DNA from: Nitrososphaeraceae archaeon
Lineage (GTDB): Archaea; Thermoproteota; Nitrososphaeria; Nitrososphaerales; Nitrososphaeraceae
DNA length: 56,682 bases
NCBI GenBank assembly: GCA_016782315.1
Contig: JADDOQ010000002.1
Span: 1-56,682, forward strand
Direction of reading: 5' to 3'
Within the stretch, counting starts at the first letter, position 1. Each line of letters opens with the position of its first letter. A program made the translations under genes and the position numbers. The notes beneath the pieces are model-generated. The model searched no databases and had not been told where the DNA came from. It saw nothing but the letters and a program-made list of their open reading frames with translations. Below are positions 1 through 56,682 of this stretch, piece after piece.

Positions 1-82
1 ACTGTTAAAAATAATGCGGAGATATTCAGATACAAGTGATTTTGCGAGGTGAAAAAATAAAACACACCCCAAAGGACATACC

Positions 83-628
83 CTATTGCCGTTGCAAATC
101 TTTTCCTCTCACCCATTTTGTGTTACCATCCGATAACATCTCGTTTTTCCATATTGGGACATCTTGCTTAACTCTGTTCAGTATGAATTGACTGGCATCA
201 AATGCATCTTTGCTGTGAGGTGTGGATATTGCTATCGCAATACTGTTGTCACCTATCTTTAGATCCCCCACTCTATGAACTACCCTAATTTCCTTAACAT
301 CCCACTTTTTTTTTACTTCAATTTCAATGTTCTTTATCCTCTCCTCCGCCATCCCTACATATGCCTCATAGCTCATGCCTATAACTTGGCCATTATTGCC
401 ATAGTTTCTTACTGTCCCTATAAATAATACTGTTGCTCCAAAATCTCCGGTGTTATCTATTGAATCCAACACGGATTTAACATCAATCTCCTTTGATGTT
501 ATCCTTTTGATATTTGGATCAAGGTCTACAAACTGATATCCATTTTCATCATTATCATCATTGTTGCGGTTTTTACTGTAATTATATTTCTTGTTTGTAT
601 TTTGTGTGTTATTGTTGTGACTACTCAC
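83..628 (-). CDS. moaE: Molybdopterin synthase catalytic subunit (MoaE)
   Basis: 181 aa; MoaE-like core FGATVLFIGTVRNYGNNGQVIGMSYEAYVGMAEERI...VHRVGDLKIGDNSIAIAISTPHSKDAFDA; adjacent to MoaD. Confidence 0.93.
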   Translation of the reverse strand: MSSHNNNTQNTNKKYNYSKNRNNDDNDENGYQFVDLDPNIKRITSKEIDVKSVLDSIDNTGDFGATVLFIGTVRNYGNNGQVIGMSYEAYVGMAEERIKNIEIEVKKKWDVKEIRVVHRVGDLKIGDNSIAIAISTPHSKDAFDASQFILNRVKQDVPIWKNEMLSDGNTKWVRGKDLQRQ

Positions 629-633
629 ATTTA

Positions 634-891
634 CTACCCTCCAGAAACTGGTGGTAAAAGCGCCACTTCATCAGCCTCTTTTAAAATGGCATCAACACCC
701 ACCACCTTGTAATTTACAGCAATCTGCATGGTATTTAAGATATTTATGATTCTCGGATGGGTTGATGAGATCTTTGATAACAGCTCTCTAACTGTAGTAG
801 ATTCAGGTAATTTGATTGATTCCCTTCTTCTGCCAGTCGCGTCTTTCGCGCTAGCAAAGTACAGGACTGTAATGTGAATTTGGGAAGGCAT
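634..891 (-). CDS. moaD: Molybdopterin synthase sulfur-carrier subunit (MoaD/ThiS family)
   Basis: 85 aa ubiquitin-like protein ending in LLPPVSGG (C-terminal Gly-Gly), directly upstream of moaE. Confidence 0.92.
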   Translation of the reverse strand: MPSQIHITVLYFASAKDATGRRRESIKLPESTTVRELLSKISSTHPRIINILNTMQIAVNYKVVGVDAILKEADEVALLPPVSGG

Positions 892-902
892 TGTTGTTTC
901 AA

Positions 903-1409
903 TTATTTTATAGATGAAGAAGAATTGTCATAATTATTTGTAATGATACATGTTTTAGTTACAACGGCCATTATGCCGCCAAAACAATCGTTAGAATATG
1001 ATGTGGCGTACCCGGGGAAAGTAGATTGCGAAACACTGTACATTCCCATACCTAGTTTTACATTCGATCCACTTGAATTACCAACAAAAGAGATAGGAAT
1101 GGGATCATTCGCATGTATGTTGATTTTAAAATCAGAGGAAGTCTTGTTTCCTATATCATTATTGTTAACAATTACCTTAACAACCAACAAACCTTTCACA
1201 TTAGCATCATTTATTGAAACCGCTGTATCGTTTTGGGTAGAACCGTTATGGGACCCCAATGACTTTGCCACTTTTGATTCATCTGAAACGGGTTTTGAAT
1301 ACGGTATATAATCATTGGTTTTTGCGTCAACAAAATCAACATCAGTGCTAATGGCCATATTAAAAAAAATTAACATAAAACCAAATGTCAGAATAGCAAT
1401 AATTTGCAT
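903..1409 (-). CDS. Secreted protein with a prealbumin-like surface-protein domain
   Basis: 168 aa; N-terminal hydrophobic signal; LLVVKVIVNNNDIGNKTSSDFKINIHAN...LGMGMYSVSQSTFPGYATSYSNDCFGGIMAVVTKTCIITNNY resembles repeat domains of surface proteins (…GGTKTASDFT…YSVSE…GYTASYSGDC…G…KTCTITND). Confidence 0.6.
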   Translation of the reverse strand: MQIIAILTFGFMLIFFNMAISTDVDFVDAKTNDYIPYSKPVSDESKVAKSLGSHNGSTQNDTAVSINDANVKGLLVVKVIVNNNDIGNKTSSDFKINIHANDPIPISFVGNSSGSNVKLGMGMYSVSQSTFPGYATSYSNDCFGGIMAVVTKTCIITNNYDNSSSSIK

Positions 1410-1663
1410 TATGGTATATTACCATGCTGTATTAATTAGTTTATACCATTATACCAAATACGGGTATTTATAAGAGATTTAAAAAATCATAGATTATGTA
1501 AGAAATACCTCGAGATCATATATGATTTAGGTTGTATAAAGATATTTGATGCTAACCGAATGGGATATGGAAAATGTCGTCGTATAGTTTCCAATGTTGG
1601 CACTAAAAAGCAAAAGACAATCCAAACAAGTAATGATTTTTTTAAAGTAATCAATACTGTTTT

Positions 1664-2065
1664 TTATTGTGTAGGTGGAGCTTGGCAAAACTCCACTAAA
1701 ACTCCGTTGAGAGACTTGGGATGAATAAAAGTAATTTTCCTGCCGTATGAGCCTGTTCTCAATTCGCCAAGAAATCTCATACCACCGTCTTTAGCTCGAT
1801 TGACATCAGTTTCTATTTCATCAGCAGTTATAGCAATGTGATGGATGCCTTCACCACGCTCCCTAAGGAATTTGCTGATCGGACTATCATCATCCATGGG
1901 TTCCAATAATTCGATACGTGTATCTTGCAAATTCATCATGACAACTTTTACCTTTTCGTTGGGGACCATTTCGGTCTCTATTTTGTCTATTTTCAATATT
2001 TTTTTATAGTTTCCAAGAGCATTTTCGGCGTTTTTTACGGCTATTGCAATATGATCAACCCTCAT
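1664..2065 (-). CDS. mce: Methylmalonyl-CoA epimerase (VOC superfamily)
   Basis: 133 aa; MRVDHIAIAVKNAENAL...RIELLEPMDDDSPISKFLRERGEGIHHIAI...; typical MCE length and motifs. Confidence 0.93.
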   Translation of the reverse strand: MRVDHIAIAVKNAENALGNYKKILKIDKIETEMVPNEKVKVVMMNLQDTRIELLEPMDDDSPISKFLRERGEGIHHIAITADEIETDVNRAKDGGMRFLGELRTGSYGRKITFIHPKSLNGVLVEFCQAPPTQ

Positions 2066-2416
2066 AACTTAAAATTTAAATTTAACGCATTATATAAATA
2101 TATTTACAATATACATATATTATTTATAGCCAATATTGTTAGAAATAGTAGAAACAGTAGGAACATCTACACTGAAATGTGATCTCCACAAAATATGTAA
2201 ATGTCACATTTTGAAAAGACATTTGATTTAAAGTTAGGAATTCCAAAGAGATTGATATCTATATCTTTGATTATGGTTTAGTTACAACCTTGGAACTAGC
2301 CTAGATAAAATCCTAAATTTCATCCAATATCTTCATAGGCATCTAATGGTAGAGTTTACAGTCAACATAGTTTTTGTTTGGTTTAGTAAAACGTATGATT
2401 TTATGGCAGGAAAAGT

Positions 2417-2695
2417 TCAAAACTTTATGATCTTTCCAAAATAAGTTCTAACCTGCTCTTTATCTGGAAGATCCAATTGTTCAAACTTTTCATGCATTCC
2501 ACGGGTATTGATTTCAATTTTAACAGTTTCATAGTCAGAATCATACTCTAACGAATATGTGCCATCAGTTTCCTCTATGCGGTACTTTTTATTTCTTTTA
2601 TTAAAGATAATTGCAACTTTACTTCCCCATTCTACAAAATAATCACTGTTTTCTAATTTACAAAGTAATTGTTGTTTGACTTGCAATTCATTCAT
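2417..2695 (-). CDS. Hypothetical protein
   Basis: 92 aa ORF with coherent composition; no recognised family. Confidence 0.5.
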   Translation of the reverse strand: MNELQVKQQLLCKLENSDYFVEWGSKVAIIFNKRNKKYRIEETDGTYSLEYDSDYETVKIEINTRGMHEKFEQLDLPDKEQVRTYFGKIIKF

Positions 2696-2924
2696 GCTTA
2701 TTGATAAATATACTAAATTATAAGATTTTATTTCATTGTTTTAATATTTCGGTATATTTGGAAATATTGAAGATAAAATAAAAATATCACCGCATATATA
2801 ATACTAAACAATACCATTTACAGTTTCACAGTTAAAGCTTAAAAACCTAATATTCTATAAAGATTTCATGATAATAAAGTTATCCCAAATATGGATACAC
2901 ACATAAAAGTCATTAGGCCATGGA

Positions 2925-3707
2925 TTATGAAATATCCTCCTCATATACTTCTTCAGTATCACTTACAGGTTTCTCTAATGGGTTAGTTTTACTGTAATCC
3001 TCATCATAATCTTCAAGATAAAGCTTCATGTATCTTTGAGCTTTTTCCCACGATTTAGCAATATTTCCTTTTGGTAAATAGATAATGATATCCCCGCCAA
3101 AAGGTATTTTTTCCAGAACAGTATCGTTTATCTTTAACGTTTCTTGTTGATTTTGTTTTGGATCTTCTGCTTTAGCAATCTCATTTGATTTTGTGTTTTC
3201 TTCAAATGTAGTGTTATTTTGTTCTCCATATTTGGTATTTGGTTTTTCTACCACAAATACTACATCATCCAGATACCATTTTCTAATGTCCTTTTCTACC
3301 GCCTGAGACTCTGGAGCAGATATGCCTGTAATGTTTTTAATATCAAACCAAACGTTATCACCTAATAGTTTTCCATGTTTAGCGTATAGTTTATTCCACA
3401 ATGGTACATTGAGAAAAGCTTTGGAAGATAAATCAGCCCTCTGTTCATCATTAATAGGGTATGATATGTTTTCACCCAAGTCTGTAATTCTATATTTAGC
3501 TCGGCCCTCTAATAATCCAAAAAGGGTTAAACTATTTAGTCTCCTATAGAATGCCCCCCCAATCTTACTTTTATAATCAAGCATTACGGCGATGTCGGAA
3601 TAGTGAGTTAGGTCCTGTGTGTTTTTTACTTTATCAAATATTTTTTTTACATCTTGGATGGCTTCAGACAATCGTATATCAGGGATTTCGTAATTCCCTA
3701 TTTTCAA
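2925..3707 (-). CDS. Hypothetical protein, N-terminal winged-helix-like region
   Basis: 260 aa; long single ORF; N-terminal half looks HTH-like (…GAFYRRLNSLTLFGLLEGRAKYRITDLGENI…). Confidence 0.7.
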   Translation of the reverse strand: MKIGNYEIPDIRLSEAIQDVKKIFDKVKNTQDLTHYSDIAVMLDYKSKIGGAFYRRLNSLTLFGLLEGRAKYRITDLGENISYPINDEQRADLSSKAFLNVPLWNKLYAKHGKLLGDNVWFDIKNITGISAPESQAVEKDIRKWYLDDVVFVVEKPNTKYGEQNNTTFEENTKSNEIAKAEDPKQNQQETLKINDTVLEKIPFGGDIIIYLPKGNIAKSWEKAQRYMKLYLEDYDEDYSKTNPLEKPVSDTEEVYEEDIS

Positions 3708-3917
3708 TCTTCTACTGTCTTTTTTTATTATATCTATTTATTAGTTTTACCTTACACAACAGTCAATATAGTTATATTCATAAATTTTAAAAACAAGGTG
3801 AGAGCACAAACTTGCAAAAAGCCTACAACAATTGAATTGAAGATAATCACAAAGGATGTAAAGTATTATATTAACGATTCAAAACTAAATAAAAACGAAA
3901 AGTGGAGATAGTATATA

Positions 3918-4115
3918 TTGACTTGCAGAGGAATTTGTATTAGATATAAATCTAAAAAAACATACAATACGTGTCGTTATGAGAATGACGAAAAAAGATG
4001 TCAAATCTGTGAGATTTTCATCAAATGGAATGGCTTATCGTGTCCATGCTGCAGCTATAAATTAAGAAATAATTCAAGAAATCCAAAATACAAAATAAAA
4101 AAGTATATAGAATAA
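3918..4115 (+). CDS. Small thaumarchaeal-type zinc-ribbon protein
   Basis: 65 aa; TCRGICIRYKSKKTYNTCRYENDEKRCQICEIFIKWNGLSCPCCSYKLR with paired CxxC motifs; similar small proteins are common in Thaumarchaeota. Confidence 0.75.
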   Translation: MTCRGICIRYKSKKTYNTCRYENDEKRCQICEIFIKWNGLSCPCCSYKLRNNSRNPKYKIKKYIE

Positions 4116-4738
4116 TAAAAATTTCTCAGTAAAAGAAAGTGGGTTTGCAGGTTAAACAAAAATTATGCAGAATATAAAGTGTATTGGCACTAAACATGCA
4201 ATGATACAAATAAAAATAAAAATATTAACACAAGAAAGTGTAATATTATTCTTTGATCGCCACTTCAAAAGATTAAAGAAAAACAATTTAAAAGTTAAGA
4301 CTCATAATCATTAATATTAAAACGAAAAGTAATTCTATAATCACTTTAATTCATTTACTGGATATATCCGTTACAATGGATCTTTATGTGGTAAATTAGA
4401 TCCCCATTTATCTGAATTGGGTGATAAACCAGCTGTACATAACGCATAATGTTCTTTTTTTTGTTTAATTTAGGTATAAGGATACTCCATCACCTTATTT
4501 TAAGGGATATTCACAATATAAAGGGCATGCATTTTTATTACCAATTTAGGATAACATATTATGACCACTTATAATTCTATCCATTACCTAAATTAAAAAT
4601 ACACATTGATAAAAACATATTTCTTTTATTATTAAATTATATGGTAATACATTTTTAATTAATTGAGATTGGTAAAGCGTTTTTCTTTTACCATAAATCC
4701 ATAATACTTTCCGATATTTCAATTATTCTAGTTGCCCA

Positions 4739-5023
4739 TCACCATCGGACATACCCGTTGAAATTAATTTCAATAGTTTGCTCGGTCTCATGGGAAAAAA
4801 TGGTCAATCTATTAATACTGTAATCAATTGAAACTATTGCATCAGAAATAATTCTATTGTGGCTTAAATAATTCAAATTGTTAAGTAAAATAGAGTTTTT
4901 ATTTATTGATATGTATGCGTTATCTCCTATAAAATATCTAATTTCTCTATATGGTTTTTGAAGCCTTATAAATACATCTATTGAAACTTTATCAATGTTA
5001 TTTATATTATTTGCACTCGTCAT
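4739..5023 (-). CDS. Hypothetical protein
   Basis: 94 aa ORF; no recognised family. Confidence 0.4.
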   Translation of the reverse strand: MTSANNINNIDKVSIDVFIRLQKPYREIRYFIGDNAYISINKNSILLNNLNYLSHNRIISDAIVSIDYSINRLTIFSHETEQTIEINFNGYVRW

Positions 5024-5684
5024 TCTTCATTACCTAACCATTGTTATTATTTTTTTAGCTTTTTATCTATTCTGATTTTTAACAAATACGATAAAACTCA
5101 AAATACACAATCAAAATACTGGTATTTGCCCTGGGATTCATAAATCTCGTATCAGCTTTTTTTGAGAGTTTATTCATTTACATTATTTTTACAATCTCTT
5201 AACAAATGTTTGTCAATCACAAAATATATCATCTAAAGATTTTGTTACCTTCAATAATACTATCAATATATTGCTACAAAGTTATGGCTGTCTGATGCCA
5301 ATTTAGCATTAATACATTTACAGGGACTGTTTTTAAAAATCTAAAGGCAGTGCAAAGATAATATTAATTTATGGCATGATTAGGGTATCCAAAGTTCCGA
5401 TCCTATTATCACGATGGTATATGACATAGTAACTAAAGACATTAAATTTGATATTCTCAAAGAAGTAAGTATTAATGCTTTTGTTTTAGCGTACGTACAT
5501 TAGTACAATATACTCAAAATAAATCATATTAATCGGTTTAATGAAGCACTTCCGATGCAGATGCCTTATTCTGATTATCAGTTAAGTATATATAGAATCA
5601 AACTCTCAAGAGTTATTGTGAAGTAAGACTAAATCGGTCAGTTAGTTTTTATAACGGTTCTACTATATATATATTAAGTAAATT

Positions 5685-5867
5685 ATGAGCACCTTAATTG
5701 TATTGTTATTGTTAGCAGTGATTATTCTTGCGATAATAGGAATGGGATGGTCAAATTTTATATCAAGCGTATATGAAGGGTTCAACAAAGTTAAAAACTC
5801 CCCATTAATAAAAAACCTGACAGAGACATCCCAAACTGAAGTAAATAAATTGGTTAATGCCAATTAG
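5685..5867 (+). CDS. Small single-pass membrane protein
   Basis: 60 aa; MSTLIVLLLLAVIILAIIGMGWSNFISSVYEG; one N-terminal TM helix; favoured over the antisense ORF 5663-5863. Confidence 0.6.
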   Translation: MSTLIVLLLLAVIILAIIGMGWSNFISSVYEGFNKVKNSPLIKNLTETSQTEVNKLVNAN

Positions 5868-6328
5868 CATTCAAATAGTCCTATTTTATTCTTATAGACT
5901 AACAAAAACCATTTAAAAAATTAATCAACAGACAAAACACAATTTATAAAAAATTCAAAATCTTTTTGCTCCTTTAAAAAATGTGCAATATAATTACATT
6001 ATAAAAACAGATAATCATGATTAAGTTTATAATTATTATAAGGCCACTCCTACTATGCCTAATACAAAAACGTCAGTAACCATGTCTAACCAAATCCCCC
6101 TTTCAGAAAACCGATATGTTCACAAATGATAAATGACATTAGGCATCTGTGCCCATCAATGGCATATAAACATCTCCACAATCGAGAATAATAACCATTT
6201 AGATTACATGGGTAAATGGACATTAGTTGTCAATAACAATTCTTTTCTAAAGTATCAATCAAAAAAACAAAATCGATATAGAAACTTACACAAATGACAA
6301 TAATGCACATTAAACAGCAGGCATAAAT

Positions 6329-6517
6329 TTATGCAAATAATGTATTTATCCAGTTTATTAAATTATTTTCTATGATTTCGTCCCGAGGAATTTCATTATT
6401 TATATTCTTCTCTTCCTCTTCCTCTTCCTCTTTGTCTTTTATTAAATCTTCTTCAAAGCCATCATATTCAGCTTCTTCAACATCATTAATTTTATCTAAA
6501 AATGTCATATTTTCCAT
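6329..6517 (-). CDS. Small acidic hypothetical protein with Glu run
   Basis: 62 aa; KDKEEEEEEEKN acidic tract; favoured over the antisense Ser-rich ORF 6372-6572. Confidence 0.4.
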   Translation of the reverse strand: MENMTFLDKINDVEEAEYDGFEEDLIKDKEEEEEEEKNINNEIPRDEIIENNLINWINTLFA

Positions 6518-7064
6518 ATTGGTATTCTCAATAAATAATAATATTATTATTCATTACTCTCAATTTCAATAGTTCCTTCTTTATGATGTTTCGATATAAT
6601 TAGCCCTTAAATTAAAATGCATTTGAAGAAGGCAATAATAGCATATTTAACCAAAAAAATTACAAGTATGTAAATTTAATAATATACAGATTAAAACACT
6701 AACAACATATATAGATTGGAGTATTAACATTAGAAAACTTTGCTTTATTCAGTTTCATAAAAATAAAGGCTTTTATCTTTTCTTATTCTTTTTAGGAAAT
6801 GATCATTTCTTTTTTCAAGTACAATCCAAAAATTTGTTTTTTGAAATGCACATATTCTAGGAAAGAATTTGGATCAATAGTAGAGACAATTCATCGCATT
6901 AGAACATATAATATTGCAATTCTGTTTGAATATTTTGTATTGTCCCTTGTTGACCTTTTAGTATAAGCAATGTACACATACAACACCCATAAGCAAATCA
7001 ATTGAGATCTACTGTTATTGTAAACTTAACTGTGAAATACTAGTTTATTTCAGAATGGTTTACA

Positions 7065-7598
7065 TTGCTATTTTCAAAAAGAAACAACAATAACAAACAA
7101 TGGAAATTAGAATATGAAGATACAGTTTACAAAATCTATGATTGGGACAAAAATTTAACAGGGTATTTCTTTCCCAATTATGACAAAACAAAAGATACAG
7201 ATGGTAATGATAAAACACACGGAGAAAATTATGATTTTGATGAGGAAACAGAAATTATAGATAAAATGCATAAAGAAAACCTTACTGTTTTTGGTGGAAA
7301 TTTGATGCTTCCGATGATTAAACTTTATCTCCTTGACAATCAAGATGGAATAGATTTAGATTATGCTATTAGTACGTTAGAAGAAAATGTACAGAGAACA
7401 AAAGGATGGAAAGAATGGATACAACACAATCATGAAAGATTCGAAATAATCGGTAGTTCTATTTATACAGCTAGGGAAGATAGAAATATGCTATCTATAC
7501 TGCTTGGTATAGATGCATCATTGACATTAGGAGAAAAAGAACTTCTTAACAAATTAAGACCTTTGTTAGACAAACTACATGAAGACAAAATGATTTAA
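7065..7598 (+). CDS. Hypothetical protein
   Basis: 177 aa ORF with protein-like composition; no recognised family. Confidence 0.65.
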   Translation: MLFSKRNNNNKQWKLEYEDTVYKIYDWDKNLTGYFFPNYDKTKDTDGNDKTHGENYDFDEETEIIDKMHKENLTVFGGNLMLPMIKLYLLDNQDGIDLDYAISTLEENVQRTKGWKEWIQHNHERFEIIGSSIYTAREDRNMLSILLGIDASLTLGEKELLNKLRPLLDKLHEDKMI

Positions 7599-7874
7599 TG
7601 GCATTATGCTGATATATATTGCTAAAATTTTTGGCTATCCGGCAGATTTACTTTTTGAAACCACCCAACAGTTCTCATTAGTATATTTTTTTTATCTAAA
7701 TACTCTATGGATGCGATATAATGAACAGAGTAACGTTAGGTAATTTATAGGTAATATATCGATAAATACAAAAAGCGTTACCATCTTGTCCATATGAATA
7801 TTTGCAATTTAACTTGCAATCACAAAGAATATCAAAAGAAGCCAAATGAATGATTTTGGCAAAGGTCTTTCTAA

Positions 7875-7912
7875 CTGTACGCAAAAAATGATATCATTTT
7901 TTGAGCATACAG
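7875..7912. repeat. Extended inverted repeat / hairpin
   Basis: Sequence ctgtacgcAAAAAATGATATCATTTTTTgagcatacag: 20-nt perfect palindrome (7883-7902) with imperfect outer arms. Confidence 0.6.
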
Positions 7913-8101
7913 TAATGATTATGGAGTATAGGATGCATCCATGTACTTCATCCCGCTTTTCAATATAGAAAAACAGGAGAAGATGATTGTTGTCGATTTA
8001 TTGTTTTTATAAATCCACCAGAATGGAAAGTAATTCCAAAATGAAATTTAGGTGGGTATATAAATGTTAATATAACAGAAGTCACCATATGCAGATTATA
8101 T

Positions 8102-8368
8102 ATGACTACGGATGTTACTATAAATGAGCAAGAAGAAACCTTTAAGAATTATTATGCATCGGAGTTACGCAAGAAAAAGCAACAGATTAACAATAATAAC
8201 AGAGGCTTCAATGAGTTAGAAGACGAAAGGAGACAAGTTTTTCAGCAAGCAATTAGAACACCTGGTCGCAGAGGCGAGGCAATAAAAAAGGAGGAGATTG
8301 AAAAAGAGTTTACTAGGCGCTTCAAAGAAGAGAATATGTCTGATGCTGCTGCTTCTGCTTCCCAATAG
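8102..8368 (+). CDS. Hypothetical charged helical protein
   Basis: 88 aa ORF; charged, likely helical. Confidence 0.5.
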   Translation: MTTDVTINEQEETFKNYYASELRKKKQQINNNNRGFNELEDERRQVFQQAIRTPGRRGEAIKKEEIEKEFTRRFKEENMSDAAASASQ

Positions 8369-9098
8369 CCAAACAGATTATTTCTAACTCAATTTATTTA
8401 ATTTCGATTTTTAACAAATAGTGTTAAACCATTTATTAATGAATTATCAATAAATATGACGAGAATATTCTATTCAAAATACAATTTCAATAAATTACGA
8501 TAGAGAATTTATTTTATACATAAATTAATAATGACAATTGTATTGGCCTATGCTTTGTTTTTAAATTATTGTTATTGGTTTCGTATTCACTATCGTATAT
8601 TTCAAATTTATTTTTCATAAAATCAAAAAGCCTATTTACGGTATCCTAAAAGGATCTACTTTAAGTAGTTCATATGCATCAAATCATTTCACATGGTATT
8701 AATATTCAGAATACATCAAATAATGGCAATCCCAATAGAATCAGTATTGACTCTATAAAAAAATTCCAAATTAATAGGAGGTTTTTATGGCAATGATTCA
8801 TTAACCATTACCTAAATAAAAACTAGCCCTTGACATCCCATTGAAAAGTAATATTGTTTTGTTTATTGAAAAATCGCAAACTAAATGAATCCAGAAAAAA
8901 CCAAATTTTAAATAATATGGTACAAAACTTAGGTAAAATGTTTCAAAAAGTATTGTACAAATAACAATTTGTGTTTAATCTAGAATATGCAAACTTTTAA
9001 TTTTAATTTTAGTTTTAATACGGATTTATCAAAGGATATGCATAGCAATTATCCAACACAACAAATAAGTATTAATATCTATAGAGCAATGTACAGTT

Positions 9099-9257
9099 AT
9101 GCAAGGTATTCAAAAAATAAAATGCTCAACGTGTGGAACAATGTTTATGTCTGAAACTAATAGTACCCAATGTCCATCGTGTCAAGAACAGAGTCACAAT
9201 CACAAAGAACAGAGTAGTAATGTAGGAGGTGGCTGCGGATGTGGTCATAGCCACTAA
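9099..9257 (+). CDS. Small zinc-ribbon protein with C-terminal Gly-Cys-His tail
   Basis: My own translation (below the ORF-track cutoff): MQGIQKIKCSTCGTMFMSETNSTQCPSCQEQSHNHKEQSSNVGGGCGCGHSH*; CxxC-x12-CxxC plus CGCGHSH. Confidence 0.65.
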   Translation: MQGIQKIKCSTCGTMFMSETNSTQCPSCQEQSHNHKEQSSNVGGGCGCGHSH

Positions 9258-9704
9258 TTTTTATTGCTATTTGTTAAAATCTTATCAAGAATATAGAAAA
9301 TAAAGCATGAATCCATCACACTGTGTCATATGAGGGGCAATTAGATGGATTTATGTATGCATGATAAATTGTGCTATTGATAAATACATACTATCAGATT
9401 CACTATTTACGATATTTCCACATTATATTAAGTTAAGGTATCATGATTATATGGATTGTATGTGAAGATTTCAAATGAATTTTAAATAAGCTATATATTT
9501 ATTGCGCAATCTTTATTCGGCTATGTCATATAAAAAAAAGAATATACCCATAGTATAACTTTTGTTTAGGATTTCACACCTAATAGAATAAGTATTTAAT
9601 CATAGAAAGGTATATAGGAAAACAGCTGCATACATAATGTTCCGTTGTATATTGTAGGATTTATGGATAATAACCTATTATAAAATGATGGAGGTGTTAC
9701 TGTT

Positions 9705-10391
9705 TTGCTTAATGTTGATGATGATGATGATCTACAGAATAAAGTTATCAAATGTAAAGAATGTTCGCGTTTAATTAATTATATTGAAAGTATAGGTCAA
9801 GCCAAAGTAAAGAGATTTACGAATGAGAACTATTGGGCAAAACCTATCCCAGGTTATGGGGATCCAAAAGCCACTCTTTTAATTATTGGATTAGCACCTG
9901 CAGCACATGGCGGTAACAGAACAGGGAGAATATTCACAGGAGACAGCTCCGGCGATTGGTTAGCAAAAGCGCTTTTTGAAACAGGATTTGCAAATCAGCC
10001 AATTAGTATTTCAAAAAATGATGGATATGCCTTAAATGATGCTTATGTTACCGCAGTAGTTAAATGCGCCCCTCCTCAAAATATTCCAACACCATCTGAG
10101 ATAACAAATTGCTCTCAGTATCTTCAAACGGAAATAAAACTACTAGAGAGCACTACTAAAGTTATTATCACACTGGGAAAAATCGCTTTTGACAACTATT
10201 GCAAATCAGTTGGATTGAAAAGGCTAATTTTTGGCCATAATGCAATTTACAAATTAAAAGGAGGCAAAACGCTAATATCTTCTTATCATCCAAGCAGGAG
10301 AAACACAAACACAAAGACACTGACATGGGAAATGTGGATTGAGGTCTTCAAAACTGCAAAGAACATAATTAAATCTTCAGAGAAGTATTAG
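9705..10391 (+). CDS. Uracil-DNA glycosylase, family 5 (UDGb-type)
   Basis: 228 aa; LLIIGLAPAAHGGNRTGRIFTGDSSGDWL and SSYHPSRRNTNT motifs, N-terminal Cys pair (CKEC). Confidence 0.9.
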   Translation: MLNVDDDDDLQNKVIKCKECSRLINYIESIGQAKVKRFTNENYWAKPIPGYGDPKATLLIIGLAPAAHGGNRTGRIFTGDSSGDWLAKALFETGFANQPISISKNDGYALNDAYVTAVVKCAPPQNIPTPSEITNCSQYLQTEIKLLESTTKVIITLGKIAFDNYCKSVGLKRLIFGHNAIYKLKGGKTLISSYHPSRRNTNTKTLTWEMWIEVFKTAKNIIKSSEKY

Positions 10392-10761
10392 GCAGACAAC
10401 GACATGTATCGGATCAGTAACTCAGTTATCAATCTTAGTTTAAGAACTCAAAATCGAAACTAAACTTACTTATTACTAAACTGAAAACATTTTGAATTTG
10501 ATACTAATTTCCAATACTAATGTAATGGTTAGTGCAATAAAGTATATCTATTTGCCATAGTTACCAATAAGAATATTATTTGGTTATAGTGACCAGAACA
10601 TAAACATACAAGTTAACCTATGCACGATTTCAAATAGATACAAAATAACAACCTGTGGTTTGCCATATTGTTATTCCAATCCTGCCTTGACATTTGAAAA
10701 TAAATCATCAACCAATACAGTTTTTTTATGATGGGTGGCGATTTTTCATTCAGTGGTGGTA

Positions 10762-11940
10762 TTACCCACCACCACGCTTTTCTTCTGTAAATTTAATGGC
10801 ATTATCTAAAAGATTGGAGATTGTTTGTATAATCCTTTGACTATCTGCCTCTACCAAACAAGGTTCATGATTTAAATCATCATAAAAAATTCTAACATTA
10901 CCAGCTTCAGTGTGTTTCCTTTTTTTCGTTATTATCTTTGTAGTCATTTGCAATAGATGATAGCAAACTCTTTAAATTAAATTTCTCTTTATGTAGATTG
11001 AGGGTTTTGCTTTCAATTCGGGTTACATCCAAAATGTCCTCGGTGAGTCTTTAGAGCCTCAAAGCATTTCTTTTTATTGTCTGTATCATTTCTTCTCTTT
11101 TTTCAGGATGTTCTTCCAGTAGATCAGAATATGCAAGAATCGACTGGGTAGGAGTCCTAAGCTCATGGCTTGCGATATTTATAAACTCTTCTTGCATTCT
11201 GCCATGGGTTTTTAGATGATCATATAGCGTTAGCTGCTTTGACAAGCCTTCAAAGATGTTAACATAAGATAAAACTGTGGGCTTGCTTGTAGAATATGTT
11301 GCCAATCCCATAGCATCGAGTATATTATCTTTTGAATCATCTATTTTTTCTATCACCAATGACTCTCTTTTGTCAACTACAAGTATAGTGACCGAACTTA
11401 CATTGATTTGGTCGGATTTAAATTCAAAAGGTGTTATAGTAAAATTGTTTTTATCATCTACACCCAAATCCAGTAATATTTTGTTGACAGAATCATTTGT
11501 CGTAGTTAAAACATGTATACTTACATTTTCATTTATTGATTTTACTTTTAAGGTACTCATTATCCCCTTATTGTGCTCCGTAAAAATGCATTAGTAGTTG
11601 GAAGTAGTAACAATATTTCCTCTTTGGCCAATTTTACTAAATTGATAAACAGATCCTTTGTTTTGGATGGAATCCGGATTACCTCAGTTTTACCCAGGGT
11701 TTTGCCTTCTTCTATTTCCCTTATTCTTTGCTCACCAAGGACAGCCCTATCCCAAAAACTCTCAAATACGTATTTTTGTTGATCTACAATATCTTTAACA
11801 TTACTATAGATAATCTGCTCTATAGGTTTTGGTGGTTCAAAATCCTGAGTCATAGCTGAAGGAGCCAGATATTCTGATTCGCTCACAGAAAAGTTTGCCT
11901 TAGGTCCATCTAGGTGACGAATTTCTCGAAAATATTTCAT
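10762..11940 (-). pseudogene. Degenerate sensor histidine kinase
   Basis: Three ORF pieces in order (11560-11940 sensor; 11051-11560 sensor end + HisKA EEFINIASHELRTPTQSIL; 10762-10953 ATPase start SQRIIQTISNLLDNAIKF), then lost. Confidence 0.8.
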
Positions 11941-12692
11941 TAAACCTTTAAAATAATTAAGACGATCTTTGGTTATATTTGTAATATATCTAACTTTTAT
12001 TTTTTTTCAAGTTTTTTATATAATGATTATTGATAATCTTGCATTTCAATAACTAATGAAGTAGCCATTTCGTCACCACAGGAGTCTATCGTTTTTGATT
12101 TGGTTAAAAGTTGTAATATCATATTTAATACATTTTCTGAACCATAAAGTACATCAGTCCTTTGGGTTTGGATATCAGAAGGTAATGACAAATATTATAA
12201 AGAAAAAATACTTTCATAGTATTTAAGCAATGCATTTCATTATATCATATTTTTTAGGGCCATTACTCTATTTTATAGCATAAAATTTAATGCCATGTTA
12301 AAAATATTATTGAAACCCGTTTTTTCAGTTAAACATTATGAAAGTTTTTATTTCCACCATACAAGATATATAAATTAATCCTCACTATAATAATGAGAAG
12401 GTAATCTCCAATATCCAATAATAATAAAAATATGTTTAGCAATGCTTCAGTTTTAAATATTACATTACCCAGGGTATGCGATGACACCGGCAACGCAAAC
12501 GACGTGCTTTTGAGGTATATAGGCATGGCAAAGACAAAGATACAATCCTGAATCAGCTATGCCTCAACGTCCGCTATCATTGAGATTGACGCCATAGGGG
12601 ATAAAAAATGGATTTTAAAACAAATCAATAAAAAAAACGAATCCAATTATAAACAGCCATAAAAAGGGAAAAGAGGAAGTTCAATAAGCAAT

Positions 12693-13085
12693 ATGAGGAA
12701 AATCATGATTTTAGACGATGAGGAAGATATTGCTCTTTTATTCAAAGAAGGCCTTGAAATTATGGGTTTCTATAGTGTAGCAGTATACAATGATCCAATT
12801 AAAGCATTGTATGAAATAAAATCCAACACATATGACATAATTTTGATAGACATAGTAATGCCGAATATGAATGGATTAGAATTTTATACCAATCTAAAAA
12901 AAATGGAAAAAGAATCAGGATCTAAAGTTTGTTTTTTTTCTGCTGGAGAATTTAGCGAGGATAAAATCAGAAACATGTTTCCCAACTTAAAAAATCAAAA
13001 AACAATTCTAATTCATAAACCAATAAGGATAAAAGAGCTATTGATCAAAATTGATGAAATAATATATGAAAAAGCAGAGATCTAA
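12693..13085 (+). CDS. Response regulator, stand-alone receiver domain
   Basis: 130 aa; MRKIMILDDEEDIALLFKEGL...DIILIDIVMPNMNGLEFY...HKPIRIKEL. Confidence 0.9.
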   Translation: MRKIMILDDEEDIALLFKEGLEIMGFYSVAVYNDPIKALYEIKSNTYDIILIDIVMPNMNGLEFYTNLKKMEKESGSKVCFFSAGEFSEDKIRNMFPNLKNQKTILIHKPIRIKELLIKIDEIIYEKAEI

Positions 13086-13204
13086 TACATCACAGGTATT
13101 GTCATAAAAGTAAAGTCAAATCAATAAACCGGTGATCATTTTTTGCATTTCGTCATATTCTTATAGAATGCAACATTAAATAACAACTCCCCATTAGAAT
13201 AAGT

Positions 13205-13348
13205 ATGTGGGGAATATCGATATACCTTATGCGTCTGGCAGATTACCTTCAAGGCCGTAATGACAAAAGAACATGCAGTGTCTGTAATTTTAAGGCCAAA
13301 AGCGAAAAATATCTTCACGACCATATGCAAAAAGAACACAAAACATAG
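13205..13348 (+). CDS. C2H2 zinc-finger microprotein
   Basis: My own translation: MWGISIYLMRLADYLQGRNDKRTCSVCNFKAKSEKYLHDHMQKEHKT*; C-x2-C-x12-H-x4-H. Opposes the less convincing minus ORF 13136-13390; start uncertain. Confidence 0.5.
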   Translation: MWGISIYLMRLADYLQGRNDKRTCSVCNFKAKSEKYLHDHMQKEHKT

Positions 13349-13753
13349 TAAAAATGTCACCGCTACATCTGGACAATAATTTTGGTTCATGTCATAAATT
13401 TATTTTATATTGTTGTTTGAAATCATTTTATTTGGTGTCTTAAAAGGCATGCGCATAAACTTAATAAAAATGAAATTCTAATTGATTGTTTTGTTATTTT
13501 TAGGCCTAGTGTTGGCAAAAATATACGCACCAGTCAATTAAAACACTAACAAGCAGATATGGGATTGTTTATGATCTTACATAATTGAAATATAAGACTC
13601 AATTTAATCTAAAACTTAAAAACCCATTACAACATGATTTTAGCCCTAAATTAAGAATTTGAAAATAGATTCGCCATGCCAGTTTTATACTTGAAGCAGA
13701 GTCAAAATAACCACAATTTAAATAATATACATAGTAATACTAATTAAAAAAAC

Positions 13754-14395
13754 ATGTCTTCATCAACAGACTCTACAACAACGACAATAGACACCATCTT
13801 AACAAAAGATAATGAAAAAGGAAAAGAGGAAAAAAAGAGTTTTATTGATAACAAGAAGGATTCAACCAATACAAAAGAATCAAAATTTAACGAATTAATT
13901 CAATGGTTACAGAAATGGGGTTACAAGGTAATAGACAGGTCAAAAGACAACAAAAATGCAGATATCCTGTTTAGAGCAGAGATTGCCCCACTTGTTTCTT
14001 ACTCATCAGGTTCAGATACACCCTTATTTCTTGAGTTTCAAAATGGTTTTGACGATGGATTAATTATCAGGACCACATATGAACTTGATAAATATATAGA
14101 ATTACATTTAAGAAATCAAAATAGAGCCAGAGAAATAGAATTAACATACATCGAGATAGAACAGGTCATTTTACCTATGAGGGTCTCTATTATCCGAGCC
14201 CCTTCGATAATTAACATTTATAAAGTAATATTTTCAGAACAATTGACAAAACAATTCTTTTATGATTGTATCACCGATTTAATCAATGCAATGTCTTTGA
14301 TCATAGGTAAATGGGATCAGAAATATTACGAAATTAGACCAAAAACTACAAAAGAGGAACCAGATAATAAGCAGTTTAAGCAAAACCAGGTGTAG
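13754..14395 (+). CDS. Conserved hypothetical protein
   Basis: 213 aa; Lys/Ser-rich N-terminus then a structured domain (ELIQWLQKWGYKVIDRS...). Confidence 0.6.
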   Translation: MSSSTDSTTTTIDTILTKDNEKGKEEKKSFIDNKKDSTNTKESKFNELIQWLQKWGYKVIDRSKDNKNADILFRAEIAPLVSYSSGSDTPLFLEFQNGFDDGLIIRTTYELDKYIELHLRNQNRAREIELTYIEIEQVILPMRVSIIRAPSIINIYKVIFSEQLTKQFFYDCITDLINAMSLIIGKWDQKYYEIRPKTTKEEPDNKQFKQNQV

Positions 14396-14590
14396 CATGG
14401 TTTTTAGAATAACCAGAATATCTTTATAACGTGACAATACAAAACAGAACCTACAGCATGATATAAGTAAATATTATAAATTAAGCATGTTTCAAAAATC
14501 TTCCACAATAAATGACTGCAGTAATGTTAGCTTTAGGCACAGTCTGGCACTATTAATGAATTAATTAAAGAGCGTGCAGATAAAAAAGAT

Positions 14591-15583
14591 ATGTCTGATA
14601 GGATAGACCAAAGAAATACGATACTTAATTTATACAATTCAGGAATTGATCCAGAAATCATAGCCTTGGAGTTAGACATCAACCAAGATACTGTTATGAA
14701 TGTAATAAAAAATGAGTCAAAGGTGAATCAAAAAAAATCCCCAAAAAACATGTCAAGTGTACTTTTAAACAAGTTATATCTTGATGCAGTCATTGATATC
14801 AACGAGATAATAAGCGACTCTCAAGTCAAAACATGGAAGGCTTTAAAATCAAAACCAGATTTTAACACATCCTTTAAGGACACTCAAAACATATTGGAGC
14901 AATGCGGCGAAACCAAAATCAATCTTGTAATTTTACATATTGATTTAGTAGGTTCTACAAGAATGTCTTTGAATTTACCTATTGAGAGATTGACAACTAT
15001 AATCAGAACATTTGCACAGCAAATGTCTCTTATAGTATCAATGTATGGCGGATTTGTATTAAAGTATATTGGAGATGCGGTTTTGGCATTTTTTGTAGTT
15101 GAAGACATTCAGGATAGAAGTATTCAAAACCAGCCAGAAGAGGCCGAGTCAAAAGATAATGATGATTTTTATCGTCTTCAATTTAGTAATGCGATAAGTT
15201 GTGCATATGCCATGATCAAGGTAATCCAGGAAGGCATCAACCCCATTTTAAGCCAGTATGATTACCCAGAACTTAAAGTAAGGGCAGGTATAGATTTTGG
15301 AGAAATCGCCATAGTTCAATATGGTTGGGATATTGACGAACACAAGGAAATAACCCTAAAAAAACCACATCTTGACCTTATAGGATACACTATAAGTATA
15401 GTAGTAAAAATGACATCACTTGTTGAACCCGATCATATAATAATTGGCCAAAAACTATTTGATAAATTAGATACAAAACAAAAAAACACTTTCAGGCAGT
15501 TACCTGCTAATCCAGATATATGGGGTTATATGCATAAGACTACCGGAGGAATATACAACCTATACGGTAACATAAAACAGTAA
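14591..15583 (+). CDS. Class III adenylate/guanylate cyclase-like protein with N-terminal HTH-like region
   Basis: 330 aa; VILHIDLVGSTRMSLNLP...GGFVLKYIGDAVLAFF...VRAGIDFGEIAIVQYG...DLIGYTISIVVKMTSL; N-term LNLYNSGIDPEIIALELDINQDTVMNVI is HTH-like. Confidence 0.85.
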   Translation: MSDRIDQRNTILNLYNSGIDPEIIALELDINQDTVMNVIKNESKVNQKKSPKNMSSVLLNKLYLDAVIDINEIISDSQVKTWKALKSKPDFNTSFKDTQNILEQCGETKINLVILHIDLVGSTRMSLNLPIERLTTIIRTFAQQMSLIVSMYGGFVLKYIGDAVLAFFVVEDIQDRSIQNQPEEAESKDNDDFYRLQFSNAISCAYAMIKVIQEGINPILSQYDYPELKVRAGIDFGEIAIVQYGWDIDEHKEITLKKPHLDLIGYTISIVVKMTSLVEPDHIIIGQKLFDKLDTKQKNTFRQLPANPDIWGYMHKTTGGIYNLYGNIKQ

Positions 15584-15707
15584 TAACACCATATCTTTTG
15601 TTTGCACATTATCTTTCAATTTACTAGATAAAGTATTGTTTGGTTTTCAGAAATAAAAGTAAGGAAAAGATAAAGAAATTGTTTGGTTTAGATTTTATAA
15701 GGTTATT

Positions 15708-16718
15708 TTAATCTCGTTTTTGGATAGAAAATAAACTATTGAATGCAGAGATATTCGCCGTAGCAATTTCGTTTATCATTTTACCTAATGCGATGGCATT
15801 TTCTGTATAAATAGCAGAAGACTTGGAATATATTTCCATAACCCTGCCCCAGAAAGTTTGATTTGTCAAAAACATGTTATTGGTTGTATCAAGGATTGGA
15901 ATAAATGCGCCTTGAAAAGAGTTTATTGTTTGGTTTTGGAATTTCACGTAATCGTCAAATGCATCTTTGGTAGACTGCAACGCCCTCTTTTGTGATTCAT
16001 CATCTGTATTGGCATATTTTGGAATATCTGTCATTTTTGTCTCCATGTTCTTATTTGCACTATCCAATGTGGGTTCAGCATACAAATCATTGTTTGATAA
16101 TTGCCGTTGAGTCAAAGGGTTATCCAGACTCTCCGGTGTTTTTTCTTTCTCTAAATCCGATTCAGCTGACAAAGGTGAATTTGATGTTTGTTCATCCGTT
16201 AGTGGAACTTCGGTAGATGAGGTAGGTGATTTAACCTTTAATTTTAATTCCGACTCCACACCCTTGTCTTTATCCTCTACTGGTACTTCTACATCTGTCT
16301 GCACTTCTACCTCTATCCCTTCCTCTGTAGGTATTGTCGTGACAGTTGCAACGGAAGCTTCTGTAACTTCGCCTGAACTTTCAGGATTAATAATTATTTT
16401 GTCCTCGATTAATGACGTTTCTTCAGAGGTGTCATTAACGTCTATTGAGATTTTAGAATCATCTTCATTATCTAGAGACACTACTATTCCATTAACTATT
16501 TCCTTATTGATTTTTTCCTGTTCATTTGTATTTAGAAGATCATCTGCATTGAACCCGGTAATGTCACCCGCGTCAGTCGGGCCTTCCATGATTACTTCCT
16601 TGCCTGTCTCTATTGCTTCTTTAACTGCTTCACCTATAGTTGGAGTCAATGCCTTTTTTTTGTTATCTGATAGATTATTATCATTGGATTTTGAATCATC
16701 ATTGTCATTATAAGCCAT
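15708..16718 (-). CDS. Acidic hypothetical protein with phasin-like helical C-terminus
   Basis: 336 aa; low-complexity acidic N-terminal 220 aa, helical C-term (FDDYVKFQNQTINSFQGAFIPILDTTNNMFLTNQTFWGRVMEIYSKSSAIY...). Phasin assignment tentative. Confidence 0.6.
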   Translation of the reverse strand: MAYNDNDDSKSNDNNLSDNKKKALTPTIGEAVKEAIETGKEVIMEGPTDAGDITGFNADDLLNTNEQEKINKEIVNGIVVSLDNEDDSKISIDVNDTSEETSLIEDKIIINPESSGEVTEASVATVTTIPTEEGIEVEVQTDVEVPVEDKDKGVESELKLKVKSPTSSTEVPLTDEQTSNSPLSAESDLEKEKTPESLDNPLTQRQLSNNDLYAEPTLDSANKNMETKMTDIPKYANTDDESQKRALQSTKDAFDDYVKFQNQTINSFQGAFIPILDTTNNMFLTNQTFWGRVMEIYSKSSAIYTENAIALGKMINEIATANISAFNSLFSIQKRD

Positions 16719-17153
16719 TTATTAATAAGAAGCAATAAAGTATTAATATGTATAACAAAAGTATTAGTAATGAATTCCTATTGCCTGTTTAGCATTTATT
16801 CAAACCCATAAATAATTAATACAGTTATAGTTAAATTAATGCTTTTGATTCAATATCGATTATATTGAAATAGTAACAGAAATAACTTGAAAATAATTCT
16901 TAAATTCCAAACAATGAGCACATGTATAAAAACCATTTAAAAAGAAAGAAACCATACCAAATAGTTGATGATCCGTATTATCGATTGCTCTTGCAAAACC
17001 ATTGAATATAATTCCCTACATTAAATGAAAACCTTTCATTGTTGATGCATTGTGTCTTGAAAAAATTGCTGTATTGTATTGCAGGTTAAAATAAAAAAAG
17101 ATAAAGATTCTAATCTTTGATATGACATAATTGAGATAAATGAAATTCGGTAC

Positions 17154-17230
17154 AATAGGGATAGGATTTGAATCCCGATAGTAATGGCTATTTTGTTATT
17201 TGTTTAAGAAACCATTAAACCAGAATCTAT
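17154..17230 (-). pseudogene. Possible decayed tRNA-like sequence
   Basis: Reverse complement ATAGATTCTGGTTTAATGGTTTCTTAAAC...ATCGGGATTCAAATCCTATCCCTATT: about 77 nt, outer ATAG/CTAT pairs, GTTT/AAAC D-stem with GG loop, TTCAAAT T-loop; no good anticodon stem. Confidence 0.25.
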
Positions 17231-17337
17231 ATTTTTGTTTTACCAAAGTATAGCATTATCTTCAACTAATTATTTCTGTTAAATTTGATTGCATAAATAG
17301 TGAGTGAGCGAAGTCTAAATGATTCTCATATGTTCAC

Positions 17338-17351
17338 ACACTATATAGTGT
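17338..17351. repeat. Perfect 14-bp palindrome ACACTATATAGTGT
   Basis: Read directly from sequence. Confidence 0.5.
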
Positions 17352-17575
17352 AACACCTACCGATGGATTTAATAAATAAGTTAATGATATAAAAACATTA
17401 GATAAGTCAAACTATTGTTGTTTTTCGCATAGGTAAAGGGCACTCCGAATATGCGCTGTCTTTTTATTTTTCTTATTACTAAAAAATCAATAGTATCAAA
17501 CATCATTCCTTCTACTTCTGATGCGGCTAGCAATCTTATTGTTATTTTTATTAGGGCATATCATAGTACAGTTAC

Positions 17576-17971
17576 ATGAAATTACTCCGGATATCCGCAG
17601 TCACATTATTAGTGAATGATATGAATAAGTCATATGGATTTTATTCCAGAATCCCTGGTTTTACTTTATCCTATTTTTCAAAAAACTTTACAACATTCAC
17701 ATTAGAAGAAAATACGGGCAAACAAACACACCTTAATTTAGAATTGTCAATCCAAGACAATATAACGGATAATAAACCCAGGCACTTTGGAAGAATAATT
17801 TTTCATACGGATAATGCAGATGCCATGTATTGTTATTTAAAAAATGACGATTTCCTGTCAAAACTAATAATTATAGAATCAACACCATTGAATGCCAAAT
17901 GGGGTGAAAGATATTTCCACATAAGGGATCCAGAGGGGTATCAAATATCTTTCGCACAACCTCTAAAATAG
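17576..17971 (+). CDS. VOC (glyoxalase/bleomycin-resistance) family protein
   Basis: 131 aa; LRISAVTLLVNDMNKSYGFYSRIPGFTLSYF...RYFHIRDPEGYQISFAQPL. Confidence 0.88.
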   Translation: MKLLRISAVTLLVNDMNKSYGFYSRIPGFTLSYFSKNFTTFTLEENTGKQTHLNLELSIQDNITDNKPRHFGRIIFHTDNADAMYCYLKNDDFLSKLIIIESTPLNAKWGERYFHIRDPEGYQISFAQPLK

Positions 17972-18152
17972 ACATAGAACCTCTCATCTTCATTATTGCC
18001 GTAGGATTATTAACGGATAATAGATCTCAAAATATATGCCGATATCTATATTTTTTTGAGGATCTTCATTAAGGAAATCCCAATCTTTCCAATGCAAATA
18101 TCATGTTTCCATTGCGTAGTATGCAAGCAGTTGGACAAAGTTCAGTAATGAA

Positions 18153-18401
18153 TCAGGGTCGTAACACCTTACGCTTCCACCTTTCTACGACATCTTGCTG
18201 TCTTGCCATGGATTCAGACATTTCACGTTCCCTGACTTTCATGTTGTAAATATAATTCCCGTATATCCTCGCAGCATCTAATCCAATCATCAATAAGGCA
18301 GATAATGCAAAACCAATGACCCACATAATTTCAATTAAATTCAACATCAATCTTATAGTTTGCATTTTAATGAATAAATAACTTTGTTTTAATTTTGCCA
18401 A
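18153..18401 (-). CDS. Small membrane protein
   Basis: 82 aa; central TM IMWVIGFALSALLMIGLDAARIYGNYIY. Confidence 0.5.
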   Translation of the reverse strand: MAKLKQSYLFIKMQTIRLMLNLIEIMWVIGFALSALLMIGLDAARIYGNYIYNMKVREREMSESMARQQDVVERWKRKVLRP

Positions 18402-18634
18402 GAATATGAGTCATATTATAACGTTTAGTCACTAATGCCATATTGTTTGGAGAAATAGAATAGAAATTATGCATAAATGAAAAATCTGTAAAACAATCAC
18501 CCAGAAAAAATAATGCATGTTAAGGCATATGGCAATAATTATATGGTTTTGTAATATTACAGCACATTAAATATTGTAAAGCACATCCCGGATTTATTTT
18601 GATTAAATAGATAAAAATACCTATACGGTCTTCT

Positions 18635-19558
18635 TTGATATTGCTTTTGATCAGCCCGGTAGAATTACTTCTATTAACTTTCAGACGCAATGAGCGCGAT
18701 GTTATCAATCTTTACAATTCATTCTCAAGGCTAATGCAAATTACAAGTGGAGGGAATATGCTCAATTTTGGTTACTGGAATGACAAGACCAAAAATCCGT
18801 TGGAAGCGCAATTTGAGCTCTCCAGTATAATTGGAGAATTTGCATCACTGGATAAGGCAAGAATATTGATAGACATTGGAAGCGGATATTCGGCTCCTGC
18901 ACGTCAATGGAGTTCACAATACAATCTACTGAAAATTTTATGCTTAAACTTAAATCTACAACAATTGAAGACTGCTATTGCTTTCAAGTCAAACAGTAAA
19001 ATGAGAGACAACACCATTGCCTATATACCAGGTAAGAGTCTGCAAATCAGTAACATTTTTCATATAAATGCCACTTCTACGGCGCTTCCACTAAAAAGCA
19101 ATTCTGCGGATAGGGTTATTGCTTTTGAGTCAGCTCAGCATTTTAAGCCACTATACAAATTCATACAAGAATCAAGCAGGGTATTGAAAAATTCAGGGCT
19201 TTTAGTAATAGCTATGCCAGTTATAACAGATACGTCCCACTTTGTATCATTACCATTGTTTATAAAACTTGGAATACTATCTGTGACATGGGCATCCGAA
19301 CATTACAAATTAGAATATGTCAAGTCAATGGTTAGTACACAGGGCTTTCAAATTGAAGATGTCAGACGTATTGGCCCAAGCGTATATGTGCCATTAGCTA
19401 ACTACTATATTGAAAACAGAGAGAGACTAAAGAATATAATTACTAAAGAGTACCCAAAGTTTTTAGAAACCATCCTCTACAGGTCACTGTTAGAAATGAA
19501 AGATTCCTCAAACCAGGGGGTTATTGATTATATGTTATTGAGGGCCAAAAAAAAATGA
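18635..19558 (+). CDS. SAM-dependent methyltransferase (class I, methyltransf_11-like)
   Basis: 307 aa; ARILIDIGSGYSAPARQWSSQY...ATSTALPLKSNSADRVIAFESAQHF...SRVLKNSGLLVIAMPV. True start may be internal. Confidence 0.82.
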   Translation: MILLLISPVELLLLTFRRNERDVINLYNSFSRLMQITSGGNMLNFGYWNDKTKNPLEAQFELSSIIGEFASLDKARILIDIGSGYSAPARQWSSQYNLLKILCLNLNLQQLKTAIAFKSNSKMRDNTIAYIPGKSLQISNIFHINATSTALPLKSNSADRVIAFESAQHFKPLYKFIQESSRVLKNSGLLVIAMPVITDTSHFVSLPLFIKLGILSVTWASEHYKLEYVKSMVSTQGFQIEDVRRIGPSVYVPLANYYIENRERLKNIITKEYPKFLETILYRSLLEMKDSSNQGVIDYMLLRAKKK

Positions 19559-20114
19559 GTTCTTTTTGGTAATAATATGAAAACATTCTTACAGGTAAAA
19601 GCAATTTTTTTATTTTCAAACGGATTAGCCACTATTGGTAATAATATTAACGCTATGCGAGGTTTTATGCTTGTGTCTGCGATAACCAAGTCTTATAAAT
19701 TACAACATAATCTAATTTACATTTCCATAAAAAATAATGATCACCTGATAAGTAATAATCCCAAATAACAACAGATCAGTGAAAATTGATATACACCTTC
19801 ATTGGTCATTGAGGCATTACAAATAAAATTTAAATACATATCAAATATAAAAGACCACCCATGGTTTGATTATACAAAATAAACTACTGTAGTAAAGTTA
19901 ACATTACTCAATTTCATTGTTTTTGATTCCCTATCAATTGCCAGATGAAATTTAAGAACGCATTTACACAGAGTTTACAAAATCAAATCATTTCCATATA
20001 AATCCCAAGTAGGAATCAATAAAGACAATCATGCAAATTAAACACATGGGTAATAGTTAACGTTTTTTCAAAATAAAGTTTAATTTTTATATAATAAAAA
20101 TTGAATTAAACAAT

Positions 20115-20426
20115 GTGAAGGGATTGATTATATATATTCCGGAAAACAGGTTTAATATCATTAGACAAATATTATACGAAAATAAGGTTGAGGGTATTTC
20201 ATACTTTAATATTATGGGACAAGGGGAATTAGAAAGAAAATTCAACGAAAGACCCAAAGAATACAAAACACAAGAAAAGTATGTTCCAGGATTTGCCAGA
20301 AGGACAAGGGTAGAAACAATTGTTCCAGATTCCAAAGTTAATGAAATTATCGAGTCGATTAAAAAAAGTGGGTCATTTCAAGGAAAGATATTCATTTGCG
20401 ACATTTCTGAGTCTTTTGATATCTAA
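20115..20426 (+). CDS. PII-family signalling protein (divergent GlnB/GlnK-like)
   Basis: 103 aa; MKGLIIYIPENRFNIIRQILYENKVEGISYFNIMGQGE...RTRVETIVPDSKVNEIIESI...GKIFICDISESF matches the PII fold order; shortened B-loop. Confidence 0.78.
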   Translation: MKGLIIYIPENRFNIIRQILYENKVEGISYFNIMGQGELERKFNERPKEYKTQEKYVPGFARRTRVETIVPDSKVNEIIESIKKSGSFQGKIFICDISESFDI

Positions 20427-20928
20427 AAGAATAAGACTCCCAATACAAAAACAATTAGCATTTTTTTGATTATGACGAAAATAAATAGGATTTGACAAGT
20501 GACATTTAGTTTATGCCTCTGCAATAGAGAAAGAATAAAAACAATATCTGAAAATAACGCATTCTTTAATCATCTCGATAAAAAGTTACAGTTATTTGTA
20601 AAGAAAAAAATGAAATTCAGACTCAAATACTTGAGTTTTTTTTACAATATTTAAAGGGCTTTTATCACATAAGAATAGTCAAACCCGTATAAAAGGCCGT
20701 ATGGCATGTTTATCAAAAAAAATTTAAAGATTAAGCAATATCCAATTAGTTATAACTGCAGAACCCATTATGAAATACATCCCGCTAACAATATATCTAA
20801 AAATTCCAAGTTAATCTAATTGTTCACACATTCATTTATAATTTCATATTAATCTTTAAGAATTATTAACTAACATAACATCAAAGTAACTTCATATTAA
20901 CTGACTGATATCTTATAAATGTAATATT

Positions 20929-21885
20929 TTGGTCAAGAAATCTAATGATTATCCATGTATCCAAGTATCCAATTTAAGAAAAGAATATGGAGTGAAAAAA
21001 ACAGCGCTGGATGGAATATCATTTAATGTAGATTATGGAAAGGTGTTTGGATTCCTTGGCCCCAATGGGGCTGGGAAAAGCACAACCATAAAAATTCTTA
21101 CCACATTGCTAAACCCATCTTCAGGGAATGTTATTATTTTTGGTAAAAACATTACAAATCAAGCGTCAGAAATCAGAAAGAAAATAGGCGTAGTATCACA
21201 ACAACCAAGTTCTGAAAACAATCTAACAGTTGAAAGAGCACTCGATCTGTACGGATTGTTATGGGGAATTAAAGGAAATAGGAGATATGACAAAGTAAGT
21301 GAAATTATTGATGCCTTTGATCTTCAAGAAATCCGAAAGACAAAAAATGACGAGCTATCGATAGGTCAAAGAAGAAGGGTTCAGGTTGCAAGGGAATTTA
21401 TGCACGACATGGAATTGCTTTTCCTTGATGAACCCACAGTTGGTTTAGATCCCTCTGCTCGCAGGATGCTTTTAGACTATATTAAAAAGCAGGTAAAATC
21501 TGGACTAACAGTATTTTTTACAACACACATAATGGAAGAGGCAGAATATTTATGCGACGAATTAGCTATCATTAACAGAGGAAGGATTATTGCTTTTGAT
21601 ACACCTGATGGCCTAAAGCACAAATATAGTGATGACAACATTATTGACCTGAAGGTAAAGGATATTACTGCTGAGTCGATCCTGCCAAGGATAAACAAAA
21701 TTGCGTATGGCTCTAAAATAGAGATTAATGGGATCAACGGTTTTAAGATAAAATCGTTTAATTCCCAACAAATTCTGACTAAAATAATGGAGGAATTTTC
21801 AAAAAACAATATAAAAATTGAAAGCATCACAATTGAGTCTGCTTCTTTGGAAGAGGTGTTCTTAAATATGGTAAACAGTAAATAA
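20929..21885 (+). CDS. ABC transporter ATP-binding protein (DrrA-like)
   Basis: 318 aa; Walker A GPNGAGKSTT, signature LSIGQRRRVQVA, Walker B LLFLDEPTVGLDP; non-ATG start. Confidence 0.93.
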   Translation: MVKKSNDYPCIQVSNLRKEYGVKKTALDGISFNVDYGKVFGFLGPNGAGKSTTIKILTTLLNPSSGNVIIFGKNITNQASEIRKKIGVVSQQPSSENNLTVERALDLYGLLWGIKGNRRYDKVSEIIDAFDLQEIRKTKNDELSIGQRRRVQVAREFMHDMELLFLDEPTVGLDPSARRMLLDYIKKQVKSGLTVFFTTHIMEEAEYLCDELAIINRGRIIAFDTPDGLKHKYSDDNIIDLKVKDITAESILPRINKIAYGSKIEINGINGFKIKSFNSQQILTKIMEEFSKNNIKIESITIESASLEEVFLNMVNSK

Positions 21886-21913
21886 TGGGATCATTTAGTT
21901 TCAGAGCATTTTG

Positions 21914-22684
21914 TTATGCTTTTACCCTCAACATGGAAATAGCCGCAATAAAAAAAGCTATAGACGACAAAATAGAGATAACTACAACTTCCACAACAAC
22001 AAAATCAGTGATCTGTGAATATATTCCCGCTCTTGTTATATCAACTATATACGTTAAAGGATTTATGTAAAAGGCTGTCCTAAGAGGTTCGGTTACACCT
22101 TCTGCAGGATAAAACGTAGAACTTGCGAACGCAAAAAACAAAAAAATACCGTTACTTATCACATTAAAACCTTCGCTGCTTTTTAATCTAGTGGATATTA
22201 TAACGGTAAAAGAACCGAAAAAAATGGAGCCGATGATTATGGCAAAAATTGTATAAGGTATACTCCACAATGTAGGATTAGCACTACCCAACATGGTTGG
22301 TAATCCCACTAGTAGGATTAATAATGCACTTGCCAATCCCATAATCATAATAGTCACAAGATTGCTGATTATATACTGGAGTTTGGTAAAAGGCATTACA
22401 AGTAATTGTTGAAACATCCCATTCCTTTTATCATTCCAGATAATGCTTCCAGCTACAGTGCTGCTGTTCATAACATTAAAACCAATCATTCCTACCGCTA
22501 AATATGAAGGATATGAAACAAAAATATCGCCCAATCGTATACCCTGGTTTCCAATTAAAGCAGAGTAAGAATACCCAGAAATGAAAATATAAAAAATCGG
22601 GAAGACAACCTGCCATATCAAAAACACCTTGTCAACTGAAGCTACCAAATTCCTGTACGTCAGCCTTAAAATTTCAATAATCAA
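21914..22684 (-). CDS. ABC-2 type transporter permease (DrrB-like)
   Basis: 256 aa multi-TM; IWQVVFPIFYIFISGYSYSALIG...GSIIWNDKRNGMFQQLLVMPFTK. Confidence 0.88.
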   Translation of the reverse strand: MIIEILRLTYRNLVASVDKVFLIWQVVFPIFYIFISGYSYSALIGNQGIRLGDIFVSYPSYLAVGMIGFNVMNSSTVAGSIIWNDKRNGMFQQLLVMPFTKLQYIISNLVTIMIMGLASALLILLVGLPTMLGSANPTLWSIPYTIFAIIIGSIFFGSFTVIISTRLKSSEGFNVISNGIFLFFAFASSTFYPAEGVTEPLRTAFYINPLTYIVDITRAGIYSQITDFVVVEVVVISILSSIAFFIAAISMLRVKA

Positions 22685-23503
22685 TATTTACCAAGAGTTA
22701 TTATTTTTGTCATATTTATTATATCGCTATTTTTCTACTTTCAACAAATTATAAAATTAATCTTATCTTAAACCACCATTTATAATAGCATATTAAAATT
22801 TGTTCCCTATAATATGAATAACAAAGAGAACACAAGATGAAGACTAAGGCAGGCTTTGAGAAAAAGATAGAGAACAGAATTAGAATTAGAAATTTCCCAC
22901 CTTGTATGAAGTTTTTTCAATATCCCTGTTTAGATGAGTTATCATTTGGTAAGTATTAAAGCCATAACCAAACTATAAAACTAGATGATTTTTTTTGCAG
23001 GTGCTTTAGAAGCATTCCTGATAGAAGGTCACATACACCCAAAGTGCATATAAAGTCCAATTTATGCAATGACGTAATATAGCACCACCTTTGTCTCAGT
23101 TTTATTAGGTATTTTCTAATTATCTTTTAAGATTGCAATTACAATTTTTTTAGTAATTTTCACTCCATTAAGGTAAGAAATGCAATAAGCAAAAGTAAAC
23201 CTCAATAAACCCCCATAGAGAAATTAATTGTGTAATTCTCGGAATTTGATAAAGAAAGGTGAGAACATTAATGCTAGGTTTTATTTAATGGATTGTTTTT
23301 CAATTAGCAAATCATAAAGTTAAATTATAATTGATGAGTTTATTTTGCCACATAGTGACATGAGATTACTATTTCCATACCTAATTGTAATTTTGATTCA
23401 TCAAAACGTCAGCAAAATATGATCCCATGCTTGTAGGATAGAATTTTTGGCGCTTTGACTATATACTTATCCGAATAATATAAATCTCAACAGTTGGAAA
23501 TAG

Positions 23504-23848
23504 ATGTATAATATGTCTTATGTATCAGATGATCGAAACTACACCGATCCAACCCAATCAGGAATTGGCTCAACAACGGAGAGAGCAGGGGATCTGACTG
23601 GAGAACCCCCTGTAAATGAGGCCACCAATAGAGATGTTGCGGCTAAAATGGCAAATCTTCTTGAGGGATTACAATTCCCAGCAACCAAGGATGAGATAAA
23701 GAGTCATATAAACAGAAAGTCCCCATCAATGGGAAATAGAATCAATGATGTATTTGAGGCCGTTCAAAACAACCTTGAAGACGGGATCAAATATGATAGC
23801 GTTTATGCGGTAGAGATGGCGACAGGGTTGGTCGAAAAAAAAGAATAA
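23504..23848 (+). CDS. DUF2795-like protein
   Basis: 114 aa; LLEGLQFPATKDEIKSHINRKSPSMGNRINDVFEAVQNNLEDGIKYDSVYAVEMA. Confidence 0.6.
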   Translation: MYNMSYVSDDRNYTDPTQSGIGSTTERAGDLTGEPPVNEATNRDVAAKMANLLEGLQFPATKDEIKSHINRKSPSMGNRINDVFEAVQNNLEDGIKYDSVYAVEMATGLVEKKE

Positions 23849-24200
23849 GAAAAGTCACGTAAAATTCTGATATACGCCAAATTAAAAAGCTAGACGGTAT
23901 GCAAAAGTTCCAGAAACTTTTTTTTATGGCAACTATAACCTATAGTGTATTAAGCATTTCCCATATTTCATATTTAGTATCCCGACTTTGTGTATAATTT
24001 TAGGAGATCGGTTTTCCTTAATTCAATTTTGTTAATAGAAGTAGCAGCATATTGCAAAATCGTATTAATTTAATCACCTATTAAAGATAATATTATTAAA
24101 AATGGGAACAATTAAAGCCTTTAGATTATCTCTTCTTATGGTAATACTTTGTCAATATCAAAAAAAAAGGTATCTGATTCTATATAATATATAATATATA

Positions 24201-25432
24201 ATGGGGATGTACATCATTTTCCATGTGGCTGTACCTATTGAGCAAATACTACAAGATTTAGCAGTTATAATGATAATAGCGTCGGCAATGACGCTGGTTT
24301 TCTACAGATTAAGGCAACCAATCGTGATAGGATTCATAATCGCAGGAGTCATAATCGGACCCCATACCCCCCCCTTAGTTTGATTCATAATGACGAGGTT
24401 CTCAATCTGTTTGCAGAACTTGGAGTAATATTATTACTTTTCACTGTCGGAATGGAGTTTCCCATACAAAAACTAAAGAAAATAGGAAAAAAAGCCACTA
24501 TCATTGCTGTTAGTGAGGCTTTTGGAACTTTGATTGTTGGTTTTTCTACCGCACAGGCTTTAGGACTTGGCTTTTATGACAGCCTGTTTTTGGCTTTGGC
24601 AATTTCAGTAACAAGCACCGTTATCGTAATGAGAGTGTTGGGTGAATTGCACATGATGAAAGACGAATCCGCCCAGTTAATTTTGGGGACTGCAATAATT
24701 GAAGACATCATTGTCATATCATTGCTTGCGATCTTTCAATCTTCAGGAACAAGTGGCAATATTTCTATAAATGAAATCATGATTTCAATTGGAATAACAA
24801 TTGCATTTATTGTTGGGGTTTTGGCAATAGGCTCAAAAACCATACCTCGGTTGATTGATGTTATTGCAAGAACCAATCACCATGATGTATTGATTGTTGC
24901 TGCAGTGGGGGTAGCTTTTGCTCTTGCATTTGTCTCATCCCAGCTGGGAATATCTGTCGCTGCTGGTGCGTTTTTTGCAGGAGTTCTTATCGCCGAATCA
25001 AAATCTCACTCAGTTACAAGTGTTTTGGCTACGCCAGTTAAAGACATTTTTGCAGCCATGTTCTTTGTGTCGGTTGGTGCCTTAATGGACTTTAAACTGA
25101 TGCCCGTATTTATAGTCCCGGCAATAGTATTGATTGCTGTTTCCATCAGTGCTAAATTCATCACAGTGTTTCTTTCATCAAGAGCCCAGCGCATAGACAA
25201 AATAACCTCAGTTCGCACCGCCGTTGGTTTATCATCATCTGGTGGGGAATTGGCACTGGTTGTAGCAAAGGGCGGAAGCGATACCGGAGCAACCAGTTCC
25301 ATAGTGTTGCCCATGGTGGGAACTATGACCATCATCACCACGTTTCTCTCCCCGTATGTTATAAAATATGGATGGAAAATTGCTCAACGATTCAAAGAAA
25401 AATCAAAAAAACAACGACAACAACAGCAATAA
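24201..25432 (+). pseudogene. KefB-type monovalent cation/proton antiporter (CPA2), split by a frameshift
   Basis: ORF 24201-24383 ends ...GPHTPPLV*; ORF 24380-25432 continues IHNDEVLNLFAELGVILLLFTVGMEF. Joining at the C8 tract (24367-24374) with one extra C gives GPHTPPLSLIHNDEVLNLFAELG. Confidence 0.88.
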
Positions 25433-25537
25433 CCACATCTGATAATAATAATGATCCCAACAGAAAAAGCAGATAATTTTGCTATAGCATAATGGGGTGT
25501 TTTTGCATTTACATTCACTTAAACCTTAACAAGCGGT

Positions 25538-25897
25538 TTAAACATCAGTTGAACCATAGCGGGTATAGTACTGTTTCAAACATATCGCAAACCCCACATG
25601 TCCGCAATCATCTGCTTCACAATTCTTGCACCATGGAATGCAATCTCTGAAAACAACAGTTACATCTTTTAGCAGATCGCCATCATAAAAAATTATATAT
25701 TTGTCTTTCAAAATGCATTTAACGACAATTGGAGAATCTGCTGATTTGTTATCTTCCGTCGACGATAGCCACTTCATAAAAGCCATTGTCCCAATATCTA
25801 AATAAGTAGATGAAATTGGTCTGTCGAGTGTTAGTTTGGATTTTCTAGACAATATTACCTTATCTTTCCTTTCCAAGTATAACATCTTCAAATACAC
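25538..25897 (-). CDS. Hypothetical protein with C-terminal Cys/His cluster
   Basis: 119 aa; IPWCKNCEADDCGHVGFAICLKQYY. Confidence 0.6.
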   Translation of the reverse strand: MYLKMLYLERKDKVILSRKSKLTLDRPISSTYLDIGTMAFMKWLSSTEDNKSADSPIVVKCILKDKYIIFYDGDLLKDVTVVFRDCIPWCKNCEADDCGHVGFAICLKQYYTRYGSTDV

Positions 25898-26080
25898 TAT
25901 TAAGGGTATCTGTTAAACATACCTGAAAAATACTTTGTTGCGGTATTGGAAAACATGTTGGAAAACACCATATCATCTGTTTTTATAATGTTAGTGGAAT
26001 TAAATCATTATATTGGTTGGCGTAAAAGACAATCTACACACAATAGTCACAAAATAACTACATATTCTTAAATTCGATAG

Positions 26081-26884
26081 TTGTACAGTAATAGTTATAA
26101 TATTTTGACTGCAATTAATATTATGAATTTAACAATTGTTATCTTTTTTGCCATATTTTATCTTATTGGCACAAGTTTATCATTTGTACCTGTTTTTGGT
26201 CATGCGAGTCCTATTACTTATAACCCCAAACCCAATCAAATAATTAATTCAAAGCAACTGCTTCCGAATGATGTAACCATCACTTTTACAGAGAGTCCCG
26301 AACCGAGAGCAAGTAGCTTAAAAGTTATGGGCCCAAATAATGAACTGATAGATAATAATGATTTAAAAGTGTTGGAGTCAAGTAAATCTCTTTCTATTTC
26401 ACTTGATAAACCCAAAGTAATACCAGGAATTTATACAGTAAATTGGTTAGTTTTATCAAAAGCCGATGGTCACATCACCAAAGGCTCCTATGCATTTACG
26501 TTAGCTGAGAGCGGACAAAACCAAAACCAAAACCGACAACCAGCCACCAATGCCTCGTCAGAGTATTCCAAAAATATTACAGCTGATAATGTTATCTTAA
26601 ACTTTGATATATCACCATTTAAAGTAGGTCAAAACACATTCAATATTCAAGTTTCATATGTGAATGGTACAGCGGTTGAAAACATCAGGGACGTGTTTTT
26701 GGAATTTAACAATCCTGCTAAAAATTTAGGACCTATTGTTGATGTAATGGATAAGATAGAACCAGGAAAATACACTTCTACAGGGAGCTTCTTAAGTCAA
26801 GAAGGTGACTGGGAGATTAAAACAACAGCTCAAAGAATAGGAGAATATGACATAAATCAATTGATTAATGTGAATGTGACCTAG
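26081..26884 (+). CDS. Secreted CopC-domain protein with C-terminal YtkA-like domain
   Basis: 267 aa; signal peptide then HASPITYNPKPNQIINSKQLLPNDVTITFTESPEPRASSLKV...PGIYTVNWLVLSKADGHITKGSYAFTL (CopC); C-term DVMDKIEPGKYTSTGSFLSQEGDWEI (YtkA-like). Confidence 0.82.
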   Translation: MYSNSYNILTAINIMNLTIVIFFAIFYLIGTSLSFVPVFGHASPITYNPKPNQIINSKQLLPNDVTITFTESPEPRASSLKVMGPNNELIDNNDLKVLESSKSLSISLDKPKVIPGIYTVNWLVLSKADGHITKGSYAFTLAESGQNQNQNRQPATNASSEYSKNITADNVILNFDISPFKVGQNTFNIQVSYVNGTAVENIRDVFLEFNNPAKNLGPIVDVMDKIEPGKYTSTGSFLSQEGDWEIKTTAQRIGEYDINQLINVNVT

Positions 26885-27245
26885 ATTTAAGTTTTAGAAA
26901 AAACCAATCAATATTATGCATGTTTTAGGAAAGAGAAAAACGATAATGCGAATTACGGATGACTCACATCTTTTCTTACAGAGTTTTTGTTCCTTAACTT
27001 TTTGATATGATGCGAGCATAATCCAATTTTTAGTGACAAAATCGTGATTCAAAGAAAATTACAGTCCTCTAAAAGTATCTCCCTCTGTCTATTGCCCTAA
27101 TTCCAATTATTATCAAGATTGATAATAGCCTACTTCAATTAAAAAAAGTTTTTTAAACAGTTACTCAATATAGAATTGCAAACCCACTAGTAGCCAACAA
27201 ATCCAAAAAGATGCAACTTTTTCAAAATACAGTTTTAATTTAAAA

Positions 27246-28037
27246 CTACTTATTTAACCTTGATTCCAAGTCTTCAATTTTTTTTCTGATCTCTTTAATT
27301 TCTACCAAAATCTCTTTCTGTGTAACAGGGGTTGTAATTGTGTTTTCTATTTGCTTATATGCATCTTCTGATTTCTTCACAATTACTGCAACAAATATAT
27401 TGATTACAACAAATGTTCCAATCATGATAAAGCTTACAAAATAAATTACATATAACGGATTAACATTTGTTACATCAGACATTATTTCCACCCAGCCCTC
27501 CAAGGTCAATATTTGAAACAATGTTAAAATAGACCTTGGCAATGTTCCCCAGTTTTCTGCATCTACACTGTTAAACAGGTTATAGCCTGCAATACCATAG
27601 ATAAAGAAAATAAGAGACAGTAGCAGGAAAACATTTACCATACTTGGTAAAGATTTGATAAGTGTCATTACTACAACGGACATCTCCCTATATCGATTTG
27701 TCAAACGAACAACTCTTAACAGTCTAATTAACCTAGCTACGGTGGTGTAACCCCCAGAAAGAGGTAAAAGCGATACCACGATGATTGAAAAGTCCAAAAT
27801 ATTCCACCCATTTCTGAAATATTTTAACATATTGGGATAAGATGAGAATATCTTTAATGCAGCTTCAATTATAAAAATTGACAATACAAACGCGTTAATC
27901 AAATCAAACAGAAAAATATAATTTTTTAGTTCAGAAATTGTTTCTAATACCAATACTGCTGCTTGTACTAAAATAATTGCGGTGATGAAATTATTAAACA
28001 CACCATGATTGACTAATTTTTTTATCATAGCAGACAT
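27246..28037 (-). CDS. Single-domain voltage-gated cation channel (BacNav/Cav-like, 6 TM)
   Basis: 263 aa; S4 TTVARLIRLLRVVRLTNRYREM, pore ILTLFQILTLEGWVEIMSDV, S6 YFVSFIMIGTFVVINIFVAVIV, C-term coiled coil. Confidence 0.92.
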   Translation of the reverse strand: MSAMIKKLVNHGVFNNFITAIILVQAAVLVLETISELKNYIFLFDLINAFVLSIFIIEAALKIFSSYPNMLKYFRNGWNILDFSIIVVSLLPLSGGYTTVARLIRLLRVVRLTNRYREMSVVVMTLIKSLPSMVNVFLLLSLIFFIYGIAGYNLFNSVDAENWGTLPRSILTLFQILTLEGWVEIMSDVTNVNPLYVIYFVSFIMIGTFVVINIFVAVIVKKSEDAYKQIENTITTPVTQKEILVEIKEIRKKIEDLESRLNK

Positions 28038-28148
28038 TTTCTTAATCCTTTGTTTTATTGGGATAATATCTTTAACTCTATTTGGCCTTCTGTTAATCTT
28101 GAATACTCACGCAGAAAGATATAGACAATAAAAACAGTCAATTAAAAT

Positions 28149-30278
28149 TTATGGTTCTCTAATATTTTCAATTGCCTCCAGTAGCGCTTCGTTTTCTATT
28201 GGCTTGCGAAGAAACAAATTGTTAGGTATAATTTCACGGTTATTGTCTGGACTGATTTCGCCAGCAGTGAGAAAACAAACTTTCACTTTGTCATCCATTT
28301 TTCTTATTTCGTCATAAAGTTCAAAGCCACTCATATGTGGCATTTTTATATCTAGGAGTATCAGGTTGTATATGTTTTTTTTGTATTCTTTTAGTGCATC
28401 TAACGGATTACTAAATGCATTAACAATACACCCATTCTCTTCTAAAACTTTTTTTAGTGTTATGTTAATATCAAGATCATCATCTACTAATAATATCTTC
28501 TTGATATCGCCATATTTTGAAAACTCGGGATGAATAAACTTCATAATGTTTTTTTGCTCCTTTGGAATGTGAAAATAATCAAATGGTTTCAAAGACTGTT
28601 CATTAAATATTGGAAGAGTAAAGTAAAAGGTAACACCTTTTCCATTTTCATTATCCTCAAACCACAACTTGCCCCCATGTGATTCAATAATATTCTTTGA
28701 TATGAATAGCCCCAAGCCAGTCCCACCGTAAGAGCCTGTAGCAAATTTTTCAAACAGTTTTTTCCTTAATTCCGCATTTATACCAGAACCTTGATCCCGT
28801 ACGCTGATAATAACAAATCTTTGTTTTTCATTTTGGTGGTGGGTTTTTTGATGTTGTAAACCGTCCTCATCATCTTCAATTATTTTTAGATCTATATGGA
28901 TAAATTTTATGCCCTCTTCTGCCTCCCCGATACTTGATTTATTTGCATTACTCAAAAGGTTCGACAATACTTGGCTGATTCGGGTTTTGTCGGCTTCTAC
29001 AATGATTGGATCATAGTTATGGGTTTGCCCCTTGGCTTTGTAAATTAATTTCACAGAAGGCAACAATTCCCCCGCCCCCCTTATGCCGCCATTCTCAAAA
29101 TCAGAAATAGTGCTTGAAACAACATCACAAATATTGAACTTTTCTACCTTTAGGTTCAAGGTGTTACTTTCTATTTTCGATACATCCAAAATGTCTTCAG
29201 CAAGACGTTGCAGTTTTTTTGCATTTCTATAAATCACTTCAGCCATCTTTCGGTTATCCGATCCTTTGTCGTTAGAAGAAACTAACATATCGGATAATCC
29301 TATTATGGGTTGAATAGGGGTTCGTAATTCATGAGCGGCCACATTTATAAACTCCTTTTGCATTTTTCCCGATTCTTTCAGCTTTTCATTTTGAACCCTC
29401 ACGTGATCACTGCTTTTTTTTAGTTCAACATTGTATTGCAAACTAGATACAGCAAGAGCCACAATATTAACAAAATATGCCGCATCCTTGAGTACATGTG
29501 CCATATTGTGCGCAGTATCAAAAGATGTTGCAGAGTATGACATAATTATCTGGGAAAATATATCTAACGTGAGATAACCGACTAATCCCTTATAGAAAAG
29601 ATCCTTTTGTTTGTACAATTGCTTTTTATAGAAAAAGAACAAAGCAACTGAAAATAATATAAGGGGTGGAATTTCATAAGGCCTGTGCAAAGAGTAATCA
29701 TCTATTACACTTGCGGGCAAGATCAGGAAAATAGAGGCCAAAGCAATCCCAATAGAAAACAAAGAGAGAAGTATTAGATAATACAGTATTCTTTTTTGTA
29801 ACTTCTTGTTTGCCTTTTTTTGCTCAATTTGCTCTTCTTCTGATTGGCATAGTTCGCTTTCCCATTTTGACAAAGTCGAATATTTTATTATTGCGATGGC
29901 CAATAGGGTGCTTAGAAATATCCTCCCTGCAAACCAGGTTTGCGGAATAAAATACTTAATGAACATGGGGTCGCTGATTGCAACATAGGATATTATTACG
30001 TGTAGCAAATCAATTAGGGCACTAACAAGAAAACCCATTCCTATGAAAAGACTAAAGACATCATTTAACGTGCGGGCACGCGAAATATAATAAAACGACA
30101 AAACCACACCAAATACCACTGCAAATAACTCTATGTAGAAATGATGAACTGTGGATGTTACCCAAAGGTAAGGATTAGCGGCAAAAAAGGCAATTATTGT
30201 TAAAGGGATTGCGGGCAGAATGGTATATTTAAAAATAATTTCATGTTTATGATAAAGAGATGAAAAATTAAGAGACAA
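28149..30278 (-). CDS. Hybrid sensor histidine kinase (MASE3-like TM sensor + HisKA + HATPase + receiver)
   Basis: 709 aa; TM N-terminus (…VHHFYIELFAVVFGVVLSFYYISRARTLNDVFSLFIGMGFLVSALIDLLHV…), EFINVAAHELRTPIQPIIGLSDML, GTGLGLFISKNIIESHGG, receiver KKILLVDDDLDI...LILLDIKMPHMSGFELY. Confidence 0.92.
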   Translation of the reverse strand: MSLNFSSLYHKHEIIFKYTILPAIPLTIIAFFAANPYLWVTSTVHHFYIELFAVVFGVVLSFYYISRARTLNDVFSLFIGMGFLVSALIDLLHVIISYVAISDPMFIKYFIPQTWFAGRIFLSTLLAIAIIKYSTLSKWESELCQSEEEQIEQKKANKKLQKRILYYLILLSLFSIGIALASIFLILPASVIDDYSLHRPYEIPPLILFSVALFFFYKKQLYKQKDLFYKGLVGYLTLDIFSQIIMSYSATSFDTAHNMAHVLKDAAYFVNIVALAVSSLQYNVELKKSSDHVRVQNEKLKESGKMQKEFINVAAHELRTPIQPIIGLSDMLVSSNDKGSDNRKMAEVIYRNAKKLQRLAEDILDVSKIESNTLNLKVEKFNICDVVSSTISDFENGGIRGAGELLPSVKLIYKAKGQTHNYDPIIVEADKTRISQVLSNLLSNANKSSIGEAEEGIKFIHIDLKIIEDDEDGLQHQKTHHQNEKQRFVIISVRDQGSGINAELRKKLFEKFATGSYGGTGLGLFISKNIIESHGGKLWFEDNENGKGVTFYFTLPIFNEQSLKPFDYFHIPKEQKNIMKFIHPEFSKYGDIKKILLVDDDLDINITLKKVLEENGCIVNAFSNPLDALKEYKKNIYNLILLDIKMPHMSGFELYDEIRKMDDKVKVCFLTAGEISPDNNREIIPNNLFLRKPIENEALLEAIENIREP

Positions 30279-30854
30279 TTGACAACTGCTGTTTTAACCC
30301 ATATCTCCCGAAAAACGGAGTCCGAGACAAATATAATAAAAGTGCGATCAGAAGGAGAGATAAATAAATCATAATATAATAAGCCATATTAAGAATGCAT
30401 GGAAAACCATCAATGGTCATTCTTGATAATGGGTTGTTTATCATGTTATTGGCTATTAATAACACACACATTATCGTAGGATATAAAAATTTCTGATGTT
30501 TTTTACAATTATTGGCAACATTAACTTAATAGCAATTATCATAAGATCCATTATTATGACAAAATTAAATAGTATTTTGCAAACAAAGCACAATAATATA
30601 AACAATTTAATTAATTTAAATTAATGAGGGTTAGGAAATTGACATATTGTTTACGGATAATCAATGAATTCACAAATAAACACCATCCAAAGACGAATCA
30701 TTAAAAACACAATGTCTGTAAATGCCATAATATCATGTCCTATCGCGCAAGATTATTCCGTCACAAATAGCATCAAGTAAATGAAATAATCATCGTAATA
30801 TGGGTCAATTTCAACATATCAAAAGGCAACTATTAATGCTAATCATTATTACAC

Positions 30855-30875
30855 AATGTTACACTGCGTAACATT
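30855..30875. promoter_or_regulatory. Operator-like inverted repeat AATGTTAC-N5-GTAACATT
   Basis: Perfect 8-bp arms, 5-nt spacer, about 25-30 nt upstream of the ORF 30904-31125 start. Confidence 0.4.
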
Positions 30876-30903
30876 TTTAATTATGTTGTGGCTATCTACA
30901 TGA

Positions 30904-31125
30904 ATGGAGAGCATTATAACTTCCATTAGACAATTGCTTGATGAATTAGAAGAAAAGATACAAATGATTCCTAAGGATCAGCAAATCCACAACTCTAAAT
31001 ATAAAGACATTGATGCAAACAGTCAGGATGATATCAAAGAGTATGTTAAAGAATTAATCAGGGAAATAAACAATCTAAAGGAAAACAAAAACAATCGAAA
31101 TAAGGATATCCAATATGGTGAATAG
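30904..31125 (+). CDS. Small coiled-coil hypothetical protein
   Basis: 73 aa charged helical ORF. Confidence 0.5.
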   Translation: MESIITSIRQLLDELEEKIQMIPKDQQIHNSKYKDIDANSQDDIKEYVKELIREINNLKENKNNRNKDIQYGE

Positions 31126-31312
31126 GCAAACAAGTTATCAACAACACATATCCGCCATTAGGAAAAACTTTGTTTGACTATATGAAATTAAAGGAAAACA
31201 AATTATTGAGACAAATAAACTCAAATGAAAGAGGTCCATAACAATAGTAAAACACCATTTGCTCTCTATAACATACAATATTTCGGCTCTCAATAAATAA
31301 TGTTGGTCTTAT

Positions 31313-32056
31313 TTATAGTAAACCGTACGCAGGTATTGCAGCACCGTTTATTATTTTTGAATTATCTGAGGAAAGGAACAAAATTACTTTGGACAGGTCT
31401 TCTAGCTTTATCCATTTTGAAAAGTCCGCATTAGGCATATCCTTTCTGTTAGATTCTGTATCCAATATTGTGGGCAATATGCAATTTATATTAATATTTG
31501 ATTTCTTCACTTCCTGATATGCAGATTCTACAAACCTAATCAGCCCCGCCTTTGATGCAGCATAAGCAGAATCATACCCATTGGAAACTAAGCCGGTTTT
31601 AGAAGCAACATGGACTAATTTTCCATAATTATTTGCGACCATCACAGGAATCACGTGTTTGCTAATTAAAAATGCAGATTTTAGGTTAATGCTAATCATC
31701 TTATCCCATTCCGATTCATCTAGCTGTGTAACGCTTTTACCTCCAATGTATGAACCAACTACGTTGATTAATGCATGAATTTGGCCATGCCTTTCAACAA
31801 TATTTGAAATCGATCTCTTTGTTTCGTCATCTCTCGTTACGTCTACTTTTGTGAATTCTATTGTGGTGGACATGTTTAATGGCCGTTCAAACAAATTACC
31901 CAGTTCTGTTTTTAACTCCAGCATCTCTTTTTCTGATCTATAAGTAACGACTATTGTTTTAGAATTGTAGTTCAAAAAAGATTTTGTTAAAACTCTCCCT
32001 AAGGCTCCTGTCCCTCCTGTTATTACAATAACCTTATCTGAAAAATCATATTTCAC
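31313..32056 (-). CDS. SDR-family oxidoreductase
   Basis: 247 aa; VIVITGGTGALGRVL, NVVGSY, YDSAYAASKAGLIRF (YxxxK). Confidence 0.93.
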   Translation of the reverse strand: MKYDFSDKVIVITGGTGALGRVLTKSFLNYNSKTIVVTYRSEKEMLELKTELGNLFERPLNMSTTIEFTKVDVTRDDETKRSISNIVERHGQIHALINVVGSYIGGKSVTQLDESEWDKMISINLKSAFLISKHVIPVMVANNYGKLVHVASKTGLVSNGYDSAYAASKAGLIRFVESAYQEVKKSNININCILPTILDTESNRKDMPNADFSKWIKLEDLSKVILFLSSDNSKIINGAAIPAYGLL

Positions 32057-32584
32057 ATTATCAGTTATCTAATGTAGTGAATTTACTTTTCGTTTGGTTT
32101 GTAAAACTTTAAGTCGATTGTATTGTTACAAAAACCTATGCATGGCCTATTTTAATTTTTTTAGGACTTCTGTCTGTAACGGATAAAACAGCATACTGTT
32201 TAAATAGTCAAAATACTAGACAAAAAAAACATTGACAGCCCTATTACAAAATATCAATCCATATTATCCATTGTTGTAGAAACAATTCAAATTGGCAAAT
32301 ACCGATTATTTGCAAATACATGAAACACTGGAGAATTTAAACCTGAAAAACGGTTTTTGAAAATCTAGCCAACACATATTAAACAAATTGAGACAATTGT
32401 GGCGAGTCTATTTTTTTTAGGATTGCATAATATTAAACCAAATACATACAGTCAATTTTTTTGTTTTTTGTGGAGATCGTAAAAGAGGAAGGTCAATTGT
32501 AAATTTTGGCAGAGCAATTGATTGATAATTACCTTTATAGTATTCACTGTGCCATAATCAAATAAAAAATATAGAAACTAAATG

Positions 32585-34693
32585 CTATAATGAAATGTTG
32601 TTGGTGGGAAGTGAGATAAGGAAGTTATCCTTACAGATGTGTTTAGACATTTCTCTTATGACAACATCCTTTTCATTGGCATTGATCATTGACAGTATCC
32701 ATTGATCGTTGCTGGAAACTTTTTTATCATCAATTGCTGTATCCGAGAGATTCGCTATTGCTTTCCTTATCTCCTCATAGGCATTAGCAATATCATCAGA
32801 AGAAGAAAATTTGATGACCATCTGCTTGAATTTAGATACAAGATCTTTACGCAATTCTTCTATGTGCCTGAACCTGGCCCATTTAATGTAGGAATTGCAA
32901 TCCAATGTCCCCTGGTGTTGCAAATCCCATTCCATTTTAACAGATTCTGCAATCTTTGCTTGCAAAAGACTTACTCGGGCATACTTGAATTCGTTTGGAT
33001 CTTCAGAGCTATATGCATAGCAAAGATAATCATGATTTGGCAAAAATCGCTCTGAATCTATCCTTTGGTTTATTTCCTCAATCAACAATTCCTTATTTCC
33101 TGTGTGCACGGCATCTAATGCCCATCTTCTATACACCTCAGCATTTACAACGTTATTAAATAAGTTATAGTCATATCCTAATCTGACAACGGATGAGATA
33201 ATAGCGGTATAAACGTCAGCTTTATCTATATCGGCAGCAAGGCCAGAAATTAGTTGATTTACCTTTGTTTTCAATTCATTTCGTAATTCCAAATGCGTAT
33301 GAAATTGTGCCCATTCTATATGATCTGCAATAAACGGATTGTTACCAAAAGGATCATGGAAACCGATTTTTTTCGTATTTGCAAGGTGTGCCAAGAATAC
33401 TGAGACATAGGCATACTTTCTATCGTTTCTATCGTTTGCATCTTTGGCATAGAGCAAAGGGTTTTTTTCCTCGTTCTCACTGAGAATAATTGCAGACATT
33501 TGTATTACTTGATAAGGATTCCAGGTAGATAGTGTAAAGTATATTTTTGTGTAACGCCCCTTTACACCGGTAGCATACGGAGCCATTTGATAAGGTCCGT
33601 ACCCATAACCTAAATCAAAAGGATTGGTCTGATCATCTCTTTCTTCATCAACAAGGCTGTCCTGTCCTAGTTGGTGTACAAAACGCCTATAACCGTCAGC
33701 AGGGTCAAATACAATCTTTGTAGCATGCCAGGGTCCCCAGGGGTCATCTGCGAGGCGAACAACAATACCGTTTGTATTGCACAAGTCGCAGTTGTAAAGC
33801 AAAATCCATTTGTCAAGATAATAATTCCACCTAATTGATAACTCACCGATACAACTAGCTGAAAACAAAGGTATGGCCGAGGGTTCATCTGATTGCCATA
33901 TTGGCCTGCCCGAGTCTTTGTTAAAACCAGCATAGTATCTGATTGAGGACTGGTCTTCAATCTCATCTAAAGGCATAAAGGCAAGATAAATATCGCTTTG
34001 ACGATATTTTCCAGTTCCCCACAAAAGCAGGCCTTTGCCTGTAGTTTTTGGCAATCCCCGAATTTTATCGCTATCAATTATTTGCGCTGAAATATGGATA
34101 AACTTGTCGGTGGATAGAGTATACAGCGAATTTCCAAAATTATACCCACCATCAACAGATTTTGTCAAAACTGACCGCCGTGGCAGAATTCTCCTATTTG
34201 GATTCAAATCAGTAACAAAAAATACATACATATCATCACCTATAGTAATGCCTTCAATAGGGTGCTCTGCTGTAAGTTGGGAAATATCATCAACAAGCGG
34301 TGGACTAGAATTGAATACAAGTGAAATTCCATCATATGCACGATCACTTGTCGTATACGCTATGGCATCATAATCGGTTTCATCTTCATTGTAGGGGGCC
34401 CCTGGCATAGCTGATTTAGGTAGGCCTTCTGATGGCCCTCTTCTTGTGGTATCACCAAAAAGAAAATAAAGCTTCCCATTATATGGAAAAGAAACTCCCA
34501 AGTCAGTTCCATATACACTGTACTTTGATGATGTTTGATTTAAGGTCTTTTTGTTTGTTTCAGGATCAACATCCCCCGTCAATTGGGATACTTTCCGTGT
34601 CCCATATAATTTGGGAGGTCCGGGGTTTCCAACACACAGTGGATTATAACTCTCTGCAAAAGTCTTTCGTAAACTAAATTTTTCACTAAACAT
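32585..34693 (-). CDS. DUF4185-like protein with duplicated C-terminal helical domain
   Basis: 702 aa; YSVYGTDLGVSFPYNGKLYFLFGDTTRRG (DUF4185-like); two tandem copies of a 130-145 aa domain at the C-terminus. Confidence 0.8.
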   Translation of the reverse strand: MFSEKFSLRKTFAESYNPLCVGNPGPPKLYGTRKVSQLTGDVDPETNKKTLNQTSSKYSVYGTDLGVSFPYNGKLYFLFGDTTRRGPSEGLPKSAMPGAPYNEDETDYDAIAYTTSDRAYDGISLVFNSSPPLVDDISQLTAEHPIEGITIGDDMYVFFVTDLNPNRRILPRRSVLTKSVDGGYNFGNSLYTLSTDKFIHISAQIIDSDKIRGLPKTTGKGLLLWGTGKYRQSDIYLAFMPLDEIEDQSSIRYYAGFNKDSGRPIWQSDEPSAIPLFSASCIGELSIRWNYYLDKWILLYNCDLCNTNGIVVRLADDPWGPWHATKIVFDPADGYRRFVHQLGQDSLVDEERDDQTNPFDLGYGYGPYQMAPYATGVKGRYTKIYFTLSTWNPYQVIQMSAIILSENEEKNPLLYAKDANDRNDRKYAYVSVFLAHLANTKKIGFHDPFGNNPFIADHIEWAQFHTHLELRNELKTKVNQLISGLAADIDKADVYTAIISSVVRLGYDYNLFNNVVNAEVYRRWALDAVHTGNKELLIEEINQRIDSERFLPNHDYLCYAYSSEDPNEFKYARVSLLQAKIAESVKMEWDLQHQGTLDCNSYIKWARFRHIEELRKDLVSKFKQMVIKFSSSDDIANAYEEIRKAIANLSDTAIDDKKVSSNDQWILSMINANEKDVVIREMSKHICKDNFLISLPTNNISL

Positions 34694-34846
34694 GCCGCTT
34701 TTTACCTTTTTATTAATTGATTTGCGATGAGAATATAATTGTCTTGATTCATCAAAAGATATTGCGCAATATACCTTAATAGCTATTGCATCATTTTAAG
34801 CAAACCAAATACAATGTTTTATACTTTGTTTTATATGTTTCAGTTA

Positions 34847-34999
34847 ATGAGTGAAGATATCCAAAATCAAGACAAGGCAATAGAAAAGATTCATCGGGAA
34901 GAAAATTTGGATGATAATGAAAACTATTATAACATGGACAGATCGTTAAGCGATAGCGACTTAAGTGAAGAGGAAGAAGAGAATTCGCCTCCACCATAA
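34847..34999 (+). CDS. Small acidic hypothetical protein
   Basis: 50 aa from internal ATG: MSEDIQNQDKAIEKIHREENLDDNENYYNMDRSLSDSDLSEEEEENSPPP. Confidence 0.45.
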   Translation: MSEDIQNQDKAIEKIHREENLDDNENYYNMDRSLSDSDLSEEEEENSPPP

Positions 35000-35486
35000 A
35001 ATAAATTTAACTAATATTAGATAATTTTTTTATTAAATAATAATCCAAAGTCTAAAGATAATATAACATGTTTCACAAACATTTTGTAAACAACGTATTA
35101 TGATACAATAGATTTCAACATATTGCAATTTGATATAGGAAAAAATTGATTTTGACGAAAACACACAATCATGAAATAAACTAAAATTCCCATAATAAAT
35201 AACATTACTAAATACCAGTTCAATAAGGTGGTGTTTACTCATCTTCAGCATAGGGTAGGAATTATTATGCCCCAAACCACTCATTAATTAAGTGTTAATT
35301 GACATCGTTTCAAAAAACAATTACCCAAGAGTTCATTCACATATAAAGTCATAACCTAATGCAATAGATTAAATCAGCTCCAATAAAGAAACCCGACACA
35401 AAGCAAAATAGTTTCTGCAACAGATTACACATTAATATAAAACAGAAACATAATATCTAGGAAACCTTATCAAGAGATAAGTATTG

Positions 35487-35990
35487 CTACCTTATGACTA
35501 ATACCGAACAATGAGCATATTTGACAACGTCTGAAGTCACGCTACCAACCAACATCTTCTTAAATCCTGTTACTCCCCTGCTACCAATCACAATTAAATC
35601 AACATTTTTTGATTCGGCATAGTCCACTATAGTCGCTGCAACAGATGTTTTACCTTCAATAATTTCTGTTTTAAAGTTTTTGATATCTGCATCACCATTA
35701 TCAATAGAATTACTTTGAACATATTTTTCTTTCACAATATTTATCCATTCTTCCGCTTTCTTTTTATCTTCATCAAATCTTTGGGAACCAAAGGATGGGG
35801 CCAAAACAGTTGAAGATAACAAATAAGGATATTTGTAAAAATCAATCACATGTATTGCGATTAGTTGAGATTTATTATTCTTGGCAATCTCAATCGCATC
35901 TTCTGCAGCATCCATTGAAGGTTTTGAGCCATCTATAGCAAGTAGAATTTTAGAAAAACCTTTTTCTTGGTCAGTCGCATCATCATTCAA
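35487..35990 (-). CDS. Universal stress protein (UspA family)
   Basis: 167 aa; KILLAIDGSKPSMDAAEDAI...VIGSRGVTGFKKMLVGSVTSDVVKYAHCSVLVIR. Confidence 0.95.
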   Translation of the reverse strand: MNDDATDQEKGFSKILLAIDGSKPSMDAAEDAIEIAKNNKSQLIAIHVIDFYKYPYLLSSTVLAPSFGSQRFDEDKKKAEEWINIVKEKYVQSNSIDNGDADIKNFKTEIIEGKTSVAATIVDYAESKNVDLIVIGSRGVTGFKKMLVGSVTSDVVKYAHCSVLVIR

Positions 35991-36441
35991 TTTTATTATA
36001 TATTTAGCCTAATACTAATAAACTATTGTAATTTATATTGATTTAAACTTCTAGGCCAGTCCATTAGACAAGCAAAAAAAGACATTGATACAAAATGCCG
36101 ATATTGTATTTTTATTTATATCACTATCGATAAAAAAAAATATATATGCATATTTTCGATCGGTCTTTTCTCGCATCAGCCTAAATTGCAGAGTAGCCCT
36201 AAAAAGCGATAAAGGGACAATTTTAATTAATTGGATAAAATCATTGTCTTTTCATAAATCACGAATTACTAAGGAAATTGTTTAAATCAAAGTTATGAAA
36301 ACACGCCATAACAAATCATAATTACTTTCTTAATTTTATTCCCAAACATATCCAATATTCTCTAATATATATCGGATAATATGAAAAAAATTTCAAATAT
36401 TAACGCTTAAATACAATTATAACAACCTATAGGTATACTAA

Positions 36442-38184
36442 TTGATTAGATTACCCTCATCATTCACCAAAAAACTTGGAAATGGGTTGAATAAAGGTAA
36501 TCGCCATAATGCAGTTACTGATACGATGGAAAATCCATTAGCCAAACCCTCTCACTGGTGGACTGAATTGTATCAGAGAGTTAAATTATTGCCATGGTGG
36601 CTAAAGTATAATGCAGGATATACTAGGGAATCAGAACTAAAGGATAAAATAATCCATCTCGCCTCGCAAATGAATTTAGAAAAAAAATGGGTAAAAAAGA
36701 TAGTTAGGCATGCCGTCTCAGAGTTCTCAAAGAACGGTCTTGGTCAAGATTATTATGGATATCACAACATAGATCATGAGCTAGAGGCCACATATTTTAC
36801 GCTGCTTTCAGCTAACAGCCACATTAGGCAAAACAACGGAGACAAAATCCCTTTTACTATGGAAGATATAAAATATCTTTTTGTTTCGGCCCTCTTCCAT
36901 GATTATGATCCAGCCAAACAATTTGATAAACCAAATGAGGAGTCTGTAGAATGGTTTTTAAGAAATGATCCAAAAATAATGAAGTTTATCGATATTATAG
37001 GGATTGATATAGACATTGTGATTGCCATCATATATAGAACCGCATATCCTTTCAAGGGAGACATAGCAAAAAACGCAATGAAAAGAATTGAGGACTTGCT
37101 TTCGATCAAAGACCAATTCAAAGGTGGAAAATATAATGATACAGGTAGTGACACAGATGCCAATTCAAAGGGAATGGAGCATTACATCCGTCTTGGATGG
37201 TTTTTGTCTGTTTGCGAGCGTATGGCTGGATATGCGTTGGGTGACTTTGAATATGCAAATAAATTAGCCAGAAGTAACGCACACGCGTTAGGTTGGCACC
37301 CTTCTGTCATAAACGAGGAGTCTGTGAAATATTTTGAAGCCATAAAACAGGAAAATGAAATGCTACAGTTTGTGTTAAAAGGCACACCCGATAAATTAAA
37401 AGAGAATTTCTTTAACAATATAGAATCTTTTCAAAAACTTTACGAAGAGGAAAAGAAAATAAGGAGTTTGACAAAAACGAGGGAAATTAGTTTTATTTGT
37501 AAAGTCGAGAACATTTCAGATGATCATAACAATGAGAATAGAATATCAAATCTTGACCCTGAGGTAAGAAATTGTGTTCTTAATATATATAACAAATTGC
37601 CAATTCCACTAAAGAGAGGGGAACAGCACTTTTTATCTTCGCTTTCCAATCCAAGTACAATTCTAATCACCCTTAGAATAAAAAAAGGGCAAAAATATCA
37701 TCACAACCAAAATGACAATGACGACAATAGTAAGGGCAACGGAAATGAGAGAGACAATACCATCAACATTGCAGAAGAGAACAATAATGCATATGAAAAT
37801 GACGCCATAGTTGGATATGTAAAGGGAGGGCCGATTGAGAAACAAACCCTAAGGCGTGGGACATTCGATGAGAATTATGGAAAGAAAAATACGGCATATA
37901 TGGAATGGATTTGTATAAAGCCAGGCTATTGGGGATCAACTGGTGGTCACCTCCTTAGGATGAATTTTCTGATTGAAGCAAAGAAGAGAGGCTACTCGTA
38001 CATAACCGGATACGTCCATAGGAATGTGATAATGAAAAGGAGAAGCAAGGGCGAAATCATACAAATAGTGCAGAAATATGATCCAGATAAACTGGATTAC
38101 TACAGGATTGACTTGAGCAAAATATCAGTCAACGATATAGCCGAAGAAGAGTCAGATGAATTTGCAATGGCAGTTTATCCCTAA
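36442..38184 (+). CDS. HD-domain phosphohydrolase fused to C-terminal GNAT-like domain
   Basis: 580 aa; YYGYHNIDHELEATYFTLL...LFVSALFHDYDPAKQFDKP (HD metal-site motifs) and TAYMEWICIKPGYWGSTGGHLLRMNFLIEAKKRGYSYITGYVHRNV (GNAT-like). Start TTG. Confidence 0.75.
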   Translation: MIRLPSSFTKKLGNGLNKGNRHNAVTDTMENPLAKPSHWWTELYQRVKLLPWWLKYNAGYTRESELKDKIIHLASQMNLEKKWVKKIVRHAVSEFSKNGLGQDYYGYHNIDHELEATYFTLLSANSHIRQNNGDKIPFTMEDIKYLFVSALFHDYDPAKQFDKPNEESVEWFLRNDPKIMKFIDIIGIDIDIVIAIIYRTAYPFKGDIAKNAMKRIEDLLSIKDQFKGGKYNDTGSDTDANSKGMEHYIRLGWFLSVCERMAGYALGDFEYANKLARSNAHALGWHPSVINEESVKYFEAIKQENEMLQFVLKGTPDKLKENFFNNIESFQKLYEEEKKIRSLTKTREISFICKVENISDDHNNENRISNLDPEVRNCVLNIYNKLPIPLKRGEQHFLSSLSNPSTILITLRIKKGQKYHHNQNDNDDNSKGNGNERDNTINIAEENNNAYENDAIVGYVKGGPIEKQTLRRGTFDENYGKKNTAYMEWICIKPGYWGSTGGHLLRMNFLIEAKKRGYSYITGYVHRNVIMKRRSKGEIIQIVQKYDPDKLDYYRIDLSKISVNDIAEEESDEFAMAVYP

Positions 38185-38490
38185 GTTTGATTGTCATTGG
38201 TTTTGTAAAACAAAATTCGATAATAAATTGCACGCACTATACTAATTGGGAATGGTGGCAATATTTTTTTGCATAATTGCAATTTTTAGTTATTATTATT
38301 TAGGCTAATTATACTTTATAATTGTCAATTTGAAAATTTCATGTCACAGCCAATTATAACAAGAGCATTGTCGTAAGCTATTTGATATATCCTAATAATC
38401 ATTTTTAGATTATTATATTTCTAAGATAATTGTATATAATCCATATTTGTTTAACAAATATTCATTTTAGATACAACCAGGCCTGTATAT

Positions 38491-38610
38491 TTAAGTCGGG
38501 TTTCCTTGGTCTTGAATTGTGTCAGAGCACCTACAGTTACAGCTTTCAATATGTTGCATAGAGTGATGATTGCCTTTTTGGCAGTTGTCGCATAATAGCA
38601 ATTTTGACAT
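38491..38610 (-). CDS. Cys/His-rich microprotein
   Basis: My own translation: MSKLLLCDNCQKGNHHSMQHIESCNCRCSDTIQDQGNPT*; CxxC, HH, CxCxC. Confidence 0.5.
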   Translation of the reverse strand: MSKLLLCDNCQKGNHHSMQHIESCNCRCSDTIQDQGNPT

Positions 38611-38871
38611 AGGTATGCTTAACTTTCCATAACAATTAAAGTTTATTATAATGGTGGGCATCCATAATTCAAAATTGTAGCAATGATTTCAATAGAATGA
38701 ATCATTCCTAAAAAAATCTAAAAAATTACCTCAAAAATACTTTTTGTATTTAATTGATACGGCTTAAAGTTCTAAACAATCATTTAGCGAAAAGTTTATG
38801 ATAATTTTGATAAGGATGAGACATCAATGTCAAGGACTCATTTTCCAATTCTATTATTGCTATTATTGCCA

Positions 38872-40422
38872 TCATTTACCTTTTAACAATAACAGATAAA
38901 TATATAGTAACAGCAGACAAAATGAACATACAAAAAATATATTTACAAAAGACATAGCAGATGGAAAAGAAACAATATTGGTGCCATAAGAAGTATTGAC
39001 AATTGTTTGATTCGCCTGCATAAACATTCCTGCGAAAGCAGGGCCAATAGTAGATCCCATGAATCTGAACAGCTTATTAATTCCAAATGATATGCCCATG
39101 TCTTCAAAGGGTGTAGAGGCGGTGTTGATATTGATTTGACCCACATTTAATAATGATAAGCTGGATCCTATTATTGCAAGGTTTACCGCAATTTGTAAAG
39201 CATCATAGTACAATACTAAAATACTGATAAAGCCAACGGTTGTCAGCACGCTGCCTGCCAAAATTACCTTAGAGGATCCGATTTTTGATATTATAAAGCC
39301 TGATGTGGGTCCAAATATCAAAGACATGATGGAGAATGGAAGTGTCATATATACAACATCTAACGCGTTTCCGCCAATGCCTATTGGTAATGGGGTTCTA
39401 ACCAGTACTGGTATAGACTGAAAAATAGCAAATGTAGATATTCCCCATATTAGAACAATGACATTTGTCAACAATATTGGCCTTAATGTTAGTAACTTGA
39501 GGTCGATAAGAGGTTTCGGCGATTTCCTTTCAACAATTATAAAAACAAAAATAGATACAATACTTGTTACAAAAACGGAGATTTGAGCTAATGGCGCATT
39601 TATTGTATCCGAGGGGTTTCTTTCGGACTCTACAAGTGTAAGTGCAAGTATGAACGAGGTGATTGCTACAGATAGGACAAAGGTGCCCTTGATGTCAAAA
39701 TCCGACGCAAATTTTGAGCGAGCATCTCTTTTCTGCTTATGTTTATTTGTCGTTGGAGACAATAATGAGTTTCTACCTCTATTTCCAATAGGGGTGACAT
39801 GTTCAATATTTACAAAATATTTTATTATAATGGTTACAATAACTGCAAATGGAAGTATAGAGATGAAAGGTCATCCCCCATCCAAAAATATGCGCTATGT
39901 TACCGCCGACAATTAACCCAAGTATTCCTCCAAAAGCGAACATAGAAGCCAAAGTCCCTTGGCCGATTGAAATTGTATCTTTTGGAAACTGGGATTGGAC
40001 ATAGTGAAGACAATTGGAAAGATGGACATCCCAATGCCTTGAACAATGCGAAACACAATCAGCATAAAAATATTATCAGATAATGCAACACCAATGATAC
40101 CTGTTATGTAAATTGCTAAAACTATCAAAAGAATCAACTTTCGTCCATAAATATCTGATAACTTTGACACTATTGTTGTCGATATTAATGCAGAAATAAT
40201 AAAAGATGTAAAAACCCAAGCGGATGCACTATAAGTTAAACCAAATTCCTTGATTATATTAGGTATGGCAGGAAGTAGCATTGTTTCAACATACATTACC
40301 ATAATGGATATTGAGCTAAGAATCAGAAGGAGCCCCCAAGGAGAATTTGTGGCATTTCCTTGATGTAAATTCATGTTTGGCACATTATTTTTATTGTTTT
40401 TATCATTAAATTCATCTGCCAA
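38872..40422 (-). pseudogene. MFS multidrug-type transporter interrupted by at least two frameshifts
   Basis: N-terminal ORF 39913-40422 (MFS motif SKLSDIYGRKLILL); translating across gives VQSQFPKDTISIGQGTLASMFAFGGILGLIVGGNIAHIFGW in another frame, then a third frame continues to ORF 38872-39762. Confidence 0.85.
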
Positions 40423-40727
40423 TGCCTATTCCCACTATAAAAATAAAAACAACATGTTAAAGTTAAAAGCACGTCAATATAAATGCAGTTTTTAACTTTA
40501 AAGTGATTTTATTTGGTTTTGTTATGCTGACAGTATTCACTAAATAATTGAAACAAACATCAAAAATGGTTCGAAATTAAAGATTAGCATTACCCAATAT
40601 TCATAATAACATGATTATACAGAATTAACACATTAAGGTTTACTCATCCTGATGGGATAAAATTCTTTTACCATACAGCGAAAAGTCAAAGTAAAATAGC
40701 ATATTCTTTCTTTTTACATTTTTTATT

Positions 40728-40943
40728 TTACTTTATATTCGATACTTCAACTATCTCTTTGACTCTGCCAATAACCCCATTCTCCAACAGAACCTTGATT
40801 CCATGAGGATGAGATTTGGAGTTGGTCAATATCTCCCTGACCACACCTTCAGTTACATTACCAGTTTTTTGATCAACTTTTTGTATCACTTTTACTCTAG
40901 AGCCTCTTTTTATATTATCTCGGAATTTGCCATCCAACATCAT
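40728..40943 (-). CDS. YwbE-family protein (DUF2196)
   Basis: 71 aa; RDNIKRGSRVKVIQKVDQKTGNVTEGVVREILTNSKSHPHGIKVLLENGVIGRVKEIV. Confidence 0.88.
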   Translation of the reverse strand: MMLDGKFRDNIKRGSRVKVIQKVDQKTGNVTEGVVREILTNSKSHPHGIKVLLENGVIGRVKEIVEVSNIK

Positions 40944-41283
40944 AACTTTGGTGATGTAGGGGTAATAAATCTAGATTATGATTGGGAAGGATATAGAACA
41001 GATTATCTATTCCAAATACACTATTTGCTATCTTGTTTCAAAAGGTGTTTCAATAAAACAATAAGCATTTATTTTTTTTATAAAATGTTTCCATTTTTCA
41101 AGTAATCACAGCTAGCAAGTTCCAAAAAGGCTCAATGGATTTTTCATAAAAATCACTTTAATTTTAGTTAATAACAATAAAAAGGTAGTTTTTTTCCATT
41201 TCACTCTAATATAAGATTTTTATGTGAATAAAATATTGAAAGATATAAAATATTCTATTTCTATATGATAGTTAGTCATTATC

Positions 41284-44200
41284 TTGGAGAATTTAATACC
41301 ATTGTCACTTATAGGCATGAAGAAGGCACCAATAGCAATAGGAATGTCCATAATTTTTCTTGTGATTATTGATTTGCTTATGACACGGCAGCTTTTGCCA
41401 TACAATGATACTTCAGAAGGTCTGATGTTTATTTTAACCATGTCCATCGGATATGGGATAGGATCAATAATTCTCCTAGAGTTTGCTCATAATGTGAGTA
41501 AAGAGATCAGAGGCAAATCCCGGTTTAGCAATATAATGCATATATTTGTCATTATAACTCAGTTTTCCCTATTTGCAATACTATTGGTAATGCTTATCTT
41601 TGGCAATCCGGGTCATTATTTTTCTCGCACAGTATTTGCTGTCAGTTCGATATTTGCTACAATAATTATGGGAATAATATTATTCAAATTCTTTTCATGG
41701 TTTAAAGCCAGCAATTATAAAACATCAATTGTTTTATTTTATGCCATTGCTGCTTTAACGCTTGATTTCTCAATAGGGGGAAGATGCAGGTACAAAATTA
41801 TTAATGGTTAATGTAATACAAGAGAAAACACCAATTGTGACGCCTACAGATTCATCTTTTCTTTATTCAGAATCTGAAGAATGTGGTGGTCAAATAGTAT
41901 ACAAGGAGGTAAAACCAGACGTTACTACGCTTTACGTTATACCTGATTCGCATCTTAAATTATATAACTATCTAAATTCCATAGTCCTTCCCATAGGATT
42001 TGTATTTAGGTGGATAGCTTCCACCATGCTTTTGCGTAACATATATCAAAGAATAACCAAACTGCCACTTTCGCTTTGGATTATACTTTTCCTTCCACTG
42101 GTATTGTACCTCATTGGAAAAATGCCGATTTTTAAGGCGAAAGATTGGCAGGAATAGATGAAGAATATCGCTATTTCTTTAGGATACTTTTTAGGGCTTG
42201 AACAATCGCAGAAAACATACTTTTTGGACTTGCCTTTTTTATGGTTGCAAGGCGCCTTATGGCCTCAAAAGTAAAAGATTATCTTATTCTTGCAGTAATA
42301 GGTGACACAATCGTAGGAATTTCGCTTTCAACATCGGCAATAGAGTCCACCTATGGAGTAGCGGGTCATTCATTAGTGTTGTTGTCTTCATATTTGTTTA
42401 CTTTGGGCCTATTCTCCTCAGCACTTTCAGTATCACAGGATTTAAAGATACGTCAATCTATCAGAGAATCGGCAATAAACGAATCAAAACTGTTAGCTGG
42501 CATTGGATCAGCACAAATGGTACAAGAACTAGAAAAAAAGGTGATGGCAGCTGCTCGGAATAAGAAAGAGCAACTGGTAGAACACAGCGGAGTACAGCCA
42601 TCATTTACAGAACAGGACATGAAACAGTATTTAACAGCAGTATTAATAGATATTAAAACAATACAGAATATTGATGACATCATAAAAAAAGGGGAAAAAC
42701 ATTTTGATAGATTCAACAGAGTTTACGGTATGCTCAAAATCTACCGGACTAAGATTAGCTTATAACAATTATTTTGACACATACCAAAAGATAATGGTCA
42801 AACAAAAAAATAAAGGGCATAGGGGCATAAGGCTAGTTACATCCATTTTAAACAAGGATGACGCAGAGCTGGTCTCAAAGTTCTTTGGCATAGGCGTAAA
42901 TATAAGGAATGTCAAAAATATACCCCCAATTGACTTTGCCGCTTCAGAAAAAGAAATGATTGCCACAATACAAAAAACAGAAGGAGGCCAGGTGATTCAA
43001 AATCTCCTTACAGCAAACGAATGCGCATACACAGAACACTTTATTTCCATATTTGAGGAGTTATGGAAAAGTGGAGTTGATGCAAAGTATAGGATAAAGG
43101 ACATAGAACAAGGAATAGGAAGCCAATATATATAAATAATTCAAAATCCCGAAACAGTTCAAAAACTGGTCGGTGATCTTATACAACGGCAAAAAAAGAT
43201 ATAGCAGGAATATTTGCTACAGCCAATGCATTTCATCGTCAGGAATACGCAGGCTCAATTCAGTAGATGAAAGAAAAAGTGGAGCTTAAAGGTATAAGCG
43301 TCAAAATACTTGTACCCGAAGACAGCTCAGTTAAGAAAACCATCCAGGATTTAAAAAGCGGACAATTATCAAAAAGTGTTGACATACGTCTAATAGAACC
43401 ATCCATGCAGACCAAGGTTTCCATATTAGTAATAGATAGTAAATATTCACTTGTTATAGAAATAAAGGACGAACACAAAAAACATCTGAGGAGGCAATCG
43501 GTTTGGCCACTTATTCCAATAGTAAATCCACCGTGCTTTCCTATTTATCCATTTTTGAAAGCCTGTGGAAACAAACAGAATTGTACGAGCAACTCAAAAT
43601 CCATGACAGGATGCAAAAGGAGCTCATAAACACTTCCGCGCATGAATTAAGAACCCCCATACAGCCAATACTTGGCATGACAACCATTCTTAAAAACAAA
43701 AAAAACAGGGTTGAAGACAGGGAATTGCTTGAGGCTATTAGCAGAAATGCGCAGAGATTAAAAAAACTGTCTGAGGACATATTAGAGGCATCCAAAACAG
43801 AGAGCAATTCGCTTCAACTAAATAAGGAACATTTTACAGCCAAAGAAATAATACTTGAGGTCATCAATAGTTACAAAAGCAATATCGACTCTAAAAACAT
43901 AAAATTTGTATATTCACCTGACGATGATAATTTGACCATACATGCAGATAGAAACGGCATAAGCCGCGTATTCTCAAATCTAATTAACAACCCCATCAAG
44001 TTTATTCCCCAAAAGGATGGAGGCGTCATTTCCATAGGTGTGGAACACAAGGAATCCAACAGAGACACTAAAGAAAGCAAAGGAACAATTGTTGTTTCTA
44101 TAAAAGATAATGGTGAAGGAATAGACAAAGAAATACTGCCACGACTGTTCACAAAGTTTGTTTCGAAGTCTTTTCATGGCACTGGGCTTGGATTGTATAT

Positions 44201-44330
44201 TTCAAAAAGTATTGTAGAGGCCCATGGTGGTCAGTTATAGGCTGAAAACAATGTGGATGGAAAAGGCGCCACATTTAGATTTGAATTGCCAATAGAGTCA
44301 AGATCCAAGCATATCCATAAAAAAACATAA
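41284..44330 (+). pseudogene. Degenerate multi-TM sensor histidine kinase
   Basis: Fragments 41284-41811, 41804-42157, 42241-42765, 42704-43135, 43267-43629, 43503-44240; HisKA KELINTSAHELRTPIQPIL, HATPase GTGLGLYISKSIVEAHGGQL then TAG (44238-44240) and continuation AENNVDGKGATFRFELPIESRS. Confidence 0.9.
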
Positions 44331-44679
44331 TACTAGATAATATGCAAACATTTAACTTTATTAATAATAAGGGCATAAAAGAATAAAATAAAAAATATTT
44401 TTCTTTATTGTTGCATATATATTTGGTAGATATTGGAGCCCTCAGACTTTAAGTGGATATATCAATATAATCTCACATGGTAGGTCAGAATTGCATTAAT
44501 TCTTTCCAGAAATTGACATGGCAGGACCTGACATAAAACCAGGGTACTGCATGGTTATAGTTGAAAGATAAAAGTATACACACAATTTGGCAGATGATTC
44601 TGGGATAAACTATTTCATACTGGAGAAAGATGACCATAATAACCGTCCGTTTAAGTATTCATAAGATAATGACTGGAAC

Positions 44680-45000
44680 TTTATATCGTTTGTTACGATA
44701 GCCAAGTGATTTCCAAAGTTGACAAATACATCGCAAACTATAAGATTTGGGATTTGGATAAAGCAGTGCTTAGAATAAACAATGATTGTGTAATTAGATA
44801 ATGCAAAGTGACGGATGTGCTGATGCATGTTATGGCAGAAGAGCTCTGCATCACAGAGGTAAATAATGGAAATTCCATGGCAAACGAACTTCAGGGCCTC
44901 CAGATAGAGAAGGCTTTCGATAATGAAAAAGACAAATCCTATATGGCCAATGGAATAATATACCAAGTTTTCAGTAATACCATGTTGCATTATGCCACAT
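44680..45000 (+). pseudogene. Possible DinB-like remnant
   Basis: SKVDKYIANYKIWDLDKAVLRINNDCVIR*CKVTDVLMHVMAEELCITEVNNGNSMANELQGLQ; DVLMHVMAEEL resembles DinB-family helices; internal stop. Confidence 0.3.
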
Positions 45001-45049
45001 TTATTTTATCATTAAATTTGTTTGTTCTCAACAGGATAAAAAAGTCGGA

Positions 45050-45733
45050 TCATTTCGTTTTTATGGTGACTTCCTCCCCGTTACCTATCGGAACAGTCAC
45101 AGAAAAAACAGACTCATTGTTTCTAACATATTTAACAAATTTGGACATATCTAATCGATACTCTTCAGGAAATATGATATTGTCCGTTACAATCAATCCC
45201 CCTTTTTTTAACAACGGTAAAGACAAATCAAAATAACGGATTAAATTGTCTTTGTCAGCATCAAAAAAAATAAAGTCAAATAAATCGAATCCACCATTTG
45301 AATTGGAGTTATAATTATTCAATAGCTGAGTAAGGATATCAACAGCATTGCCTTCTACAACAGTAACCATCTCAAAAACGCCTGCGTCAATAAAATTCTT
45401 CTGTGCCCTCACTATTTTTGATTTGTCATTATCAATAGTAACAATATTTTTTTTTGTTTTATGTGGCACACCATTTTCATTTTGAGACAAAGCAAGCGCA
45501 AACCACAAGGTAGAATAACCAACAGAGGTGCCTATCTCCAGAACATTATTCGCATTCATGGATGTTAGCAATATGCTAAGAAATTTTCCAGTATCTTCCG
45601 TAATTGCAAGCATCAAGTCTTTTTTAGCAACATTTTCCCCCCCTATCCGTTCAAGCCTGGACTGTTCCACCAATCTCTCCAATACCTCAGTAATTTTGGA
45701 TTTTTTGTAGATACTGTTATTATTATAATTCAC
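45050..45733 (-). CDS. O-methyltransferase (caffeoyl-CoA OMT-like, family 3)
   Basis: 227 aa; NNVLEIGTSVGYSTLWFALAL...FIFFDADKDNLIRYFDLSLPLLKKGGLIVTDNI. Confidence 0.93.
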   Translation of the reverse strand: MNYNNNSIYKKSKITEVLERLVEQSRLERIGGENVAKKDLMLAITEDTGKFLSILLTSMNANNVLEIGTSVGYSTLWFALALSQNENGVPHKTKKNIVTIDNDKSKIVRAQKNFIDAGVFEMVTVVEGNAVDILTQLLNNYNSNSNGGFDLFDFIFFDADKDNLIRYFDLSLPLLKKGGLIVTDNIIFPEEYRLDMSKFVKYVRNNESVFSVTVPIGNGEEVTIKTK

Positions 45734-46396
45734 ATATTTACCTTGTAAATCGCCTTTATATGGTTATTAATGCATTTATGGCGTCAATTCCATCATAACG
45801 GCATATTTTGGGATGAGCGTCAATCCATTTATTCAAGTTAAAACCAAAATCAATTTACCTTTTATAATAAACGATAATCAATTTCAACCCATTCAATTGA
45901 ACACAATATAAAAATTTAAACAACAATGTGCATAGGCCAAATTTGCAGATATTGATGCCATGTTTTTCCGTACTTTCATAATCTATTTAACAACATGATT
46001 TTTTCAATTTTTCTCCCACCGTCTCAATTATCAAGCATTCAATTTGAATATTTTCAAATACCATAGAGTATTATTTAAGGTAAATATTAAACATGATTAC
46101 GAAACACGCTCCATCATACTTTTGCAAAATCATAAGAAAATACAAGCATTGTCCATTTTGATTGCACCGACAAAAAAATCAACAATCACTTCAATGAAAA
46201 AAAGGTCAGTTCATAACTTTATGGAATCGCATATTGGAAACCAATACAAAAAAATCACTAGATCTCACAGCTTTAGGATCAGTTTGCCCAATTTAGAAAA
46301 AATGATGATAACAAAAACAAGACAAGACATACCTATTGGTATTCAAATATGATTTTGAAGGTCAAGTTTATTATTTGCATTTGACTATACATACTA

Positions 46397-46543
46397 ATGG
46401 GCGCAGTATACAAACCTAAGGATTTGTCTAAAAGATACAGGAAAAAAATTCCTGATGAATTAGCAAAAGATATAGTTCCCGGTGCAAATGATGATGGTGA
46501 TGAGCCAACTTTAAATGAAACGGATAGAGAAAAGGATCAATAA
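46397..46543 (+). CDS. Small hypothetical protein
   Basis: My own translation: MGAVYKPKDLSKRYRKKIPDELAKDIVPGANDDGDEPTLNETDREKDQ* (48 aa). Confidence 0.4.
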   Translation: MGAVYKPKDLSKRYRKKIPDELAKDIVPGANDDGDEPTLNETDREKDQ

Positions 46544-46662
46544 GATACAGTTTTTCCAATACAACATCAAGCCCCACAAAATCCCTACAATTTTTAATTT
46601 ATGATTCACAATATATTTAGAAAACAATTATTGCAAAAGTACAAAGAAAAGATTTACCCCCT

Positions 46663-47847
46663 TCATGGTAAAGGCAACAGCCAATCTTTTAATCTGGTTT
46701 TTTCAAAATCAATTTTTTTTCTGTATGATTCTTCGGAAGGCGGATAAAGGCTTGTAATCGGACCTTCTTCATCATAAAAGTTTGTGTCTATATATCCGGC
46801 TTTGCTTTCTCCTGTTTCCATAAAGCAAAATCCTTTTCCATCAAATTTAGAATTGCATGCCTTATCTTTAATCTGGCCTATAATTTGCTGGGAAACTACC
46901 TTTGCCTGTCCCTCAGCAAATATCCCTGCTTTTGGGATTGATACCGCCTGATTAACTTTAATTTCCGTTATATCCCCTATTGCAAAAACATTTTCATGTT
47001 CTGTCCTCAAGGTAAACCTGTCAGCATTTATCCAATTTTGGCCATCCTTGATAAACCCGGAACGCTTCGCCACCAGTGGTGAAACATGTGGTGGGATACC
47101 TATCAAAAGGCTGTAATCCACAAATTCTTTTCCGTTGCCAGCACACTCAAATTCTAGGGAATTTCTATCCGCTACAGTTTTCAGTTTATGTGACGGATGG
47201 AAAGATATATGCTTTTTATCAAGCAAATTAATCACATCCTGGCTTACCTTTGGTCCTGCGACAGGCAATGAAATTGATGCAGGACAATACACATCAATGC
47301 CAATATTATTTCTTGTTCCGTTTTTTACTAATATATCACTTATAAGTAAAGATGCCTCATATGGTGCTGGTGGGCATTTGTATGGATAGCTTGTTATGCA
47401 TATTGCTATCCTTCCCTGTTCCATTGCAAGAATCCCTTTTCTTAATTGTGGAATATGCTCAACGTCATAGAGGTTGAATCCACCATTTTCTACAAAACCG
47501 TTGATTTTCTCAGGGGCGTATTCTGTTCCTAATGCTATTACTAAATAATCATATTCATGGTTTTGCCTTACTGTTGTAATTACCTTCTCTGCAGGGTTTA
47601 TTGATATTATTTCATCCTGTAAAAATGATATCCCTTTGCTCTTTAGGTTGCTTAGTGGAGTTTTAGAACCCTCAAATGTTCTTTTTCCATTTAATATCCA
47701 GAGGTTTACAAAACCCATTAAAAAATAGTCTTTCTTATCAAAAACTGTAATTTGATGCTCTGAAGAAAGACTCTCTCGCAACAGGTTCGCACAGGCCAAT
47801 CCTCCAAACCCTGCACCAAGAATTACGATGCGTTTTCCCTTTGACAA
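46663..47847 (-). CDS. FAD-dependent pyridine nucleotide-disulfide oxidoreductase (SQR/NDH-2-like)
   Basis: 394 aa; RIVILGAGFGGLACANLL (Rossmann), NVFAIGDITEIKVNQAVSIPKAGIFAEGQAK. Confidence 0.9.
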   Translation of the reverse strand: MSKGKRIVILGAGFGGLACANLLRESLSSEHQITVFDKKDYFLMGFVNLWILNGKRTFEGSKTPLSNLKSKGISFLQDEIISINPAEKVITTVRQNHEYDYLVIALGTEYAPEKINGFVENGGFNLYDVEHIPQLRKGILAMEQGRIAICITSYPYKCPPAPYEASLLISDILVKNGTRNNIGIDVYCPASISLPVAGPKVSQDVINLLDKKHISFHPSHKLKTVADRNSLEFECAGNGKEFVDYSLLIGIPPHVSPLVAKRSGFIKDGQNWINADRFTLRTEHENVFAIGDITEIKVNQAVSIPKAGIFAEGQAKVVSQQIIGQIKDKACNSKFDGKGFCFMETGESKAGYIDTNFYDEEGPITSLYPPSEESYRKKIDFEKTRLKDWLLPLP

Positions 47848-48671
47848 TATAATCCTTAATCACAAATAGAAGAGGCCAGAGTAATTAGCATATCCCTTTC
47901 TATTTTCATTTGCGGATTACCTTCGGCTTGAATGGCCAATATCAATTTTTTTACAACAAATAACGCAATATTCCATATTGTAGTGCATCGTATTCAGAAA
48001 AGAGAGAAAGATTAGTAGCTTGATGCAAGGTATTACCTATGTGTTGCCTGTGCCCTTTTATAGATAATCGTATTTGCGCCATTAGCAGCAATAAACAATC
48101 CAGACATTCTTTACTTGAAATTATGGGAATGAGATAATACTAATTCTACAGTATATGATGGCTACCACTAACAGAAATTCAGTTTATGTAACAACCAAAG
48201 GACTTGTTAGATTCACCATACATGACAAAGCAGTAGATTATGCAATAGCTAAAATGCTTAAAGGGCAAAATGTGATGTTTATATGATTTGTTCAGAAATT
48301 AGAAATTTATCAAAGGACAAACAAAGCAAGACAACAACACACACCCATAAGAATAAAGTTTAAACTCAATTTTGTTGCAAAAAAAAACACAAACAAGGGA
48401 GAGATGCATACAGATTCAACAATTTACCTGAGAAGAGATTGAAAATCAATAATAACTTTTCCCTTTTATGAAACTAACTTAACAACCAAACGATCTGTAT
48501 TTGGATATATTCTTTTTGCATATTTGGTAATCAAATACTCTACCAACTTCCCGTTGTTCCTCTTTATCTATTCAGTATTCTTTAGACGAAACAAAAAATA
48601 AAACATTTTCATAATATTTGTTATTTATCATCGATTAAATGCAGAGTAACAAAATGGATATAGGTTAAGTC

Positions 48672-49073
48672 TTATTTGGTCAGGTTTATCTTTGGATTTT
48701 TGAAATCATTGTCTTTTAGATTAATTTTTGTTTGGGTTTTTTTTATCCCATTTTCATCTTCCAAAGACAGCCAATGATTTAACAATGCTCTTCTCTTATC
48801 CTTTAAAATTATTTCTACCCTTATATTGAATTCCCCCCATCCTCTTGATACTAATAGAAAATTACTTTCCCTATCTTCACTCTTTATTACATTTTGTGAA
48901 AATGTTGGATGAAGGTAATATATTACAGATTCAATATAATCCATAAAGTTAACAGGGATAGACTTTACCGAAATTGTCCATAAAAACCATGCGGTGGAAT
49001 TGTCATTGCTGCTATCGTCAGCAACCCTCTCGCTAGTATTCTCTATAATCATTGTTACAGATAAATCCTTCAA
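48672..49073 (-). CDS. YEATS-like domain protein
   Basis: 133 aa; FLWTISVKSIPVNFMDYIESVIYYLHPTFSQNVIKSEDRESNFLLVSRGWGEFNIRVEIILKDKRRALLNHWLSLED; LHPTF and GWGEF match YEATS landmarks (LH[xST]F … G[YW][AG]xF). Confidence 0.75.
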   Translation of the reverse strand: MKDLSVTMIIENTSERVADDSSNDNSTAWFLWTISVKSIPVNFMDYIESVIYYLHPTFSQNVIKSEDRESNFLLVSRGWGEFNIRVEIILKDKRRALLNHWLSLEDENGIKKTQTKINLKDNDFKNPKINLTK

Positions 49074-49511
49074 TGCAATTAGAGTATTAAGATACTATTT
49101 AACACTACCAAATTTTAGTTATTTTATCAGTTTTGATTTTCAAATGTTAACAGGTGATAGACGGATTTGTGTGCTGTCCTAGATTGCATCAAACAGTAAT
49201 TACAGGCGGCTTTTGATGTATATTTTTCATTTACTTTTAAATTACATTATGGAAACCTAAACAGATTTTCGCCATAGCGAATTCAAAAAGTCGGATTTCA
49301 TGAAAAAGGTGACATGAAAAAATTGTTAAGAAACCTTTGCCTTTGTTAACCTTATTGGAGTGCAATCCAGCTCTTAGTGGTTATAGTGGATATTTTTAGG
49401 CCCAATAAAAGCATTGTAGGCCTTGTTGCACTTGCAATGAAAGATACTTCCCAACATGGGTTAAATTAGAAAAATTTGGATTTGCTTTCCCATGGCCATT
49501 AACTGTTGTGT

Positions 49512-49934
49512 TTATTTTTTGATTTGGCCAAAGTAGGCTTTGGTATTGGGTTTTGAGAGATAGTATAAACTTAGAATATCTTTGCCTATTGTGTATAGTA
49601 TTGGGATAAGGCTGTATACTCCATATAGCTGGAGTGAAAAAGGAAAAGGCATGATGGTGTTGATGCCAATCACCGAAAACACAACCAACGTAATTTCAAA
49701 ATATATCAATACTATCGTTATGTTTCGAGCCCAGTTCTTTCCTTTCCAAAGACCAAAACCCAAAGCAATAGAAACAGTCGCAAAAGGCGTTCCAACAATA
49801 AACAGTATCAGACCCAACATCCACCAGTCTCCAAATAACCAAAAGCTAGCTACCGAGATGACTTCAAAGACAGCACCATATAAAATCATTAGGATAGACA
49901 GAACAGATATGCCAATTGGTCTTTTTTTATGCAA
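49512..49934 (-). CDS. Small multi-TM membrane protein
   Basis: 140 aa; four hydrophobic segments. Confidence 0.7.
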   Translation of the reverse strand: MHKKRPIGISVLSILMILYGAVFEVISVASFWLFGDWWMLGLILFIVGTPFATVSIALGFGLWKGKNWARNITIVLIYFEITLVVFSVIGINTIMPFPFSLQLYGVYSLIPILYTIGKDILSLYYLSKPNTKAYFGQIKK

Positions 49935-49953
49935 TGAACCTTAAATTAACAAT

Positions 49954-50220
49954 TTAGCAGTATAAATTCCTAGTTAAAGTGGTAGCAAATAGATGGGCTA
50001 ATTTGTCATAGTTAACGGCTATAGACAGCAGCAGCAGCAGTGGCAGCAGTGGCAGCAGTGGCAGCGGCATTTGTGTAGAATGAGTTTTGCTTTCGATTCT
50101 TGTAATGCCCAAAACATCCCCCAGGAGTCTCTGAAGCCCTAAGGCATTTCTTTCTATTGCCCATACCATTTCCTCTCTATTTTTTAGGTTGTCGCGCAAT
50201 TTCTTCCGGCATTACGGCAA
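49954..50220 (-). pseudogene. Histidine kinase remnant (HisKA fragment)
   Basis: NREEMVWAIERNALGLQRLLGDVLGITRIESKT matches the HisKA end of the other kinases here; then runs into a GCAGCAGTG-type low-complexity tract (about 50027-50070). Confidence 0.75.
50027..50070. repeat. GCAGCAGTG-like microsatellite
   Basis: gcagcagcagcagtggcagcagtggcagcagtggcagcgg read directly. Confidence 0.8.
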
Positions 50221-50533
50221 ATAGCACAAACTCTTTTTAAAGAAATTGGTGATTACCAATGATTAGTATTTGTACCGTCCAATGAAAACACCAATCCAAA
50301 ATCTGGATTTGATAATAACAACATTTAAACTCGACATTAAACACGAATAAATATACACATCATCATGGTTTATAGTCACAATGAAAGATTCAATCAAAAT
50401 AAAACTATATTTTCCTTTAGGCAATGTTAAATGATGACGTTGAAAGGTTGTACATAATGCACCTGCACACATACACGGATGTTTCCCAAGTCGATTGTTA
50501 CATCATGATCCCTTTGCAAAACGAATACGTTCC

Positions 50534-51373
50534 CTAGTCAAAAACAAAATTAGGGATATCCAATTTGGGGTCTGGAAATTCAGGTTTCATGTTTTCCAGT
50601 TTACTGGTAACAATTTGTGAAACAGCCAAATTTCTGAAATGTTTTGCATTTGCAGGGATTATATACCATTGGGCCCATTCGGTATTGCATAGCCTCAATG
50701 CGTCTTCGTATGCCTCCATATAACCATCCCAATTTCTATGGTTAACAAAATCACTTTCCGAAATTTTCCAATGTTTTGTTGAATCCTTTAACCTATCCTG
50801 AAGTCTCTTTTTCTGCTCATCTCTGCTGATGTGCAAAAAGAATTTTAATATTGTGACTTGGTTCTCAACTAAATATCGCTCAAAATCATTTATCTGCCTA
50901 TACCTCAAGCTAATATCGCTTTTTGAGATAAAACCATCAACGCGAACGCCAATCACATCCTCATAATGAGAGCGATTGAAGATAGCAATGTGGCCTTTTG
51001 GAGGGATTGATTTATGAACACGCCAAAGATAGTCATGCGAGCGCTCCTCTTCGGATGGAACCTTAAATGACTTTACGTAACAGCTTTGGGGGTTTAGGGC
51101 ACCAACTACGTTGCGGATTGTACCATCTTTCCCAGAAGTGTCCATGCCCTGTAGTATAATCAAAAGAGACCTGCTGTTTTCTGCAAAAAGTCTGTACTGT
51201 AGTTCAGACAAATGCCTTAAAATACCGGGCAACTCCGTCTCCGCATCTTTTTTGCTTTTACCGAAATCCGAATCTGGATCCCAATCCCTTAATCTCAAAA
51301 TGCTTTTGGTGGACTCTTTCTCACATTTTAGCAATAGTTTCTGACTTAGATCCATTGATAATTTAACAATCAA
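50534..51373 (-). CDS. ppk2: Polyphosphate kinase 2 family protein
   Basis: 279 aa; Walker A GMDTSGKDGTIRNV, FNRSHYEDVIGVRV, lid KKRLQDRLKDSTKHWKIS, HRNWDGYMEAYEDAL. Confidence 0.92.
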   Translation of the reverse strand: MIVKLSMDLSQKLLLKCEKESTKSILRLRDWDPDSDFGKSKKDAETELPGILRHLSELQYRLFAENSRSLLIILQGMDTSGKDGTIRNVVGALNPQSCYVKSFKVPSEEERSHDYLWRVHKSIPPKGHIAIFNRSHYEDVIGVRVDGFISKSDISLRYRQINDFERYLVENQVTILKFFLHISRDEQKKRLQDRLKDSTKHWKISESDFVNHRNWDGYMEAYEDALRLCNTEWAQWYIIPANAKHFRNLAVSQIVTSKLENMKPEFPDPKLDIPNFVFD

Positions 51374-51587
51374 AACCAGTCATTAAAATCAATAACTTTG
51401 CTGCTGCCGCCAATCAGCATATCTAAAACTTAAAAACAACAAGAATGCAAAATGCAGATTTACCAAAACAACAAAACTTTCGTTTTAGAAAAACAGACAA
51501 CAAAAACTAAAAGATAAGGTAGGAGTTTTGCCATTTTAGTCCTTGTGTTGTTTTAATGAGCGGTATCACACCATAATCTTTCTTATG

Positions 51588-51872
51588 TCACTTTGGTTTT
51601 TTTCTGTTTCCTATACATTCCTTTAGGTATTTGAACAGCACAACCCATGTTGTAGCTCTGACATTTCCCTCTATTTTGTGCCCCAAGAGAAATAAGGCGA
51701 TTGCCACCATAAATAAAAATAAACTAGCGAATGGATTCACATTTGTATTTAAAAGGCTACCTGAGATCATCGATATTGCTACAACATACAATAACAATCC
51801 AACAACATGCAGTATTCTATTGGCCGGATGTCTGTGGGTGTTTTTAATAGCCTTTAACAAACTAAATCTCAT
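51588..51872 (-). CDS. DUF962/Mpo1-like small membrane protein
   Basis: 94 aa; HRHPANRILHVVGLLLY...LLGHKIEGN. Confidence 0.6.
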   Translation of the reverse strand: MRFSLLKAIKNTHRHPANRILHVVGLLLYVVAISMISGSLLNTNVNPFASLFLFMVAIALFLLGHKIEGNVRATTWVVLFKYLKECIGNRKKPK

Positions 51873-52363
51873 GCAATCATAAAAAAGACAATAATATAAT
51901 AATCACACTCAAAGGCGCATCTATTGCGAATATTTGAAACGCGGCCATGTTTTTTATGCCCTTCTCATTCCCATTTCTCATGTTCTTTGTCACAAGTATC
52001 AGATAAAAAACTAATACAGGTTATCTAAATTTTGAAGACAAAATGAAACAAGAAAATTTTGGTGTCCTCTCACCATGTGACGACTGCGGCATGCTTTGCC
52101 CATAATTGCAATTTTATTTTTTTGCAAACATCACTGAATGTATTGGTAGGGCATATACCCATCTGGGTTTTGCTGTCTTCAGTATCCAGTTAGGCCAGAT
52201 ACAAAATCAGAGGGTCATTTTGAATTGCGATATAAATTTAGTTTACCCGTCAAAACACACAAACAAGGCAACATTATTGAGGATATTGAAATTTGTATAT
52301 GGTTTCCTCATGCCTACAAAAAAGCAATAGGACCTAGCACATGTTTTAGATTGGAGTATTTAT

Positions 52364-53560
52364 TTATTTTTTATTGAACAATCTATCTGAATAGTCTGCC
52401 AATTTTTTTAAAGCCCCAATTCTATCCTCTCTTTGTATTTCCGCACCATCAATTGCAGAATGCAGATAACCGATGGATTTGTCATACGTTTTGCGATCAA
52501 CCGGATAGGGAACACCATCTTTGCCACCATGGGCAAAATTAAATTTAACTGGATCTTGCCATGACGCTTTGGTTCCAAATATTATTTCCCCTATAAGGGA
52601 AAGCGCCCTTACACTTGACGGCCCAACTCCTGGAATGGAAATTAGTTGCTCATAATTTTGAGGCTGAATATCATAAATTCTTTTAAATACATTCCAGTCA
52701 AGTCTTCGTGGCATCTCATAATGATCAGCCAAGCGTTGGCACTCATTCTTATTGCCAACCGGTGATTCATATTTACTACCGGAAATATCACTCGATGCAA
52801 TCCAACAATCTAATGTGTTGTTTTTCGTAGTGGTGCTTTTTGTTTTGGTCATTTCCGTTACTTTATATGCAGAGGATCTTAGGGTTTGAAAATCCCCTTT
52901 TGCTAGTTCCACGCATATTTTTTGATTTTCAATAGAGTCAGCTGACGTCATATTAAGTGTATCTCGACTTTCAAGTTCACTTATGATTCCCGCATGTGGT
53001 TCAGATACAAAGCTAGTTAGGTTATCTGATATCCAATGATACCTTCTTGCCATCTTAGTATCCGGATTCATTCCTTGTTGCACCACCGTCCAGTTACCCA
53101 CTTCATCAAAAATGATGGCATGATGGTATAGTGAATAGCCATCCTGTAACGCAGCGTTATCTATTTTTGCCGCCATTTTACTGGCATAAAGCAGGTTGTC
53201 TATTTTGGCTGTAGATAGGTTGTAATGCTTTTCGGCAAGTTTTGGAATTTCATGCTTTGTTTCTGTGGATCTCCTTCCTTTCCCACCTGCAATTGATATT
53301 CCATGGACATCTTCACTGATTGATTGCTTTAGAACACCTGTCACCACAGTTGTAACTCCTGAGGAGTGCCAGTCAAATCCCAAAACACATCCAAATGCTT
53401 GAAACCACAATGGATCTGATAGCCTTCTTAAAAATTCCTGCTGGCCGTATTCATCTATAACAACCTTGGATATTGCATATGAAAGCCTAACCATTCGCCG
53501 GACTAAATATGAAGGTGCATGTCCCCCATGTAAAGGAAGGTTGATGGTAGAGCGTTCCAA
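52364..53560 (-). CDS. DUF763 family protein
   Basis: 398 aa; STINLPLHGGHAPSYLVRRMVRLSYAISKVVIDEYG...PLWFQAFGCVLGFDWHSSGVTTVVTGVLK; HhH-like LISIPGVGPSSVRALSLI. Confidence 0.9.
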   Translation of the reverse strand: MERSTINLPLHGGHAPSYLVRRMVRLSYAISKVVIDEYGQQEFLRRLSDPLWFQAFGCVLGFDWHSSGVTTVVTGVLKQSISEDVHGISIAGGKGRRSTETKHEIPKLAEKHYNLSTAKIDNLLYASKMAAKIDNAALQDGYSLYHHAIIFDEVGNWTVVQQGMNPDTKMARRYHWISDNLTSFVSEPHAGIISELESRDTLNMTSADSIENQKICVELAKGDFQTLRSSAYKVTEMTKTKSTTTKNNTLDCWIASSDISGSKYESPVGNKNECQRLADHYEMPRRLDWNVFKRIYDIQPQNYEQLISIPGVGPSSVRALSLIGEIIFGTKASWQDPVKFNFAHGGKDGVPYPVDRKTYDKSIGYLHSAIDGAEIQREDRIGALKKLADYSDRLFNKK

Positions 53561-54403
53561 GTCTTAAAGGTATCATAAACATAAGGCTCCAATTAATATG
53601 TTTTTTGTCTTTCAGAACGTCATTTTCTTTATCTCAGACGGCTTGTATAGGTGTGTGTTGGAAGGTTAAAGGATAGTCTCACCATCTATTATCCGTTTAT
53701 TGCAATTTTTATATTATGATTATGTAACAATGATTAAATGATGGCTGTGTTTTGGCCACTTTAATTATTGATCTTATTTCCCATCATCAATGTCGTTCCC
53801 TTTTACAAATGCATTGTCTATGATGTCAAGTAAAACTTTAATTTTCAGCCCATTTCCAAGGAAAACACATTAAGACTATCCTTTAATTATCTTGACGAAA
53901 TTACAACTCTATTTGAGCCCGTATTCAAAAACTAATACCATATAGACATCATTAAAAGAAGGAGTGTTTTAGAGCGAATTATGGGTATGAGCCCATCTAC
54001 AAAATCCCGGTTTAAGTTGGTCCAGATTATACGACTGACTCTGATGGATTGCAATATGGATGGAAAACAAAGACACCTTGTATTGCTCATGCCAAATTTC
54101 GCAACATGTTTTCGCATCACATCTATTTGTTGTTACAGTTTGATCATGTTTCGGAGATAATACACTGGGATCCTACCGCTATTTCCCCAAATGCCAATTT
54201 CTCATACCCAAAGGCCCAAATTCCATTTTTGAGCCACCAAGAAGCATGAGATAATTGACGACTCATCCATATCCAGTTATTGACTAGTTGAGTTTTATTA
54301 TATCTATATCCAAATCACTTCGGTTTTGGATATAAAACAATCGATTAACAGCTAATAATAGAAATATCTATAATTGAAAGAAATCTAACTTTATAGACGG
54401 CGG

Positions 54404-55669
54404 ATGGTTGACTACTATTACCACTACACCAATGTATTTTTGATAACCCTGCTGTTTATCCAAACAACCGTCTTTTTTGCGTGGACATATTTTTTGATCT
54501 ATTCCATTAAATCCATAACACAGGTTCCAAAATTACATGCCCATAAATCTTACAAAGACATGCTTATTCCAATGGTAAGCATAATCCTTCCATCAAGAAA
54601 CGAAGAAAAATACATAGAGAAATGCCTTGATAGTTTACTAAGACAGGATTACCCAAATTATGAAATTATTGCCATTAATGATTCATCTTCAGATAAAACA
54701 GGTGAGATAATTAAAGGATACAGCATCATCCATTCTAACATAATCCATGTAGACGCAGGACCAAAACCAGAAGGATGGACTGGAAAAAACTGGGCTTGCT
54801 ATCAAGGCTATCTTAAATCCAGTGGGGATCTTATCCTATTTACAGACGCTGACACCACTCACTCAGTGTCAACGATCTCTTTAGCAGTTACTAATTTATC
54901 GTTAGGAGAACTGGACGCACTCACCGCAATACCAAAAATATTGGCCCTTGATTTCTGGACTAGAATCACCTTACCAATACTGTGGACATTCTCTTTGGCG
55001 AGATACTCAGCCTTAAAGGCAAACGACCCTCAAACTAAGGTAGGGTATTTCTTTGGAAGCTTTTTCATAATAAAAAGAAAAGCGTATGAAAAGGTAGGCA
55101 CTCACAAATCAGTCAGAGAAGAAGTTATAGAGGATGGTGAATTAGGAAGAAAAGTCAAAGAGCATGGCTTTAGGCTTCGTGTCTTTCATGGTGAAAAGCA
55201 CATAAAAGCGGTATGGGCAAGGGATGCCTCTACTTTATGGCACGGATTGCGCAGGCTTATGATACCTTTATACAAAAAAGAGAAAATAAAGGCATCTTTG
55301 ATGGTTTTTGCAACATCTCTTTTACTTTTGATCCCTTTAATCATAGTTCCTGTCTCAATCACAATCGATTCTGACTGGGAATATACTGCTTCGGTTATGA
55401 ATATCAAAATCAACTATCCTTTAAACATGGTTTTACTGTTCCTAACAGTTATATCCATATTATTGATGGTAGTGACAAATTGTTTACAGTTAAGGTATGT
55501 TCTGTTTCAAAATCCTATTTATTCACTGTTCTTGCCTTTATCTGGTACTTTTGTATTTGTCGCTTTTCTTTCATCAATTTTATGTTCAGGAAAGGAAGAT
55601 GCCATAAATTGGCGTGGCAGAAAATACTCCATCAGAGAGGACAAAACACAAAAACAACAGCAAAACTAG
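54404..55669 (+). CDS. Glycosyltransferase family 2, membrane-associated
   Basis: 421 aa; VSIILPSRNEEKYIEKCLDSLLRQDYPNYEIIAINDSSSDKTGEII...LFTDADTTHS, C-terminal TM helices. Confidence 0.93.
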   Translation: MVDYYYHYTNVFLITLLFIQTTVFFAWTYFLIYSIKSITQVPKLHAHKSYKDMLIPMVSIILPSRNEEKYIEKCLDSLLRQDYPNYEIIAINDSSSDKTGEIIKGYSIIHSNIIHVDAGPKPEGWTGKNWACYQGYLKSSGDLILFTDADTTHSVSTISLAVTNLSLGELDALTAIPKILALDFWTRITLPILWTFSLARYSALKANDPQTKVGYFFGSFFIIKRKAYEKVGTHKSVREEVIEDGELGRKVKEHGFRLRVFHGEKHIKAVWARDASTLWHGLRRLMIPLYKKEKIKASLMVFATSLLLLIPLIIVPVSITIDSDWEYTASVMNIKINYPLNMVLLFLTVISILLMVVTNCLQLRYVLFQNPIYSLFLPLSGTFVFVAFLSSILCSGKEDAINWRGRKYSIREDKTQKQQQN

Positions 55670-56041
55670 CAGTAAAACAAAATTGTAATGGATAATGACG
55701 ATGTAACGATGTTATGCACCATATGTTTATTGTTGTTGTTCAAACTTATGGACAAAATTACACCATATTGCAATCAGCACAATATGCCCATTATGAATGT
55801 GCTTTGGCATTAAATAAAGAAAACATACAAAATAATGATGATTATAACAATAGGCTTTTCACTAAATGAATGGAGCAGACGGGATGTTATCCGCTTAAAT
55901 CCATTTATTGGAAATATAATTTGTGCTTTTAACCATGATGATGATTTAGTTTATTGGAAAATAAAAAAACTACAGTTTGCAATAATAAAGATACCATAAT
56001 ATAATTTCAACTATAACAAAAACATCTCAGGCGAAGTAAGT

Positions 56042-56682
56042 TTGGATGATAAGAAAAAATCCGTCAAAATAGATCATGCAATCATATGCAGCCAACTCAC
56101 CAAGACATATGGTCCTCAATTAGCTGTTGATCATATTGATCTAAAAATCAAATATGGAAGCATATTTGGTTTGTTAGGTCCAAACGGTGCTGGCAAAACC
56201 ACCATAATTAAAATGCTTACTGGCCTAACCACCCCTACTTGCGGCAGTGCCATTGTGGCGGGATACGATGTGGCCAAAGACTCTTCAAAGGTCAAAGAGA
56301 TTATCGGATGGGTTTCTTCTGAGGTAATACTGGATGATGCCCTCACTTCAATGGAGAATATTTGGATTCAATCAAAGCTACATAATTTAGGAAAGAAATG
56401 GAAAGAAAAAGCATTCACCTTGATGGAATATTTCGAATTGGATGAAAGAGACGAGAAAAAAAAAGTAGGACAATTTTCCACAGGCACAAGAAAAAAATTA
56501 GAAATAACCATGGCTCTGCTTCATGATCCCAAAATATTATTCATGGACGAGCCAACAATCGGACTTGATGCGAATACTAGGAGACTGCTTTGGAACCTAA
56601 TAAGAAAAATAAACAAACTATTTGGTGTCACTATTTTGTTGACTACCCACTATATTGAAGAAGCTGATGTTCTCTGTGACAA
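56042..56682 (+). CDS. ABC transporter ATP-binding protein (DrrA-like), truncated by window end
   Basis: TTG start, LDDKKKSVKIDHAIICSQLTKTYGPQLAVDHIDLKIKYGSIFGLLGPNGAGKTTIIKMLTG...FSTGTRKKLEITMALLHDPKILFMDEPTIGLDANTRRLL; absent from ORF track because no stop is in the window. Confidence 0.92.
   Translation, partial: MDDKKKSVKIDHAIICSQLTKTYGPQLAVDHIDLKIKYGSIFGLLGPNGAGKTTIIKMLTGLTTPTCGSAIVAGYDVAKDSSKVKEIIGWVSSEVILDDALTSMENIWIQSKLHNLGKKWKEKAFTLMEYFELDERDEKKKVGQFSTGTRKKLEITMALLHDPKILFMDEPTIGLDANTRRLLWNLIRKINKLFGVTILLTTHYIEEADVLCD

Follow-up and report, generated by a model that had tools for sequence, protein, structure and literature searches.

The voltage-gated channel CavMr of Meiothermus ruber carries the selectivity filter 183-TLEGWVD-189 and has a PCa/PNa of 218 (PMC7041947). 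Its ratio falls to 11.9 in the G4S mutant and 7.7 in G4D, whereas V6T and D7M retain values of 40 and 144, showing that Gly4 and Val6 both matter and that position 7 tolerates Met (PMC7041947). A sequence-only reading of the locus described here had invoked CavMr as the precedent for Gly4 being key to Ca2+ selectivity, and the published values support that precedent. NavPp is a Na+-preferring channel that Ca2+ blocks. When given the full CavMr filter (NavPp-Mr), it attains a PCa/PNa of 215, and the D4G change by itself yields only 41 and lets K+ and Cs+ pass (PMC7041947). In NavAb, the S178G substitution creates the filter TLEGWSM, but PCa/PNa stays below 0.01 and the channel is impermeable to Ca2+ (PMC12919392). 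Gly4 alone is therefore insufficient for Ca2+ selectivity, and the NavAb result implies that backbone context decides. An additional feature of CavMr, the disulphide of its L6 loop, is discussed in PMC10120453. The 2020 CavMr paper already stated that ancestor-like BacNavs (AnclNavs) occur in archaea (PMC7041947), and in 2026 CavMr was still described as the sole prokaryotic Cav to have been identified (PMC12919392). Our literature searches found no study of an archaeal channel of this group and no recording from any archaeal member.

The window, meaning the whole stretch of DNA that was analysed (56,682 nucleotides), contains a channel gene of this kind. The open reading frame starts with ATG, encodes 263 aa and matches Pfam Ion_trans with an E value of 8.3e-49, scoring 166 bits where the cut-off is 25. 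The gene, its parts and the region upstream are as follows.

27246..28037, minus strand: single-domain voltage-gated cation channel gene, 263 aa, coordinates including the stop codon
27693..28004, minus strand: voltage-sensor domain S1-S4 (residues 12-115), from invariant alignment columns and AlphaFold2 helices
27693..27749, minus strand: S4 helix (residues 97-115) with R102, R105, R108 and R111 at every third position, from the alignment and AlphaFold2
27333..27689, minus strand: pore domain, with the S4-S5 linker and S5 from residue 117, P1 at 166-177, the filter, P2 at 182-190 and S6 at 194-235
27486..27506, minus strand: selectivity filter TLEGWVE (residues 178-184, Gly4 being G181), from the codons and the alignment
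27252..27320, minus strand: C-terminal helix (residues 240-262) whose hydrophobic residues are regularly spaced, a putative coiled coil of the tetramer
28038..28149, minus strand: 111-bp gap between kinase and channel, its 3' 45 bases, with an AAAGGA ribosome-binding-like site among them, almost unchanged in the sister species
28149..30278, minus strand: MASE3-HisKA-HATPase-REC hybrid sensor kinase (Pfam domains), upstream of the channel

We aligned the window protein with sequences of NaChBac, NavAb and NavMs that had been verified against PDB entries. The four S4 arginines are in register with the NaChBac gating arginines, and E58 (S2), D82 (S3), the filter Thr, Leu, Glu and Trp, and N213 of S6 are likewise in register. 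F55, E58 and D82 of the voltage sensor occupy invariant columns. An AlphaFold2 monomer built from 48 aligned sequences has a mean pLDDT of 89 and superseded a poor model from 14 rows (pLDDT 73); it shows six helices, P1, P2, S6 and the C-terminal helix, the last of which aligns with the C-terminal helix region of NaChBac. The closest solved folds to this model are NavMs, NavAb and the engineered CavAb, with a Foldseek E value of 1.8e-11 to NavMs. Thus, the six-helix fold with a P1-filter-P2 pore and the S4 arginines at every third residue with S2 and S3 counter-charges, which mark the single-domain BacNav superfamily, are present, and the K+ channel filter TVGYG is absent, the filter being TLEGW. 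These data bear out the earlier claims of an intact single-domain six-helix channel (from the reading frame, the Ion_trans match and the AlphaFold2 model) and of an arginine-rich S4. The filter codons had also been read correctly: the DNA gives ttg ACC TTG GAG GGC TGG GTG GAA, encoding T178-L-E-G-W-V-E184 at 27506..27486, and the glycine assigned to filter position 4 passed the alignment check against the same three channels.

NaChBac, NavAb and NavMs share the fold, the gating arginines, the S6 Asn and about 33-35% identity with the window channel, but differ in having Ser4 filters (TLESWAS/SM) and one extra residue after the filter Trp. The residue count after this Trp in the window channel is of the AnclNav type, and NavPp and the TLEDWTD-type AnclNavs of Pseudomonadota and other phyla share this loop length; these proteins carry Asp4 and Thr6 in place of Gly4 and Val6. 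The filter itself also resembles that of eukaryotic Cav3 domain I (TLEGWVDIM, compared with TLEGWVEIM here), but Cav3 is a four-domain protein, and its best domain scores about 70 bits compared with 142 for NavMs. CavMr was represented by the Meiothermus sequence L068, in which the positions of the filter (183-189) and of G240 agree with the published CavMr numbering. CavMr is likewise a six-helix single-domain protein with TLEGWV followed by an acidic residue, and L068 is 36% identical to the window channel over 276 columns. It differs by an 18-residue insertion in the L6 loop that contains two cysteines and is absent from the window channel and from the other archaeal channels.

To place the window channel, we used a tree of 65 rows that includes 16 archaeal channels, with TLEDWTD rows standing in for NavPp, which is not in the tree. 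The 16 archaeal sequences group together as a single clade (100/100), which lies on the side of the Chloroflexota and Pseudomonadota AnclNavs (98/90) and apart from Meiothermus; the TLEDWTD-type AnclNavs of Pseudomonadota are on the neighbouring side of the tree. A clade of archaea plus Meiothermus, with CavMr as the nearest relative, is ruled out (AU p = 9e-6), as is a union of the archaeal rows with the canonical BacNavs (AU p = 0.001). The window channel therefore falls outside the canonical BacNav clade and has a TLE[G/D]W-type filter (TLEGWVE), as expected of the AnclNav group (Shimomura 2020), and it neither groups with Meiothermus nor has the Cys-containing L6 insertion of the CavMr clade. 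The comparison with CavMr made in the sequence-only reading holds for the filter and fails for kinship. The likeness lies in the filter and in membership of the same general group, as an ancestral or convergent trait, and does not reflect close descent.

Gly4 does not mark a clade. A single clade of all Gly4 channels is ruled out (p = 7e-9), and the tree has at least eight switches between Gly and non-Gly at filter position 4. Profile surveys of phyla, which we used for filter counts after setting aside a pattern scan that contained TLEGW and was biased, showed Gly4 in every one of 19 proteins from Chloroflexota and in all but one of 16 from the Meiothermus phylum; the best 30 loci in Pseudomonadota have Asp or Ser. 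Other channels noted were two actinomycetotal ones with TLEGW filters in longer reading frames of 545 and 688 aa (L084 and L074), possibly domain fusions, and three superfamily channels in a single alphaproteobacterial genome (G592), one TLEGWVE and two TLESWSM (L122, L124 and L125).

Positions 1-6 of the window filter are identical to those of CavMr, with Gly4 and Val6 aligned as in that channel, and position 7 has the conservative change of Asp to Glu. Among the intact archaeal copies only one departs from Gly4, and position 7 varies among E, D, N and I. This pattern fits the CavMr mutants, in which position 7 hardly matters, and is what would be expected if Gly4 is the determinant and position 7 is not. 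The exception, from another family of the order (L094, G196:C14:311666-312433), has the filter TLEEWSN with Glu at position 4 and offers a natural test of the Gly4 rule.

The best account of these observations, which we hold to be reasonably probable, is that the gene encodes a homotetramer-forming, voltage-gated, Ca2+-selective channel of the AnclNav group. The analysis directly shows the gene, its predicted fold, its voltage-sensor residues and filter, and its conservation and selection; the tetramer, the voltage gating and the Ca2+ selectivity are all drawn by analogy from CavMr and the BacNavs. Each gene product would be one subunit of a homotetrameric cation channel, in which depolarisation would move S4 outward and open the S6 gate. 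A ring of four Glu3 side chains would bind cations in the filter, Gly4 would provide a wide filter mouth, and Val6 and Glu7 would complete a CavMr-like lining, so that the channel would most likely favour Ca2+ (and Sr2+) strongly over Na+ and K+. As a guess at physiology, depolarisation may trigger brief Ca2+ entry that is reset by CaCA-family exchangers, of which the window genome has two genes.

Ca2+ selectivity in particular, our best prediction for this channel and one that we judge rather better than even, is favoured by the CavMr-like filter, the AnclNav loop length, the retention of Gly4 and the complete voltage sensor. NavPp-Mr shows that selectivity moved with the filter between AnclNav backbones, and the window filter on its AnclNav-type backbone should behave alike. 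The overall account is also favoured by the dN/dS values given below, by the two exchanger genes and by the only other Ion_trans match in the genome, which has the K+ signature TVGYGD. Against Ca2+ selectivity stand the NavAb Gly4 result, the absent L6 loop and the lack of grouping with CavMr; against the wider account stand the absence of any detected EF-hand pair from the window genome and the loss or decay of the gene in some species. The Ca2+ permeability predicted earlier from Gly4 thus keeps its CavMr precedent, but Gly4 by itself is not predictive.

The same evidence bears on the principal alternative, that the channel is voltage-gated but non-selective or Na+-preferring, with Gly4 widening the mouth and selecting no Ca2+ outside the CavMr backbone and its L6 loop. 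NavAb S178G behaves in just this way, NavPp-D4G is a milder case, the Cys-containing loop is missing here, and the repeated changes at position 4 on the tree point in the same direction. Three features set the window channel apart from NavAb S178G, however: Val6, an acidic residue at position 7 and, as in the AnclNavs, a shorter spacing after Trp. In addition, the full CavMr filter sufficed in NavPp. We regard a non-selective or Na+-preferring channel as possible but less likely, and retain Ca2+ selectivity as the prediction.

If it is Ca2+-selective, the window channel would be a second prokaryotic Cav, phylogenetically distant from CavMr, and the first recorded from Archaea as far as the literature searched shows. 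Its lack of the L6 loop, together with the range of filters that occur naturally in its orthologs, would then help to separate the effect of Gly4 from that of the backbone. To the earlier statement that AnclNavs occur in archaea, the present analysis adds one conserved clade in the Nitrosocosmicus order, with filter variants and set apart from CavMr, together with the absence of the CavMr loop from archaeal channels and a kinase link that is not conserved. The window channel is a good candidate for an archaeal voltage-gated Ca2+ channel and its chief value is as a test case in which filter variants occur naturally. We give an even chance to the broader proposal that true voltage-gated Ca2+ channels form a lineage of their own in ammonia-oxidising archaea, distinct from CavMr and naturally varied at filter positions 4 and 7 (TLEGWVE, WVD, WVN, WVI and TLEEWSN), and that voltage-triggered Ca2+ entry operates in Archaea.

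A possible link between the channel and the adjacent sensor kinase had also been raised. In such a signalling module, the MASE3 hybrid kinase would read or tune a Ca2+ or voltage signal, and the shared strand, the 111-bp gap and the preservation of gap and gene order in the sister species LB3_1 are consistent with it. However, LB3_1 is so close that gene order is collinear with the window over the entire stretch compared, and the adjacency therefore carries little functional weight. This kinase lies beside the channel in only one of 17 related loci examined, that of LB3_1; at the others the channel lies elsewhere and lacks it as a neighbour, and other species of the genus have it in a different, shared neighbourhood. 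The gap also carries conserved ribosome-binding-like and TATA-like stretches of its own, and its predicted RNA fold is not unusual (z -1.4). The link is thus unsupported, and we consider a joint channel-kinase module very improbable. On the other side of the channel, a gene for a CopC-YtkA type protein (26081-26884, plus strand) adjoins it on the opposite strand. A class III cyclase-like gene (PF00211, a weak match in the window copy) is found at 14591-15583 (plus strand), 12.6 kb from the channel, and at about 4-6 kb from it in seven related loci (including L024, L025, L028, L029, L033 and L035). As a Ca2+ target this gene was rejected, being too distant and its recurrence explained by species relatedness; it remains a lead.

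The host is an ammonia-oxidising archaeon of the Nitrosocosmicus genus group; genome placement and orthologs across the archaeal order agree with the earlier statement that the channel sits in an archaeon. Across the order, the gene occurs in 25 of 300 genomes, which belong to six of 64 genera and to two families, the second of which is inferred to be Nitrosopumilaceae. Among 349 genomes drawn over the phylum, six have the channel, all within the window's order. Twelve of the 15 genomes of the window's genus match it (11 intact), and three, which are draft genomes, have no match. Origin from a mobile element or phage was rejected: we found no phage matches and one plasmid match, which is distant.

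The dN/dS ratio is 0.17 between the window and LB3_1 and 0.05-0.13 among other close pairs, and the gene is under purifying selection. Because of this constraint relative to the sister species and the orthologs across the order, the window channel is far beyond chance. The least likely reading of all is that the gene was acquired horizontally, is now decaying and no longer has a function: its patchy distribution and the state of one complete genome of the genus (G004) are compatible with decay, but the window gene is intact, its dN/dS is low, and the voltage-sensor arginines and filter are retained across the archaeal clade. G004 has two copies (L034/L035). One, in the usual position for the genus, is disrupted by stops, frame breaks and an insertion; the other lies elsewhere, has diverged and lacks both the filter Glu (TLANWTD) and the C-terminal helix. 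Since some species of the genus have lost the channel or carry a decayed copy, it is not essential; the gene is maintained yet dispensable.
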